From positions 434,001 to 498,000 of the forward strand of contig NZ_LT671417.1 of the NCBI RefSeq assembly GCF_900128445.1: 64,000 bases of DNA, read 5' to 3'. Source of the DNA: Thermophilibacter provencensis (lineage in GTDB: Bacteria; Actinomycetota; Coriobacteriia; Coriobacteriales; Atopobiaceae). Positions 1 through 64,000 of this stretch are shown one piece after another. A program made the translations under genes and the position numbers. How positions within the stretch are numbered: the first letter of the stretch is position 1; the number at the start of each line of letters is the position of its first letter. The notes beneath the pieces are model-generated. The model did not search any database, was not told where the DNA came from, and was given only the letters and a program-made list of their open reading frames with translations.

Positions 1-392
1 ATCTCCTGAGAGGTAGCCATCGCGGAGTATGTGACGAGGAAGTCGCCGTTATACTTCTTCTCGAGCGAATGGGATGTTGCACTGCCATTTTCATCCACGC
101 CGCTGAACGTAACACTGTCCCCGGCGGAGACGGATTTATCCGCCCAAACGCGACCAGAGTACCGCGTTGAGATGGTTTCGGAACCGGCAGTTCCGGGCAT
201 CCCGAATATATCTTTGTATGCATCCGCCGTCGAGGCATCCGCCACGTAGTTAGTTGCCCCGTCTGTGTTAGCCAGCGCCATCTCCGCGCCGGCAAACACG
301 CAGACTGCAAGGACAGAGAGGAGCGCCATGAGCGCGCCCATCGCCTTGAAGGTACCCCCGGCCCTCTTGATCGCTCTCAGACTACGTGCCAT
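1..392 (-). CDS. Secreted surface protein, vWA/pilin-adhesin type, N-terminal part only
   Basis: Reading leftwards from ATG at 392 there is an open frame of 130 codons that runs off the window edge without a stop. The first 41 or so residues form a Sec signal peptide: a basic start (MARSLRAIKR), a long hydrophobic core and an ALA end. After that the frame contains TRYSGRVWADKSV, a stretch I associate with large vWA-containing, cell-wall-anchored proteins of Coriobacteria and Clostridia; that link is from memory, not a search. A GGGAG ribosome site lies 7 bases upstream of the ATG. The C-terminus, and so any LPXTG anchor, is outside the window. Its likely role is surface display or adhesion. 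Sure of the secreted protein, less sure of the family. Confidence 0.7.
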   Translation of the reverse strand, partial: MARSLRAIKRAGGTFKAMGALMALLSVLAVCVFAGAEMALANTDGATNYVADASTADAYKDIFGMPGTAGSETISTRYSGRVWADKSVSAGDSVTFSGVDENGSATSHSLEKKYNGDFLVTYSAMATSQE

Positions 393-1221
393 ATGCCCAC
401 TCCCAACCATTCTGCTGCGTCTTAGCTTCGGCTTAGCGTCGCGATAGAGTTATTCAGCTAATTGTTTGGAACTCTATCAGTAGGGGGGTACAAAAAACAA
501 TACCCCCTCCGTCTTTTTTACAATCTAATTTATTATCATTTGTTAATGATCATACTACTAATGTTTACTTTATACTTAGTTTCTTTAGTTTATAGATATG
601 TATTCTTCTATTTGTTTATATGTCTGTATCTCAGATTGTTAAAACTAAAAAGTGTAGTAGGGGGTATTTTGTTACCCATCACACCCTTTCATTTTTCTGA
701 AAGATAACAATCTAGGATTACGTGATGTATTCTGGGGTTCTGTGGGTCACCTCAGATGTCTTTGCTCCCGAAAGGCAGTTGCTGAGAAGAGCGTTGGAGC
801 GCCGCGCTCCCTCCCTGGTCTGACCGTGCCAGACGGACCCACCGCTGCGCGTAACGTGGAGACACACGCTGTGCGCACGGTCGACTGCCCCACATCGGAT
901 ACAACATACGAATCTCTATATAGAATCGAGAAGGCCATGGGCGTTCATTGAGGCAATCCTCTGATCCGGAACGACGCACCCCACCTTCATCCCCTTGACC
1001 AGCGCCGTGCAGAGGCCCGTGCGGGTACGGGACCGAGCTGGGGGGTCGTCGACGATCCCACGCGGGTAGCCCGTCACCGCTTATGCTCAAAGGCATAACC
1101 GCAGGGCTGTTTCCTCGGAAGCTCTCCAACCTGTCGGCATCGCCGCATAAAGGAAAATATCAGGTCAGGGCTCCTCCTTGACTGAATAGGAAAAATTAGG
1201 AAATAAAGGAAAGGAGACGAC
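393..1221. other. Long intergenic region with a very AT-rich core
   Basis: About 830 bases without a convincing gene, between two divergent genes. Positions about 460-730 are strikingly AT-rich in a GC-rich chromosome. Two related dyads flank this core: GGGGGTA (484-490) with TACCCCC (501-507), and GGGTA (662-666) with TACCC (673-677). The first is followed on the plus strand by GTCTTTTTT (511-519), so it could act as a terminator; both could instead be operators for the surface-protein promoter. Small ORFs here have no family signature and no good ribosome sites. The part from 740 to 1200 shows nothing recognisable. Confidence 0.5.
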
Positions 1222-2334
1222 ATGGTCCACGATGAGATCTTCTCTCCGTCATTTGGCAACAGGCCGTCATACCTTGTGGGACGCCAGGACATCATGACCT
1301 CCCTCATCGAGGGCCTGCGCAGCGCGCCCGGAAGCAAGGACCGGGCCGTCGTGCTCCTCGGACAGCGGGGCAGCGGAAAGACCGTCCTCCTCTGGGAGCT
1401 TGCGGAGCGGGCGGCAAAAGACGGGCTTGTGATTGCCTCGCCCACAATTGCCTCGGAAGCAATGCTCACTCGCATCGTCGAAAAGATTCAGGAGAGCGGG
1501 GCTCAGTACGTCGAAGGCACGCGTTCCGCATCGCTTTCTGGTGGCAGCCTCGGCGCGCTGGGATTCTCCTTTGGACTTGAGTTCATGCGCGAGGTGGAGA
1601 AGACGAAGTCCACGCAGTACAAACTTGTTCGACTTGCCCGCGAGGTAACGTCAGCCGGCCACGGAACGCTCATTCTTGTGGACGAGCTGCAGGCAAACTC
1701 CCCTGAGGTGCGGCAGCTCGTAACCGTGTATCAGGAGATGGTCGGAGAAGGGCTTGACGTCTCCCTTGTCATGGCGGGACTGCCTGGGGCGGTCGCAGCC
1801 ACGCCCAACGACCGCGTTCTGACGTTCCTCAACCGGGCACGAAAGATCAAGCTTTCCAGCCTTTCCATCAGCGACATCGATGCGTTTTACGCAGATGCGT
1901 TCGCGCGGCTTGGAATCTCGATCGACGCTTCCTTGCGAAGGGAGGCCGCGCAGTTCACGCAGGGATCTCCGTACATGCTGCAGCTCGTTGGCCACGCCAT
2001 CACGCAGAGAGCCGACGGCGCGGGCCCCCTCAGCGAGGGCGCGCTGAGGGACGCGCTGGCCTGCGCTCGCGAGGACTTCGAGAACGACGTGTGCTCAACG
2101 ACCCTCTCCGAGCTCTCGGACGTGGACGTTGAGTTCTTGGGCGCGATGGCCGCAGACGATGGGCCGAGCAGGGTCTCAGGTGTGGCCGAGCGCATGGGCG
2201 TCACGGTCGACTACGCTCAGAAGTACCGAAGGAGGCTCATAAACGCCGGCGTCATCGAGCCCGCGCGGCGTGGGTACGTGAGGTTCGCGGTACCCTACCT
2301 CGCCAATCATATGCGCAGGGCCCGTCTGGACTGA
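1222..2334 (+). CDS. AAA ATPase, ORC1/Cdc6-like, with C-terminal winged helix
   Basis: A 370-residue cytoplasmic ATPase. Walker A is GQRGSGKT (residues 47-54) and Walker B is TLILVDEL (149-156). The C-terminal 80 residues look like a winged helix (SRVSGVAERMGVTVDYAQKY, then RRGYVRFAVP). This is the AAA_16 / archaeal-Cdc6-like architecture often found as an orphan ATP-binding protein in actinobacteria. Actual substrates are unknown; proteins of this shape usually bind DNA or nucleoprotein. An AAAGGAGA ribosome site precedes the ATG. It stands alone between a divergent surface-protein gene and a convergent ABC exporter. It is not the bacterial initiator, since dnaA is present elsewhere. Confidence 0.75.
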   Translation: MVHDEIFSPSFGNRPSYLVGRQDIMTSLIEGLRSAPGSKDRAVVLLGQRGSGKTVLLWELAERAAKDGLVIASPTIASEAMLTRIVEKIQESGAQYVEGTRSASLSGGSLGALGFSFGLEFMREVEKTKSTQYKLVRLAREVTSAGHGTLILVDELQANSPEVRQLVTVYQEMVGEGLDVSLVMAGLPGAVAATPNDRVLTFLNRARKIKLSSLSISDIDAFYADAFARLGISIDASLRREAAQFTQGSPYMLQLVGHAITQRADGAGPLSEGALRDALACAREDFENDVCSTTLSELSDVDVEFLGAMAADDGPSRVSGVAERMGVTVDYAQKYRRRLINAGVIEPARRGYVRFAVPYLANHMRRARLD

Positions 2335-2516
2335 CGGCGCCACAGCGTATTGCCCGGAGAGGAAAACGCCCCGGACTTCCGTGCGCTGCGACGCTCTCTG
2401 GTGGGACGTCCTTCTCGCAAGGCCCTGAACAGGCATGGCGTGAGACATCGCCGTCGCTCTGCGAGACAACGCACGGAGGCCGGGACGTTGGTGGGAGGGG
2501 CACCCCGAGCGCTGCG

Positions 2517-4277
2517 CTACCCGGCGAACTGCATGGCGTAGTAGCGCGCGTAGGTCCCACCGCGGGCGAGGAGCTCCTCGTGCGTCCCGCGCTCGGAGAC
2601 GTGGCCGCCCTCCATGGTGACGATCTCGTCGGCGTTCTTGATGGTGGAGAGGCGGTGGGCGATTACCAGCGTGGTTCGTCCGCGAGAGAGCTCGGCCAGA
2701 GACTCCTGAACCGCCTGCTCCGACTCATTGTCGAGGGCAGACGTGGCCTCGTCAAAGATGAGGATGGGCGGGTTCTTGAGGAAGACGCGCGCGATAGCAA
2801 TGCGCTGCTTCTGCCCACCGGAAAGATGGCTCCCGCGCTCGCCCACCTCGGTCTCGTAGCCCTCGGGCAGGCCCTCCACAAAGTCGGCGATGTTGGCCTT
2901 TCGCGCGGCGTCGCGAATCTCCTCCATGGTGGCGTCCGGGCTGCCGTAGGCTATGTTCTCAGCGATGGTCCCATCAAAGAGGTAGACGTCCTGCTGGACG
3001 AGGCCGATGGACTCGCGCAGGCTCCTCTGCGTGACGTCGCGCACGTCCTGTCCGTCAATAGAGATGGAACCGGAATCAACGTCGTAGAATCGCGGCAGCA
3101 GCGAGCAGGTGGTGGACTTTCCCCCGCCGGACGGCCCCACGAGCGCGATGGTCTCGCCGGGAGCGATGTCCAGGCTGAGGTGGCGAATCACCACGTCGTC
3201 CTTCTCGCCCGCCGCGCCGGGGTATGCAAAGCAGACGTCGCGGTAGCTGACGGCTCCCTCGGTCACGCGCAGGTCGGGGGCACCGGGCTTGTCCTGAATG
3301 TCGGGCTGGGTCTCAATGACCTCGTGGAACCTCTTGAAGCCCGCGATGGCCTTCTGGAAGGTCTCGGTGAAGTCCAGGATGCTCGTGATCGGCGCGGTGA
3401 AGAGCGAGATGTAGAGCGCGTAGGTGGCGAGGTCCATCGCCTGCATCTGCCCGTTTGCTATCAGCCAGCCGCCAAACACCACCACGGCGGTGTTGAGCGC
3501 GCCCATCATGACCGCGATGGCGGCCTGATAGCGGCCCATCGCCCGATACATGCGCGTCTTTGAGTCGAGATAGGCGTCGTTGCTGCGGCGGAACTTGGCG
3601 CGCTCCACGTCCTCGGCGGCAAAGCTCTTGACCACGCGTACGCCGGCGAGGGAGTCCTCGAGGCGGCTGTTCACGCCGGAGATGCGGACGCGATTCTCGG
3701 TGTAGACGGCGCGCATCTGCCAGTTTGCGTACACGTTGTAGACCACGAGCAGGCACGCAATGAGCGCGAGGACGCCCGTGAGGGGGAGGTTGATCGTGGA
3801 GAGGATCACGAACGAGCCCGCAACCTCCACGACGCCTATGAGGATGAACTCGGGACCGTGGTGCGCCGCCTCGGAGATGTCAAAGAGGTCGGAGACCAGG
3901 CGGCTCATGAGGTCGCCGGACTTGTGGTGGTCAAAGTAGGAGAAGCTCATGCGCTCGTAGGCGTCGAAGAGGTCCTCGCGCATGCGGCTCTCCATGCGGG
4001 CGCCCATGACGTGCCCCCAGAAGATGACGAAGTAGCGGCAGACGAAGCGCAGGGCATACATGCACACGAGGCCCACCGCCAGATAGGCGAGGGCGCCCAT
4101 GATGGCATCGGGCCCCTCGGTGAAGAGGCCGCCGGTGAGGGAGCGCAGGATCTGGGGGAACGCGAGGTCTATCGCGGCCACGGTGACGGCGGCGATGATG
4201 TCAATGACAAAGAGGTGCAGCTGTCCGTGATAGTACGAGAGGAACGAGCGGAAGAGCGAGCGGTGCTGAGCGGGCAT
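2517..4277 (-). CDS. ABC exporter, fused permease-ATPase (MsbA/LmrA type)
   Basis: A half-transporter of 586 residues, the usual length for this class. Residues 20-320 form a six-helix type I exporter membrane domain, including the coupling-helix region GDLMSRLVSDL. The ATPase domain has Walker A GPSGGGKST (381-389), signature LSGGQ (485-489), Walker B ILIFDE (505-510) and an H-loop histidine at 541 (VIAHRLS). All catalytic residues are present, so a homodimer should be active. The substrate cannot be told from sequence: lipids, peptides or drugs are all possible. No partner gene is adjacent. A long leader with strong hairpins lies upstream. Confidence 0.9.
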   Translation of the reverse strand: MPAQHRSLFRSFLSYYHGQLHLFVIDIIAAVTVAAIDLAFPQILRSLTGGLFTEGPDAIMGALAYLAVGLVCMYALRFVCRYFVIFWGHVMGARMESRMREDLFDAYERMSFSYFDHHKSGDLMSRLVSDLFDISEAAHHGPEFILIGVVEVAGSFVILSTINLPLTGVLALIACLLVVYNVYANWQMRAVYTENRVRISGVNSRLEDSLAGVRVVKSFAAEDVERAKFRRSNDAYLDSKTRMYRAMGRYQAAIAVMMGALNTAVVVFGGWLIANGQMQAMDLATYALYISLFTAPITSILDFTETFQKAIAGFKRFHEVIETQPDIQDKPGAPDLRVTEGAVSYRDVCFAYPGAAGEKDDVVIRHLSLDIAPGETIALVGPSGGGKSTTCSLLPRFYDVDSGSISIDGQDVRDVTQRSLRESIGLVQQDVYLFDGTIAENIAYGSPDATMEEIRDAARKANIADFVEGLPEGYETEVGERGSHLSGGQKQRIAIARVFLKNPPILIFDEATSALDNESEQAVQESLAELSRGRTTLVIAHRLSTIKNADEIVTMEGGHVSERGTHEELLARGGTYARYYAMQFAG

Positions 4278-4675
4278 GGAACTCCCTTGGCCATCTGGTC
4301 GAATCGTGCGCAGACAAGGGTATCACCGCAGATGGGCACAGACGGCGCGGAAGCGCGAATCACAGACGAACCGCTCGCGGCACAGCTCCGGCAGGTTGGC
4401 AGCGCATGCCGAGCCCCGTCACCGGCGCCTCCCCATAGGGGCGCGCCCGCTCTAGGGCGAGCGGGCGCGGGGAGGGAAGATATGTCCCCACTGTACGCGC
4501 CGCCGCGCAGGTTGCGGTAACCAGCCGGTAAGGCCTCAGTAAGACACGGCGCGCACGTGGGCCAGAAGGCGCCGCCGAAGGCACCAGGCAGCCCGCTCGC
4601 ATAAAAGCCTCTGGTAGACGACCTTGCGTCAGCAGATACGCTGGCGAGATCCATAGACCTTCAGAAAGGAATGCG
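4278..4675. promoter_or_regulatory. Divergent leader region with nested GC hairpins
   Basis: About 400 bases separate the ABC exporter (leftwards) from the LPNTG adhesin (rightwards). A perfect 11-bp hairpin (4442-4452 with 4459-4469) is partly nested in a second pairing: CCTCCCC (from about 4425) can pair with GGGGAGG (about 4468-4475), or its CCCC can pair with the nearer GGGG across ATA. These are alternative folds. They may be a terminator or attenuator for the exporter transcript. No gene is seen in the gap. AGAAAGGA just before 4676 is the adhesin ribosome site. Confidence 0.4.
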
Positions 4676-6898
4676 ATGAAATCACAGGTCAAACGAAGAA
4701 GAGGTGCGCGGGGGATTGGCCCCCTCATCGCCGTCGCATTTGTCGTCGTGGCAACCCTGATTGCGGGAGTGCGACCGGCGGGGGCGGCCGAGGTGGGGTC
4801 TGTAGACGCCCTCTCCGGCGTGTCCGCTCGCGGCGGGAACTATGACGACCTTCTGTCAGCAGACAGCGGGTACACTCCGGAGTCCGGCGGGTTCTCGTCG
4901 AACATCGGCCTCTCCGCCACCCTCACCCTGGCGCATGACCCCAAGGCTCCCCTCAAGGCCGGCGATACCTTCAGCTTTGGCCTCGTCCCCGATGACGAGT
5001 TTGCCGCCAAGTTTTGGTACGTCTACAACAGCGATCAGATGAAGTTTCGCTCCGTTCTTGATGAGAGCACCGACGAGGAGATCGCCACCATCAGCTGGTC
5101 GAGCAACAACACCCTTACGCTGACCTTCACGGAAGCCGCCGAGGGGAAGTCAGAGGTTCGCTGCAGCTTCTCTTCCATTCCCTTTACGTATACCCCGCGC
5201 GACATCTACAACTGGTTCTCTGCCAACAAGGACTCCGAGCGCATTCACCAGACGCCCGAGGGTCGCCGGTACGTAGACGTGACCTACCACCTTACCGTGA
5301 ACGGTCAGAGGACTGACAGGGCCATGACGCTCCGGGTGCTCGAGCCGAAGGGCTCGCAGCCAACGAGCGCGAGCATCGAGAAGCGCCGCGGCGGCCTTCA
5401 GCCGGACGGCACGCTCTATTACGAGATCGCCGTCAGCACGCTGCTCGCCCCGGTGAACGAGCTTGTCATGTATGACACCCCTGACGTCAATCTGCGCTGG
5501 GACCACAAGCTCACGATTTACAACATGCTGGGCACCACCATCTATGGTGACAAGGCGCTCTCCCTTGACTCCGCCGCGCCCTACTACAACATCACCAAGC
5601 GCTCCTCTGACCCCTCGACCGCCGAGGTGGGCGACTTCCAGATCTGGATGTACGACGTCTACTTCCTCGCAGACCGCGAGGGACAGGAGCAGACCAGGCA
5701 GGCGACATACGAAGAGGTCGCGCACCCCATCACGCACCTCGACCCGCGCTTCCCAGGAGAGCGCCGCGAGCTTCCCGAGGAGTTCCAGACCTCCATCAGC
5801 CCCGTTGCCACCCCTAAGAGCATCCTCGTCACCGTTCCCGCAGGGCAGCAGCTAAGCACCGAGCAGCAGAGGCTCATCGACGAGACGTCGGCCGGCGGCA
5901 GCAAGGGGCTCTCCTCCAAGGACAACGCAGGCGTGGTCGGCGTTGGGTTCAAAATCGTCATCCACAACCTTCCCAACAACGTTCAGGACGGGGTCGGCGG
6001 GCGCTACAACTTCTCGTATTTCATGAAGCCCGTCAGGGACTCCAAGTTCACCGACAACGAGAACAGCCCGCTCTACTGGAACTCCTCCTCTTACTACATT
6101 CAGGAGATCCCAACCTGCACGAGCGAGGACGTCGAGGGGGGCAAGCAGTGCGTCCCCATCTCCTACGAGAAGAGCTCGGCCTCGGACGCCAACTCCCGGG
6201 AGACCTCCTCGACCAACGTCTCTACGAGCGTCCCCAGCGGAAAGGTGACGGGATCGACCAAGGGGAGCCGCGTCGTCGTGCGCTATCGCGAGAAGGTGAC
6301 CGATAACTACCTCGCCGACCCCGAGGTACTCGTGGGGGCCACGGGAGACGCCTACGATGCCCTGGCGCTCAAGAAGGACTTCCCGGGCTATGCGTTTGAC
6401 TCCGCCTCCTCCGACTTTGCTCCCGCCCAGGGGGCCTTTGCCAACGAGCCCCAGACGGTTGTGCTCGAGTACGTCCCCATCGCGTACGGGAGCCTCGTCG
6501 TGAGACACATCGACCACGAGACGGGTGAGCGCCTCACCGACGACGTCACCTCACAGCACGCCGTCGGAGAGCAATACGCAACGCAGGGGCGCGCTTTTGA
6601 CGGGTACGAGCTCCTCGTCACCCCGGAAAACGCCCGCGGGTCGATCGTCGCGGGGACGACGACAGTCACCTACGAGTACGCGAGGAAGAAGCAGCCTGAG
6701 ACCAAGCCAGAGCCCAAGCCCCAGCCGGACGGCAACCAGGGCGCGGGCAAGGGAGGGGGTGCTACCACGCAGGCCTCCAAGAGGAGCGCCAGAAGGAGCG
6801 CCCTGCCCAACACGGGTGAGCCGGGCACCTTCCTCGTGGCAGCGGCGCTCGCGGGCGGCGCGGCGCTGCTTTTCTCCCGTCATCTCCGCAGGGAGTAG
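4676..6898 (+). CDS. Cell-wall-anchored adhesin, MucBP repeats and LPNTG motif
   Basis: A 740-residue secreted protein. Residues 1-38 are a signal peptide ending AGAA. A large beta-rich N-terminal region of about 450 residues follows and resembles adhesive domains of Gram-positive MSCRAMMs, though I do not recognise a specific family. Two MucBP-like repeats follow (one from about SRVVVRYREKVT, the second from SLVVRHIDHETGERL to VTYEYA), then a Pro/Lys/Gly-rich wall-spanning stretch. The C-terminus has the sorting motif LPNTG, a hydrophobic helix and a basic tail (RHLRRE). Housekeeping sortase should anchor it to peptidoglycan. Mucin binding is inferred from the family only. It stands alone and ends at a strong hairpin. 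Confidence 0.85.
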   Translation: MKSQVKRRRGARGIGPLIAVAFVVVATLIAGVRPAGAAEVGSVDALSGVSARGGNYDDLLSADSGYTPESGGFSSNIGLSATLTLAHDPKAPLKAGDTFSFGLVPDDEFAAKFWYVYNSDQMKFRSVLDESTDEEIATISWSSNNTLTLTFTEAAEGKSEVRCSFSSIPFTYTPRDIYNWFSANKDSERIHQTPEGRRYVDVTYHLTVNGQRTDRAMTLRVLEPKGSQPTSASIEKRRGGLQPDGTLYYEIAVSTLLAPVNELVMYDTPDVNLRWDHKLTIYNMLGTTIYGDKALSLDSAAPYYNITKRSSDPSTAEVGDFQIWMYDVYFLADREGQEQTRQATYEEVAHPITHLDPRFPGERRELPEEFQTSISPVATPKSILVTVPAGQQLSTEQQRLIDETSAGGSKGLSSKDNAGVVGVGFKIVIHNLPNNVQDGVGGRYNFSYFMKPVRDSKFTDNENSPLYWNSSSYYIQEIPTCTSEDVEGGKQCVPISYEKSSASDANSRETSSTNVSTSVPSGKVTGSTKGSRVVVRYREKVTDNYLADPEVLVGATGDAYDALALKKDFPGYAFDSASSDFAPAQGAFANEPQTVVLEYVPIAYGSLVVRHIDHETGERLTDDVTSQHAVGEQYATQGRAFDGYELLVTPENARGSIVAGTTTVTYEYARKKQPETKPEPKPQPDGNQGAGKGGGATTQASKRSARRSALPNTGEPGTFLVAAALAGGAALLFSRHLRRE

Positions 6899-6912
6899 GT
6901 CGCCTCACTGAT

Positions 6913-6951
6913 AACGGGGGGGCGCCCCGCATCCGAGGCGCGCCCCCCGTT
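6913..6951 (+). terminator. GC-rich hairpin after the LPNTG adhesin
   Basis: AACGGGGGG (6913-6921) pairs with CCCCCCGTT (6943-6951), with a further inner GCGCC/GGCGC pairing. It sits 15 bases after the adhesin stop. There is no clear T run, so it is terminator-like rather than a textbook intrinsic terminator. It directly abuts a repeat of the palindrome family. Confidence 0.6.
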
Positions 6952-7077
6952 CCTGACAAAAGTGACAGGGTCGTTTGTCAGATTATCGCCCAGTCGCACG
7001 ACTCCGTTGGTCCTTCTTCCTCCGGCGCCGACAGGACAAGCTGGTTTCTGACAAAAGACCCTGTCCCCATTGTCAGG
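6952..7077. repeat. Palindromic repeat, TGACAAA type (diverged copy)
   Basis: Two inverted units: CCTGACAAAAGTGACAGGG begins at 6952, and a matching inverted unit ends with TTGTCAGG at 7077. The arms are imperfect and 65 bases separate them, so this copy looks older than the compact ones at 20281, 30083 and 42056. It lies between the convergent adhesin and winged-helix genes. Confidence 0.75.
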
Positions 7078-7080
7078 AGA

Positions 7081-7365
7081 CTAGCTCACGCTCTGGGCGA
7101 CGAGCGGAGAGCCAGATGCGGCGAGCCGGTAGCAGTTGGCAAGCTGCGCGCCATTCTCGTCATAGGTCGGCTCCGAGAGAAGCAGTCCATCAGCACGAAG
7201 CCGAGAAATCGACTTGCTCACGGTCACCTTGCTCCGCCCGAGGGCCATGGCAAGCGCCTCCTTAGAGCAGGGGCTCCCCTCGTGGTCGGCAACGTACGAG
7301 AGAATCTGCCGCTCGGTCGGCGTCAGCCTACGTGGGGAATAGATAATGACCCTGCTCTCTGACAT
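7081..7365 (-). CDS. Small winged-helix transcriptional regulator
   Basis: A 94-residue protein, essentially one DNA-binding domain: RRLTPTERQILSYVADHEG is followed by a helix-turn-helix (CSKEALAMALGRSKVTVSKSI) and a wing (ADGLLLSEPTYDENG). The fold is MarR/AsnC-like. A GAGAGGGG ribosome site precedes the ATG at 7365. It lies 90 bases downstream of the pilus operon on the same strand, past a hairpin, so it may be read through from it or be separate. A role in pilus control is a guess from position only. Confidence 0.65.
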   Translation of the reverse strand: MSESRVIIYSPRRLTPTERQILSYVADHEGSPCSKEALAMALGRSKVTVSKSISRLRADGLLLSEPTYDENGAQLANCYRLAASGSPLVAQSVS

Positions 7366-7404
7366 CCTCGCGCACCCCTCTCGTTACCCATTCCTACGAC
7401 GTAC

Positions 7405-7432
7405 GGCCAGCCCCACCTTCATGGGGCTGGCC
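7405..7432 (-). terminator. Hairpin at the end of the pilus operon
   Basis: GGCCAGCCCC (7405-7414) pairs perfectly with GGGGCTGGCC (7423-7432) around an 8-base loop, just past the basal pilin stop. No T run follows on the minus strand, so termination may be partial. Confidence 0.55.
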
Positions 7433-7456
7433 GCCCTAGAAATCCTGTAGATACGG

Positions 7457-8101
7457 TTACCTGCGCAGCTTCCGCACCACGAGCGCAGCCCCGACAATCG
7501 CCACGCCGCACACCGCCACCGCGGCAATCGGGAGCTCGGGTTCGCCGGTTTCCGGCGTGTCCTCCTCCGTCGGGGGCGGCGTGGGCTTCTTCTCGAGCTC
7601 CAGCTTGGGGCTGGCATCGATGTCGTAGACGTAGGAGCCATCCTCGGTCAGCGGCATACCGATGAGGAACGGGTCAATGGCGTAGTAGCCCGTCGCGGGG
7701 TCGTGCTGCACCATGACGTAGAGGCCGAGCGCGACGTCGGTGAACGTGGCCACGCCGTCATCGCCCACCGGCACGGTGACGCCGCTCAGGCCATGGGACA
7801 CGGCCCAGTCGGCCAGCGCCTGCGCGGCCTCGGGGGACTCGAGGTCGTCAAGGGAGACGCCGCTCGCCGCGCACTCAGAGGTAAGCGTGAAGATGTAGTT
7901 GCCGTCGTCGGAGACAACATCGCCCACGCGGTAGAGCGTCACGGAGCCGCCCGGGACCCGCGCGCCGTCATACGCCATGGTGACGGAGATCGTCCCCCTG
8001 CGCGACGCGTCCGGCACCTCGTGGGCGTATGCGGGAACGCTCGTGAGGCAAAGCGCCACCACCATCACCACGAGCATCGGCAGTCTCTTGAGCCACTTCA
8101 T
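7457..8101 (-). CDS. Basal/minor pilin with TPETG sorting signal
   Basis: A 214-residue secreted protein: signal peptide of about 26 residues (ending AYA), one pilin-type beta domain, a Pro/Glu-rich spacer and a C-terminal sorting signal. The sorting motif reads TPETG (within EDTPETGEPEL) instead of LPXTG, then comes a hydrophobic helix and a basic end (VVRKLRR). Small size, position last in the operon after the class C sortase, and a distinct sorting motif fit a basal subunit that the housekeeping sortase attaches to the wall. It lies 12 bases downstream of the sortase, so the two are translated from one message. Confidence 0.75.
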   Translation of the reverse strand: MKWLKRLPMLVVMVVALCLTSVPAYAHEVPDASRRGTISVTMAYDGARVPGGSVTLYRVGDVVSDDGNYIFTLTSECAASGVSLDDLESPEAAQALADWAVSHGLSGVTVPVGDDGVATFTDVALGLYVMVQHDPATGYYAIDPFLIGMPLTEDGSYVYDIDASPKLELEKKPTPPPTEEDTPETGEPELPIAAVAVCGVAIVGAALVVRKLRR

Positions 8102-8113
8102 GCGTTGTTCCTC

Positions 8114-8932
8114 CTAGCCTCTCCTGCGAGACGCCACTCGCAGGGCGATTCCAGCTGCGACCAGCGCCACGCCGGCACCTGCCATGAGCAGGGCGGGGCT
8201 GGTCGTGTCGTGAGTTACCGTATCCTCGGTCACGCGGTTGGCGACCCGGTGCCCGCGCACCAGGAGCCTATGCGTGTTGATGCCATAGGGCGTGCACGTG
8301 ACGAGCGTGCAGTAGTCCTGCTCCGGGTCGATGGTAAGCGGCTCCATGTCGTACGGGTCGACGGTGAGGATCTGGTCGACCTCGTACGTCAGGGTGCGGT
8401 CGAGCACGTTGAGGACGAAGGTGTCCCCCACCTCGAGCTTGTCGATGTCCGTGAACAGCTTGGAGCTCGGCAGGCCGCGGTGGCCCGAGAGCGCGCAGTG
8501 CGTGCCCTTGCCGCCCGTGGGAAGCGAGCTGCCCTCGATGTGGCCCGCGCCGACCTGCAGGACGGACTCCTCCGTGCCGTGGTAGATCGGCATGGAGACG
8601 CCGAGACTGGGGATGTCGATGGAGCCCATGATGCCGGTGTCGGACACCCTGAGCTGGCTCTCGTAGTCGGCACGCTCGGAGTTGTTCATCTCAAAGCGGT
8701 CCGGGTCCTGCGCAAGCTCCTGGTTGTAGCGCTCGGCGCGCTCCCAGAACGCGACGTACTGCTCTGTGTCCAACTCCGACACCTCCTCCGAGTAATCGAC
8801 GATCGCCTTCGACATGTTCATCGAGTTCCAAAGGTTGCTTACCGTTGGGTACAGCAGCAGGGAGAAACCGGCGACGAGAAGGACGATAAGGACGACGTTC
8901 GACGCTCTTCTCTTGGTGGTGCTCTTTCTCAC
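8114..8932 (-). CDS. srtC: Class C (pilus-assembly) sortase
   Basis: A 272-residue membrane-anchored transpeptidase that joins pilin subunits. There is an N-terminal helix (residues 13-30) and a C-terminal hydrophobic helix (about 246-266), as in class C enzymes. The catalytic triad is visible: His151 (LSGHRG), Cys213 (TLVTCTP) and Arg222 (HRLLVRG). It lies between the major pilin and the basal pilin. A strong hairpin between the major pilin and this gene may hold its level below that of the pilin. Confidence 0.92.
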   Translation of the reverse strand: MRKSTTKRRASNVVLIVLLVAGFSLLLYPTVSNLWNSMNMSKAIVDYSEEVSELDTEQYVAFWERAERYNQELAQDPDRFEMNNSERADYESQLRVSDTGIMGSIDIPSLGVSMPIYHGTEESVLQVGAGHIEGSSLPTGGKGTHCALSGHRGLPSSKLFTDIDKLEVGDTFVLNVLDRTLTYEVDQILTVDPYDMEPLTIDPEQDYCTLVTCTPYGINTHRLLVRGHRVANRVTEDTVTHDTTSPALLMAGAGVALVAAGIALRVASRRRG

Positions 8933-8985
8933 GCTGGCCTCTCCTTGCCACTGTAGCCGTGGGGCTATCGTGGTCTCCCGCGTCT

Positions 8986-9012
8986 GCCGGGGAGGCGCTG
9001 CGCCTCCCCGGC
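8986..9012 (-). terminator. Attenuator-like hairpin between major pilin and sortase
   Basis: GCCGGGGAGGCG (8986-8997) pairs perfectly with CGCCTCCCCGGC (9001-9012) around a 3-base loop, inside the 118-base gap between pilin stop and sortase start. It would cause partial termination or protect the 3' end of the abundant pilin message. It has no T run. Confidence 0.6.
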
Positions 9013-9050
9013 TGGCGGGTTCTGCCCGACGTGCGGGCGTCAGATCCTAC

Positions 9051-10505
9051 TTAGCGGTTGTTCTCCATGCGCTTGCGGTACACGAGCGTCGCGACAACGG
9101 CGATGACGATTGCGCCGCCAGCCACATAGAAGATGGTGGTGCCCATGCCGCCGGTGGTGGGCAACAGGGAACCGGCCTTGTTGACGACGTGGATGCCGCC
9201 CTCCTGCCAAATGCCGCCGTTGACCGTCGCGTCGATGTTGGTGTCCTTGACGGCAATCTCAACGCGCTCGGCGAGCTTGTTGTATCCGTCGGGAGCCTTG
9301 GTCTCCTCGAGGTAGTAGTTGGTGAAGGCGTCAAAGCCCTTGATCTCGAGCTGGCCGTTGACGGTGGTGATGTACTCAACGCCGGTCTCGCCGTCCTTGG
9401 CGAGGCGATACACGCCGTTGCCTTCATCAACAAGCTTAATCTCGTTGCCGCCGGTCTCAGCGTCATAGAGCTTGAACTGGGCACCGTCGAGGACCTCGTT
9501 GCTACCGTCGGTCTTCACGACGTCGACCTTGTAGGTGTAGGTCTTGGTCTCATCCCAGGTGGTCTCGTAATTGCTATCCTCGCCGAACTTAAGCTGGGTC
9601 TTGTTGGAGTTGCCATCGCCAGCGATGACCGCGTTCTCGTTCACCACGGCATCATAGGTCACGATGATGTCGGTATCAGTGGTGATGGTGTCGAGATAGG
9701 ACTGGTGGAAGACAACCTCAAAGGTGCAGCCATCGCCAAGACCAGTGGTGATGACGTGATAGTCACCGGTGTTCGCGTCCTGACCCTTAGTGAGGTTGAC
9801 GGCCTGGATGGAATCGGGATCGAGCGTGAGGCCGGCGGACATGACATCGTGAAGGACGTAGCTCTCGGCGCCGGGCTTAGCACCGATGGTGGTCTGGAAC
9901 TCAACGGTCTGACCGATCTCAGCGGTGTTCTCCTCGCCCCAGTTACCGGTGGAGTCCTCCTTGACCTCCTTCTCCACAGGAGGCTCAACGTTCTTCTCGA
10001 ACATCTCGACATCCGGGGTCGTGGTGTTGAGCGAGCAGAGCGTACCGAGGGTGGTGTCAACGAGATAGTAGCCAAGCTCCAGGTTGGAGAACGTCACCGT
10101 GCTGGAAGTGGCGGTCTGCGTATCCGTGGCGGCAATGCCGCTCTCCTCGGCGTGCGCAAGGGCAGCCTTCGCAAAAGCAGCAACCGTAGCGTCGTCATCT
10201 GCGCCAACCCAGGTCACATAGCCCTGAGCGTCAACGGAAACATAGGTGGTTTGGAGCTTGAGCCAAGTCTCCCACTGGGTGTTAGCAGCCTTGTAGGTAT
10301 AAGCGTTGGCGGTCTCGTTGTAGCTCTCGAGCTCGAGCACCTCATAGGCCTTGTAGGTATGGCCGACCTCGGCGTTGTTGATGGTGATGGAACCATTGCC
10401 GTTCGGACCATCAACGTTGTTCCACGCGAGCGCGGGGGTCACGGTCATGGCAAAGACCATGAGCGCGGCAACGACCGCTCCAAAGAATTTCTTCAAATGC
10501 CTCAT
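9051..10505 (-). CDS. Major pilin subunit, SpaA/SpaH type, LPTTG
   Basis: A 484-residue pilus backbone protein. Signal peptide residues 1-27 end ALA. Several Ig-like domains follow, including a C-terminal SpaA/Cna-type domain with an E-box (YYLEETKAPDGYNKL), which supports an internal isopeptide bond. The stretch VEMFEKNVEPPVEKEV near residue 165 may be a variant of the pilin motif whose lysine accepts the next subunit. The C-terminus is LPTTGG, a hydrophobic helix and RKRMENNR. It follows the tip adhesin by 60 bases and is presumably the most expressed gene of the operon. Confidence 0.9.
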   Translation of the reverse strand: MRHLKKFFGAVVAALMVFAMTVTPALAWNNVDGPNGNGSITINNAEVGHTYKAYEVLELESYNETANAYTYKAANTQWETWLKLQTTYVSVDAQGYVTWVGADDDATVAAFAKAALAHAEESGIAATDTQTATSSTVTFSNLELGYYLVDTTLGTLCSLNTTTPDVEMFEKNVEPPVEKEVKEDSTGNWGEENTAEIGQTVEFQTTIGAKPGAESYVLHDVMSAGLTLDPDSIQAVNLTKGQDANTGDYHVITTGLGDGCTFEVVFHQSYLDTITTDTDIIVTYDAVVNENAVIAGDGNSNKTQLKFGEDSNYETTWDETKTYTYKVDVVKTDGSNEVLDGAQFKLYDAETGGNEIKLVDEGNGVYRLAKDGETGVEYITTVNGQLEIKGFDAFTNYYLEETKAPDGYNKLAERVEIAVKDTNIDATVNGGIWQEGGIHVVNKAGSLLPTTGGMGTTIFYVAGGAIVIAVVATLVYRKRMENNR

Positions 10506-10565
10506 GGGTTACTTCCTCTCATTCATTCCCACTTGGTACTTGCTTACAAAACCTGATTCAATCGC

Positions 10566-13500
10566 TCAGCGAGAAGAACGCTTCCGCTGATGGAACCCAT
10601 ACGTAACGGCGGTCGCAATGACGGCGGCTCCGCCAAGGGTGAAGACGAGCGCTCCCGGTCCACCGGTGTCGGGCAGCTTGGGACGGAAGGCGTTCGTGAA
10701 CACGACAACGGTACCTGGGCCCTGTTGTATCGAGCTTGTCACCGTTTCCGACGCGTTGGTCTGCCCGTTATCGATCGTGTTGCTGACGACACAACCGTCG
10801 GGCACCCCGGCCTCGGTGATGGTGTATGTGGTCCCGTGCTGCAGGTAGTCGATGATCACGTACTCGTTGGCCTTGAGCTTGAAGGAGCCATTGCCATCTG
10901 TCAGGAGCGAGCTTTCGATGCGCTCGCCCTGCGCGTTATAGCGGACGATGGAGTAATCGGAGTTCCCAACCGCTTCGTTTTCATGAGTGATGCTGATATC
11001 GAAGCTGAACTCCGCATCGGGATCCGCGTTGCCCACAACTTCCTTCTGCACCTTGAGCTGACTGTTCTGGTACGAAGGGGTGGTGGAAGAAACCGACGGC
11101 AGGGTGAACTGCATGTAGCAGGTAGAACCGGAGAGGCCGCGCTCAGTGTAGTAGAACTTGAGCGTGTGCTCGCCAGCGTCGCCCTTCTCGATATAGTCCC
11201 AGAGGTTCACGTACATACCGACGGAGCTGTGGACGCCACCGATATCGCAGACGAGCTTGCCGTCGAGGAATACCCACATGTCGTCGTCACCGAAGAAGTA
11301 GTACTCCAGCGGGCCAACATAGTCCTCGGTCAGCTTGAACTTGACCTCGTACTGCATACCGAACATGTTGTTGTGATCAAGGCCGTCGTCGCTGGGCGGG
11401 AAGAGCTTGACACCGTCAAAACCGGAATACTCGCCACGGTCCATATAGTTACCGGTCAGACCATCTTTACCCGGATAATTATCCATGGGCCAGAAGTTGT
11501 TGGTCCAGATTTTGTCATAGACCGTGGTTCCCGTCACCGGGTTGTTGAACTGCTCGAGGCCATCAAGGAGGGTTCTCTTCTTGTCATCGGAAACCGAGCT
11601 GAGCGTATACGTGTCACCCTCACGATTGAACCCGAGCGACCAGCCGTTATAGACCGTCTTACCAGTCGCGCCTCCATCATCGAACAAATTGGGGGCATCG
11701 ACACCACCGGCATATTGAATGTGGCCATTCCCGTCAAGACCGGTCACCAGCCCGAACGTAGTGCCCTGCAGATTGTTATTTCTGTTGGGCTCATTGAACT
11801 TGTTAAGCGTGTTGCCGTTCCAGCCCTCATTACCAAGTCCCGTGCCCGTGTTGACGTTGCCAAAGGCGAGCTTGGCTCCTGAGTTAGAGTAGTTGGTCTT
11901 GCTATTGATGCCATGGGACCCGTCTGTTCCATCCCATGTCGTCCTGCCATCGTCGGTGATGTCGTAGTCGTAGAAAATGGCACCGTTGTCGTAGGGACCA
12001 GTCGTCTGGTTGGCAACAAGTCGGATGACGGTACCCTCTTCGATAAGGATAGTGTTCGGTTCATCTTTCTTGTTTGGGTTGTTGGTGAAGTGCAGCTCGG
12101 TAGCGGCAACGATTCCCGAGTAGATGGTCCAGTCATCCCTATTCGTACTCGAAGCATCCCTGCCACTCTTGAGCACCCACACCTCGTTGGCGGTGTAGTT
12201 ACCGTTCGCGCGGAAGATGTTCACGTACGGAAGGCTCGGCGCCTCGAAGTACTCGTACTCGTTAGCGGTGTAAAGCTCGGTGAGCTCCATGCTGGTACGG
12301 ATCTCGCGCTTGGCGCCACCGCCATCCACAAGGTACAAGCCCGTCATAGACGGATTCGATTCGCCGTTTTCCGGAAGGTTGCCGCCTTTGTTCGAGCCGC
12401 CGTTGTCGGTATTGATGATCTTCAGATAACCGCCGGAGTCTCTATCGGTCATCTCAAGGTTCGCGTAGTACTGCACCGTGAAGTGGGGGTTCAGAGCGTC
12501 GCGCGCCACGAGCTGCAGCGCGGGCGCGGCGGCGTTGAGCGCGAGCGTCATCGTCGGGCGCTCGGTCGCGTCCTTCTCGACCAGCACGGTGTCGAGCTCC
12601 TCGGCCTCGCTGCCCTCAGCGCTCTGGAGCGCGGTCAGGGCAACGCCGACCTCGGCCTCGTCGGACGTGTCCTCATCGGTCTCGATGGCGTTGGCCGCCT
12701 CCTGGAGCTTGTCGCTCGGCGTGACCTCGGCGGTCACCTCGCAGTCGGAGACGTCGAGGGCCTGGCCGTTGTAGACAAACTCGAACTCGAAGGCGGAGAC
12801 GCTGATCACGCTCTCGGGGTCGCTGTCCTCGACATAGGCCTCGGCGGCCTGGTACGCGGGAGCGCTCGCGTCGAGGGCGGTCGTGTTCATGGTGAGACCG
12901 TCGGACTCGGGAGCGGGCTCGGAGCCGTCGGCGACCGTGGCCTCGCCGGAGACCTTCACGGCGACGGTGTAGTCCTCAGCCTCATAGGAGAGGGTGTTAT
13001 CGAGTGATACTACGGTCTCGTCCTGAGCAGAGACGTCCCCGTCATCCACAGGCTGCTCGGGAAGAAGCCCGTAACCGAGTATCCGCGCATCATCGAGCTC
13101 GTAGACGACCTCGCTCACAGCGCCCTCGACGTCACCTTCAATGACCTTGATGCTGGTGGGATTGCCTCCCTCGTCAACAACCAGCTCGGTTACGATGGCC
13201 ACCCGCTCGGCCTGGGATGCCTCGGCAGCCGAGCCTCGAAGGAAGACGAGCTCGCCCGCGGCGGGATCGTGACCCTCGGGGGTAGCATAGAGAGACGGGT
13301 CTGCTTCCTGGAGCTTCTCTATCCATGTCTGCGCGTTGGCATCGTGCGGCATCCCCTCAACGCCTGCGTTCTCGACGCAGAACGACGCAAAGAGGGCGTT
13401 CCACTCCGCGGATGCGTCTCCGGCCCACTCCCCGTATCGGGAAGTAGTTAGCGCAGCGGCGACATCCGTCTCAGAGGAAGGCTCAACGAGCTCCGTGTAG

Positions 13501-13725
13501 CCTACCTGGCTTTGTGCGACGGCAACGACTGCGTCATGCCAGCCTGATGGGAGGTTCTCGGGAAGGGGGAGTTCAAAAGCTGAGGCTTCGCTCGTATCAA
13601 CCGTTGTTTCCTCAGCAAGAGTCTGGGAGGGAAGGGCGAGGGCGTTACCTGCACTCAGCGCTGCCGCGAGGCAGATAGCAGCGAGAACCCCCCCCACTCA
13701 ACAATTTGCTTCGTTTGACTTCCAC
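10566..13725 (-). CDS. Pilus tip adhesin with fibro-slime/PA14-like domain, LPDTG; out of frame at a G8 tract
   Basis: First gene of the pilus operon, about 1050 residues. The natural start appears to be GTG at 13725, preceded by GGGAG at 7 bases; it encodes MEVKRSKLLSG and then meets eight G (13688-13695), which shift the frame. With seven G the protein would read MEVKRSKLLSGGVLAAICL, a perfect signal peptide. As given, the open frame begins only at a GTG overlapping the tract (13697), without a ribosome site. The body has a degenerate CHAP/NlpC-like domain, a region with FFGDDDMWVFLDGKLV typical of fibro-slime/PA14-like adhesive domains, and a SpaA-like domain. It ends LPDTGG, a hydrophobic helix and KRSSR. 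Probably phase-variable and OFF in this molecule. Confidence 0.85.
13688..13695 (-). repeat. Homopolymeric G8 tract in the tip-adhesin signal peptide
   Basis: Eight consecutive C on the plus strand (G on the coding strand), ten codons after the putative GTG start. Its length decides whether start and body are in frame: seven or ten G join them, eight do not. It is the longest homopolymer I saw in any coding region of the window. Confidence 0.85.
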
Positions 13726-14391
13726 GATGGCGCTCCCTTGAAACCCGGCACCTTGCGGCACCGCCCTACATACGTTTTTGTGATGATGGGCCGACCACAC
13801 TTTTTTATGGCCCCTCCCACAATATTCTGTGTTGCTTATATTAGCGTTCGGGTAGCCAAAATGTTTTGAGAAGTTTGAGATGTTTCCAATACCCTGATGT
13901 AAACGCTGTTCTCTTGGATTTAATTGTCCTTGCGCGGAACAAATACCAAGCCAATTCAAACAACGGATGATGTCTCCCCCCTGATAATTGGGCAGACTCG
14001 TTTGTCAGACTTTGCGCGGACGTTGCGCTCGTAAGCTGCAAGAACCGGAGGCGCGTCACAGGGTGCGCCCCCGTCCTAACAATGGGGACAGGGTCGTTTG
14101 TCAATAACCCGCACTATCGCTCACCGCAACGGTTGATAAAGGGAACAGGGCAAACTGTCATAAAACCCCTGCGGCTCATGGGTGTGCGTCCCATGGCGAG
14201 GGGTAGCGTCTTAGCGGCAGGCGCCTTTTCTTCAGTACTCCCACGCCTCACCGTCTGGATCAAGCCGCGTCGTGATAAGTGAGTGATAAGTAGAAGGCAA
14301 GTAAGAGGCAAGTAGGATCATTCGAAGAGCCGCAGGTAGAGATCCTGCGGCCTCTCCAAGTACTCCCGATTTGTTCCTGAGTGATAAGTAG
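13726..14391. other. Leader of the pilus operon with diverged repeats and hairpins
   Basis: About 660 bases with no supported gene. 13740-13960 is comparatively AT-rich and should hold the pilus promoter, but no confident -35/-10 pair was found. Two direct, diverged units of the palindrome family lie at 14075-14104 and 14133-14164 (shared core ACAGGG and TGTCA). A two-part hairpin spans 14165-14203: outer CCCCT/AGGGG, inner CATGGG/CCCATG. Another, GCCGCAGG/CCTGCGGC, spans 14329-14351. GAGTGATAAGTAGAA occurs at about 14281 and again at about 14380. Confidence 0.45.
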
Positions 14392-14429
14392 AATCGGCGC
14401 GGGGCTGCCTTGACGGCCCCGCGCCGATT
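14392..14429 (-). terminator. 14-bp hairpin after the Nudix gene
   Basis: AATCGGCGCGGGGC (14392-14405) pairs perfectly with GCCCCGCGCCGATT (14416-14429). It lies 31 bases past the Nudix hydrolase stop. It lacks a long T run but is a very stable transcript end. Confidence 0.65.
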
Positions 14430-14460
14430 AAGGTTGGCGCTGCCACGGAATGCCGGCTGA

Positions 14461-15180
14461 CTACTCCTCTGACAGGCGCCGTGAGATGGCGTCGCACAGC
14501 AGCGCGCCCACAACGGTCTTGGCGTCCTCGATGCGCCCGTCGAGGACGGCGTCAATGAGCTCGCCCACCTCGACGAGGTCGACGTTGATGAACTCGTCCG
14601 CGTCTGGGCTGGACTTCGAGAAGCTCAGGCCCGTAGCCATGTATATGTGAATGAGCTCGTCCGTGAAGCCGTCCGAGGTTGCGATAGTGGTGAGGTACGC
14701 GATCTTCTCGGCCTCCATGCCGGTCTCCTCGAGGAGCTCTCGGCTGGCGCACTCGAGCGGGTCCTCGCCCGGATCGAGCTTGCCTGCGGGGATCTCAACC
14801 GTGACGCGGCCGAGCGCGGTGCGATACTGGCGAACGAGGCAAATCCGCCCCTCCTCCGTCAGCGCGACGACGGCGACGGCGCCGGGATGGCGCACCACGT
14901 CGCGAATTGCGTTGCGCCCGTCGGGAAGCTGCACCTGAAGCCGATCGACGTTGAAGATCCTGCCCGTCCATACCACGTCCTCAGTGATGGGCCGCTCGGC
15001 GAGCGCAGCGTCGCGCGGGTCATCGTCCCCGAGGACCAGGTCGCGCTCGACGGGGGCGCCTGAGAAATGGTCCTGACTCAGGCGGTCGCCATCGTAGGTG
15101 AATGCGGCAACGGAGTCCTTGATGTCGTCAATCGCGGAGCTGACGTCGTTCTTCTCCGTCACATCATCGATCTCTGCCAT
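14461..15180 (-). CDS. Nudix hydrolase, ADP-ribose pyrophosphatase type
   Basis: A 239-residue Nudix enzyme predicted to cleave ADP-ribose or related nucleotide sugars. The Nudix box is complete: GKLDPGEDPLECASRELLEE followed by TGM, matching GX5EX7REUXEEXGU. The core is preceded by VVWTGRIFNVDRLQVQLPDG, the usual ADPRase entry strand. An acidic N-terminal extension of about 75 residues is longer than the family norm; the real start could lie further in. It is transcribed alone, with a palindromic repeat just upstream. Confidence 0.85.
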   Translation of the reverse strand: MAEIDDVTEKNDVSSAIDDIKDSVAAFTYDGDRLSQDHFSGAPVERDLVLGDDDPRDAALAERPITEDVVWTGRIFNVDRLQVQLPDGRNAIRDVVRHPGAVAVVALTEEGRICLVRQYRTALGRVTVEIPAGKLDPGEDPLECASRELLEETGMEAEKIAYLTTIATSDGFTDELIHIYMATGLSFSKSSPDADEFINVDLVEVGELIDAVLDGRIEDAKTVVGALLCDAISRRLSEE

Positions 15181-15273
15181 GAAAAACCTCCCGGGCGCAC
15201 CAGCGGGTCCGAATGACCCGATGTCCCTACTCTACGTCATCCTTCGGGCACGTTCCTCCTCCTCCCGCACTTT

Positions 15274-15362
15274 CCTGACAAAGGTGACAGGGTCGTTTGT
15301 CAGGTTTTCCGCCGCCGCCCCCGGGCTCAGTTTCTGTAAAACGACTCTGTCACCTTTGTCAG
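15274..15362. repeat. Palindromic repeat, TGACAAAGG type
   Basis: Outer arms CCTGACAAAGGTGACAGGG (from 15274) and its imperfect inverse ending in CACCTTTGTCAG at 15362, with a GC-rich 30-base middle. It lies between the divergent Nudix and DNA-binding-protein genes, so here it cannot be a 3' terminator of both. Confidence 0.8.
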
Positions 15363-15403
15363 CGCGAACAAATTGTCGACTAGATTGCATATCTCTGTTG
15401 AAT

Positions 15404-15466
15404 ATTGGTCGATAAGGCGGGTTAATTTGCATTGGTCGACCGTATAATCGATATTCAATCGAACAC
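15404..15466 (+). promoter_or_regulatory. Promoter with repeated GGTCGA / CAATCGAACA boxes
   Basis: Upstream of the 15501 gene, ATTGGTCGAT (15404) and ATTGGTCGAC (about 15431) flank a TATAAT-like -10 (about 15443), followed by ATTCAATCGAACA. The same words recur just after the gene at 15987-16022. This arrangement suggests an operator array for an autoregulated DNA-binding protein. The motifs are seen; the regulation is inferred. Confidence 0.5.
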
Positions 15467-15500
15467 GCTCATTCGGCAACGGGCGGAGGGGGATGCTGTC

Positions 15501-15980
15501 ATGGGGGTAACCAAGAGAGAGGTCGCGGAGCAGCTTGGGGTGGCCAAGCAGACCGTGGTCAACTACATCGACAAGCTTGGTCTTGCCCCCGAGCACGTAA
15601 CGCGCGTGGGAAAGACCGACGTTCTCGATGACTTTGCCGTCTCCGCCCTGGCCGACGCACTGGGGAAGAACGTCCCCCCAAGGCCAGCGCCGGAGGATGA
15701 GCCCGATCAGCGTGACTCGGTGATCTCTGCGCTCAACGCCCGAATACTGGACCTCAAAGAGCAAAACGACCGGCTCGTCTCCGAGATCGCAGAGCTGCGC
15801 GCCTCTCGCGAGCGGGAGCTTGGCGACCTGAGGAACCAGCTCGCCGAGGCCAACGACCGTGCCGCGCGACTGGCCGACCGCGTTGCCGGCATAGCCGAGC
15901 GGCAGCAGGCCATCTCCGCGCTTCCCTGGTGGCGACGCAGCTACTTTGCGACCAAGCTCCTGACCTCAGGCTCCGAATAG
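15501..15980 (+). CDS. DNA-binding protein with N-terminal HTH and coiled coil (DUF536-like)
   Basis: ATG at 15501 is chosen because GGAGGGGG lies 8 bases upstream; an upstream GTG at 15432 has no such site. The 159-residue protein begins with a helix-turn-helix (TKREVAEQLGVAKQTVVNYI), has a long heptad-rich coiled coil (about residues 70-140), and ends with an aromatic/basic tail (ALPWWRRSYFATKLL). This is the plan of DUF536/replication-associated proteins of plasmids and phages; the match is from memory. It sits alone among identical short boxes before and after the gene, so it probably represses itself. Confidence 0.6.
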   Translation: MGVTKREVAEQLGVAKQTVVNYIDKLGLAPEHVTRVGKTDVLDDFAVSALADALGKNVPPRPAPEDEPDQRDSVISALNARILDLKEQNDRLVSEIAELRASRERELGDLRNQLAEANDRAARLADRVAGIAERQQAISALPWWRRSYFATKLLTSGSE

Positions 15981-16003
15981 TCGTTTTCAATCGAACATGT
16001 TTC

Positions 16004-16022
16004 TTGGTCGAACATCGACCAA
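16004..16022. promoter_or_regulatory. GGTCGA inverted repeat downstream of the HTH gene
   Basis: TTGGTCGA (16004-16011) and TCGACCAA (16015-16022) form a perfect 8-bp dyad around ACA. It is the full palindromic form of the half-sites in front of the gene at 15501 and is likely a binding site of that protein. Confidence 0.5.
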
Positions 16023-16132
16023 AGGTAAGAAGAGATGAACAGCCGCCTTGTTCGGCTGGGTCGCAGGTAGACAACAAGCCGCCCGGGGACGTCACGCATC
16101 CCCGAGCGGCTTGTCTCAGTCGAAAGCGTCCC

Positions 16133-16604
16133 CTAGTACCCCAGCGTTGTGTCCAGAGCGCACAACAGGTTGCCGTATCTGGCAAGAAGCCCGTCACGCA
16201 GCCGAACGAACTCGGGAACGCAGGTTTGGATAGCCATCTGGACAAACGAGAAGACCGACCGGGCGTCAAAGACGGGCACCGTGTTGTTTCGGTCACTCAG
16301 CATGCAAAGCCAGACCTTCTCGTCCATGAAGTCATAGTAGGCACTCGCCGCCTTGATGATGTCGCGCGGCGATCCCGTGACGCAGGCTGCGTCTCCCTCG
16401 TAGGCGAGAAGTGCCCTGAGCAGCTTCCAGCCCAGCTCAAACTGGAGGGAGAGCTTGTCGATGACGCCACCTTGGACGAACTCGTTCTCGAGGTCCTGGT
16501 CGGGCGCGCGGAGAAGAAACGCGCCATCCTGCGGCTGGTTGGCACCTCGCGCCCTTGAGCCAAAGAGCACCGCTCGATGGGCACCATCGGCATCGTGGGC
16601 CTCC
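16133..16604 (-). pseudogene. Fused remnant of minimal nucleotidyltransferase and HI0074-like partner
   Basis: Two relics share one frame. Leftward from about 16600 comes HRAVLFGSRARG, the start of a minimal nucleotidyltransferase active site, and within 25 residues it jumps to LENEFVQGGVIDKLSLQFEL, the HI0074/substrate-binding partner, which continues to the stop at 16133 (RDIIKAASAYYDFMDEKVWL and so on). The transferase body with its catalytic Asp pair is missing and no good start is seen. An internal deletion probably fused a two-gene module of the MNT/HEPN toxin-antitoxin kind. The second half might still be translated. Confidence 0.55.
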
Positions 16605-16668
16605 TTAGCAGCACATCTACCGATTGGCCCTCTCGATGGGAACCATGACGCCCCCACTGAATAGACGC

Positions 16669-16710
16669 GCCAGGGGGACGGAGCGGTGACAACTCCTCCG
16701 TCCCCCTGGC
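16669..16710. repeat. Short palindrome, GGGGGACGG type, downstream of purD
   Basis: GCCAGGGGGACGGAG (16669-16683) pairs perfectly with CTCCGTCCCCCTGGC (16696-16710). It lies 9 bases past the purD stop and shares its GGGGGACGGAGCGGTGACAA core with the element inside dciA. It may serve as the purD terminator. Confidence 0.75.
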
Positions 16711-16718
16711 ACGTCACG

Positions 16719-18005
16719 TTACTGGATGGCGCGCATGCCGATGTCACTGCGGTACGTCTTGCCCTCAAAGTCGATGAGGTCGCAGGCGGCGTAGGCGGTC
16801 GCGCGGGCCTCCTCGAAGGTGGGGGCTACGGCCGTAACGTCGAGGACGCGGCCGCCGGAGGTGACGATCTGCCCGTCCTTCTCGGCGGTGCCGGCGTGGT
16901 AGACGGTGACTCCCTCCATCTCCTCGGCCCTCTCGATGCCGGTGATGACCTTGCCCTTCTCGTAGCTGCCAGGATAGCCTGCGGAGGTGAGGACCACCGA
17001 GACGGCCCAGTCGTCGTCCCAGGAGACCATGTCCTCGGTGAGCGAGCCGTTGTCGCAGGCCATGAAGACGCTCACGAGGTCCGCCTTCATGCGCGGCAGC
17101 ACGACCTGCGTCTCGGGATCGCCGAAGCGGGCGTTGAACTCAAGGACCTTGGGCCCGTCCTCGGTGAGCATGAAGCCGCCGTAGAGGCAGCCGGAATAGG
17201 TGATGCCCTCGCGCGCGAGCTCCGCCACGACCTTCTTCTCAATCTCGACCATCGTAGCCAGCTCGTCGGCGGAGACGAGGTGCTCCGGGACGGGGGAGTA
17301 CACGCCCATGCCGCCGGTGTTGGGCCCCTTGTCCCCGTCAAGCGCGCGCTTGTGGTCCTGGGAGGTCGCGAGCGGGACCACGGTCGTGCCGTCCGTGAGC
17401 GCGAGCAGCGAGCACTCCGGTCCCTCGAGGGTCTCCTCCACGACGACGGTGGCCCCTGCGTCGCCAAACGCGCCCGAGAAGCACTCGTGGACGCCATCGA
17501 GCGCCTCCTCGGTGGTCTTGGCCACGATCACGCCCTTGCCGGCGGCGAGGCCGTCCGCCTTCACCACCACGGGGCCACCGACCTGACGCACGTATGCGGC
17601 TGCCGTCTCCTCGTCGGTGAAGCTGCGATAGGCGGCAGTGGGGACGCCGGCGCGGGCCATGACCTGCTTGGCAAACTTCTTGGAGCCCTCCATCTGGGCC
17701 GCATCGCCGTTGGGACCGAAGCAGGGGATGCCGGCGGAGCGCACGGCATCGGCGACGCCCGCCACGAGCGGCGCCTCGGGACCGATGACCACAAGACCGA
17801 TTCCGCGCTGGCTGGCCCACTGGGCAACGTCGACGGGGGAGTCAATGTCAAGGTCCTCGACGGGGGTTGCCATGGCGTTCATGCCGCCGTTGCCAGGGGC
17901 AACGTAGAGCTTGCCCGCCCGCGGCGACTCGGCAAGCTTGGCGAGAAGTGCGTGCTCGCGGCCACCAGATCCAAGAAGCAGGATGTCGATCTTCTGGCTG
18001 TTCAT
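16719..18005 (-). CDS. purD: Phosphoribosylamine-glycine ligase
   Basis: A 428-residue GARS enzyme, normal length, joining phosphoribosylamine and glycine in purine synthesis. The N-terminus has ILLLGSGGREHALLAKL and the ATP-grasp core has NTGGMGVYSPVP and LEFNARFGDPETQVVLPR. ATG at 18005 is chosen because GAAGGAGG lies just upstream; the longer frame to 18209 is not needed. It is the last gene of a purA-degV-purD run on the minus strand. Confidence 0.95.
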   Translation of the reverse strand: MNSQKIDILLLGSGGREHALLAKLAESPRAGKLYVAPGNGGMNAMATPVEDLDIDSPVDVAQWASQRGIGLVVIGPEAPLVAGVADAVRSAGIPCFGPNGDAAQMEGSKKFAKQVMARAGVPTAAYRSFTDEETAAAYVRQVGGPVVVKADGLAAGKGVIVAKTTEEALDGVHECFSGAFGDAGATVVVEETLEGPECSLLALTDGTTVVPLATSQDHKRALDGDKGPNTGGMGVYSPVPEHLVSADELATMVEIEKKVVAELAREGITYSGCLYGGFMLTEDGPKVLEFNARFGDPETQVVLPRMKADLVSVFMACDNGSLTEDMVSWDDDWAVSVVLTSAGYPGSYEKGKVITGIERAEEMEGVTVYHAGTAEKDGQIVTSGGRVLDVTAVAPTFEEARATAYAACDLIDFEGKTYRSDIGMRAIQ

Positions 18006-18052
18006 AGGAATGCCTCCTTCTTTAGGCAGTTCACTGACGGCCGCCGGGCACC

Positions 18053-18928
18053 TCATTGAAGCTGGTCCGGCTGCTCCTGACCGCCTTGTCCAGATGGGTT
18101 GTCCCCGGGATCGTGCCAGTAGCGCGACGCGGGGACAAAGGCGACGCCCACCGCGCCGCGGCCAACAACATGCTCCACGCCCTCCGTCATGAGGAGGGTG
18201 CCCAGGCACTCGGAGTCGAACTCATTGGTGTCGAGCGGCTTCATGAGCGCGCGCAGGGCGCGCTCGTCCCCCGTCTCAACGCACGCGTAGACGAGCGGAC
18301 CCTCGGCGGAAGCCACCGCGCTCATGGCATGCGCGAGCCGACCGGTGAGGTCCGGGAGCTCCGCCGAGCGGGCGAGCTGAGTGAGGTCTCCGCGCGAGAG
18401 CAGGTAGAGACTGCGCTCGCCGGAGAGTCGGACCCTTATCGAGGAGGTGGTTCGTCTAATGAGAGCGCCGCCCCTGCGGCGGGCGCGGCGCTCTGGAAAG
18501 CGCGGCGCGCGAGAGGGGACCACGAGCAGTCGGACCTGCTCGGCAAGCTCGCGGGCCGCGGTGGTTGCCCCCTCGAAGGAAGCCCCCTCCTCGCGGAAGC
18601 ACGCGAGCCTGAAGACGACCATGCCCGTCGCGGCGCTGGCCGCGGCGGACTCGATGACGCGCACCTCGGCCACGTCGACGCACGAGGCAGCGGCCTTGCA
18701 GGCGCAGACGACCTCCGAGGAGAAGGCCGACGAGGAGTGGACGGCGGCTATCTGCGTCACGCCGCTCTTAGCAAGCGCGCGGTACGCGTTGGCGTAGCGC
18801 GCCGTCAGCTCCTCGTCATCGGGCATCTCAGCACAGCTGTCCACGATGACGGCCCCCATGCGCTCAAGATAGTGCGCGGGGAGGTCGCACCCGACGTCGC
18901 AGACGATGGCGAAGCTCTTCTCAGACAC
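18053..18928 (-). CDS. Divergent DegV-family protein
   Basis: About 291 residues, the usual DegV size, starting at GTG 18928. The start FAIVCDVGCDLPAHYLERMG and AVHSSSAFSSEVVCACKAA follow the DegV layout, but the typical TDSTADLP reads CDVGCDLP and several conserved positions differ. Classical DegV proteins bind a fatty acid and serve the FakAB fatty-acid kinase; whether this one does is doubtful. It lies between purA and purD, 18 bases after purA, so it is co-transcribed with purine genes. Confidence 0.65.
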   Translation of the reverse strand: MSEKSFAIVCDVGCDLPAHYLERMGAVIVDSCAEMPDDEELTARYANAYRALAKSGVTQIAAVHSSSAFSSEVVCACKAAASCVDVAEVRVIESAAASAATGMVVFRLACFREEGASFEGATTAARELAEQVRLLVVPSRAPRFPERRARRRGGALIRRTTSSIRVRLSGERSLYLLSRGDLTQLARSAELPDLTGRLAHAMSAVASAEGPLVYACVETGDERALRALMKPLDTNEFDSECLGTLLMTEGVEHVVGRGAVGVAFVPASRYWHDPGDNPSGQGGQEQPDQLQ

Positions 18929-18946
18929 GTTGCGCGGACCGCTTTG

Positions 18947-20227
<1,281 letters not shown>

Positions 20228-20262
20228 GAGTGTCCCTCTCGTCGCGATTCACATACAGACAA

Positions 20263-20268
20263 ATTATA
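20263..20268 (-). promoter_or_regulatory. Likely -10 element of the purA promoter
   Basis: Minus-strand TATAAT, 36 bases before the purA ATG. The best upstream -35 candidates (TTGTCA at 14 bases, TTTTGT at 16 bases) fall within the end of the palindrome at 20281-20366, so the repeat may contribute promoter sequence. Spacing is not ideal. Confidence 0.45.
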
Positions 20269-20280
20269 CGGCACTCCCGA

Positions 20281-20366
20281 CCTGACAAAAGTGACAGGGC
20301 GAAGTGTCATGAGCGGGCGCCGCGCGCCTTCAGTTCATGACACTTCGCCCTGTCACTTTTGTCAGG
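20281..20366. repeat. Palindromic repeat, TGACAAAA type, perfect 32-bp arms
   Basis: Arms 20281-20312 and 20335-20366 are exact inverse copies around a GC-rich 22-base centre. Each arm itself begins with TGACA and ends with TGTCA, so it can also fold alone. It lies between purA (start side) and dnaB (stop side). Confidence 0.9.
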
Positions 20367-20378
20367 TCGTGGTGAGGG

Positions 20379-21767
20379 CTAGTCGTGGAAGGTGTCCACC
20401 TCGACGAATTTGGTGGAGCCGGGCAGGAACGTGAGCGGTACGTCCGAGAGCGCGCCGGAACGGTTCTTGGCAATGATGAAGGTGGTCTCGTTCATGGCGG
20501 GTCGGTCCTCGCGGGAGGCCTCGTCCTCGTTCATCGAGCGGTCGAGAAGGGCGACCACGTCGGCGTCCTGCTCGATTGAGCCCGACTCGCGCAGGTCGGA
20601 GAGCTGGGGACGCTTGCCGGTTCGGTTCTCGACGGTACGGTTGAGCTGGGAGAGCGCGACGACGGGCACGCCGAGGTCCTTGGCCATGATCTTGATGCCA
20701 CGGCTCATCTCCGAGACCTCGGTAGCGCGGCTGTCCGCTCGGTGGCCGCCCGAGGGAGGGGAGATGAGCTGCAGGTAGTCGATGATCACCAGCCCGAGCG
20801 GCTTTCCGCGGAGGATGCGGCGCGCCTTGGCACGAATCTCGGTCACCGTGGTTCCGGGCGTGTCGTCAATCATGATGTCGAGCTGGGAGAGGTCGTTGGT
20901 CGCCTGGAGGATTTGGGGCCACTGCTCGTTTCTGATTCGGGCGGAGCGAATCTCTTGCAGCCCCACGCGCGCGTTGGCGGCGAGGAGGCGCTGCGCGATC
21001 TCGACCTTGGACATCTCAAGGGAGAACATTGCGACGCTCGCGCCGTTGAATGCGGCGTTGGTCATGAGGTTGAGCGCGAAGGACGTCTTTCCCACGCCCG
21101 GACGCGCTCCGATGACGATCATCTGACCGGGACGCATGCCGAGCAGGCACTCGTCGATGCGCGGGAACCCCGTAAGGACGCCGAGGGGCTTGTCGTGGTT
21201 GGCGGCGTTCTGTCCGAGCTCCTCATAGAGGTCGGCCATGATTTCCTCGAGGGACTGCTCGTTCTTGTGCACATCGCGGTTGGTAACGTCGAGCAGCATC
21301 TTCTCGGCTCGGTCGACGACCTCCTTGGTGTCCTCGGGGGCGTCGTAGGCGAGCGCCGTGATCTGTGCCGACGCGCTGATCATCTTGCGCAGCGTGGTGT
21401 CACGGTGGAGCATCTCGACGTGACGGCGCCATCCGACAAGCGCAAGCGAGTTGTTGCCCAGCCCCAGAAGGAAGCTCCTCCCGCCCACGCGCTCCAGCTC
21501 GCCGGAACTCTTGAGGTAGTCGGCAAGTGAGATGGTGTCGATGGGCATGTTCTTGTCGAACATCTCGCGCATGGCCGTGAACACCGTGCGGTTGGAGGGG
21601 AAGTAGAAGTCATCCGGATCAAGCTCGATCAGGCACTCCTGGAGCGCCTCTGAGGAGACCATCATGGCAGAGAGGACCGACGCCTCCGCCTCTGGGTCCT
21701 GCGGCATGACGGCATCCTGGTTTGTCCTCATGCGCGTTGGGTTGACGTCATACTCGCTCTGGGCCAC
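20379..21767 (-). CDS. dnaB: Replicative DNA helicase
   Basis: A 462-residue hexameric helicase of normal length. The N-terminal primase-binding domain contains EASVLSAMMVS. The RecA-like domain has Walker A GARPGVGKTSFALN, Walker B VIIDYLQLI and the later signatures LSQLNRTVENR and KNRSGA. It follows rplI on the same strand but is separated from it by about 450 bases with a terminator, a DnaA-box-like cluster and a palindrome, so it has its own promoter. Confidence 0.96.
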   Translation of the reverse strand: MAQSEYDVNPTRMRTNQDAVMPQDPEAEASVLSAMMVSSEALQECLIELDPDDFYFPSNRTVFTAMREMFDKNMPIDTISLADYLKSSGELERVGGRSFLLGLGNNSLALVGWRRHVEMLHRDTTLRKMISASAQITALAYDAPEDTKEVVDRAEKMLLDVTNRDVHKNEQSLEEIMADLYEELGQNAANHDKPLGVLTGFPRIDECLLGMRPGQMIVIGARPGVGKTSFALNLMTNAAFNGASVAMFSLEMSKVEIAQRLLAANARVGLQEIRSARIRNEQWPQILQATNDLSQLDIMIDDTPGTTVTEIRAKARRILRGKPLGLVIIDYLQLISPPSGGHRADSRATEVSEMSRGIKIMAKDLGVPVVALSQLNRTVENRTGKRPQLSDLRESGSIEQDADVVALLDRSMNEDEASREDRPAMNETTFIIAKNRSGALSDVPLTFLPGSTKFVEVDTFHD

Positions 21768-21819
21768 AGGTCCTCCTCGTGTGACTGGTTCCGGTCTCTC
21801 ATTATCTCATTCCCGCAGA

Positions 21820-21896
21820 GGGGCCGTGCAAGGGGGACAGTCACTTTTGCACGCGTTGTTGGCATGCAAAAGTGACTGTCCCCCTTGCACGGCCCC
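21820..21896. repeat. Palindromic repeat, TGCAAAAG type, perfect 32-bp arms
   Basis: Arms 21820-21851 and 21865-21896 are exact inverse copies. The units carry GTGCAAGGGGGACAGTCAC and the matching inverse, with a 13-base centre. It is located upstream of dnaB, 53 bases before its ATG. Confidence 0.9.
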
Positions 21897-21935
21897 TTGT
21901 CGAGAAGAGAGGGTGCCTGAACGGGCCTTTCTTCC

Positions 21936-21988
21936 TTTTCGACGTTTTCGACATTTTTATTACCTGCGAAAACGATGAGTTTTCAACA
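21936..21988. promoter_or_regulatory. DnaA-box-like cluster upstream of dnaB
   Basis: TTTTCGACG (21936-21944) and TTTTCGACA (21945-21953) are directly adjacent, and TTTTCAACA follows at 21980-21988. The same TTTTCNACA words cluster at the origin and in front of dnaA, which is why I read them as DnaA boxes. Not proven. Confidence 0.4.
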
Positions 21989-22104
21989 TGATTCTCCAGC
22001 TTTAGGGAAACCCTAAACAGCTGTTCGACTGCCCCTGCGTCTGGTTTTCAGATCCCCATACCAGTACAAAACCGCAGGTAGATTGCGTATCAGATGATGC
22101 TTGA

Positions 22105-22142
22105 TATAAAAGCGCCCCGGGGTCGCAGTGACTCCCGGGGCT
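22105..22142 (-). terminator. Intrinsic terminator after rplI
   Basis: On the minus strand GCCCCGGG and CCCGGGGC (22114-22121 with 22134-22141) form a hairpin followed by GCTTTTAT. It lies about 75 bases past the rplI stop and ends the rpsF-ssb-rpsR-DUF2232-rplI transcript. Confidence 0.8.
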
Positions 22143-22212
22143 CTTTCTTACACTTTGCTGACCTGCGGATATTGTAGAAATCCCCAGCTCAGAAGTGAGC
22201 GTCGAAAAGTTA

Positions 22213-22731
22213 TTACTCCTCGACCTCGGTGGTCTCAACCTCGGCGACCTCGACGGTCTCCTCGGCCTCGGCCGCCGGCTCCTCCTCGGTCACGCCGACA
22301 AGGACGTTGACCGTCGCGGTGATCTCGCGATAGAGGTTGACCTCGACGGCGTGCTTGCCGGAGGTCTTGATGTTGTTCCCGCGACCGACGCGCTTGCGGT
22401 CGACCTCGATGCCAAGCTGAGCCTGGATGGCGTCGGCAATCTGGGAGGGGGTGACGGAGCCGAAGAGCTGGCCCTCGTCGCCGATCTTGGCGTCGACGGT
22501 CACCGACTTGCCATCGAGAGCGGCCTTGGTGGCCTCGGCGGAGGCGATGCGCTCGGCCTCGCGCTTCTCGATGTTGTGGCGGCGCTCCTCAAGCTGCTTG
22601 ATGTTGCCCGGGGTGGCAGGCTGGGCAATCTTGTTGGGGAACAGGTAGTTCTCCGCAAAGCCCTGAGCGACGTCGACGATGTCGCCCTCGCCGCCCTTGC
22701 CCCGAAGCTCACCCAAGAGGATGACTTTCAT
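22213..22731 (-). CDS. rplI: 50S ribosomal protein L9
   Basis: A 172-residue L9. It begins MKVILLGELRGKGGEGDIVDVAQGFAENYLFPNKIA (an N-terminal rRNA-binding domain), followed by the long connecting helix and a C-terminal domain, then an extra acidic Glu/Val/Ala-rich tail of about 25 residues that many L9 proteins lack. It is the last gene of the ribosomal/ssb operon. Confidence 0.96.
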   Translation of the reverse strand: MKVILLGELRGKGGEGDIVDVAQGFAENYLFPNKIAQPATPGNIKQLEERRHNIEKREAERIASAEATKAALDGKSVTVDAKIGDEGQLFGSVTPSQIADAIQAQLGIEVDRKRVGRGNNIKTSGKHAVEVNLYREITATVNVLVGVTEEEPAAEAEETVEVAEVETTEVEE

Positions 22732-22746
22732 GGGATACTCCTTCGG

Positions 22747-23832
22747 TCAGCCGGTCTGACCCGGCTTCTTGTCCTGCGCTGCCGTGCCGTCAGGGGCCAT
22801 ACCACGCTGGAGGTGGCGGAAGTTGGCCCAGACGTCGACGACGCCGACAACGGTCAAAACAACGAACTGCACTTCAAGATAGAGCGCGACCGCCCAGACG
22901 AGGAACCTCGCAAACGCACCGAAGTCCCTTCCCCTCAGGAGCCAGGCGACAACGGCGGCCCCCTGCACCGCAAACGCAATCCTCAGAGCCATGGCCAGGT
23001 TGGCCGAGACCATAAGGACAAGCTGCGGGGCCGTAGGCACCGTCAGCGCAACCGCCAGGCCGGCGATTGCCACGACGAGCGCCACGACAATCCAGAGAGG
23101 CAGGTCGTACCCGGCAATGCCTTCCCAGGACCGCTCAGGCCTGACTCTCCGCAGCGCAAGGTGCGCGCCGGCGAGTGCCGCCAGGAACTCCCCGGACGAC
23201 ACGACCACGTAGGCCGTAGGCCAAAGAATCCCCGCAACCGCGGAAACGGTCTGGACCTGCGCGGAGCTCGTGGGAGACGCCTCGGTGAAGGCGTCCCGAT
23301 AGAACTCGATTAGCTCCGCCATGGTCTGGGAGAGCGTGGTGCCGTTCATCAGCGCGAACGCTGAGTCTGCCCCGATATGTGCCGCAAAAAGCGCGGCCAC
23401 GACAAGGCATCCGGCACCTGGGGTAAGACGACCCCTGAGGCAGACGAGCGCGACGATGAGCCCGGCGAGACACGCGATGACGGAACCGACGCCCTGCGCA
23501 ACCCCGATGGGAAGGCCCAGGGCGAGCGCCGACGCGAGCGAGATGCCCGTGCCGAGCGCCGTCAGTCGCATGCCCCCTCGTGCGTGGGCCGCAGACAGCC
23601 CGTACCCCACGAGGATGGGCGCGGCGAGCGACATCGTGGAGGACGCCAGCGCGCCGCCGACGGCGCACGTCAGAAGGACGAGGGGTAGCGGCACCGAGTC
23701 TCGGCCGTCCTTCTCGTCATTCTGCGAGCCGAAGGGGATGATCCCACCCCCAGACTGCATGGGACCCGCAGTCGGAGCCTCGCCCGCGCCGTCGGGCGTG
23801 GGAGGAACACCGTTGTTGGGCCATGCACTCAT
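22747..23832 (-). CDS. DUF2232-type polytopic membrane protein (YybS-like)
   Basis: A 361-residue protein with a Pro/Gly-rich cytoplasmic N-terminus (about 45 residues) and roughly eight hydrophobic segments, for example PLVLLTCAVGGALASSTMSL and LWIVVALVVAIAGLAVALTV. Size and position between rpsR and rplI match YybS/DUF2232 proteins of Firmicutes and relatives. Its function is unknown. It is encoded 15 bases before rplI and 32 after rpsR, in the same transcript. Confidence 0.7.
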   Translation of the reverse strand: MSAWPNNGVPPTPDGAGEAPTAGPMQSGGGIIPFGSQNDEKDGRDSVPLPLVLLTCAVGGALASSTMSLAAPILVGYGLSAAHARGGMRLTALGTGISLASALALGLPIGVAQGVGSVIACLAGLIVALVCLRGRLTPGAGCLVVAALFAAHIGADSAFALMNGTTLSQTMAELIEFYRDAFTEASPTSSAQVQTVSAVAGILWPTAYVVVSSGEFLAALAGAHLALRRVRPERSWEGIAGYDLPLWIVVALVVAIAGLAVALTVPTAPQLVLMVSANLAMALRIAFAVQGAAVVAWLLRGRDFGAFARFLVWAVALYLEVQFVVLTVVGVVDVWANFRHLQRGMAPDGTAAQDKKPGQTG

Positions 23833-23864
23833 CGTGCGCGCGCTCTTCTCACGTGCGAGCGGCG

Positions 23865-24137
23865 CTAGCCGCGGTTACGGCCACCGCGGCTGGAGACCAC
23901 GGGGACGGTGTAGGGGAGAAGCGCCATCTCGCGGGCGCGCTTGATCGCCAGCGCGATGTCGTGCTGATGCTGCGTGCAGGCGCCAGTGACGCGGCGCGGC
24001 TTGATCTTGCCGCGGTCGGTCATGTACTTGCGGAGAAGCTGCACATCCTTGTAGTCGATGTACTCAGTCTCCTCCTTGCAGAACTGGCAGTACTTGCGAC
24101 GCGGCTGGCGCTGAAAATCCTGCTTCTGCTGAGCCAT
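23865..24137 (-). CDS. rpsR: 30S ribosomal protein S18
   Basis: A 90-residue S18 of normal size. [10 protein letters not shown] keeps a CxxC pair, suggesting the zinc-binding form. The core [19 protein letters not shown] and ITGACTQHQ-like segment ([20 protein letters not shown]) are diagnostic. It lies between ssb and the DUF2232 gene. Confidence 0.97.
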
Positions 24138-24179
24138 GTCTAGTTGCCTTTCTTTTGGCGACGCGAGGCCGCCGGGTGA

Positions 24180-24707
24180 TTAGAACGGGATGTCCTCGTC
24201 GTAGACGTCGGTCTCCGGCGGGGTCTGGACGGGCGCCTGCTGCATCTGCGGCTGGGGCGCGTAACCGCCCTGCGGGGCGGCGGGCACCGGAGCGGAGGCA
24301 ACGGGCGCGGCGTATGCGGGCGCCTGCTGGAAGGCGGGAGCACCCGCGTTCTGCTGGTAGCCACCACCCTGCTGGTTCCTCGAGCTCAGAAACTCGACCT
24401 CGTCGACGACGACCTCGAGCTTGCTGCGACGCTGACCGTCCTTGGTCTCCCAGGAGCTGTAACGAAGCTTGCCCTCGACGGCAACCTTCGTGCCCTTGGA
24501 GAGGAAGCGGGAGAGCGGTTCGGCGCGGGCGCCGAAGACCACGCAGTCGACGAAGTTGGGGTAGTCCTCCCACTCGCCGGTCTGCTGGTTGCGGCGACGG
24601 TCGTTCACGGCGACGCCGAAGGAAAGAATCTGCGAGCCGCTGGCCGTGGCCCTGAGCTCGGGGTCCCTCGTGAGGTTGCCCGAGATGTTGACTCTGTTGA
24701 TGCTCAT
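24180..24707 (-). CDS. ssb: Single-stranded DNA-binding protein
   Basis: 175 residues from ATG 24707, which has GGGAGGAAGTGAG upstream; the longer frame adds an unlikely extension. The OB fold starts SINRVNISGNLTRDPELRAT, then a Gln/Pro/Ala-rich linker and the acidic C-terminal tip DVYDEDIPF, which recruits partner proteins. The rpsF-ssb-rpsR order is standard. Confidence 0.96.
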   Translation of the reverse strand: MSINRVNISGNLTRDPELRATASGSQILSFGVAVNDRRRNQQTGEWEDYPNFVDCVVFGARAEPLSRFLSKGTKVAVEGKLRYSSWETKDGQRRSKLEVVVDEVEFLSSRNQQGGGYQQNAGAPAFQQAPAYAAPVASAPVPAAPQGGYAPQPQMQQAPVQTPPETDVYDEDIPF

Positions 24708-24754
24708 GGTCTCACTTCCTCCCACCTGCGGGCACCATGCCCGCACTTCCTTGC

Positions 24755-25045
24755 CTAGTCCTTGTCGACGCGGCGCACGACCATGTGGCGCTTGACGGCG
24801 TCGTTGATGCGCAGAACTCGGTCGAGCTCGGCGATGTGCTCGGGATCAGCGTGGAAGTTGATGAGGGTGTAGTCACCCTCGGTGAGATCGTCGACCTCAA
24901 AGGCGAGCTTGCGCTTGCCCCAGTCCTCGACGCTGTCGACCTTGCCAGTCTCGCCGAGAGCAACCTCGATGCGCTTCATGACGCCGGCGCGGGTCTCCTC
25001 GTTGCACGTGGGGTCGACAAAGTAGAGCAGTTCATAAGCCTTCAT
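24755..25045 (-). CDS. rpsF: 30S ribosomal protein S6
   Basis: 96 residues from ATG 25045, preceded by GAGGAGG. It begins MKAYELLYFVDPTCNEETRA and ends NDAVKRHMVVRRVDKD, typical S6. The open frame continues upstream to 25237 but the extension has no S6 character. First gene of the rpsF-ssb-rpsR-DUF2232-rplI operon. Confidence 0.96.
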   Translation of the reverse strand: MKAYELLYFVDPTCNEETRAGVMKRIEVALGETGKVDSVEDWGKRKLAFEVDDLTEGDYTLINFHADPEHIAELDRVLRINDAVKRHMVVRRVDKD

Positions 25046-25245
25046 TCGATTCACCTCCTCTGGGCTAGTGGCCCCGGGACATGAAGGCTCGCCCGGGGCA
25101 GGAAAGGTTCGGCGAAGCATCATACCACAGAAGCTTCTTCTCGCTGTATCCCCTCCACAACATCCCTGCATATAGCGTACTGATGCGCACATACCGAAAG
25201 GTTCCACGGTGCATACGACAAGCTCGCACGCGCTCAATAAAAGAC

Positions 25246-25278
25246 ACGCTCACCGAGGCTGCGGCTCTCGGTGAGCGT
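25246..25278 (-). terminator. Intrinsic terminator after the DUF4013-like gene
   Basis: ACGCTCACCGAG (25246-25257) pairs perfectly with CTCGGTGAGCGT (25267-25278). On the minus strand it is followed by GTCTTTTATT. It closes the membrane-protein gene ending at 25344 before the rpsF promoter region. Confidence 0.8.
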
Positions 25279-25343
25279 TTGTCCGGGCCTCGTTGGAATC
25301 ACAGCATCTCCACGGACCACGAGAAACTGAAAATGAGGGTCTC

Positions 25344-26381
25344 CTACTTGGGGTCCTCAGCATCGAACGGCGTCACGTTCTCCTGCGGGTCCTCGGTCGG
25401 GGGGACCTCCGCAGGTGCCTGGGGCTCGGAAGGGTCGACGGGAGGGTTTGGGGCAGGCTGCGAATCTGTGGGAGACACCGAGCTGACGGGCTGCTGCGGC
25501 ACGTCATACTGCCAGCTTCCCGGCTGCGGCGCGGCATCGCGCGGGTCGCTCACGAACGCAGGAAGAGGGTCCTCGTCCCTGCCCCATGCGGCGACGCTGA
25601 ACTGGCGCATCCACAGTGCAACGGCATTCACGCACACGAGGGAGAGGATGGCTCCGATGAAGCTGCACACGAGGATGAGCGCGATGAGGGTCGGAGCAAT
25701 CGAGGAGAGCATCGAGAAGACGGCCTGGATCGCGATGCGGGCCTGCATACCGCTTGAGAGCACCGAGGAGTACTCGAGGTACTCAATCATGGTGATGAGG
25801 TTAGGAATGATTCCGAACAGTGCGGGGAGAAGGACGACGGTCACGATGACGCCCAGAAGCATCCCGCCGAGAATCTCGATGCCCGCGATGCGCGCGAGCC
25901 CGGCTGGGTCATGGGAGATCATCTTCCAGATGGTCGGGACGCGCAGGCCGGGCACGATCTTCTGGTAGATGGTGGCGCGCATGGACGCGACGACGGCAAT
26001 CACGGCAAAGCAGACGCTCACGAGGGTCCACACGAGCCCAAGAAGGTCGCCGATCACGGGGACCTGCATCAGGATGCCAGAGACGATGGAGAAGCCCACA
26101 TACCACACGAGGCACACGACGAAGACGCGCCAGCCGCTTGAGATGCACTCACCGATGCGCACGCCCTTCTGCTTGGGGGCGGCGTTGACTCCCCATGCGG
26201 TGAGGCGCGCCCACTCATAGACGTAACCCGCCACGCCGAGGATGCCCACGATGGGGACCAGCACGGCGACCGTCATGAGAAGAACCGGCTTGATCCATCC
26301 ACGGTCTCTCGTCAGAAGCGCCCAGGACCGCGCGAAGTAGCGGTCTCGCCTGAAGCCCGCGAGCTCGGATTCGTCAACCAT
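25344..26381 (-). CDS. DUF4013-like membrane protein
   Basis: 345 residues from ATG 26381, chosen for AAAGGGGA just upstream. A short cytoplasmic start (VDESELAGFRRDRYFARSW) is followed by several hydrophobic helices. The repeating pattern WIKPVLLM...GYVYEWARLTAWG and KGVRIGECISSGWRVFVVC resembles DUF4013 proteins. The C-terminal 90 residues are Pro/Gln/Glu/Asp-rich and probably disordered. The function is unknown. A single-gene transcript with its own terminator. Confidence 0.7.
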   Translation of the reverse strand: MVDESELAGFRRDRYFARSWALLTRDRGWIKPVLLMTVAVLVPIVGILGVAGYVYEWARLTAWGVNAAPKQKGVRIGECISSGWRVFVVCLVWYVGFSIVSGILMQVPVIGDLLGLVWTLVSVCFAVIAVVASMRATIYQKIVPGLRVPTIWKMISHDPAGLARIAGIEILGGMLLGVIVTVVLLPALFGIIPNLITMIEYLEYSSVLSSGMQARIAIQAVFSMLSSIAPTLIALILVCSFIGAILSLVCVNAVALWMRQFSVAAWGRDEDPLPAFVSDPRDAAPQPGSWQYDVPQQPVSSVSPTDSQPAPNPPVDPSEPQAPAEVPPTEDPQENVTPFDAEDPK

Positions 26382-26520
26382 AGTTCCCCTTTCAACGGGT
26401 GGCGGAGTCGTTCGCATGTTCCCTGTAGCGTACCCTAAACGTACGCGTGACTGACGTTCTTCTCGCCCCGCCTTCATGGGTATGAAAAAAGCCGGTCGTC
26501 ACGACCGGCTCTCTCTGCAA

Positions 26521-26610
26521 TGGCGGAGGAGGAGGGATTCGAACCCTCGTACCCCCGAAGGGGTAAACGGTTTTCGAGACCGCCGCATTCAACCACTCTG
26601 CCACCCCTCC
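26521..26610 (-). tRNA. tRNA-Ser (anticodon CGA)
   Basis: A 90-base class II tRNA: acceptor GGAGGGG with CTCCTCC, anticodon loop CTCGAAA, a long variable arm and an encoded 3' CCA. It reads UCG codons. It is followed 40 bases on by the next serine tRNA. Confidence 0.95.
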
Positions 26611-26649
26611 GAAGGGTGACGTGGCGCCCGAAGGCGCCACGGTAAGTTC

Positions 26650-26740
26650 TGGCGGAGAGTCAGGGATTTGAACCCTGGAGACGCTTTAGGCGCCTACACG
26701 ATTTCCAATCGTGCTCCTTCGGCCACTCGGACAACTCTCC
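26650..26740 (-). tRNA. tRNA-Ser (anticodon GGA)
   Basis: A 91-base class II tRNA: acceptor GGAGAGT with ACTCTCC, anticodon loop TTGGAAA, a long variable arm and an encoded CCA. It reads UCC/UCU codons. It is encoded just upstream of the CGA serine tRNA, probably in one transcript. Confidence 0.95.
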
Positions 26741-26795
26741 ATGAGATGGTGCAGCGGTCAGTATAGCGTAAGACGCCGCCCGGGAAAAGACTTTT

Positions 26796-26828
26796 CTTGA
26801 TGAAATGGGTCTGTCCCTTTTCATCAGG
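26796..26828. repeat. Single-unit hairpin of the palindrome family, TGATGAAA type
   Basis: TGATGAAA and TTTTCATCA enclose TGGGTCTGTCCC, so the CTGTCCC core is present but with different ends and only one unit. It lies 50 bases upstream of the TRIC-like gene. Confidence 0.6.
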
Positions 26829-26878
26829 GTGCGCAACAATGTACGAGCGCCAGCCGCACCTGACCGCGAGGAGTCGCC

Positions 26879-27610
26879 GTGCCAGAAATCTTCTCTACCT
26901 ACAGCCCCGAGATCGCCGCCGTCTCGCTGCCAACATGGGTCGACCTCGCGTCCGTCGTCGTGGGATCTGCCGGCGGGGTCATGGTGGCCCGGGCACGCCA
27001 TCTTGATGCCGTCGGATTTGTGGGCCTCGCGCTGCTGTGCGGCCTCGGCGGGGGACTCATCCGCGACGTCATGATGCAGGTGGGGAGAATCTACATGCTC
27101 ACCTCGCCCTTCGCCATCCCCGTAAGCGTTGCCACGGGTCTCGTGGCGTTTCTCTTCCCTCAGCCGCTTGACCGCGCGAGCAACTTGCTCGAGTGGCTCG
27201 ATATCATGGCCGTCGCCCTCTTTGCCCTCGTGGGCACCGACAAGGCCATAGTCCACGGGTTCTACCCGGCATCGTGCGTCCTCATGGGCATCATGACCGG
27301 CGTGGGCGGCGGCATGCTGCGCGACGTCTTTCTCGGCGAGGTGCCCCGAATCTTCCAGAAGTCGAACCTCTACGCCGTGTGCGCTCTCGCGGGCGGCGTG
27401 GTGTACTACGTCGCCGTCGTGTGCTGCTCGGTCAACAAGCTCTGGGGGTCGATTCTCTGCCTCGCGGTCACCATTGGCCTCAGGCGCTGGTCACTTCACT
27501 TCAACGTGCAGACGCCGGCAGACGTCGACCTTGGACCGCACGTGGCCGCGCCCATGAAGCGTGCCGCTCGTCGCGTGCGAGTCACGCGCTGGCGCGCTCG
27601 CCGCAAGTAA
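26879..27610 (+). CDS. TRIC/UPF0126 family membrane protein (YadS/YicG-like)
   Basis: 243 residues from GTG 26879, with GAGGAG upstream. Two related halves of three helices each carry the family's glycine-rich signature: GLALLCGLGGGLIRDVMM (first half) and GIMTGVGGGMLRDVFLG (second half). Bacterial relatives of this family form trimeric cation channels or glycine transporters. The C-terminus is strongly basic. It is transcribed alone, between tRNAs and the convergent typA gene. Confidence 0.88.
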   Translation: MPEIFSTYSPEIAAVSLPTWVDLASVVVGSAGGVMVARARHLDAVGFVGLALLCGLGGGLIRDVMMQVGRIYMLTSPFAIPVSVATGLVAFLFPQPLDRASNLLEWLDIMAVALFALVGTDKAIVHGFYPASCVLMGIMTGVGGGMLRDVFLGEVPRIFQKSNLYAVCALAGGVVYYVAVVCCSVNKLWGSILCLAVTIGLRRWSLHFNVQTPADVDLGPHVAAPMKRAARRVRVTRWRARRK

Positions 27611-27621
27611 CCCGCCGCCGA

Positions 27622-27688
27622 GGCGTGCAAAGGGGACAGGCACTTTTGCACGGTTGGCGTGCAAAAGTGCCTGTCCCCTTTGCACGCC
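27622..27688. repeat. Palindromic repeat, TGCAAAAG type, perfect 30-bp arms
   Basis: Arms 27622-27651 and 27659-27688 are exact inverse copies around a 7-base centre. It fills the gap between the convergent TRIC-like and typA stops, where it could terminate both. Confidence 0.9.
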
Positions 27689-27709
27689 GGGCGGCTGGCC
27701 GATAGAGGG

Positions 27710-29548
<1,839 letters not shown>

Positions 29549-29624
29549 GGGTCCCCTCATCCAACGAAGCTGGACAAAGCCGTCCTCATCGGTCGGCGGT
29601 TGGTTTTTCTCGACATACGGTACT

Positions 29625-30047
29625 TTACAGCAGCGGAGGCAGCTCACCGGCCGGCGCGGGGTCGGTCCACGTGAAACCATCACCAGACCCCTTCCCGTCG
29701 ACAAGCGAGAAGGCCGAGTAACTGCGGTAGCCGCGCTCGCCAAACTCGAGTATGGCCGCATCGGCGTAGGACCCGTCATCGTCCTCAATGGCGCCTTCGT
29801 AGACGAGCGCATAGCGCACGGCGTCCTCAAGCTCGCGCACCTTGGCGCGCGCGCCCTCAAGGCACGCCTCTGGGCCGTCGTCGACGAACTCGAAGCTCAG
29901 GACCTCTCCCGATGAGTCCTGAACGGCAAGAAGGACCTCGAAGGGCTCGCCCGCGGCGAGAAGGTCAAGGGCGTCGCCCATCAGCGTGCTTGCCAGCTCA
30001 TCAGTCTGGGGGGATACCCCCTCGCAAAGGTTCTCGGCTCTTCCCAT
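29625..30047 (-). CDS. Conserved hypothetical protein, acidic, 140 residues
   Basis: ATG 30047 has GAGGGGA upstream. An acidic soluble protein without signal peptide or membrane segment; it ends FTWTDPAPAGELPPLL. I do not recognise a family. It precedes typA by about 75 bases on the same strand, so the two may be co-transcribed. Coding character is supported by consistent GC-rich third positions and the ribosome site. Confidence 0.6.
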   Translation of the reverse strand: MGRAENLCEGVSPQTDELASTLMGDALDLLAAGEPFEVLLAVQDSSGEVLSFEFVDDGPEACLEGARAKVRELEDAVRYALVYEGAIEDDDGSYADAAILEFGERGYRSYSAFSLVDGKGSGDGFTWTDPAPAGELPPLL

Positions 30048-30082
30048 GGCTCCCCTCACGTCAACTTTCTGCTGCGATGATA

Positions 30083-30149
30083 CCTGACAAAGGTGACGGG
30101 GTCGTCTGTCATGAAAAACATGACAGACGACCCCGTCACCTTTGTCAGG
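30083..30149. repeat. Palindromic repeat, TGACAAAGG type, perfect 31-bp arms
   Basis: Arms 30083-30113 and 30119-30149 are exact inverse copies separated only by AAAAA. The closest relative is the copy at 42056-42134. It lies between the SDR stop and the hypothetical gene's start. Confidence 0.92.
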
Positions 30150-30165
30150 TGGATTCCCCTCTGTC

Positions 30166-30933
30166 CTAGATGGCAGTCCAGCCGCCGTCAATGGTGAGCA
30201 GTTGTCCCGTCGTGTAGGAGGATGCATCCGAGGCGAAGTAGAGTACGGCACCGTCCAGCTCGCCCTCGCGCCCGGGACGGCCCATCGGACACCGAATCGC
30301 GGCCACCTGATCGAAGCCGCCACCATCCAGAATGGCCCCCGTCATCTCGGACGGGAAGTAAGCCGGCCCGATGGCATTGACGGTGATGCCATGCTTTGCC
30401 CACTCCACGGCAAGCTGCTTGGTCATCATGAGCAGGCCGCCCTTGGTGGTGGCGTAGGCGCCCACCGGCCACTCAAGCATGCCGACGGTCGAGTGGATGG
30501 AGCCTGTGTTGATGATCTTGCCATAGCCACGCTCAATCATGCCACGGGCACACTCGCGGGCGAAGAAGTACGGGGCATTGAGGTTGACATCCATCATGGT
30601 GAGCCAGTCCTCGTCGCTCATCTCCTCCGCAGGAGCAGAGAGTCCAAGGCCAGCGTTGTTACAAAGGATGTCGATACGACCGAAGTGCCTCTCAACGTCT
30701 TCAACGGTCTGCTTGATCTGCTCCACATCAGACACGTCGCAGGTTCGGACGTAAGCCTCGACCCCGAGCTCCTCAATCTCTGACGCTACGACGTCGAGGC
30801 GCTCCTTGCGGCGGGCGACGAGGGCGACGCTGGCTCCGTTCCCGGCGAGCGCCTTTGCCATCTGAACGCCGAGACCAGAGCTCGCTCCCGTTACGAGGGC
30901 GACCTTGCCGGTCAGGTCAAAAAGGTTGGTCAT
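30166..30933 (-). CDS. Short-chain dehydrogenase/reductase
   Basis: 255 residues from ATG 30933, which has GAAGGGA upstream. A classical SDR with cofactor motif TGASSGLG (residues about 14-21), NNAG, catalytic Ser in TGSIHS and YATTK. The cofactor may be NADPH, as basic residues follow strand two (ARRKERL). It resembles gluconate 5-dehydrogenase-like enzymes, but the substrate is not determined. It is transcribed alone, with an unusual inverted-repeat element upstream. Confidence 0.88.
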   Translation of the reverse strand: MTNLFDLTGKVALVTGASSGLGVQMAKALAGNGASVALVARRKERLDVVASEIEELGVEAYVRTCDVSDVEQIKQTVEDVERHFGRIDILCNNAGLGLSAPAEEMSDEDWLTMMDVNLNAPYFFARECARGMIERGYGKIINTGSIHSTVGMLEWPVGAYATTKGGLLMMTKQLAVEWAKHGITVNAIGPAYFPSEMTGAILDGGGFDQVAAIRCPMGRPGREGELDGAVLYFASDASSYTTGQLLTIDGGWTAI

Positions 30934-31018
30934 GGGCAATCCCTTCTCGAGGACGTATGATGCATCATTTGTACCCATGAGGAATATAGCGAGACCTCTC
31001 GTCATCTCTGTCGAGCAG

Positions 31019-31244
31019 TGTGCAATCGTCGGGATAGTGGGAAACTTTCGACCGCTTCCCTGCAATCAGGCGGATAGTGTGAAGCGATTTCGGCACCTAG
31101 AGCCAGCCCAGACCAGCATAGGCAGATCACCAACAGGGCTTTTGTCGATGTTGTACTCAGGGGAACCGAGAAAAGGCTTCCCACTATCCGCCTGATTGCA
31201 CGCGGTCGGGCGTTTCTTTCGCACTATCGGCACAATTGCACAAC
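31019..31244. repeat. MITE-like element with four TGCAAT...GATAGTG units
   Basis: Left arm 31019-31085 and right arm 31176-31244 are inverse copies of about 68 bases, roughly four-fifths identical. Each arm contains two tandem units of the form TGCAAT, a GATAGTG core, then GAA. A 90-base middle has no ORF. It differs from the TGACAAA/TGCAAAA palindrome family. It lies in front of the SDR gene. No transposase is nearby. Confidence 0.65.
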
Positions 31245-31267
31245 ACCGAGGACGCGGAACGAAACGT

Positions 31268-31298
31268 CTGTGAATTGGGGACTGTCCCCAATTCACAG
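31268..31298. repeat. Perfect 31-base palindrome with GGGGACTGTCCCC core
   Basis: CTGTGAATTGGGGAC (31268-31282), a central T, then GTCCCCAATTCACAG (31284-31298). It shares the GGGACAG/CTGTCCC core of the larger repeats but is a single unit. It directly follows the tRNA-Ala terminator. Confidence 0.85.
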
Positions 31299-31327
31299 AA
31301 AAAGGCCGGACCCGAAGGCCCGGCCCT
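31299..31327 (-). terminator. Intrinsic terminator of the tRNA-Ala transcript
   Basis: On the minus strand GGCCGGGCC, loop TTCGGG and a matching GGCC-rich arm end in TTTTT, 8 bases past the tRNA 3' end. Confidence 0.85.
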
Positions 31328-31334
31328 GATGTTG

Positions 31335-31410
31335 TGGTGGAGACGATGGGGTTCGAACCCACGGCCTCAGGCTTGCAAAGCCCGCGCTCTCCCAGCTGAG
31401 CTACGTCCCC
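31335..31410 (-). tRNA. tRNA-Ala (anticodon TGC)
   Basis: A 76-base tRNA: acceptor GGGGACG with CGTCTCC, anticodon loop TTTGCAA, T-loop GGTTCGAACCC and an encoded CCA. It reads GCN codons, mainly GCA. It is downstream of tRNA-Ile(GAT); this Ile-Ala pair is not inside an rRNA operon here. Confidence 0.95.
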
Positions 31411-31439
31411 GTCTGGGTTGACGCAATGCGTCGGAATAT

Positions 31440-31487
31440 AATAATCGCCCCAGCGGCGACTCGGCTAACGCTGGGGCGACTATTGTC
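31440..31487 (-). terminator. Hairpin between tRNA-Ile and tRNA-Ala
   Basis: TCGCCCCAGCG and CGCTGGGGCGA pair around a 13-base loop; the minus-strand transcript continues ATTATTATATT. It would end or process the tRNA-Ile transcript. Confidence 0.7.
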
Positions 31488-31493
31488 AGGAAG

Positions 31494-31570
31494 TGGTGGG
31501 CCTGACAAGGTTCGAACTTGTGACCTCCCGGTTATCAGCCGGACGCTCTGACCAACTGAGCTACAGGCCC
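31494..31570 (-). tRNA. tRNA-Ile (anticodon GAT)
   Basis: A 77-base tRNA: acceptor GGGCCTG with CAGGCCC, anticodon loop CTGATAA, T-loop AGTTCGAACCT and an encoded CCA. It reads AUC/AUU codons. Confidence 0.95.
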
Positions 31571-31703
31571 AACGCGAGAAGATATACTACACGGGCATCT
31601 CCTTGCGGTCAACGACTTTTTTGACTTTTTCTTTCCAATTGCTTGCGAACAGCTGACGGGCTGCACAATTGGGTAGGATATGCGGTCGAGAGAAAGGAAG
31701 CAC

Positions 31704-32240
31704 GTGCCGCTACAGAGGATGGATATAGAGAGCCTCGTCGTGGGTGGGGGACCACTCGCGTCGCTCGTCGTTCTTCGGTCCCAGGGGTCCGGAGAGTCCG
31801 AGGGCGCTGCGCAGCTGCCGATTCAGATAGGCTCCTTCGAGGCGAGCGCCATCAGCATGGGCGTGACCCCCCGCGAGGGAGGGCGCCCTATGACCCACGA
31901 CCTTCTCAAGTCGACCATATCGGCGCTCGGGGCGTCCTGCGTCTCCGTTCGCATCAACGACGTCAAGGGGACGACGTTCTACGCGCAGGTCGAGCTCATG
32001 CGCGAGGATGGCAGGCAGGTCCTCGTCGACGCACGCCCCTCGGATGCCATCGCGCTTGCCGTGCGGGAGGAGGTTCCCGTCTTCGCCGAGGATTCCGTCC
32101 TCAAGACGGCGTCGCTGCCCGACTTCAGGGGCGTCGAGAGGGATGAGCAGGAGCGAGAGCTGGCCGAGTTCCATAACTTCGTCGAGTCTCTCTCCCCGGA
32201 GGACTTTACCGTCACCCACGAGGAACCAGACGGGGAGTAG
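31704..32240 (+). CDS. Bifunctional nuclease family protein (DUF151)
   Basis: 178 residues from GTG 31704, which has AAAGGAAG upstream; ATG 31719 is the alternative. The DUF151 core is clear: GRPMTHDLLKSTISALGA, INDVKGTTFYAQVEL and VDARPSDAIALAVREEVPVF. Plant and bacterial members have nuclease activity, and a mycobacterial-type role in oxidative stress has been reported; the target here is unknown. An acidic tail follows. Single gene between tRNAs and gyrA. Confidence 0.88.
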   Translation: MPLQRMDIESLVVGGGPLASLVVLRSQGSGESEGAAQLPIQIGSFEASAISMGVTPREGGRPMTHDLLKSTISALGASCVSVRINDVKGTTFYAQVELMREDGRQVLVDARPSDAIALAVREEVPVFAEDSVLKTASLPDFRGVERDEQERELAEFHNFVESLSPEDFTVTHEEPDGE

Positions 32241-32254
32241 CGCAGCCTCCGTAG

Positions 32255-32341
32255 CCGTGCAAAAGGGACAGGCACCTTTGCACACATCTTAGTGTGCAAA
32301 GGTGCCTGTCCCTTTTGCACGGTGCCTGTCCCCTTCGCACG
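32255..32341. repeat. Palindromic repeat, TGCAAAAG type, plus a partial third unit
   Basis: Arms 32255-32285 and 32292-32322 are exact 31-bp inverse copies around 6 bases. A further half unit, TGCCTGTCCCCTTCGCACG, follows at 32323-32341 in the same orientation as the second arm. It lies between the convergent DUF151 and gyrA ends. Confidence 0.9.
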
Positions 32342-32361
32342 CTCGGACGGTGCCTCGCACT

Positions 32362-32396
32362 AAAAGACGCCCCGCAGACCTTACCTGCGGGGCGTC
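32362..32396 (-). terminator. Intrinsic terminator of gyrA
   Basis: GACGCCCCGCAG and CTGCGGGGCGTC form a 12-bp stem around 7 bases (32366-32396); the minus strand then reads TTTTAGT. It lies 8 bases past the gyrA stop. Confidence 0.9.
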
Positions 32397-32403
32397 CCAT
32401 TTA

Positions 32404-35175
<2,772 letters not shown>

Positions 35176-35190
35176 GTGGGGCCTTTCTCT

Positions 35191-35261
35191 GGTGTGCAAA
35201 AGGGACAGTCACTTTTGCACAAGTTCCTAGTGTGCAAAAGTGACTGTCCCTTTTGCACACC
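35191..35261. repeat. Palindromic repeat, TGCAAAAG type, between gyrB and gyrA
   Basis: Arms 35191-35221 and 35231-35261 are exact 31-bp inverse copies around a 9-base centre. One end lies 3-8 bases from the gyrA ribosome site and the other 14 bases from the gyrB stop, so any hairpin in the gyrBA message would touch gyrA initiation. Confidence 0.92.
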
Positions 35262-35275
35262 CCGTCGGGAGGTGA

Positions 35276-37309
<2,034 letters not shown>

Positions 37310-37434
37310 GCGACCGTCCTTCCAAGAAGCGTCACATTAGTTAAAACCCTGTATGATATCAGGCCAGATGAATCAATGATACCGCTTTAGAGGACGCTGA
37401 GAGGCCCTGTGAGGGCACATTCACGATTTCCGCT

Positions 37435-37986
37435 CTATTTGTCGTGTTGAAGCCGATACGAGGCGCTCATCGCCCGAGAGACGCTTTCACGCAGCGTTGG
37501 GGGGAGCTCCGAGCATGCCCTCTCGATCTCGGCGACCTCAGCGCGTGACAGGGGGACGGGGGCTTTGTCACCGCTCCGTCCCCCTGTCACGCGCGGGTCG
37601 GGTGTGACAGGGGGACGGAGCGGTGACAAAGCCCCCGTCCCCCTGTCACGCGCATATTTGCTCAGGCGAAACTCGACCTTCGAGAACGCGAGTCCGGCGT
37701 TGGCGAGGCGTGCCAGGTAGACCTCGCTGTTTGCCGAGAAGTCCGTGGCGCGTGACCGTGAGTCCACGTAGACCACGAGAACCGGGCCGCTCTCTCCCCG
37801 GCGAGGGTCGCGCACGAACGTCCCCGTGGTGTGCGCCCGCTCTATGTCGCCGTTGACGGCGTGCCACGCGCGCGTGACGCGCCATGACGCGTCCGCCCGC
37901 TCGTCGAACATCGCGGAGAGTATCCCGGAAAGACCGGCGGGGGCCGCCTCCCGGCGCGCTCGCTCGGCGCTCAGCTCATCGGCCAC
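37435..37986 (-). CDS. DciA-like DUF721 protein carrying a translated palindromic repeat
   Basis: A 183-residue protein; ATG 37986 overlaps the recF stop by 11 bases. The DUF721 core is residues 18-110 (LSGILSAMFDERADASWRV, WHAVNGDIERAHTTGTF, AFSKVEFRLSKYA). DciA relatives assist loading of DnaB helicase. Residues about 112-148 are encoded by the 113-base repeat at 37541-37653, after which a helical C-terminus resumes (EVAEIERACSELPPTLRESVSRAM). The frame is intact through the repeat, so the protein is probably made with a 37-residue insert between the fold and the C-terminal helix. Confidence 0.8.
   Translation of the reverse strand: MADELSAERARREAAPAGLSGILSAMFDERADASWRVTRAWHAVNGDIERAHTTGTFVRDPRRGESGPVLVVYVDSRSRATDFSANSEVYLARLANAGLAFSKVEFRLSKYARDRGTGALSPLRPPVTPDPRVTGGRSGDKAPVPLSRAEVAEIERACSELPPTLRESVSRAMSASYRLQHDK
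37541..37653. repeat. Double palindrome, GGGGGACGG type, inside the dciA-like gene
   Basis: First unit 37541-37594 has ends GCGCGTGACAGGGGGACGG and CCGTCCCCCTGTCACGCGC, so it is itself a palindrome. Second unit 37604-37653 is the exact inverse of the first (minus the outer GCGC on one side). The inner words GTGACAAAGC and GCTTTGTCAC mark orientation. This is the clearest palindrome of palindromes and the only copy inside a coding sequence. Confidence 0.92.
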
Positions 37987-39067
37987 GGAAGCTCACCACC
38001 TCGGACGCGTCGAGGAGCTCCGGCGAGAAGTACCCGAGGTTCGTCGTGGTGATGACGGTCTGGATGCCCTTCTGCGCGAAGCGCACGACGGCGTTCCTGC
38101 GCCGCTCGTCAAGCTCGCTCATCACGTCGTCAAGCAGCAGCAGCGGACGCGACCCAACGACCTCGGCGGCGAGCTCGACCTCGGCCATCTTGAGCGCGAG
38201 CGCCACGCAGCGCTGCTGGCCCTGCGAGCCAAAGGAGCGCGCGTCGCGGCCGTCGATGAGGAAGGTGACGTCGTCTCGGTGGGGCCCCACGCAGGTCTGC
38301 TGTCGCCTGAGGTCCTCCCTCCGCCGAGCGGCGAGCGCTGCGGCGAAGACGTCGCGGATCTCGTCGCGCGTCATCCCGAAGACGTCATCCCCGAGGGTGC
38401 TCCCATACGAGCAGGTCAGCTCCTCCCCGCCCGAGACCTCCCCGTAGATTGCCCTGACCTTATCGGCAAGCCGGGAGAAGAGCCTGAGGCGGGCCTCGAG
38501 GAGCGTGGCGCCGCCAAGAGAGACCGAGGCGTCCCATGCCTCGAGCAGGTTCTCGTCCGGGAACTCCTCGCGCAGGAGACGGTTTCGCTGCTCGACCGAG
38601 CGCGTGTAGGCGGCCAGCACGTTTGCGTAGCCCCTGTTGGCCTGCCTCCCAAAGCCATCGAGCTCGTCGCGCCTCCCCGAGGCCCCGCGCTTCACAAGGC
38701 CGAGGTCGTCCGGCGAGAAGAGCACCGACATCAGCGCCGAGGGCATGTCGGACGCCTGGCATCGCTTGCCGTTGAGCGAGAAGGACCTCCTCCCCGCCAC
38801 CACGTCGCACCGGGCGTCCAGCACGCGGCCGTCCCCCTCGAGGCGCGCATCGATCCGCGCCGAGTCCGCGCCCTCGCGCACGAGGTCGCGGGGGCGCGGC
38901 CGGCGGAAGGACGCGCCCGCCGTGAGCAGCTGCAGCGCCTCGACGGTATTGGTCTTTCCGGCGGCGTTGGGCCCCACGAGGATGGTCGTCGTGGGGGCGG
39001 GACTCAGCGAGAGCCGCTCGAAGGAGCGGAAGTCCGCGAGCGAAAGGCTGGTGACGAGAAGCCCCAT
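37976..39067 (-). CDS. recF: DNA replication/repair protein RecF
   Basis: 363 residues from ATG 39067. The ABC-type ATPase has Walker A VGPNAAGKTN (31-40), signature region near FGSQGQQRCVALALK, and Walker B LLLLDDVMSELD. It works with RecO and RecR to load RecA at gaps. The start overlaps closely with the dnaN stop (39073) and the end overlaps the dciA-like start. Confidence 0.95.
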   Translation of the reverse strand: MGLLVTSLSLADFRSFERLSLSPAPTTTILVGPNAAGKTNTVEALQLLTAGASFRRPRPRDLVREGADSARIDARLEGDGRVLDARCDVVAGRRSFSLNGKRCQASDMPSALMSVLFSPDDLGLVKRGASGRRDELDGFGRQANRGYANVLAAYTRSVEQRNRLLREEFPDENLLEAWDASVSLGGATLLEARLRLFSRLADKVRAIYGEVSGGEELTCSYGSTLGDDVFGMTRDEIRDVFAAALAARRREDLRRQQTCVGPHRDDVTFLIDGRDARSFGSQGQQRCVALALKMAEVELAAEVVGSRPLLLLDDVMSELDERRRNAVVRFAQKGIQTVITTTNLGYFSPELLDASEVVSFRGR

Positions 39068-39072
39068 GCGCC

Positions 39073-40173
39073 CTAGAGCCTCACGGGCATGAGCAGGTAG
39101 AGGTAGTTCACCTTCCCGTTGCACTTGAAGATGCCGGGCTGCACGGACCCCTGCAGCTCGAGGCGCATCTCGTCAGACCCGGAGACCGCGTTCACGCAGT
39201 CGAACACATAGTGGTAGTTGAGCGCGATGGACAGGCTCTGGCCCTCGACCTCGACCGGGAGGAGCTCCGAGGACTCGCCCTGCTCGGGAGAGCTCGCCGA
39301 GAGGCGCATGAGGCCGGCGTCGGCATCGATGTCAAAGCGCACGGCGGCGTTCTGCAGCGCGATCACGGAGACGCGCTTGAGGGCGGCGGAGAACTCCGCC
39401 ACGTCAAGCGTCACGGCGGTGCCGCAGGTGGGAGGGAGGAGCTGCTTGTAGTCTGGGAAGTTGCCCTCGATCCTGCGCGTGACGAAGGTCGTGTTGCCGA
39501 AGGTGAAGATGACCTGGCTCTCCGTGGTGCCGATCTGGATGGTCTCGTCCGAAGAGGGCATCGTGAGAACGTCGTGGAACACGGTTCCTCCCACGATGGC
39601 GCGGAAGGCCTCGCCCGCCGGCGACTCCACGGAGGAGTCACAGACCGCGAGTCGGAAGGAGTCCGTCGCGACGAGCCGGATGGTGTTGTCCTCGACCGTG
39701 AGCAGGATGCCCTGGAGGATGGGGCGGGAGGTCTCGCGCGAGGTCACCTTGTAGACCTTGTCCACCATGCGGGAAAGCAGCTCGCCGGGAAGCTCGATCG
39801 TGCGATCGGGCTCAAGGTCCGGGAACGCGGGCCAGTCGGATGGGTTGAGGGTGTTGAGGCGGAAGGTGGACTTGTCGCACGAGACGGTGATCGTGCGGTC
39901 CGAGCCCTCGAAGGTCACGGCAGAGTCGGAGAGCGTCTTCACGATGTTGGTGATGACCTTGCCGGAGACCACCGTCTCTCCCGGCTCCTCGACGTTCGCG
40001 GGAATGAGGTGGCGGATGGAGATCGTGAGGTTGTTGGTCTGGAACTCGAGCGTCCCGTCCTGGGCGCGGACGTAGATGCCCGAGAGGATCGGGAGCGTGG
40101 AGTTGGTCCCCATGCCCTTGGCCACCACGGTGAGGGCCTTCATGAGGGAGGACTGGCTGACGGTGAACTTCAT
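39073..40173 (-). CDS. dnaN: DNA polymerase III beta subunit (sliding clamp)
   Basis: 366 residues, normal size. It begins MKFTVSQSSLMKALTVVAKG; it ends LLMPVRL, the conserved C-terminal clamp sequence. Three clamp domains are present. The first gene of the dnaN-recF-dciA run; it is separated from dnaA by a 246-base gap with DnaA-box-like words. Confidence 0.97.
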   Translation of the reverse strand: MKFTVSQSSLMKALTVVAKGMGTNSTLPILSGIYVRAQDGTLEFQTNNLTISIRHLIPANVEEPGETVVSGKVITNIVKTLSDSAVTFEGSDRTITVSCDKSTFRLNTLNPSDWPAFPDLEPDRTIELPGELLSRMVDKVYKVTSRETSRPILQGILLTVEDNTIRLVATDSFRLAVCDSSVESPAGEAFRAIVGGTVFHDVLTMPSSDETIQIGTTESQVIFTFGNTTFVTRRIEGNFPDYKQLLPPTCGTAVTLDVAEFSAALKRVSVIALQNAAVRFDIDADAGLMRLSASSPEQGESSELLPVEVEGQSLSIALNYHYVFDCVNAVSGSDEMRLELQGSVQPGIFKCNGKVNYLYLLMPVRL

Positions 40174-40419
40174 GTGCGGCCCTTTCTAATAGTTCTTAGA
40201 TAAGTACTTAAGGACAGTAGTAGTAATAAGGTCTGTCGAAAAGTAAATAACAGCGAGAAGAACGAGGTCAAAGACGTTGTTGCAACATTGTGCGAGACCC
40301 CTTCGCACTCGACACGTTTCGACATCTCCCCACTGTTGAAAACTCCTTCTACATTCTCCGCGGGTTTTTCTCGATGTTCCCACAAGCTTGCGACAGGATT
40401 GTCGACATTCGGCGCGAGG
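40174..40419. promoter_or_regulatory. dnaA-dnaN gap with DnaA-box-like words
   Basis: The dnaN-proximal end (40190-40260) is AT-rich. Words matching TTKTCNACA, allowing one change: TTTTCGACA on minus at 40234-40242, GTTTCGACA at 40316-40324, TTTTCAACA on minus at 40334-40342, and TTGTCGACA at 40399-40407. In many actinobacteria oriC lies here, so this may be a second part of a bipartite origin or a DnaA-controlled promoter for dnaN. Confidence 0.5.
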
Positions 40420-41988
40420 TCACGAGTTGCCGGTTATGGAGTCCCTGATTTGCATCAGGCGGTCGTAGAAGACCTTGTCGTCGCGCTTCGCCTCGTCCAC
40501 CACGCTGATGCTGTGCATGATCGTGGCGTGGCTCCTGCCGCCGAAGTGCTTGCCGATGTCCGCCAGCGTGCGGTCGCAGAGTTCGCGCGAGAGCCAGATG
40601 GCAACGTGGCGGGCCTCCATCAGCCCCTTGTGACGCTTGTTGCCCACGAGGCTCGCGTGGTCGATGTCGTAGTACTTCTCGACGGCCTTCTGGACGTCCT
40701 CGATGGAGACGGAGCGCATGGCGCTCGGCCAGCACTCCTTGGCGAGCGCCCCGATCTCCTCCCGGCTGATCTGGGTGCCTCTGCCCTCGGCCGCGGTGGC
40801 GGCGAAGAGGCACCGCTGGCAGAAGCCCTCGATGACGCGGATGTTGGTGCCGGCGAGCTCGGCCATGTAGCGCATCGCGTCGCCTGGAACGGTTCCCGAG
40901 AGGGCGGGCACGTTCTCGCGCTCCGCGTCCTCGCGCATCCGCTCGCAGAAGGTCTCGATGAGGCGGAGCTTGAGCTCGTAGCTCGGGACCTGGACGGGCG
41001 TGGTGAACCCTGACCCGAGGCGGCTCGTCACGCGCTCGTCGAACCCGTCCTTCCCCATGCCGAGCTGCGCCGGCGTGCGGTCCGCGGCGAGCACGATCTG
41101 CTTGCCGTTTCCGATGAGCTCGTTGAACGTGTCGAAGAAGAAGCCGACGGTGCCCGCCTTGCCGGCCATCTTCTGGATGTCGTCGATGATGAGGACGTCG
41201 ATGTCCGCGTAGTTCTGGCGCAGCACGGACGCGGCCGAGCGCTCCGAGTGCCGCATCGCCTCGGTGTAGTCGGTGATGAAGGAGGAGGCGTCGCGATATA
41301 CGCACAGGCGGGACGGGTCGTTCCTCGCGATGTAGTTCTGAATCGCCCGGAGCAGGTGCGTCTTCCCGAGGCCGCTCTTGCCGTAGATGAACAGCGGGTT
41401 GTACGTGCTGTTCATGCCGTTGGCGACCTGCAGGGCGGCCTGGTAGGCTATGTCGTTCTCTTCCCCTCGGACGAAGCGCTCAAAAGTGAGCTTGGAGGTC
41501 GCGCCCGCTATGTCCTCGACGAGCGGGTTGCGCTCCCGGCGGCGCCGGTTCTCCTCCTCGCGCGCCTCCTGCGCGCGCCGCTCGTCCCAGGTGTCCTCCG
41601 CGATGCTGCGCGGCGTCGGGCGCTCCTCGGCCGCGCGGGCGGTCCCCTCGACGTCCGCCATCCAGGCGCGGGCCTCCTCGCGCGACATGCTCGAGGCCGG
41701 CGCCTGTGCGGGCGCGGCGGCCTGGGCGGGGGCGAAGGAGATCTCGAGCCTCATGGGCTCGAACGCGGCCTGCGTGAGGCATTCCTCCACGACCCCCGCG
41801 TTCTTCGAGACCGTCTTGAGGACGAGCCTCATGGGAGTCGTCACGTGGAGGACGCCGTCGGTCATTGACTCGGGGCGGCAGTTCCTGAGCATGGCAAGCA
41901 CCGACTCGGGCACGCGCTGCTGCGCGGCGAGAAGGTCGAGCGCGTCCTGCCAGAGGGCCTCGGCGTCAGATTCGAGGGAGAGTTCCAT
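40420..41988 (-). CDS. dnaA: Chromosomal replication initiator protein
   Basis: 522 residues. Domain I is residues 1-90, domain II is a variable Ala/Glu/Arg-rich linker (about 90-165), domain III is AAA+ with Walker A GKSGLGKT (203-210) and Walker B VLIIDD (265-270), and domain IV carries the DNA-binding signature DRTLADIGKHFGGRSHATIM. It binds DnaA boxes at oriC and opens DNA. Two DnaA-box-like words lie in its own leader, suggesting autoregulation. Confidence 0.97.
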   Translation of the reverse strand: MELSLESDAEALWQDALDLLAAQQRVPESVLAMLRNCRPESMTDGVLHVTTPMRLVLKTVSKNAGVVEECLTQAAFEPMRLEISFAPAQAAAPAQAPASSMSREEARAWMADVEGTARAAEERPTPRSIAEDTWDERRAQEAREEENRRRRERNPLVEDIAGATSKLTFERFVRGEENDIAYQAALQVANGMNSTYNPLFIYGKSGLGKTHLLRAIQNYIARNDPSRLCVYRDASSFITDYTEAMRHSERSAASVLRQNYADIDVLIIDDIQKMAGKAGTVGFFFDTFNELIGNGKQIVLAADRTPAQLGMGKDGFDERVTSRLGSGFTTPVQVPSYELKLRLIETFCERMREDAERENVPALSGTVPGDAMRYMAELAGTNIRVIEGFCQRCLFAATAAEGRGTQISREEIGALAKECWPSAMRSVSIEDVQKAVEKYYDIDHASLVGNKRHKGLMEARHVAIWLSRELCDRTLADIGKHFGGRSHATIMHSISVVDEAKRDDKVFYDRLMQIRDSITGNS

Positions 41989-42006
41989 GGTTCCACAATC
42001 CTTGGA

Positions 42007-42047
42007 TGTTGAAAAACGGCGTCATCCAGTATAGCGATTGTTGATAA
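42007..42047 (-). promoter_or_regulatory. DnaA-box-like words in the dnaA leader
   Basis: TTTTCAACA (minus, 42007-42015) and TTATCAACA (minus, 42039-42047); the second differs from the classical TTATCCACA at one base. They lie 19-59 bases upstream of the dnaA ATG, where DnaA usually represses its own gene. Confidence 0.55.
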
Positions 42048-42055
42048 CCCGCTGT

Positions 42056-42134
42056 GCGCGACCTGACAAAGGTGACAGGGTCAACTGTCAGGTTTTTCCT
42101 GACAGTTGACCCTGTCACCTTTGTCAGGTCGCGC
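42056..42134. repeat. Palindromic repeat, TGACAAAGG type, perfect 37-bp arms, next to dnaA
   Basis: Arms 42056-42092 and 42098-42134 are exact inverse copies with a 5-base TTTTT centre (AAAAA on minus), the longest perfect copy in the window. It sits between the GHKL ATPase stop and the dnaA leader and probably blocks readthrough into dnaA. Confidence 0.93.
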
Positions 42135-42137
42135 TTG

Positions 42138-43154
42138 TCAGGCGCCAAGCATGCGGCCGAACTCGGTGGGCTGGTACTTCTGGCCGACCTTCATGACCGC
42201 GCCCTGCGACGCGAGCGATGCGAGCGCGCGGGACCACGTCGCCGCCGACGATCCATACGCCTGGACGAGGTCCGTCGGTCCTGCCGCGCCGCGCTCGAGG
42301 ACGAGCGAGAGCGCCTGCCTCCCCCGGTCGTCGAGGCTCACGTCCGCCGCGGCCGCCCACGCGGGCTGCGGCGGGGCCGGCTGAGGCGCCTGCTGCCATC
42401 CCGGCTGCTGCCAGCCCTGCTGCTGGTAGGCGGTCTGGTAGCCCGGGTAACCCGCCGGCTGCTGGGGCCACGGCCCGCCCTGCTGCCACGGCTGCGGCCA
42501 CGCGGGCTGAGCGGTCGCCGCCCCGGGATACGGCGGCGCCGGAGCTGCCGCGACGGGCCAGCCCTGCTGGGCGCCGACGGGCTCGTCCTTCTCGCCCCCC
42601 GCGTTCGAGAGCCCCCGCGCGTCGTGCGCCGGGCGGGTCGATATGGTCACCACGGTGCCTCCCGAGATGTTGTCCTCGATCTCGAGGCTGCCCCCCTTGT
42701 CCTCCATGTACTGCTGAGCGTACGGTAGGCCCGACCCCACCCCGCGAATGTAACGTCGCATGTCCTCGGTCGCCGAGGTGGTTCCGAACTCGAGCGCGAG
42801 CGACTTCTCCTTGATGCCCGGCCCCTGGTCCGAAAAGCGAATCGTGTTTCCCCCGTCGAGGATGGTGATGGTGGGCGCCTGGAAGTAGGCGTGGATGAAG
42901 TTCTCCACGATCTCGCGAATGACCATGAAGGGGATGGTGCCCCCCTGCTCGTGCGAGAGGCGGTTGACCGTCGCGGTGATCTCCTCGAGATAGGCGCGGA
43001 CGTCCTTGGGCTCCACGACGACGACGCGCGGCGCCGCGGAGGGGTCGTCATAGACGGCAATGCGCGCAGGGTGCTGCACGACGAGCCCGTCGGGCGTCCC
43101 TCCCGCGTCGCCGACCTCGCCATCCTCCACGAAGGGGAAGAAGTCCCGTGCCAC
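42138..43154 (-). CDS. GHKL ATPase fused to a C-terminal winged helix, origin-linked
   Basis: 338 residues from GTG 43154, with GAAAGGGGAG upstream. The N-terminal half is a GHKL (histidine-kinase/anti-sigma-type) ATPase: N box REIVENFIHA (80-89), G1 DQGPGI (109-114), G2 GVGSGLP (138-144), then SLEIEDNISGGTVVTIS. No histidine phosphoacceptor or sensor domain is present. Residues 197-268 are Gln/Pro/Gly/Trp/Tyr-rich and disordered. Residues 273-335 look like a winged helix (LSLVLERGAAGPTDLVQAYG, then QGAVMKVGQKYQPTEFGRML). It lies alone between oriC and dnaA. Its role is unknown; switching of origin or dnaA activity by ATP is an inference. Confidence 0.75.
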   Translation of the reverse strand: MARDFFPFVEDGEVGDAGGTPDGLVVQHPARIAVYDDPSAAPRVVVVEPKDVRAYLEEITATVNRLSHEQGGTIPFMVIREIVENFIHAYFQAPTITILDGGNTIRFSDQGPGIKEKSLALEFGTTSATEDMRRYIRGVGSGLPYAQQYMEDKGGSLEIEDNISGGTVVTISTRPAHDARGLSNAGGEKDEPVGAQQGWPVAAAPAPPYPGAATAQPAWPQPWQQGGPWPQQPAGYPGYQTAYQQQGWQQPGWQQAPQPAPPQPAWAAAADVSLDDRGRQALSLVLERGAAGPTDLVQAYGSSAATWSRALASLASQGAVMKVGQKYQPTEFGRMLGA

Positions 43155-43483
43155 CGCGCTCCCCTTTCGACAGGCGATTGACATTTGTAGAAAACTTTTC
43201 ACTGAGAATTCGATATGAGAGAAAGTTTTCTACAGTCGATAATAACCTGTTGAAAACTGGGAGAACCCTCGTGAAACGACGCGAAAAATCATAGCACGCA
43301 GAGACCACTTTTCACGTATATGCAAAGTTGGATTCAAATGGATGAAAAAAGCCGAGAGGGCTTTTGTCAAGAGTGCGAGGAGATTTTGCGCACGGAAAAT
43401 TGACAGGTCAGCGGCAAGACCCTTACAATCTCTGAGCTTATTGCTCTATTGGAAGTTCATACCCACAACCGGGAGGAATAGCT
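43155..43483. other. oriC: Putative replication origin oriC
   Basis: Gene polarity switches here: most genes to the left are on the minus strand and most to the right on the plus strand. The gap is AT-rich by local standards. DnaA-box-like words: CTTTCGACA (43164-43172), TTTTCTACA on minus (43186-43194), TTTTCTACA (43226-43234) and TTTTCAACA on minus (43248-43256). Two of them form an inverted pair around an AT-rich centre. The stretch 43260-43460 would be the unwinding element plus the rpmH promoter. Neighbours rpmH and dnaA are classical. GC-skew was not computed. Confidence 0.7.
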
Positions 43484-43618
43484 ATGAAGCGTACGTACCA
43501 GCCGAACAAGCGCAAGCGCGCCACCACTCACGGGTTCCGCGCCCGCATGGCCACCAAGGGCGGCCGTGCCGTCCTGGCCCGTCGTCGTGCCAAGGGTCGC
43601 AAGCGCCTCACCGTCTAG
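43484..43618 (+). CDS. rpmH: 50S ribosomal protein L34
   Basis: A 44-residue protein: [20 protein letters not shown], then [20 protein letters not shown] and a short end. It is an exact fit to L34. GGGAGGAA lies upstream of the ATG. First gene right of oriC, followed 9 bases later by rnpA. Confidence 0.98.
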
Positions 43619-43627
43619 CAAGGGCCG

Positions 43628-43948
43628 ATGAAGACCATCAAGTCCAAGAGAGATTTTGAGAGGGTCTTCTCGCGCGGGAGGCGGTTCAATGACCAGCTCC
43701 TGCGAATTCGCGTGGCAGCGAGCGACGAGGGCGCACCCTCCGGTGTCGCCTTCGTCGCCGCGAAGAGGCTCGGCAATGCCGTCTTCAGGAACAGGTGCAA
43801 GCGCGTTCTCCGCGAGGCGGCGCGCCTGTGCGGGCTTCCCGGGGACGGCTATGACGTTCTTCTCTTTGCCACGTCGCGGACTCATGACAGCTCGCCGGAA
43901 CAGGTTGCATCCTCTTTGAGGAAGCTGCTCAAGAGGGCGGGGCTCTAG
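43628..43948 (+). CDS. rnpA: Ribonuclease P protein component
   Basis: 106 residues, the protein cofactor for tRNA 5' maturation. The start MKTIKSKRDFERVFSRGRRF and the RNR-type signature (AAKRLGNAVFRNRCKRVLREAAR) are diagnostic. Its stop codon directly abuts the yidD ATG. Confidence 0.96.
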   Translation: MKTIKSKRDFERVFSRGRRFNDQLLRIRVAASDEGAPSGVAFVAAKRLGNAVFRNRCKRVLREAARLCGLPGDGYDVLLFATSRTHDSSPEQVASSLRKLLKRAGL

Positions 43949-44167
43949 ATGGCCGTCGGTGCCCGTGCGGCGCTTGCGGCCATTCGCTTCTATCAGAGCC
44001 ACATCTCGCCGCTGTTTGGCGCACGGTGTATCTACGTGCCGACCTGCTCCGAGTATGCGCGCCAGGCCATAGCACGCTATGGTCTCCCTAAGGGGGGATG
44101 GCTCGCGCTTCGCAGGATTGCTCGGTGTCACCCCTTTCACGCCGGAGGTTACGATCCCGTCCCCTAA
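43949..44167 (+). CDS. yidD: Membrane protein insertion efficiency factor YidD
   Basis: 72 residues: [30 protein letters not shown], then [20 protein letters not shown]. The three conserved cysteines are present. It starts on the base after the rnpA stop, and helps YidC-dependent insertion. Confidence 0.95.
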
Positions 44168-44185
44168 GGGCGGAGCGGAGGAATC

Positions 44186-44944
44186 ATGTGGGATTGGTTT
44201 ATTAATTTCTTGACTGCGGTGCTCGCGGGCATTGAGGGCTTTGTCGGCGACTGGGGCCTTGCGGTCATCATCCTGACTGTCATCATCCGCCTGATTCTGA
44301 CGCCGCTCATGGCGCACTCGACCAAGTCGACGGCACGTATGCAGGTGATGCAGCCCAAGCTTCAGGAGATTCAGGAGCGCTACGCGGACAATCCTGAGCG
44401 TCAGGCCGAGGAGATGCGCAAGATCTACGCCGACATGAAGTTCAACCCGCTCGGTGGCTGCCTGCCCATCTTCCTGCAGATGCCGGTCTTCTTTGGCCTT
44501 TTCACCGTTGCCCGGCAGGTCCCGGCCGACGCGAGCTTCTTTGGCATCCTGCCTTCTATCTCGCTCTCCGTGTCCCAGGTCATCGAGGCGAGCGGCTGGG
44601 TCGCCGCTGCTCCCTACATCCTCTTCGACGTGCTCTTCGGCGTTCTCACGTTCGTCCCGATGGTGATTAACGTGAGCACCCAGGCGGAGGCGCAGCGCAG
44701 CCAGACGATGACGATGGGCGCCGTCATGGCGGTCATGATGCTCTTCTTCGGCTGGAGTGTGCCCGCCGCCGTCCTTCTCTACTACGTGACCTCCTCGCTC
44801 TGGCAGGTCATCCAGCAGAAGGTCATTACGCAGCGTGTCATGGAGAAGGCGAAGGCCGAGGCGGAAGCTGAGGCGGCGGGCCGTCCCATTGAGGTCGACG
44901 TTGTTCGCAAGGAGAAGAAGGCTCGTCCTCATAAGAAGGGCTAG
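44186..44944 (+). CDS. yidC: Membrane protein insertase YidC (Oxa1/YidC1 type)
   Basis: 252 residues with five hydrophobic segments, the short Gram-positive/actinobacterial form without a large periplasmic domain. The conserved arginine in the groove is likely the one in VIIRLILTPL. RYADNPERQAEEMRKIY is the C1 loop and PLGGCLPIFLQMPVFFGLF a key helix. A basic C-terminal tail ends KARPHKKG, typical of ribosome contact. It is in the rpmH-rnpA-yidD operon. Confidence 0.94.
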   Translation: MWDWFINFLTAVLAGIEGFVGDWGLAVIILTVIIRLILTPLMAHSTKSTARMQVMQPKLQEIQERYADNPERQAEEMRKIYADMKFNPLGGCLPIFLQMPVFFGLFTVARQVPADASFFGILPSISLSVSQVIEASGWVAAAPYILFDVLFGVLTFVPMVINVSTQAEAQRSQTMTMGAVMAVMMLFFGWSVPAAVLLYYVTSSLWQVIQQKVITQRVMEKAKAEAEAEAAGRPIEVDVVRKEKKARPHKKG

Positions 44945-45003
44945 ACTACTTTTTAACTTTGAATATACTGATATTTTGATTTAAAAAGTATTTGGAGGTT
45001 ACC

Positions 45004-45576
45004 ATGGAGGAAGAGGTCTTCGAGACCACGGATGAGGCTGTTGGGGAGGTTGTTGTCCTAGACGAGTTCTCCTCCATCCGCGAGCGCTACGAGTCTGGCG
45101 AGACTCTGAGCGATGACGAGATGGACAAGATTGCTGACCTTGCCGTCTCTTACCTCAAGGGCATCCTCGGCCTCTTCGGCGAAACCTCGTCCTCCATTGA
45201 CGAGTATGACGGTGAGGACGGCGAGCTGATTCTCGATGTTAACGGCGGAGACCTTGCTGTTCTCATTGGGCGTCATGGCCGTACGCTCGACGCCCTCCAG
45301 ACGGTCCTCACCTCGCTCCTGAGCAGTCACATCAAGTTCTACTATCCCGTCGTCGTGGATATTGAGGGGTATAAGAGCCGTCGTCGAAACAAGCTTGAGG
45401 ATATTGCTCGGTCCGCTGCCGAGCGCGCCAAGCGTCGTCACGGCAAGGTATCTCTTGCCCCGATGAATGCATACGAGCGTCGCTTGGTTCATCTCGCCCT
45501 GCGTGAGGACGATGGGGTTGTCACTCATTCCGAGGGCGAGGAGCCTGATCGCCATGTCGTGGTGACCGCCGTCTAG
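45004..45576 (+). CDS. jag: Jag/KhpB-like RNA-binding protein (KH and R3H domains)
   Basis: 190 residues from ATG 45004, with TTTGGAGG upstream. An acidic N-terminal half is followed by a KH domain (VNGGDLAVLIGRHGRTLDAL, GxxG-like loop) and an R3H domain (NKLEDIARSAAERAKRRH, MNAYERRLVHLAL). The Jag-N domain of Firmicutes is replaced by a short acidic region. It binds RNA and follows yidC as usual. Confidence 0.92.
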   Translation: MEEEVFETTDEAVGEVVVLDEFSSIRERYESGETLSDDEMDKIADLAVSYLKGILGLFGETSSSIDEYDGEDGELILDVNGGDLAVLIGRHGRTLDALQTVLTSLLSSHIKFYYPVVVDIEGYKSRRRNKLEDIARSAAERAKRRHGKVSLAPMNAYERRLVHLALREDDGVVTHSEGEEPDRHVVVTAV

Positions 45577-45600
45577 CCTAGCTGCATAGGCGTATTCTTT

Positions 45601-45632
45601 GAGGGAGGATGTGTTGAGCATCCTCCCTCTTT
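45601..45632 (+). terminator. Intrinsic terminator after jag
   Basis: GAGGGAGGATG (45601-45611) pairs perfectly with CATCCTCCCTC (45619-45629), followed by TTTCTG. It ends the rpmH-jag transcript before rsmG. Confidence 0.8.
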
Positions 45633-45678
45633 CTGTGACAATTTCTTTTGATACACGAACTTTTGTCAGGAAGGCGCC

Positions 45679-46413
45679 ATGAATACCGACACCTCTCAGG
45701 CTCTTGAGATGCAGCTGCTCTCTGAGCTCTCTTCCTATGGTATTTGCTGTAGTTCTCGCCAGGCATCTCTGCTCATTCATCACCTTCATCTTGTTATCGA
45801 GAAGAACAAGGTGATGAATCTGACTCGAATCACTGAACCAGAGGATGCCGTCACGCTCCATGTTGTCGACTCACTGCTCCCTCTTGCCTGTCATACCTCC
45901 TTGCTCGGCAGTGAGTCCCGATATGTTGATATCGGGACAGGTGCTGGGTTCCCTGGCATTCCTCTCGGCATCATGACAGGCGCACGGGGGACACTGATCG
46001 ACTCAGTTGGAAAGAAGGTTTCTGCCGTCAATGAGTTCATAGGACATCTGGGTCTTTCAAATATTCGGGCACGTCATATTCGTGCAGAGGATCTTGCTCG
46101 TGAGAATGAACTGTTCGATGCTGTCTTTGCGAGGGCTGTTGCACAGTCAAATGTTCTTGTTGAATATGCTGCACCGCTACTCTCCAATGGCGGCCATTGT
46201 GTTCTAGAGAAGGCAAACATATCCACTGACGAGCTTGATGCTGCAAAACGTGCTGCGCGCATATGTGGACTCTCGCTTGTTTCACGTGAAACCTTTGAGC
46301 TTCCCCGCAGTCATGGGCATAGAGAAATTATTGTGTTTGAGAAAAGAAGCAAGCCTCAAATCAAATTGCCTCGACGTACCGGAGAGGCAAAACAGAGTCC
46401 ACTTGGCATTTGA
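45679..46413 (+). CDS. rsmG: 16S rRNA (guanine527-N7)-methyltransferase
   Basis: 244 residues. The SAM site is VDIGTGAGFPGIPLGI, preceded by MNLTRITEPEDAVTLHVVDSL, both RsmG signatures. Codon usage is markedly less GC-rich than in the left half of the window. A parS site (46279-46292) lies within the coding sequence as the codons for SRETF. Its 3' end runs into the parS array. Confidence 0.94.
   Translation: MNTDTSQALEMQLLSELSSYGICCSSRQASLLIHHLHLVIEKNKVMNLTRITEPEDAVTLHVVDSLLPLACHTSLLGSESRYVDIGTGAGFPGIPLGIMTGARGTLIDSVGKKVSAVNEFIGHLGLSNIRARHIRAEDLARENELFDAVFARAVAQSNVLVEYAAPLLSNGGHCVLEKANISTDELDAAKRAARICGLSLVSRETFELPRSHGHREIIVFEKRSKPQIKLPRRTGEAKQSPLGI
46279..46292. promoter_or_regulatory. parS: parS site 1, inside rsmG
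   Basis: GTTTCACGTGAAAC, a perfect core of the ParB binding site (flanks T and C). It is in the coding part of rsmG. Confidence 0.95.
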
Positions 46414-46431
46414 TAGAGTGAACTTTATCTA

Positions 46432-46463
46432 CCGCCCTTTGTTTCACGTGAAACAAAGGGCGG
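46432..46463. promoter_or_regulatory. parS: parS site 2, embedded in a 32-base perfect palindrome
   Basis: The full TGTTTCACGTGAAACA is at 46440-46455. The symmetry continues outward as CCGCCCTT and AAGGGCGG, giving a perfect palindrome over 46432-46463. It lies 19 bases past the rsmG stop, so it may also work as a hairpin transcript end. Confidence 0.95.
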
Positions 46464-46486
46464 ATTCATGTCCTTCAATGACAATG

Positions 46487-46500
46487 GTTTCACGTGAAAC
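46487..46500. promoter_or_regulatory. parS: parS site 3
   Basis: GTTTCACGTGAAAC with flanks G and A, in the rsmG-parA gap. Confidence 0.95.
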
Positions 46501-46534
46501 AAAAGAAGAGAGAGAAGCAACAGAGATTGTCATG

Positions 46535-46548
46535 GTTTCACGTGAAAC
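46535..46548. promoter_or_regulatory. parS: parS site 4
   Basis: GTTTCACGTGAAAC with flanks G and C, 52 bases before the parA start. Sites 2-4 are spaced 46 and 48 bases apart, near-integral helix turns. Confidence 0.95.
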
Positions 46549-46600
46549 CATACCGTATAGTAAGTGAGCAGAACGAGAAGTGTTGTATCGGAGGATGGAA

Positions 46601-47401
46601 ATGAACTACAAAGATGCAAAAAGAGGTCTTCCGCAGCGTGACAGTAAAGTTCTTGCAGTGATTAATCAAAAGGGCGGGGTTGGAAAGTCGACAACCGTCG
46701 TTAATCTATCTGCATGCCTTGGTGAAGGCAAGAAAAAGGTGCTCGTTATCGATTTCGACCCTCAAGGGAACTCAACGAGCGGATTTGGCGTTGAAAAAGA
46801 CGAGCTTGAACACGACATCTATGACGTAATTCTCCATGACGAGCCCATTGAGAACGTAATTCAGGAAACGTGTCAGAGCAACGTGTTCATTGTCCCTGCG
46901 ACAATTCAGCTTGCAACAGCGGAAATTGAGCTCGTGTCTGCCATGGCGCGCGAATCGATACTGAAAGATGCAATCTCGGCAATCCGAGATGAGTTTGACT
47001 ATGTGTTTATTGACTGCCCTCCCTCTTTGGGGCTGCTTACGATAAACGCTCTGGTTGCAGCCGATGCTCTCATTATTCCGATTCAATGTGAGTACTATGC
47101 ACTGGAGGGGGTCGCGAAGCTGCTTGAGTCAATGCAGATGGTGAAGCGTCGTATGAACCCCAATCTAGAGATATTTGGCGTTGTAATGACCATGTTCGAT
47201 TCAAGAACAACGCTTTCAAAGCAGGTTGTGGATGAAGTTCAGGCCTATTTTGGCAAAAAGGTCTTTAAGACAGTCATTCCTCGAAACGTGAAGCTTTCGG
47301 AAGCGCCAAGCCATGGTCTCCCCGTCTCACTGTATGCCCGCGTGAGCAAGGGTGCCCTAGCCTATTCGAAGTTGGCACGGGAGGTGGTCGCACGTGGCTA
47401 A
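46601..47401 (+). CDS. parA: Chromosome partitioning ATPase ParA/Soj
   Basis: 266 residues from ATG 46601, which has GGAGG at 6 bases. The deviant Walker A KGGVGKST, the VLVIDFDPQGNST switch and YVFIDCPPSLGLLT are textbook ParA. It works with ParB at parS to segregate the origin. It overlaps parB by 8 bases. Confidence 0.97.
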   Translation: MNYKDAKRGLPQRDSKVLAVINQKGGVGKSTTVVNLSACLGEGKKKVLVIDFDPQGNSTSGFGVEKDELEHDIYDVILHDEPIENVIQETCQSNVFIVPATIQLATAEIELVSAMARESILKDAISAIRDEFDYVFIDCPPSLGLLTINALVAADALIIPIQCEYYALEGVAKLLESMQMVKRRMNPNLEIFGVVMTMFDSRTTLSKQVVDEVQAYFGKKVFKTVIPRNVKLSEAPSHGLPVSLYARVSKGALAYSKLAREVVARG

Positions 47402-48260
47402 GAAAAGTGGGCTCGGAAGAGGATTGGGATTGCTCGTCGGCGAGGCTGATGCAGAGACAGCAGGAATGCGTCCAGACTCAACTCTCCCGATTAGTGAGAT
47501 CAAGCCGAATAAGGGGCAGCCGAGAAAAACGTTTCGTCCCGAGGAGCTTGCGGAACTTGCTGACTCAATAAAGCAGAACGGCATCCTTCAGCCCCTTCTC
47601 GTTAGGAAAAAGGGGTCCGGATACGAGATCGTTGCGGGTGAACGACGGTATCAGGCTGCCAAGGCAGCTGGTCTGTCTGAAGTTCCCGTTGTCATCCGCG
47701 AGATTTCGGACGATGAGGTCTTTAAGCTCGCGCTCATCGAGAACCTCCAGCGCTCTGACCTGAGTCCACTCGAGGAGGCCCAGGGATATCGTCAGCTCAT
47801 AAAGGAGAAGGGGCTCACGCAGGAAGAGCTTGCAAAGATCCTATCGAAGTCACGATCGGCGATAACTAACACCCTCCGACTGCTTGATCTTCCAGAGGAG
47901 GTGCAGGGGCTTGTTGAAGAGGGGAAGCTTACGGCGGGGCACGCAAGGGCGATTCTTGCGGTCCCAAGTGAAGAAGGGCGTATACAGCTTGCTCAGAAGG
48001 TCGTAGAGGAGCGTTTGTCGGTGCGGCAGACAGAAAGTCTCGCCTCACTGTTTTCTGTCAGCAAGACCGACGAGCCAGTGCGCCGCGCGCCTGTTCCCCA
48101 GTCATTCAAGCGTGCCGCCCGTCAGATTAGACTGGCGTTGGATACCAATGTCAAGGTGAAGAACGTTCGCGGCAAGAACAAGATTGAGATCGAGTTCTCC
48201 TCTGAGGACCAGCTCGCCCACATCGTCGATCTTCTTGCGGGTCCTGGGTCGTGGTCGTAG
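47394..48260 (+). CDS. parB: Chromosome partitioning protein ParB/Spo0J
   Basis: 288 residues from GTG 47394. The N-terminus KKSGLGRGLGLLVGE interacts with ParA. The CTPase/ParB domain has ERRYQAAKAAG and ENLQRSDLSPLEEA. The HTH is TQEELAKILSKSRSAITNTL. A C-terminal dimerisation domain ends the protein. It binds the four parS sites upstream. Confidence 0.96.
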   Translation: MAKKSGLGRGLGLLVGEADAETAGMRPDSTLPISEIKPNKGQPRKTFRPEELAELADSIKQNGILQPLLVRKKGSGYEIVAGERRYQAAKAAGLSEVPVVIREISDDEVFKLALIENLQRSDLSPLEEAQGYRQLIKEKGLTQEELAKILSKSRSAITNTLRLLDLPEEVQGLVEEGKLTAGHARAILAVPSEEGRIQLAQKVVEERLSVRQTESLASLFSVSKTDEPVRRAPVPQSFKRAARQIRLALDTNVKVKNVRGKNKIEIEFSSEDQLAHIVDLLAGPGSWS

Positions 48261-48500
48261 ATGAGGAGGATAAGGAACGCGATAGTCCTTATCGGCCTCG
48301 TCGGTGCTGCCGGATGGTTTGCCTATAGGCATCTCCTCTCTGAGGAGGCAAAAAAGGGTATGAAAGACGCCGCGCAAGAGGCAAAGAGCGCGTATCAACG
48401 CATCAGTGAGATAGTCAGCGACGCTCAGGGGTCGTATGTGAAAGAGGACCTGCCCAATAGGAGGCAGACAGAGGCTCAATGGGCTAAGCTCGGGTACTAG
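48261..48500 (+). CDS. Small single-helix membrane protein after parB
   Basis: 79 residues, beginning at the base after the parB stop. One N-terminal helix (NAIVLIGLVGAAGWFAYRHL) is followed by an amphipathic, Lys/Glu/Ala-rich helix (EEAKKGMKDAAQEAKSAYQR), a YtxH-like plan. Function unknown; translational coupling to parB suggests shared expression. It ends before a strong bidirectional terminator. Confidence 0.7.
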   Translation: MRRIRNAIVLIGLVGAAGWFAYRHLLSEEAKKGMKDAAQEAKSAYQRISEIVSDAQGSYVKEDLPNRRQTEAQWAKLGY

Positions 48501-48537
48501 GGAAAAATAGGAACAAATGTTCTTATAATGGTATGAA

Positions 48538-48572
48538 AAGATGGGGCTCCTGCAGGTCAGGAGCCCCATCTT
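48538..48572. terminator. Bidirectional terminator between parB operon and rlmN
   Basis: AAGATGGGGCTCCTG (48538-48552) pairs perfectly with CAGGAGCCCCATCTT (48558-48572) around CAGGT. The A-rich and T-flanked ends serve both the plus-strand par operon and the convergent rlmN. Confidence 0.85.
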
Positions 48573-48587
48573 GTATAAGCTGGCTCG

Positions 48588-49661
48588 CTATCTACGAGAA
48601 ATGCGCTGCTTGAGCTGCCCGCAGGCCGCGTCGATGTCCGACCCACGGGAGTTGCGAATCGTTGCCTCAACGCCAACGTTGGCAAGCCTGCGGACGAAGT
48701 CCTGTGCCCGAAGCTCCGTCGAGGGGCGGAACTTGGACCCCTCGACCTCGTTGAGCTGGATAAGGTTCACGTGCGCGAGCGTTCCCTCGCAGAAGTCACA
48801 CAGCGCCTGGAGCTCGCTCTCCGTGTCGTTGATGCCGCCTATCAGGGCATACTCGTAGGTGGGACGGCGCCCTGTCTTGTTGACGTACTCACCCATGACA
48901 TTGTAGAGGTTGATGAGGGAGTACTTCCGCACGCCCGGCATGAGGGCGTTTCTCGTGCGCTGGACGGCTGAGTGGAGTGAGATGGCGAGCGTGAACTGCT
49001 CGGGTTCGTTGGCGAAGCGCATGATTTGGGGGATGACGCCGCAGGTTGAGACCGTAAGGTGCCGCGCACCGATGCCCGCCCCCTCAGGGTCGTTGAGCCT
49101 CCGCAGCGCTCCAAGGGAGGCGTCGTAGTTCATGAAGGGCTCTCCCTGACCCATGAGCACCACGCTCGTGACGCGGTCGTTGAAGTCGTCGCGGACGTGC
49201 ATGACCTGCTCATAGATCTCCGAAGCGGTAAGGGAGCGGGTAAGCCCCGCGGCGCCCGTGGCGCAGAAGGCGCATCCCATGGCGCAGCCGGCCTGTGTAG
49301 AGGCGCAGACGGCGAGCCGGCCGCGAGAGGGCATGCCCACGCATTCGACCGATACGCCGTCAGGGTATCTGAGAAGGTACTTCCTGCTGCCGTCAACCGA
49401 CACCTGCCGCGCGACCTCCTCGACCCCGCCGAGCGTGAGGCGCTGGGCGAGCGCCTCCCTCAGGGACTTGGGAAGATTGGTCATGTCGTCGAAGGATTGG
49501 GCGTTCTTCGACCAGACCCACTCCTCGACCTGCTTGGTGCGGAAGGAGGGCTGACCAAGCTCGGAGAGGATCTCGGCGAGCTCCCAGTGGGTGAGAGTGT
49601 GGAGATCACGTCGCTCCGCGTCCATATCAAGCGGTCGGTTCTTCTCGTCAGCCGTCGGCAT
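48588..49661 (-). CDS. rlmN: Dual-specificity 23S rRNA/tRNA adenine-C2 methyltransferase
   Basis: 357 residues. A radical-SAM enzyme with cluster motif CAMGCAFC (CX3CX2C), the glycine motif GQGEPFMNYD, and a C-terminal active-site cysteine in NSRGSDIDAACGQL. It methylates A2503 of 23S rRNA and A37 of some tRNAs. A lone minus-strand gene right of the origin, opposite to most neighbours. Confidence 0.95.
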   Translation of the reverse strand: MPTADEKNRPLDMDAERRDLHTLTHWELAEILSELGQPSFRTKQVEEWVWSKNAQSFDDMTNLPKSLREALAQRLTLGGVEEVARQVSVDGSRKYLLRYPDGVSVECVGMPSRGRLAVCASTQAGCAMGCAFCATGAAGLTRSLTASEIYEQVMHVRDDFNDRVTSVVLMGQGEPFMNYDASLGALRRLNDPEGAGIGARHLTVSTCGVIPQIMRFANEPEQFTLAISLHSAVQRTRNALMPGVRKYSLINLYNVMGEYVNKTGRRPTYEYALIGGINDTESELQALCDFCEGTLAHVNLIQLNEVEGSKFRPSTELRAQDFVRRLANVGVEATIRNSRGSDIDAACGQLKQRISRR

Positions 49662-49767
49662 TTCTGGCCCCTCGCGTTCGTGGTGTCACGTCACTGGAGT
49701 ATTCTCATGAGGGAGAAACTCCACCTGAGAGTCTAGCGTACGGGCCTCGCCCGCCGGAGGAGCTTTG

Positions 49768-50736
49768 ATGGACAGACAGGAACTGCTGAACAAGAGGGTC
49801 GTCGTCATCTGTGGGGGGTGGTCCGACGAGCGGGACATCTCCATGCTCTCCGCCAATGAGTGCCATGACGCGCTGCTGGAGGCGGGGTTTGGGACGGTCG
49901 ACGTACTTGACCTCGCGAGCAGGGACTTTCTCCCTCGCCTTGTAAGCGGCGGATATGACGTGGCCTTTGTTGCGATGCACGGCGCCTATGGCGAGGACGG
50001 CTGCGTCCAGGGGCTCCTCGAGGTGCTCCACATGCCCTATACCTTCTCGGGCGTGGCGGCGAGCGCCGTGGCGTCTGAGAAGCAGCTCTCAAAGGCGGTG
50101 TACGAGGCCGCGAAGATTCGCGCGCCCCGAGGCGTGGACCTCTCCGCGGGCACGGTCCTCACGGACGACCAGGTGGACTCGCTCGTTGGCGAGCTCGACC
50201 TGCCGCTCTTCGTGAAGCCCGCGGCGAACGGCTCCTCGTTCGGCATCTCTCGCGTGACGGAGCGCGCGGGCGTCAACGACGCCATCGCGCGAGCGTCGGG
50301 CGGCGGCGGGCGCGTGCTCATCGAGGAGTGCGTCGAAGGGACGGAGATCACCGTTCCGGTCATAGGAAACGAAGAGCCGCGCGCGCTCCCCATCGTCGAG
50401 ATCGTGACGGGGGCCGAGTTCTATGACCTCAAGGTCAAGTACGAGCCTTCGTCCATGCATCATGTCATCCCTGCCCGCCTGACGCCGGGCGTATACGCGA
50501 AGGCTCAGGACCTCGCCGTCCGGGCGCACCGCGCCCTCGGCTGCCGGGGCTGCTCCCGAAGTGACTTCATCGTGACCGCCGATGGGGAGCCCGTGATTCT
50601 GGAGACCAACACGATTCCCGGCATGACGGCGGAGAGCCTGCTTCCGGACTCCGCCCGCCACGGCGGCATCGAGTTTCCCGAGCTGTGCACGAGGTTCATC
50701 GAGTACGCGCTCGAGCGCGGGGAGGATCGCGATTAG
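49768..50736 (+). CDS. ddl: D-alanine-D-alanine ligase
   Basis: 322 residues from ATG 49768, with GGAGGAG upstream. ATP-grasp fold: VVICGGWSDERDISMLSA, VAMHGAYGEDGCVQGLLE, FVKPAANGSSFGISRV and ILETNTIPGMTAESLLPD. It makes the D-Ala-D-Ala dipeptide of peptidoglycan. The GMT-type end and the Ser of EGTEIT are intact, so normal vancomycin-sensitive type. It is 3 bases from the next start, so the two are coupled. Confidence 0.94.
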   Translation: MDRQELLNKRVVVICGGWSDERDISMLSANECHDALLEAGFGTVDVLDLASRDFLPRLVSGGYDVAFVAMHGAYGEDGCVQGLLEVLHMPYTFSGVAASAVASEKQLSKAVYEAAKIRAPRGVDLSAGTVLTDDQVDSLVGELDLPLFVKPAANGSSFGISRVTERAGVNDAIARASGGGGRVLIEECVEGTEITVPVIGNEEPRALPIVEIVTGAEFYDLKVKYEPSSMHHVIPARLTPGVYAKAQDLAVRAHRALGCRGCSRSDFIVTADGEPVILETNTIPGMTAESLLPDSARHGGIEFPELCTRFIEYALERGEDRD

Positions 50737-50739
50737 CTG

Positions 50740-53676
50740 ATGACACAACACGACGGCGCCACCCTCGAGGAAATCATCCTTCCTGGGACGCCCGAGGACG
50801 TGCGGCGGCGCTACCTGAGCCTTGCCGAGCGCGCCCGGGGCAGGGGGTTCGGTCCGCTCGAGGAGGACATCGTGGTGCTCGACACCGAGACCACGGGGCT
50901 CTCGTTCAAGGACTGCGAGCTCATCGAGATATCCGCCGCCCGCCTCTCCGGGCGCGAGATTGTGTCGCGCTATGAGACGTTCGTGCACCCCACGGGGCCC
51001 ATTCCCGAGGAGATCTCCAAGCTCACGGGCATAACCAACCGTGACGTCACGGACGCACCGAGCGCTCGGGACGCCGTGGCCGGGCTTGCGGAGTTCGTCG
51101 CGGGCTCTCCCGTGCTTGCGCACAACGCGACCTTCGACCGTACCTTCATCGAGGCGGTCCCGGGCGGCGCCGAGGTGTCCGACACATGGATAGACACCCT
51201 CTCGCTCTCGCGCATCGCACTGCCGAGGCTCTCCACGCACCGCCTTGCGGACATGGCGGAGGCGTTTGGGTGCGCGGGAGTGACCCACCGGGCCGGCGAC
51301 GACGTCGATGCCCTCTCCGGGATGTGGCGGATCCTGCTGCTCGCCCTGAGCGACCTTCCCGACGGCCTTCTCGCCCACCTCGCCGCCATGCACGAGGGGG
51401 TCACGTGGCCCATGAGGCCCGTGCTCTCCTACCTGGCGTCGGAGGGAGACGTGTCCCCGCGTCCCTTCTCGCTCAAGGAGGAGCGGGCGGCGCTCGTCCG
51501 CGAGGCGCGTGGCGAGTCCCGGCCCGACGCGACCGAGCTCGACCGGCTCGTGGTGCCAGGACCCGACGAGGTCGAGGCCGAGTTCGGCCCCGCCGGCGTG
51601 GTCTCGCGCATGTATGAGCATATGGAGCGACGTCCGGAGCAGGTTGCCATGGCGCGCGAGGTGGCAACGGCGCTCGCCACCTCGACGCACCGCGCGATCG
51701 AGGCCGGCACGGGCGTGGGGAAGTCCATCGCGTACCTGCTCCCCGAGGTGCTCTTCGCCAAGAGGAACAACGTCACCGTTGGCGTGGCAACCAAGACCAA
51801 CGCGCTCACCGACCAGCTGGTCTCCCACGAGCTCCCCGCCCTTGCCGCGGCCCTTCCCGGGGGGCTCTCCTATGCGAGCCTCAAGGGGTATGACCACTAC
51901 CCCTGCCTGCACCGTCTTGACCGGGCGGTGAGGGAGGACCTGCCGCTGCCGGCGGTGCCCCATGACGGGAGGTCGGACAACGCGGTGGCGTGCGACATGC
52001 TCACGGCAATCGCGGTTACCTACGCGTATTCCTGCCAGTCGCCCGACGGTGACCTCGACGCCCTCGGCATCAGGTGGCGCTACGTGCCTCGCCCCATGCT
52101 TACCACGACGCCCGGCGAGTGCCTGCGCGGCAGGTGCCCGTACTTTCCCAACGAATGCCCGCTCCACGGAGCTCGCCGCCGCGCCGCAGCCGCGGACGTG
52201 GTTGTGACGAATCACTCGCTGCTGCTGAGAAACGTCACGGCGGAGGGGAAGATCCTCCCGCCGATCAGGAACTGGGTTGTTGACGAGGCACATGGCTTCG
52301 AGGCCGAGGCGCGCCGCCAATGGGCCGTTGAGGTGTCGGGGGAGGAGGCGCGCGCCGCCTTCGAGCTGCTTGGCGGCACGGGGTCCGGAGTTATACACAA
52401 CCTGATGGTCCAAGCGATGGCGCTCGAGGGGTCAACGCTGTTCGTGGGACTTCTCGCCAAGGCCGCGGCGACCCTCGCCCGCGCCTCGGTGAGCGTTGCC
52501 GACCTGTTCATTGCGGTCCACGGCCTTGCGGGGGTTGCGCGCGGGGACGGCGGGTACGACGCCGTTACGCTGTGGATCGGCGAGGAGGTGCGGGGGACGC
52601 AGGAGTGGCGCGAGGTCGCCGACGCCGGGCAGCGCGCCGCTGACGTGCTCTGCGAGGCGGTGAAGCAGCTCGCGGAGGCCTCCGAGGCGCTGGGCGAGGA
52701 GGCCCCGGCGGCCGCGGCCGACCTCGGGGAGTCCACGAGGTTCCTCCGCGACCTCCTCTCTGGCATTACGCTCATCTGCGAGGGGACGGACGAGTCCTAT
52801 GTGTACTCGGCCCAGCTCTCGCGCTCCAAGCGCCGCATCGCGTCCGAGCGGCTCGTGGCCGAGAAGCTCGACGTGGGCGCCGACCTTGCCAGCAGGTGGC
52901 TGCCCGAGATGCAAAGCGTCGTCTTCACCTCGGCGACGATCGCCGTGGGCGACGACTTCTCCCACTTCGACCACGCGGTGGGCCTCGACCTCCTCGGAGA
53001 GGGGAGCCATCGTGACGTGCGGCTTGACTCGAGCTTCGACTTCGACGGGCACATGTCCGTCGTGCTGGCGCGTGACCTGCCCGCACCTAACGACCGCGCC
53101 TACCTGCCTGCCCTCGAGGACCTGCTCTTCGACGTGCACGTTGCCATGGGTGGCTCGGTCCTCACGCTCTTCACCAACCGACGGGACATGGAGCGCGTCT
53201 ATGAGTCTCTGAGACCGCGCCTGGCGGCCGCGGGGCTCGAGGTCGTCTGTCAGAGCAGGGGGGCGTCGCCCCGGCGGCTGCGCCAGCGCTTTATGGAGGA
53301 GACCACGCTCTCGCTCATGGCCCTGCGCTCGTTCTGGGAGGGCTTCGACGCCACGGGCGATACCCTGCGCTGCGTGGTCATCCCCAAGCTGCCCTTTGCG
53401 AGCCCCAACGACCCCCTCGTGCGCGAGCGCGACCTGCGCGAGGACCGCGCCTGGTGGAAGTACTCCCTTCCGGACGCCGTTATCTCGGTCAAGCAGGCGG
53501 CCGGTCGCCTGATTCGCTCTTCGACGGACACGGGGGTCCTCGTCCTCGCGGACTCGCGCCTCGTGAGCAAGGGATATGGTCGGCTCTTCGTGAGCTCGCT
53601 GCCGTCGAGGAGCGTGACGCGCCTCGAGAGCTCCAACGTGGGGCGCTATCTTTCGCTCTGGCGCGCGAGCCACTAG
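50740..53676 (+). CDS. dinG: DnaQ-DinG fusion: DEDDh exonuclease and XPD/DinG-like helicase
   Basis: 978 residues. The N-terminal DEDDh exonuclease has DTETTG (48-53), HNATFDRTF (128-136) and HRAGDDVDAL (183-192). The helicase has motif I AGTGVGKS (322-329), four candidate iron-sulfur cysteines (389, 461, 466, 473; LRGRCPYFPNECPLH), DEAH (515-518) and motif VI KQAAGRLIRS. Gram-positive DinG proteins have this fused plan. It acts on 5'-tailed or forked DNA in repair. It overlaps the convergent WYL gene by 4 bases at the stops. Confidence 0.92.
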   Translation: MTQHDGATLEEIILPGTPEDVRRRYLSLAERARGRGFGPLEEDIVVLDTETTGLSFKDCELIEISAARLSGREIVSRYETFVHPTGPIPEEISKLTGITNRDVTDAPSARDAVAGLAEFVAGSPVLAHNATFDRTFIEAVPGGAEVSDTWIDTLSLSRIALPRLSTHRLADMAEAFGCAGVTHRAGDDVDALSGMWRILLLALSDLPDGLLAHLAAMHEGVTWPMRPVLSYLASEGDVSPRPFSLKEERAALVREARGESRPDATELDRLVVPGPDEVEAEFGPAGVVSRMYEHMERRPEQVAMAREVATALATSTHRAIEAGTGVGKSIAYLLPEVLFAKRNNVTVGVATKTNALTDQLVSHELPALAAALPGGLSYASLKGYDHYPCLHRLDRAVREDLPLPAVPHDGRSDNAVACDMLTAIAVTYAYSCQSPDGDLDALGIRWRYVPRPMLTTTPGECLRGRCPYFPNECPLHGARRRAAAADVVVTNHSLLLRNVTAEGKILPPIRNWVVDEAHGFEAEARRQWAVEVSGEEARAAFELLGGTGSGVIHNLMVQAMALEGSTLFVGLLAKAAATLARASVSVADLFIAVHGLAGVARGDGGYDAVTLWIGEEVRGTQEWREVADAGQRAADVLCEAVKQLAEASEALGEEAPAAAADLGESTRFLRDLLSGITLICEGTDESYVYSAQLSRSKRRIASERLVAEKLDVGADLASRWLPEMQSVVFTSATIAVGDDFSHFDHAVGLDLLGEGSHRDVRLDSSFDFDGHMSVVLARDLPAPNDRAYLPALEDLLFDVHVAMGGSVLTLFTNRRDMERVYESLRPRLAAAGLEVVCQSRGASPRRLRQRFMEETTLSLMALRSFWEGFDATGDTLRCVVIPKLPFASPNDPLVRERDLREDRAWWKYSLPDAVISVKQAAGRLIRSSTDTGVLVLADSRLVSKGYGRLFVSSLPSRSVTRLESSNVGRYLSLWRASH

Positions 53677-54611
53677 AGGGCCGCTCGGGGCCCGTCCATG
53701 AGGAGGCTGCGGGCGTACTCCAGCGCGAGCCGCGCTACCTCGGGGTCCGCGGTTCGGGCCGTGCCCCCGCAGGCGGCGATCATGCGGGGGAGCCACATGC
53801 CGCCGTAGTAGTCGATCCGCGCGCTCACGGAGCCGTCCTCCCCGGCGCCCGTCACGCGCAGGTCATGCCAGGGGAGCAGGTCGAGGTAGCGCGGGTCGCC
53901 GAAGGTGATGTCGACCTCGCGCCGCTCGTCCTTCTCGCGCTCCTTGGGCTTGGTGATCTTTGGTCCCCGCCCCAGCTCCTTCATGCGGTCGAGCCTGAAG
54001 GTCCGCTCGCCCCCTCGTTCCAAATCGTGAGCGTCGAGGTACCAGGAGTCGCCCTCGGCTCTGATGGCGCGCGGCACGCAGCTGCGTCGACGCGCCTGCG
54101 CGTCCTCAGCCCCTCTATACAGGAAGGACAGCGAGGTGTGCTCGAGGATGGCCCGCGCGCACGACTCGACCTTCTCCGACTCGGTCCCGCCGCGCGACCC
54201 GACGACCCTTCGCACGAGGTCCTCCCGTACGGGCTCGGCGCCGAGCGCCGCCTCGAGGCGCCCCCGTAGGGGGTCGTCCGGACTCACGCCCAGGCGCTCG
54301 AGCGCGGCCGACAGCGCGACCGTCTCCCCGCGGGTGAGGCGCAGCCTCCTCCCGCGCACCCCGCCGGAGAAGGCGAGCGTGGCGTCGCCGTCTTCCTCAA
54401 GGGTGAGGGGAAGTCCTATCCCGCCTGACGCGGAGGAGGTGCCAACGAGCCCTATGAGCTTCTCGGCGCGCTCGGGCGTCGTTCCCAGACGGGCCGCCAC
54501 CGCCTCGGCGGAGAGCGCGTCGCCCGCCTCGGAGAGGCTGGAGACGAGGGCGACAAGCTCTCGCGCCTCGTCGACCGCGCCGATCCTGCCGGCGGACGTC
54601 CTACGAGGCAT
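53673..54611 (-). CDS. WYL-domain transcriptional regulator, PafC-like
   Basis: 312 residues. An N-terminal HTH (ALSAEAVAARLGTTPERAEKL) is followed by a WYL domain (SLSFLYRG, CVPRAIRAEGDSWYLDAHD, ERTFRLDRMKEL) and the WCX end. It is the downstream half of a pair overlapping by 11 bases. PafB/PafC of actinobacteria act together as a LexA-independent DNA-damage activator; the pairing supports that role here. It ends overlapping dinG. Confidence 0.82.
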   Translation of the reverse strand: MPRRTSAGRIGAVDEARELVALVSSLSEAGDALSAEAVAARLGTTPERAEKLIGLVGTSSASGGIGLPLTLEEDGDATLAFSGGVRGRRLRLTRGETVALSAALERLGVSPDDPLRGRLEAALGAEPVREDLVRRVVGSRGGTESEKVESCARAILEHTSLSFLYRGAEDAQARRRSCVPRAIRAEGDSWYLDAHDLERGGERTFRLDRMKELGRGPKITKPKEREKDERREVDITFGDPRYLDLLPWHDLRVTGAGEDGSVSARIDYYGGMWLPRMIAACGGTARTADPEVARLALEYARSLLMDGPRAAL

Positions 54612-55566
54612 CGGCGGTCACCCCCTCGAGCACGCGGTGCCACGCCTCGACCAGCTCGGCCGGACCGATGGGTATGACGCCCTCGGCGACGGCCCAGCTG
54701 GCCGCGTCCTCGACGCTGCTCACCTCAACCTCCCAGATCGTGCGCCCGCCAAGCGAGAAGAACGTCCCGTTGGCGCCTGCCGCCCGCCTCACGTCCCCCT
54801 CTCGGTCGTCCGGGAGCTCGAGGCGAGCCACGGCCGTTGTCTCGCCCATCTGGAACGGAAGCCTCCTCCAGTCGTCGACCGAGAAGTCGGGGGGCATTGA
54901 GACGGGCAGGTCGTTGACGATGCAGGCGCGGTTTATGCGATCGACGCGATAGGTCCTCGTCCCGCCCTCGATGACGGAGCCGTCATCCCGCAACCTCCCG
55001 GCAACGAGATAGAGCTCCCCGCGCAGACCGAAGAACGCGTAGGGCGCGACGAGGCGCTCGGACTCCCTCCCGCGCGCGTCGCGGTAGGAGATGCGCACTG
55101 CGCGACCCTCCGTGAGGGCATCCCTGAGCGCGGCGAGGGGCCGGGCGTCCTCCCGCCGCGCCGCGCGCAGTGGGGACGCCTCGGCGAAGGCGCGTGTCAG
55201 CTTGGCGAGCGCGAAGCGAAGCTCTCCGGCGAGCGGGAAGGAGGGGTCCTCAATGAGAGGCTGACACGCAATCTCAAGAACGGCGGCCTCCATTGCCCCG
55301 ATCTCGGCCCCGTCAGGGTACGAGGACGCCTCGTCCACCGACCACGACGACTCGTCGCCGGGGTGTGGGCGCTCGCGGACGACCACCCCGCACGCGGCGA
55401 GCACCGTGCGGTCGCGCGAGAACGCGCGACGGAAGCTATCTGCGGAAAGGCCGGGATAGAAGTCCCTCGCGAGGTCCGACGAGGGGATGGGCGCGCTCGC
55501 GTTCATGAAGGCGAGCGCGAGCGAGCAGATCCTTCTTGCCCGTTCGTCGTCCTTCGTGATCTTCAT
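54601..55566 (-). CDS. WYL-domain transcriptional regulator, PafB-like
   Basis: 321 residues from ATG 55566 (the frame opens further to 55626). The HTH region (IPSSDLARDFYPGLSADSFRRAFSRDRTVLAACG) precedes a WYL domain (AVRISYRDARGRESERLVAPYAFFGLRGELYLVAG, TRTYRVDRINRA) and a WCX-like C-terminus. It overlaps the PafC-like gene. Single-stranded DNA is thought to be the ligand for this family; not testable here. Confidence 0.8.
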   Translation of the reverse strand: MKITKDDERARRICSLALAFMNASAPIPSSDLARDFYPGLSADSFRRAFSRDRTVLAACGVVVRERPHPGDESSWSVDEASSYPDGAEIGAMEAAVLEIACQPLIEDPSFPLAGELRFALAKLTRAFAEASPLRAARREDARPLAALRDALTEGRAVRISYRDARGRESERLVAPYAFFGLRGELYLVAGRLRDDGSVIEGGTRTYRVDRINRACIVNDLPVSMPPDFSVDDWRRLPFQMGETTAVARLELPDDREGDVRRAAGANGTFFSLGGRTIWEVEVSSVEDAASWAVAEGVIPIGPAELVEAWHRVLEGVTADAS

Positions 55567-55636
55567 GCCGCACACCCCGCATCCCGCTTCCGCCTGCCGA
55601 GCGGCCCTGCGCGCCGCCCGGTACATCTGCGTCTTT

Positions 55637-55666
55637 TTAACGAAAGAAAAGCATAAGACGTATACT
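55637..55666 (+). promoter_or_regulatory. Candidate promoter of the M28 peptidase gene
   Basis: TTAACG (55637-55642), 18-base spacer, TATACT (55661-55666), about 60 bases before the ATG at 55728. The spacer is AT-rich against GC-rich surroundings. Confidence 0.4.
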
Positions 55667-55727
55667 GTCTAGATTGTATGCACCCGGATGAGCACGTCTT
55701 TCGAGACTCTTCAAAAGGACGCCCAGT

Positions 55728-58257
55728 ATGGCTATGACTCACGACTACTTGGATTACCTCAACCAGAGGGTCGGCATCGCTCCTGCGAACAGTCAGGAGG
55801 AGCTTCAGGCAGCCGAGACCATTGCGAGCCTCATGGGCCAGCATGACGTCGAACCCGCCATCGAGGAGTTTGACGTCCCCTCCGTTTCTGGATTGGTCCC
55901 CGCGATCATCTCCATCGCGATGTTCCTCGGCGCGCTTGTCTCGGGCTTTGGCGTGGGGGCTCTCACCCTCATCGGCTTCCTCCTCGCCGCCGTGCCGGCC
56001 GTGCTGGCTCTGCTGAGGGCGTTCGGAAGGGAGCCCTCCCTGGCAATCGGCCCGAGCACCAGAAGCCAGAACGTCATTGCCGTGCACCGGGCGACCGGAC
56101 CGCTCGTGGTCAAGGGGAGCCGCCCCATCGTGGTCGTGGCGCACTACGACACCCCCCATGAGAACTTCCTCTACTCCACGGCCATTGCTCCCTACCTCCC
56201 GCTTGTCTCCCGCGTCTCGGCGCCCTGCTCGTATGCCGTCGCCGTGTGCGCGTTCGTCCAGCTGCTGGGCTTCATTCCAGCCCCCGCCCGCATCGTGTTC
56301 TGGGTGCTGGGCATCCTCGCGACGCTCCCCTCCGTCCTTCTCGCCGTTGGGGCGATCTATGAGCGCGTCTCCCCGTGCACCCTCGGGGCGAACGACAACA
56401 AGGCCTCCATTGCGTCCCTGCTGGGCGTGATGGAGAACGTGCGCCCGAGCGGTCTTGTCCCCACCCCTCGTCCCACCGCGGAGCCGGAGCCCGAGATCCC
56501 CGAGGAGGGGCCGGAGGAGCCCGCTTCTGAGGATGGTGGCTATCTCGCCGCGGAGCCGGCGGGAGCCCCGGTTCCGGAGGAGCCCGCGACGGCACCCGCC
56601 CCCTCCGTGCCGGTCACGCCTGCCGAGAAGGTCGTCGGCGTCCGCCACGGCGCCGAGGTCCTGCGCGCACTCGGCGTCCTCCCGGAGGACTGCGAGATTG
56701 AGTACGACCTGCCGCCCGTCGTTGAGGCGGCGCCCGCTCCGGAGCCCGCCCCCGTACGAGCCGCGGCCCCTGCCACCCTCCCGATAGACGCGGTCATCGG
56801 GATGGGCTCCCGCCCCCTCGCCGGAGCCCATCCCGATGACCGCGTCCGACTTCGAGCCCGAGCCCGAGGAGGAGCGCGACTCCGCGAGCCCGCTTGACAC
56901 CATCCGTCAGGTTGCCGGGGGCCTTCTGGGGCGTGTCACGGAGATGGCGCGCTCCATCATCCCCGCCCCCGCCGACGGGGCCGATGATGCGGCGACGCCG
57001 CTCCCGTCCGATGAGGGGCAGGAGAGCGGCCCCGCAACCGCTTCCGCACCCATGGAAGAGCCTCAGCCCACGCCCGCCGCAGGGGCGCCCGAGCAGCCCG
57101 CTGATCCCCAGGCCGCACCGGCGGAGACCGTCGAGGAGACGGCGCCCTTCACCGCCGTCTCCGATGACCAGACCACTCGTGACGAGCTCCTTTCCACGGG
57201 CCGCTTCTCACTGGTGATGGACGACGAGACGAGCCACGGCGTCGGGCCGAAGGATTCCTCGGGGCTGAGCGAGCTGGGCGACACCGCTGACAGCCTTGAC
57301 GCCACGCAGCCAACCGCCCCCGTCTCGGCCCCGCGGCCCAAGGCCCCGGAGGACCCCGAGTGGGGCAAGACGGACTATCGCCCCCAGGTCTCCAACGTCG
57401 CGCGGAGGGCGACCCTCTTTGACCTCCCCGACCCTAACGAGAACACCGTTGACCCGCTGGGCAGCACGGGCAAGACGCGCCCGACCAATTCCTCCACCGC
57501 CTCCGAGTCCCTCCCCGTCATTACCGCCGCAGATCTTCAGCCCGACGAGCAGCCCCTCGAAGACGAGGAGGGGCAGGGCGCTTCCCAGGGCGGCCTCTCG
57601 GGACTTCTGGGTCGTGCGAAGGGCCTCTTCTCCCGTCTCACGACGCAGGGCTCCGCTGAGCCCGAGGATGGCTCTGGGGACAACGAGGGCGACGACCCCA
57701 TGTGGCGCGGCGGCGCGGCGGCGCGCGGCGGCCTCAGGCTTGTCGAGGACGAGGAGGCCGCCCCGACCGAGGAGGAGCTGCGCGACGCCGTCCTCTCGCT
57801 CGGGGACGACGAGCTCCTCGCCCACGACATCTGGTTCGTCGCCCTCGGCGCCTCCGCGCTCGACCACGCCGGCATGAGGTCGTTCCTGAGCAAGCACCGC
57901 CGTGACGTCCGCGGCGCCTTCGTGGTCAATCTCGACTGCGTCGGTGCGGGCGACCTCACCGTCCTCACGCGCGAAGGGGCCGACGTCCCGCGGCGCTCCG
58001 ACCGCCGCCTCGGCCGTCTTCTCGCCAACGCGGCCCGAGACCTCCATGTTGAGATGGGTCAGGCTCGCTATGACTGGACCTCGACGGATGCCCATCCTGC
58101 CATGCGCTCGTCCATGCGCGCTGCGACGATCATGGGCATCAACGAGAATGGCCTTCCGGCCCTCTCCCGCACCCTCGACGACGTTGCGGAAAACGTCTCC
58201 GGTGACCAGGCTCACGCCGTGGCAGAGATTGTTACCGAGATGATCCGTCGATCCTAG
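55728..58257 (+). pseudogene. M28-type membrane peptidase homologue, frameshifted
   Basis: Two overlapping frames make one protein of about 840 residues. Frame one (55728-56897) has two to four membrane helices, VVVAHYDTPHENF with a zinc-type His-x-Asp and GANDNKASIASLLGVMENV. Frame two (from before 56836 to 58257) has a long acidic Pro-rich insert and then the rest of the M28 fold (RGAFVVNLDCVGAGDLTVLT, TSTDAHPAMR). A +1 shift is needed; deleting one C from CCCCC at 56813-56817 joins IGMGSRP to SPEPIPMTASDF. The usual catalytic Glu-Glu position reads GASALDHAG, so even the intact form may be inactive. A sequencing error cannot be excluded. Confidence 0.75.
56787..56846. repeat. Perfect 24-bp inverted repeat at the M28 frameshift
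   Basis: Arms 56787-56810 and 56823-56846 are exact inverse copies around a 12-base loop (CGCCCCCTCGCC). The homopolymer that would restore the frame is in the loop. It is unrelated to the GGGACAG palindrome family. Confidence 0.9.
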
Positions 58258-58698
58258 GCTGCGCTCACATTAGCTCCCGAGGAGCCCCTCTCGCCGCCGT
58301 CGCGCCTTACGTGACGGCGGCGAGTCTTTTGAGCTGGGCACGGCCTGCGTGCCCAGCCGCGGGCGGGTGTCCGCCGCAGAGGCGGTCCCCTCCCACGAGA
58401 ATCGCCATTGGTCCCTCTCGCAACCGTTCCGACCCCGTCTTCCTTCTCGCACCCTGTCGTCTTCTCCTCGAATCTCTCATGCGCCCTCCTCTCTGAGCGG
58501 GTCACACGATACGAGGGGGCACGTTCCGCTCCGTGACACGAAGCGTCTCCGACACTGACGGAAAGCTGCCAAGAGGTGCAAACAAAGATTTCCTACGAAC
58601 TGTTCGATAGCCCCATTTGCTATGAAGACGCATAATCGAGCGCAACGCTCCGATCGTACGGGACGTCCGCCCTCCATGGGTTCTCCGCCGAGCGGGAC
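58258..58698. other. Intergenic region between M28 homologue and bioY
   Basis: 440 bases between convergent genes. It opens with the terminator at 58290-58332. From 58335 to 58698 I see no gene, no repeat-family copy and no tRNA; small ORFs there lack ribosome sites and family features. Confidence 0.5.
58290..58332 (+). terminator. Intrinsic terminator after the M28 homologue
   Basis: CTCGCCGCCGTC (58290-58301) pairs perfectly with GACGGCGGCGAG (58313-58324), followed by TCTTTTGA. Confidence 0.85.
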
Positions 58699-59241
58699 CT
58701 AGGCGCTCGTCAGGGCCGACGGGCCACCGAGAGCGTGCCTCACGCGCAGCCCCGCGGCCACCCCAACGCCGAGCTTGATGACGTCGGGGAGCACGAAGGG
58801 AACGACTGCCGAGAGCGCCGCCGCAGGAAGTGAGACGGAGAGGTAGGCGGCGAGCTGCGCCGTCCCAAGCGCATAGGAGGTGGCGAGCATCACCACGGCA
58901 CATATGGCGTGGCGGGCGGACTCGGGTAGCACGCGAAGGAGAAGAGCCGGGGCGCCGAGGGCGGTCCCGAGCAGAAAACCCCAGAGGAAGCCGCCCGTTG
59001 GCCCTATGAGCTGGCCCACGCCACCCGAGAATCCCGAGAACACGGGGAGCCCGAGCGCTCCCACGAGCAGGTAGAGCCCCACCGCGGAGACCGCGCCCCG
59101 CCCGCCGAGAATGGGAGGAAGCATGGCGAGCACGAGCGTCTGGAGGGTGAAGGGGACAGGCCCAAGCGGCACCGTCACCATGGCGGACACGGAGAGAAGG
59201 GCCACGGCCGCTCCGATGCGGCAAATCTGGGCAGCGCTCAT
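58699..59241 (-). CDS. bioY: Biotin transporter BioY (ECF S-component)
   Basis: 180 residues from ATG 59241, with GGGAG at 5 bases. Six hydrophobic segments with the BioY signature: VTVPLGPVPFTLQTLVLAML near the start, GPTGGFLWGFLLG in the middle, and KLGVGVAAGLRV near the end. It binds biotin and works with a shared ECF energising module not encoded nearby. No biotin synthesis genes are in the window, consistent with scavenging. No BirA operator was recognised. Confidence 0.92.
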   Translation of the reverse strand: MSAAQICRIGAAVALLSVSAMVTVPLGPVPFTLQTLVLAMLPPILGGRGAVSAVGLYLLVGALGLPVFSGFSGGVGQLIGPTGGFLWGFLLGTALGAPALLLRVLPESARHAICAVVMLATSYALGTAQLAAYLSVSLPAAALSAVVPFVLPDVIKLGVGVAAGLRVRHALGGPSALTSA

Positions 59242-59480
59242 GAGGACTCCCATCGCGGCGGCGCACGGTCCCGCGCCGCCGGCTTGATTGAATATGCAGG
59301 ACACCAGTCTATCCCCTTGCTCGCCGCCGCTGCGCACGGGAGGGCAAAGGACCTATCGAGAGGCCGGGCCAAGAGGGAGATGGCCGAGCCCAGGGGTTTT
59401 GATTCGCTCGTGCGCATCGCGTGGACGCCTGAGGTGCCACCGTTCCTCTCGGCAGAGTGTGGTAGAATCAGCTCTCGCAA

Positions 59481-59555
59481 GCGGGCATCGCCAAGTGGTA
59501 AGGCATCAGCTTCCCAAGCTGACATTCGCGGGTTCGAGTCCCGTTGCCCGCTCCA
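59481..59555 (+). tRNA. tRNA-Gly (anticodon CCC)
   Basis: A 75-base tRNA: acceptor GCGGGCA with TGCCCGC, anticodon loop TTCCCAA, T-loop GGTTCGAGTCC and an encoded CCA. It reads GGG codons. Confidence 0.95.
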
Positions 59556-59564
59556 GAAATTGTC

Positions 59565-59587
59565 AGGGCCCCGAAAGGGGCCCTTTC
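59565..59587 (+). terminator. Terminator of the tRNA-Gly transcript
   Basis: AGGGCCCC, loop GAAA, GGGGCCCT (59565-59584), then TT. A compact GNRA-capped hairpin. Confidence 0.75.
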
Positions 59588-59652
59588 CATGTGGGTAGAA
59601 CCTTTATGCGCGCGACGCGCGCCCGCATGAGATTGTCGAAAGGAACAGCATC

Positions 59653-60933
59653 GTGTCACCTCTGCCCATGACCGACGAGGAGTGCCGCGTCGCGACCGAG
59701 GCCCTCTCCAGTCAGCTCGACCTTTATGCCACCCTGCTCGTGAGGAAGGGGGTCTCCCTGCGCGAGGGCCAGGAGCTCGTTCTCCAGGCTCCCGTCGAGC
59801 GCGCTGACTTCGCGCGGCGTGTGGTCGAGGCGGCCTATCGCGCCGGGGCGGGCCACGTGACCGTCATCTGGGCGGACGACGTCGTGTCCCGTCTCACGTA
59901 TGAGAACTGCCCCCTCTCGTTCTTCGAGCACACGCCCTCCTGGCAGGTGGAGCAGCTGAACTCCCTCGCCGAGGACGGCGCGGCGTTCCTCTTCCTGGAG
60001 GGGTCCGATCCCTCGGCCCTCAAGGGCATCGACCCTGCCAAGCCGGCCGCGGCGTCCAAGGCGCGCAACACCGAGTGCCGATCCTTCCGCGACGGCATGG
60101 ACTTTGGCCGCAATGCCTGGTGCATCGCAGGGGTCCCCGTCGAGGCCTGGGCGCGCGAGGTCTTCCCCGACGCCTCCCCTTCCGAGGCGGTTTACCGCCT
60201 GTGGAGGCTCATCCTCGAGGTTTCCCGAGCGGACGGGGAGGACCCCGAGAGCGCCTGGGAGACCCACAACGCCTCCTTCGAGAAGACCAAGCGCTACCTC
60301 AACTCCCATCGTTTCGACGCGCTGCGCTATGAGTCGAGCAACGGCACCGACCTCACGGTGGGGCTCACCGACGGCCATATCTGGGATGGCGGCGCGGGGC
60401 GCACGCAGTCCGGCGTGACCTTCTTCCCCAACATCCCCACCGAGGAGGTCTTCACCTCGCCCGACCGCATGCGCGCTGAGGGCATCGTCTACTCGTCCAT
60501 GCCGCTCGTGCGCTCGGGGCAGATCGTGCGGGACTTCTGGCTGCGCTTTGAGGGTGGGTGCGTGGTCGACTATGGTGCCGAGCAGGGCAGGGAGGTGCTC
60601 CGGCACATCCTCGAGACCGACGAGGGCGCCCGCCGGCTCGGTGAGGTGGCGCTCGTCTCCAAGAACACTCCCATCCGTCAGAGCGACACGCTCTTCTACG
60701 ACACGCTCTATGACGAGAATGCAAGCTGTCACCTGGCCCTGGGGATGGGCTTTCCCGAGTGCATCGCCGGTGGGGTCAGCCTCAGCAAGGACGCCCTCCT
60801 CGCCCGCGGCGTCAATCAGAGCAGCACGCACGTCGACTTCATGATCGGCTCGGAGGACATGAACATCTACGGCGTTGCCGCCGACGGAACGGAGACACCC
60901 GTCTTCGTGAACGGCCAGTGGGCCTGGGAGTAG
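59653..60933 (+). CDS. M29-family aminopeptidase
   Basis: 426 residues from GTG 59653, with AAAGGAA upstream. The M29 signatures are visible: FPNIPTEEVFTSPDRMRAEG, FYDTLYDENASCHLALGMGF and NQSSTHVDFMIGSEDMNIYG, giving the Glu, His and Asp metal ligands. It removes N-terminal residues from peptides in the cytoplasm. Relatives are called AmpS or PepS. A single gene between two tRNAs. Confidence 0.93.
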   Translation: MSPLPMTDEECRVATEALSSQLDLYATLLVRKGVSLREGQELVLQAPVERADFARRVVEAAYRAGAGHVTVIWADDVVSRLTYENCPLSFFEHTPSWQVEQLNSLAEDGAAFLFLEGSDPSALKGIDPAKPAAASKARNTECRSFRDGMDFGRNAWCIAGVPVEAWAREVFPDASPSEAVYRLWRLILEVSRADGEDPESAWETHNASFEKTKRYLNSHRFDALRYESSNGTDLTVGLTDGHIWDGGAGRTQSGVTFFPNIPTEEVFTSPDRMRAEGIVYSSMPLVRSGQIVRDFWLRFEGGCVVDYGAEQGREVLRHILETDEGARRLGEVALVSKNTPIRQSDTLFYDTLYDENASCHLALGMGFPECIAGGVSLSKDALLARGVNQSSTHVDFMIGSEDMNIYGVAADGTETPVFVNGQWAWE

Positions 60934-60962
60934 CACGCGACTCCGTGATAGAATCGTCAGCG

Positions 60963-61038
60963 CGCGCCCTTAGCTCAGCTGGCAGAGCAGGGGACTTTTA
61001 ATCCCAAGGCCCAGGGTTCGAACCCCTGAGGGCGCACC
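60963..61038 (+). tRNA. tRNA-Lys (anticodon TTT)
   Basis: A 76-base tRNA: acceptor GCGCCCT with AGGGCGC, anticodon loop CTTTTAA, T-loop GGTTCGAACCC and an encoded CCA. It reads AAA/AAG codons. Confidence 0.95.
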
Positions 61039-61367
61039 ATCGCACTATGGCAGGCCAGAGGCCGTTTTGGTCTCTGGCCTGCTTTCGTGCGCACGTCGTT
61101 TCCAGGAACCTCCGGCCCGCCCGCCCTTCTCGCCATTTGGGCCGCGCCGCTCGGGAATTCAAACCAAGTCGAGGAAGAGGGGTGTAAAGAGGGGCGATTA
61201 TCAACCCAAGACGCCGACCTCGCCCGCGTTTGACCCCATGCCGTGTATCATGCCGTGTAGTGGTGTTTCTCGGTATCCATGCTCATGAGGGAAACGCACG
61301 TCTACTATGTACGATGCCAGTTGGGACGGATGACCGGCGCGAGGCGCCGGGCAGAAAGGGGAACGTC
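61039..61367. other. Gap between tRNA-Lys and the transaldolase gene
   Basis: It contains the tRNA-Lys terminator: GCAGGCCAGAG (61049-61059) with CTCTGGCCTGC (61071-61081), then TTTC. A small GCGCC hairpin lies just before the transaldolase ribosome site. The promoter of the pentose operon must lie between, but no convincing -35/-10 pair was found. No gene is seen. Confidence 0.5.
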
Positions 61368-62048
61368 ATGAAGTTCTTCATCGACACCGCCGACCTCGAC
61401 GAGATTCGCGAGGCGGCGAGCTGGGGCGTTCTGTCCGGCGTGACAACCAACCCGTCCCTCTACGCCAAGACGGGCGGCAAGCTCGCCGACTTCGAGCCGC
61501 ATATGGTCAAGATTTGCCAGATCTGCGAGGGCCTGCCGGTCTCGGCCGAGTCCACCGCCGCGACGACCGAGGCCATGGTCGAGGAAGGTCGCCGCCTTGC
61601 CGCGCTTGCCCCCAACATCGTGGTCAAGCTGCCGATCTGCGAGGCGTCCCTGCCCGCGACGCACCAGCTCGCCTCCGAGGGGATCCGCGTGAACATGACG
61701 CTCGTCTTCTCCGCTCCGCAGGCCCTCCTCGCCGCCCGCGCCGGCGCGCGCTACATTAGCCCCTTCGTCGGTCGCTTCGACGACATCGGGGACGAGGGCC
61801 TCGACCACCTTGCCGAGGTGGTCACCGCGGTCAAGAACTACACCTACGGGTACTGGGACGAGGAGGGCGGCCCCGAGATCATCACCGCCTCCGTCCGCAC
61901 GCCGCATCACGTGACGCAGGCCGCGCTCATGGGCGCCGACATCGCCACCGTGCCGTTTGGCGCTCTCAAGAAGTGCCTCAAGCACCCGCTCACCGACCAG
62001 GGCCTCGCCAGCTTCGAGGCTGACTGGAAGAAGGTCACCCAGGCCTAG
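61368..62048 (+). CDS. Transaldolase / fructose-6-phosphate aldolase-like
   Basis: 226 residues from ATG 61368, with AGAAAGGGGA upstream. The short TalC/FSA type: MKFFIDTADLDEIREAASWG, VLSGVTTNPSLYAKTGG, and the Schiff-base lysine in NIVVKLPIC. It moves three-carbon units in the non-oxidative pentose phosphate pathway. First gene of an operon with both halves of transketolase and rpiB. Confidence 0.92.
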   Translation: MKFFIDTADLDEIREAASWGVLSGVTTNPSLYAKTGGKLADFEPHMVKICQICEGLPVSAESTAATTEAMVEEGRRLAALAPNIVVKLPICEASLPATHQLASEGIRVNMTLVFSAPQALLAARAGARYISPFVGRFDDIGDEGLDHLAEVVTAVKNYTYGYWDEEGGPEIITASVRTPHHVTQAALMGADIATVPFGALKKCLKHPLTDQGLASFEADWKKVTQA

Positions 62049-62095
62049 CGCCGCCGCGCAGGCCGTCCCCCGCAGACACCCGAGAAGGAGAACAC

Positions 62096-62926
62096 ATGAC
62101 CGATGACGAGCTCAGGAAGGTTGCCAACGAGGTCCGCAAGGGCATCGTCGTGGGCACCCACGCCGCCAAGTCGGGACACCCCGGCGGCTCGCTGTCCGCC
62201 GCCGACATCCTCACCTATCTCTACTTCGAGGAGATGAACATCGACCCGAAGGACCCCGCCAAGGCGGACCGTGACAGGCTCGTCCTCTCCAAGGGCCACG
62301 CGGCACCCGGGCTCTACGCCGTGCTCGCCGAGCGCGGCTACTTCCCCAAGGAGGATCTCGAGACGCTGCGCCACATTGGCAGCCACCTGCAGGGTCATCC
62401 CAACATGAACGACACCCCGGGCGTGGACATGTCGACCGGCAGCCTCGGACAGGGAGTCTCGGCCGCCGTGGGCATGGCGCTTGCGTCCAAGGTCTGGAAC
62501 GACGGCTACCGCGTCTTCGCCATTCTCGGCGACGGAGAGATCGAGGAGGGCCAGGTCTGGGAGGCCGCGATGTTCGCTGGCAACCACCAGCTGGACAACC
62601 TCTGCCTGGTCGTGGACCACAACGGCCTGCAGATCGACGGCACCATCGAGGAGGTCAACTCCGCGATGCCCATCGCCGACAAGTTCCGCGCCTTCAAGTT
62701 CCACGTGATCGAGCTTGCCGACGGCAACGACATGGGTCAGATCCGCGCCGCCTTCTCCGCTGCGCGCGAGGTCACCGGACAGCCTGTGTGCATCGTCGCG
62801 GAGACGGTCAAGGGCAAGGGGGTCTCCTTCATGGAGAACGAGGTCGACTGGCATGGCAAGGGACCGAACGACGGTCAGTACGAGCAGGCCCTCGCCGAGC
62901 TCGAGGCCGCTGGGAAGGAGCTCTAG
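62096..62926 (+). CDS. Transketolase, N-terminal subunit
   Basis: 276 residues: the thiamine-diphosphate-binding half. SGHPGGSLSAADILTYLYFE, LVLSKGHAAPGLYAVLA and the ThDP motif GDGEIEEGQVWEAAMFAGNH (GDG, later N). It needs the C-terminal subunit encoded 1 base later. Split transketolases are common in anaerobes and actinobacteria. Confidence 0.95.
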   Translation: MTDDELRKVANEVRKGIVVGTHAAKSGHPGGSLSAADILTYLYFEEMNIDPKDPAKADRDRLVLSKGHAAPGLYAVLAERGYFPKEDLETLRHIGSHLQGHPNMNDTPGVDMSTGSLGQGVSAAVGMALASKVWNDGYRVFAILGDGEIEEGQVWEAAMFAGNHQLDNLCLVVDHNGLQIDGTIEEVNSAMPIADKFRAFKFHVIELADGNDMGQIRAAFSAAREVTGQPVCIVAETVKGKGVSFMENEVDWHGKGPNDGQYEQALAELEAAGKEL

Positions 62927-62927
62927 G

Positions 62928-63872
62928 ATGGCTGACGTGAAGAAGGTTGCTACGCGCGTGAGCTACGGCGAGACGCTCGTCGAGCTGGGTGCCGAGCACG
63001 ACGACTTCGTGGTGCTCGATGCCGACCTCGCCGCCTCCACCCAGACCGGCAAGTTCAAGGCGGCCTATCCGGACCGCTTCTTTGACGTGGGCATTGCCGA
63101 GCAGAACCTCATGAGCCTCGCCGCCGGCATCGCCACGACCGGTCGCACGGCCTTCGTGAGCAGCTTCGCCATGTTCGCTGCCGGCCGCGCCTGGGAGCAG
63201 GTGCGCAACTCAATTGGCTATCCGCACCTCAACGTGAAGGTCTGCGCGTCCCACGCCGGGCTTTCCGTGGGCGAGGACGGCGCGACCCACCAGTGCTGCG
63301 AGGACATCGCGCTCATGCGCGCCATCCCCGGCATGACGGTCGTCGTCCCCGCGGACGACGTAGAGGCGCGTGCGGCCACCCGCGCGGCATACGAGCACAA
63401 GGGGCCGATGTACCTGCGCCTCGCCCGCCTGGCGACCCCCGTCATCAATGATCGCGATACCTACGAGTTCGAGCTCGGGAAGGGCATCGTCCTGCGCGAG
63501 GGAACCGACGTCACGATCGTGGCCTGCGGACTCATGGTTGGCGAGGCGCTCTCCGCCGCTGAGGAGCTCGCCTCCCGCGGCGTTTCCGCCGAGGTGATCA
63601 ACATCCACACGATCAAGCCGATTGACTCGGAGCTCCTGCTCGCGAGCGCCGCCAAGACCGGACGGGTAGTCACCGCCGAGGAGCACTCCGTCATCGGCGG
63701 CCTGGGCGACGCCGTGCTCGCCGCCCTGGCCGAGCACCCCGTCCCGCTGCGCAAGCTCGGCGTGAACGACGTCTTCGGCGAGTCCGGCCCCGCTCTCGAC
63801 CTGCTGCACAAGTACCATCTCGACGCCGCGGGCATCGTCTCTGCCGTCGACGGCCTCCTCGCCCAAGAGTAG
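62928..63872 (+). CDS. Transketolase, C-terminal subunit
   Basis: 314 residues from ATG 62928, separated by 1 base from the N-terminal subunit stop. It holds the pyrimidine-binding and C-terminal domains: LDADLAASTQTGKF, FFDVGIAEQNLMSLAAGIA (catalytic Glu), SHAGLSVGEDGATHQ and VINIHTIKPID. Together the two subunits form the active enzyme. Confidence 0.95.
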   Translation: MADVKKVATRVSYGETLVELGAEHDDFVVLDADLAASTQTGKFKAAYPDRFFDVGIAEQNLMSLAAGIATTGRTAFVSSFAMFAAGRAWEQVRNSIGYPHLNVKVCASHAGLSVGEDGATHQCCEDIALMRAIPGMTVVVPADDVEARAATRAAYEHKGPMYLRLARLATPVINDRDTYEFELGKGIVLREGTDVTIVACGLMVGEALSAAEELASRGVSAEVINIHTIKPIDSELLLASAAKTGRVVTAEEHSVIGGLGDAVLAALAEHPVPLRKLGVNDVFGESGPALDLLHKYHLDAAGIVSAVDGLLAQE

Positions 63873-63903
63873 CCCCTCTTCATCTGTCTGATAGGGAGAA
63901 GAA

Positions 63904-64000
63904 CATGAAGCTCGCCATTGGCAACGATCACTCTGCGCTTTCCATCAAGGCCGAGGTAGTCGAGCATCTGAACGAGCGCGGTGACGTGGAGCTCGTCGAC
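63904..64000 (+). CDS. rpiB: Ribose-5-phosphate isomerase B, N-terminal part only
   Basis: The first 32 residues before the window ends: MKLAIGNDHSALSIKAEVVE begins with the RpiB strand-loop, with the substrate-binding Asp-His in NDHS. It starts 31 bases after the transketolase stop, with GGGAGAAG upstream. It completes a non-oxidative pentose phosphate operon. Confidence 0.85.

Follow-up and report, generated by a model that had tools for sequence, protein, structure and literature searches.

The locus and its palindrome

The window analyzed here is a 64,000-nt stretch of the Thermophilibacter provencensis genome (G000), and positions are those of the window unless a genome location is given. 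It contains the gene order gyrA-gyrB-[dciA-like gene]-recF-dnaN-dnaA, in which the dciA-like gene is interrupted, with no loss of its reading frame, by a near-perfect palindrome made of two 46-nt hairpin units in inverted order. These features, and one further member of the same repeat family in the window, are as follows.

37435..37986, minus strand: dciA-like gene, 183 amino acids, overlapping the 3' end of recF and upstream of gyrB (open reading frame, neighbours, orthologues, Foldseek)
37651..37986, minus strand: KH-like (DUF721) DciA core, residues 1-112, upstream of the repeat (alignment; model pLDDT 66-87 at residues 31-110)
37541..37653, no strand assigned: REP doublet in inverted arrangement (113 nt), whose minus-strand translation gives residues 112-148, ARDRGTGALSPLRPPVTPDPRVTGGRSGDKAPVPLSR (inverted repeats, folding, all-frame translation)
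37545..37590, plus strand: REP unit A, 46 nt, 17-bp stem, 12-nt loop (unit alignment, pair counts)
37604..37649, minus strand: REP unit B, an inverted copy of unit A with identical loop and identical GGGGGC variant (inverted repeats, unit comparison)
37438..37541, minus strand: DciA C-terminal part, with helices at 148-158 and 163-182, which follows the repeat and is still conserved (model; dN/dS below 1)
16671..16713 (G000:C3:450671-450713), no strand assigned: single REP-family unit outside dciA (repeat search)

The two arms of the palindrome (37541-37595 and 37599-37653) are 96% complementary over 55 nt around a 3-nt spacer. Each half is itself a hairpin, for which the inverted-repeat search gives 15-19 perfect base pairs and a 16-nt loop. 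The folding energy of the 113 nt as RNA is -123.5 kcal/mol, against -50.1 +/- 3.6 in shuffled sequences (z = -20). The palindrome begins at offset 333 of the coding sequence, exactly at codon 112, and no stop is met across it. Translation of all frames finds only one of three to be stop-free through the doublet, and this is the same frame in both orientations, so that a nearly identical peptide is encoded either way. A sequence-only reading of this DNA had proposed a self-complementary repeat, translated in frame within a dciA homologue and read similarly in either orientation; the arms, the fold, the uninterrupted frame and the all-frame translation bear this out.

The host gene

The identity of the gene as dciA fits both its gene order and its predicted fold. 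The protein has no Pfam match of its own and is likewise not recognized by NCBIfam, and a sequence-profile search of solved structures found nothing. PF05258 (DciA) is weakly matched by 5 of the 14 proteins in a same-genus alignment, with a best E value of 0.002. A structural model built from five sequences, the window protein and four relatives (pTM 0.43), has Vibrio cholerae DciA (8a3v) as its top Foldseek match, with probability 0.99; Deinococcus radiodurans DciA (7ykm) stands further down the list, among many weak matches. The features of a DciA protein are all found here, namely a KH-like domain, a linker, two helices and a position in the dnaA-gyrA region.

The repeat-encoded residues 114-141 have pLDDT values below 50, and the model predicts this segment to be a disordered linker that joins the KH-like core to two helices at the C-terminus. 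The C-terminal part of V. cholerae DciA has been described both as unstructured and as forming a two-helix hairpin that contacts the helicase (PMC9865707). By analogy, the two C-terminal helices of the window protein may be the corresponding helicase-contacting hairpin. Comparison with the sister genome, Olsenella sp. SW781 (G012, 86% identity), gives dN/dS values of about 0.06 for the core and 0.18 after the repeat, both from small counts. The latter value indicates that the downstream part is still read as protein and, at the level of codon comparison, shows purifying selection on it. It follows that the repeat-bearing gene is probably functional and has presumably retained the role of DciA, and we infer that the repeat is translated in the cell. 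The C-terminal part may be evolving somewhat faster in G000.

The repeat family

In G000 the family numbers about 26 units, distributed over 24 loci. A genome-wide count finds the core 14-mer 25 times and its reversed control not once, which supports a dispersed repeat. Alignment of the units defines the architecture given above for unit A, in which 98.3% of stem cells are paired and 12 are compensatory, compared with 2.8 in shuffles. Together these results show a repeat family with a conserved hairpin, which by its sequence is of REP type and without a protein of its own. Within the genus, matches are found in 18 of 31 genomes at E <= 1e-6. The only Rfam matches were to microRNA hairpin models and fell below threshold, a result that any long perfect hairpin would be expected to give.

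The contexts examined were mostly intergenic, and many units lie directly at gene ends, some of them providing the stop codon. Inverted doublets occur at two loci of G000, the dciA copy and a copy at 2517604, with identical loops within each; most other copies are single. When Pfam was run on ten open reading frames near copies, dciA was the only locus found with conserved coding sequence on both sides. A candidate second intragenic copy, in a GH3 gene (1343688), was rejected since the repeat lies upstream of the likely start, and large open frames over repeats in G019 and G015 were rejected as intergenic or gene-end copies.

An associated transposase

The Y1_Tnp domain was matched at four places in G000. 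One of these is a RAYT gene (G000:C3:1385817-1386599) with PF01797 above its cut-off, for which the best NCBIfam model is NF047646, REP_Tyr_transpos (E 2.5e-19; 69.6 bits, cut-off 80). Units of the same family flank it, one at 1385793 overlapping its 3' end and one at 1386677, 78 nt upstream. This arrangement, judged on sequence, is that of a REP/RAYT system whose units lack the GTAG tag. Seven RAYTs of this clade were compared in other genomes (56-61% identity); three of them, in G021, G029 and G022, are flanked on either side by the REP core motif, an arrangement seen in none of the more distant RAYTs that were examined. Most same-clade RAYTs show one in-frame stop in the matched stretch (loci in G021, G029, G019, G011, G001 and G022), which may reflect either decay or a shorter C-terminus.

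The orthologous place in G018, a genome deposited as O. uli An733, holds 113 nt, against a 958-nt REP-RAYT-REP cassette in G000. An rpiR-type gene has had its end replaced by the cassette and is now read on into the repeat. The C-terminus of this rpiR-family regulator (L086:1374-2675; G000:C3:1384873-1386174) is encoded by the repeat, and its end in G018 is different and free of REP sequence. From its association with the units, the RAYT presumably moves them, and the presence or absence of the cassette and of some units points to mobility of the family. A clean empty site with defined ends was not found among the subset of copies checked.

The linker in related genomes

The sequence-only reading had taken the palindrome to be a clean insertion that adds about 37 residues, and had offered as its test that residues 112-148 should be cleanly absent from relatives. 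The result is otherwise: at the position of the repeat, all 29 aligned same-genus orthologues carry a non-palindromic linker of variable length and sequence, of about 31 codons in the two nearest relatives, SW781 and G018. The net change in length relative to SW781 is only +18 nt. As relatives have linkers of native type at this site, the alignment shows that the doublet replaced the old linker rather than adding to it. The accompanying suggestion that the repeat is tolerated because it lies in a linker agrees with the variable sequence of this segment in relatives and with its predicted disorder.

A recent event unique to this genome is likewise not supported, as SW781 has an apparent decayed unit in the same linker. 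The SW781 linker resembles that of G000, with 0 of 2,000 codon shuffles reaching its global score; the other 28 linkers all gave negative scores in this comparison, and that of G018 has no similarity to the doublet linker. Against the REP unit, the SW781 linker scores 18, and the best remaining background among 928 windows of SW781 DNA is 14.5, a figure that reflects our choice to set aside windows overlapping REP copies and those of locus L158. A score of at least 18 is reached by 16 of the 928 windows, one of which is the dciA linker itself, while most others overlap REP copies found by search. Two of the 16, in the first 133 nt of L158, sit where G000 has a copy at 190968 and are probably themselves a decayed REP copy.

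The SW781 remnant has about two thirds identity to the consensus over one unit, a divergence greater than that at 4-fold sites between the two genomes (21%), and common descent of the linker is therefore probable but not certain. A decayed unit at the same site suggests that the repeat probably entered before the split from SW781. With the unit in SW781 so diverged, the good state of the G000 doublet points to upkeep or renewal, and we infer that exchange with other copies, for example by conversion, has probably preserved or renewed it.

Origin of the repeat-encoded linker

These observations can be combined in a reading that we regard as very probable as a whole, namely that a RAYT-associated REP doublet entered and displaced the dciA linker, was tolerated there, and is probably older than the split from SW781. 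The 46-nt units would depend for their copying or movement on the RAYT, whose gene lies elsewhere in the genome. One unit, or a doublet, would have arrived in the part of dciA coding for the disordered linker that joins the KH-like core to the C-terminal helices, and would have taken the place of most of the native sequence there. It could be tolerated because, whichever its orientation, exactly one of the three frames through the doublet lacks stops, and the Pro/Arg/Gly-rich peptide read from that frame closely resembles native linkers. After entry, the unit would have decayed in SW781, and the G000 doublet would have stayed near-perfect through upkeep or exchange. The order of these events (entry, split, then decay or upkeep) is the one that the comparison of the two genomes suggests.

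The nearest competitor is a variant of this reading, differing only in the route by which the repeat arrived: the linker would have been overwritten through recombination, by gene conversion or template switching with a REP elsewhere and guided by short matching ends, rather than by transposition. We consider this possible but on balance unlikely. The SW781 linker starts with CGCGACAGG and ends with CCTGTCGCG, both of which match REP ends, its length is nearly that of the G000 linker, and the RAYT cassette in the rpiR-type gene likewise replaced its target sequence. The matching ends may, however, themselves be REP relics, and the listed units of G000 include no donor with the same loop and GGGGGC variant, although G009 has a unit that shares this stem and loop. 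An improbable alternative holds that the hairpin is kept for a role in the mRNA of the recF-dciA-gyrB region, such as RNase III processing, attenuation or stabilization, the peptide being incidental. Such a role would suit the extreme folding energy and the much better preservation of the doublet in G000 than in SW781, but translation would open the hairpin, and an intact REP is found in dciA in no other same-genus orthologue.

A clean, recent, in-frame insertion of 37 residues into an otherwise unchanged DciA would account for the near-perfect, young-looking state of the doublet and for flanks that align well to relatives. It is nonetheless very improbable and already largely refuted, as the linkers of the 29 orthologues imply that native sequence is missing in G000 and as SW781 carries the decayed unit. 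That the repeat is an assembly artefact appears extremely improbable. Repeats and palindromes are prone to error, but the main contig is 2.63 Mb long, the palindrome is only 113 nt long and its halves differ, the frame is kept exactly, and the unique flanks are continuous with orthologues on both sides.

Relation to known systems

REPs, REP dimers and REPINs with their RAYTs have been described previously (Bertels and Rainey 2011, PMC3116915; Di Nocera et al. 2013, PMC3733652). The family studied here resembles them in being composed of many dispersed short palindromes, mostly extragenic, with compensatory changes and a flanked Y1 transposase gene, and in including inverted doublets, those at dciA and 2517604, in which two units form one hairpin. 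It differs from classical REPs in its 17-bp stem, 12-nt loop, modest number of mostly single units, and absence of a typical GTAG tag (3 of 48 unit ends). It is nearer to the 'TIRYT' type of Di Nocera, in which RAYT-like genes are flanked by non-GTAG, sometimes self-complementary repeats (PMC3733652).

The sequence-only reading had looked to the Rickettsia palindromic elements, the first families of which are about 150 bp (PMC10969869), and the likeness is that a palindromic repeat is translated in frame within functional genes. However, RPE-4 and RPE-6 belong with the CGTC-tagged repeats, which have an 8-9 bp stem and no transposase associated with them (PMC3733652). The units described here have a 17-bp stem and an associated RAYT, and only 1 of 48 unit ends carries CGTC. 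From these tag counts, the family is neither of the classical GTAG type nor of the RPE-4/RPE-6 type. A closest kinship to Rickettsia elements is not upheld, since the RAYT is flanked by units of the same family and intragenic REPs were already known outside Rickettsia (PMC3733652).

Intragenic REP monomers and dimers occur in several species and phyla, notably in replication and repair genes; in-frame dimers or groups encode 20-30 amino acids, and a REP lying at the end of a gene provides its stop codon (Di Nocera et al. 2013, PMC3733652). The doublet in dciA shares with these its in-frame reading within an open reading frame, a replication gene as host, and relatives at gene ends that give stops. 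It differs in the gene (dciA), the coriobacterial host, the length of 37 amino acids and the replacement of a native linker. It is clearly a further instance of REP repeats lying within genes, which is already a known phenomenon, and does not represent a new kind of element. Neither Coriobacteria nor Olsenella is named in the text of PMC3733652, and a literature search for REPs and Olsenella together found no paper in the collection searched.

The locus adds dciA, presumably an essential replication gene, and the Coriobacteriia to the list of intragenic REPs. It offers a compact case of how a mobile hairpin repeat can turn into protein sequence: the repeat is fresh in one species, seems to have decayed in the sister species and is missing from the next relative. 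That it replaced sequence, and was not simply added, has a bearing on the way REPs move. It could be speculated, although we think it doubtful, that REP/RAYT systems are a recurrent source of disordered linkers, replacing those of DciA and similar replication proteins and then decaying. If so, self-complementary repeats with one open frame would supply nearly the same Pro/Arg/Gly-rich peptide in either orientation and turn into ordinary linker sequence, as the comparison of G000 with SW781 suggests.

Other repeats in the window

A second hairpin family (GGGGACAGTCACTTTTG and variants) is present at 21826-21890, 27632-27678 and 35201-35251; across the genome it has 103 half-sites, compared with 0 for the control. 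Close variants of this family flank a different RAYT gene (G000:C3:216411-217151) on either side, and the two probably form a second REP/RAYT system. A long inverted repeat of another type, AAAAGTGACAGGGCGAAGTGTCATGA ... TCATGACACTTCGCCCTGTCACTTTT, lies at 20289-20358.
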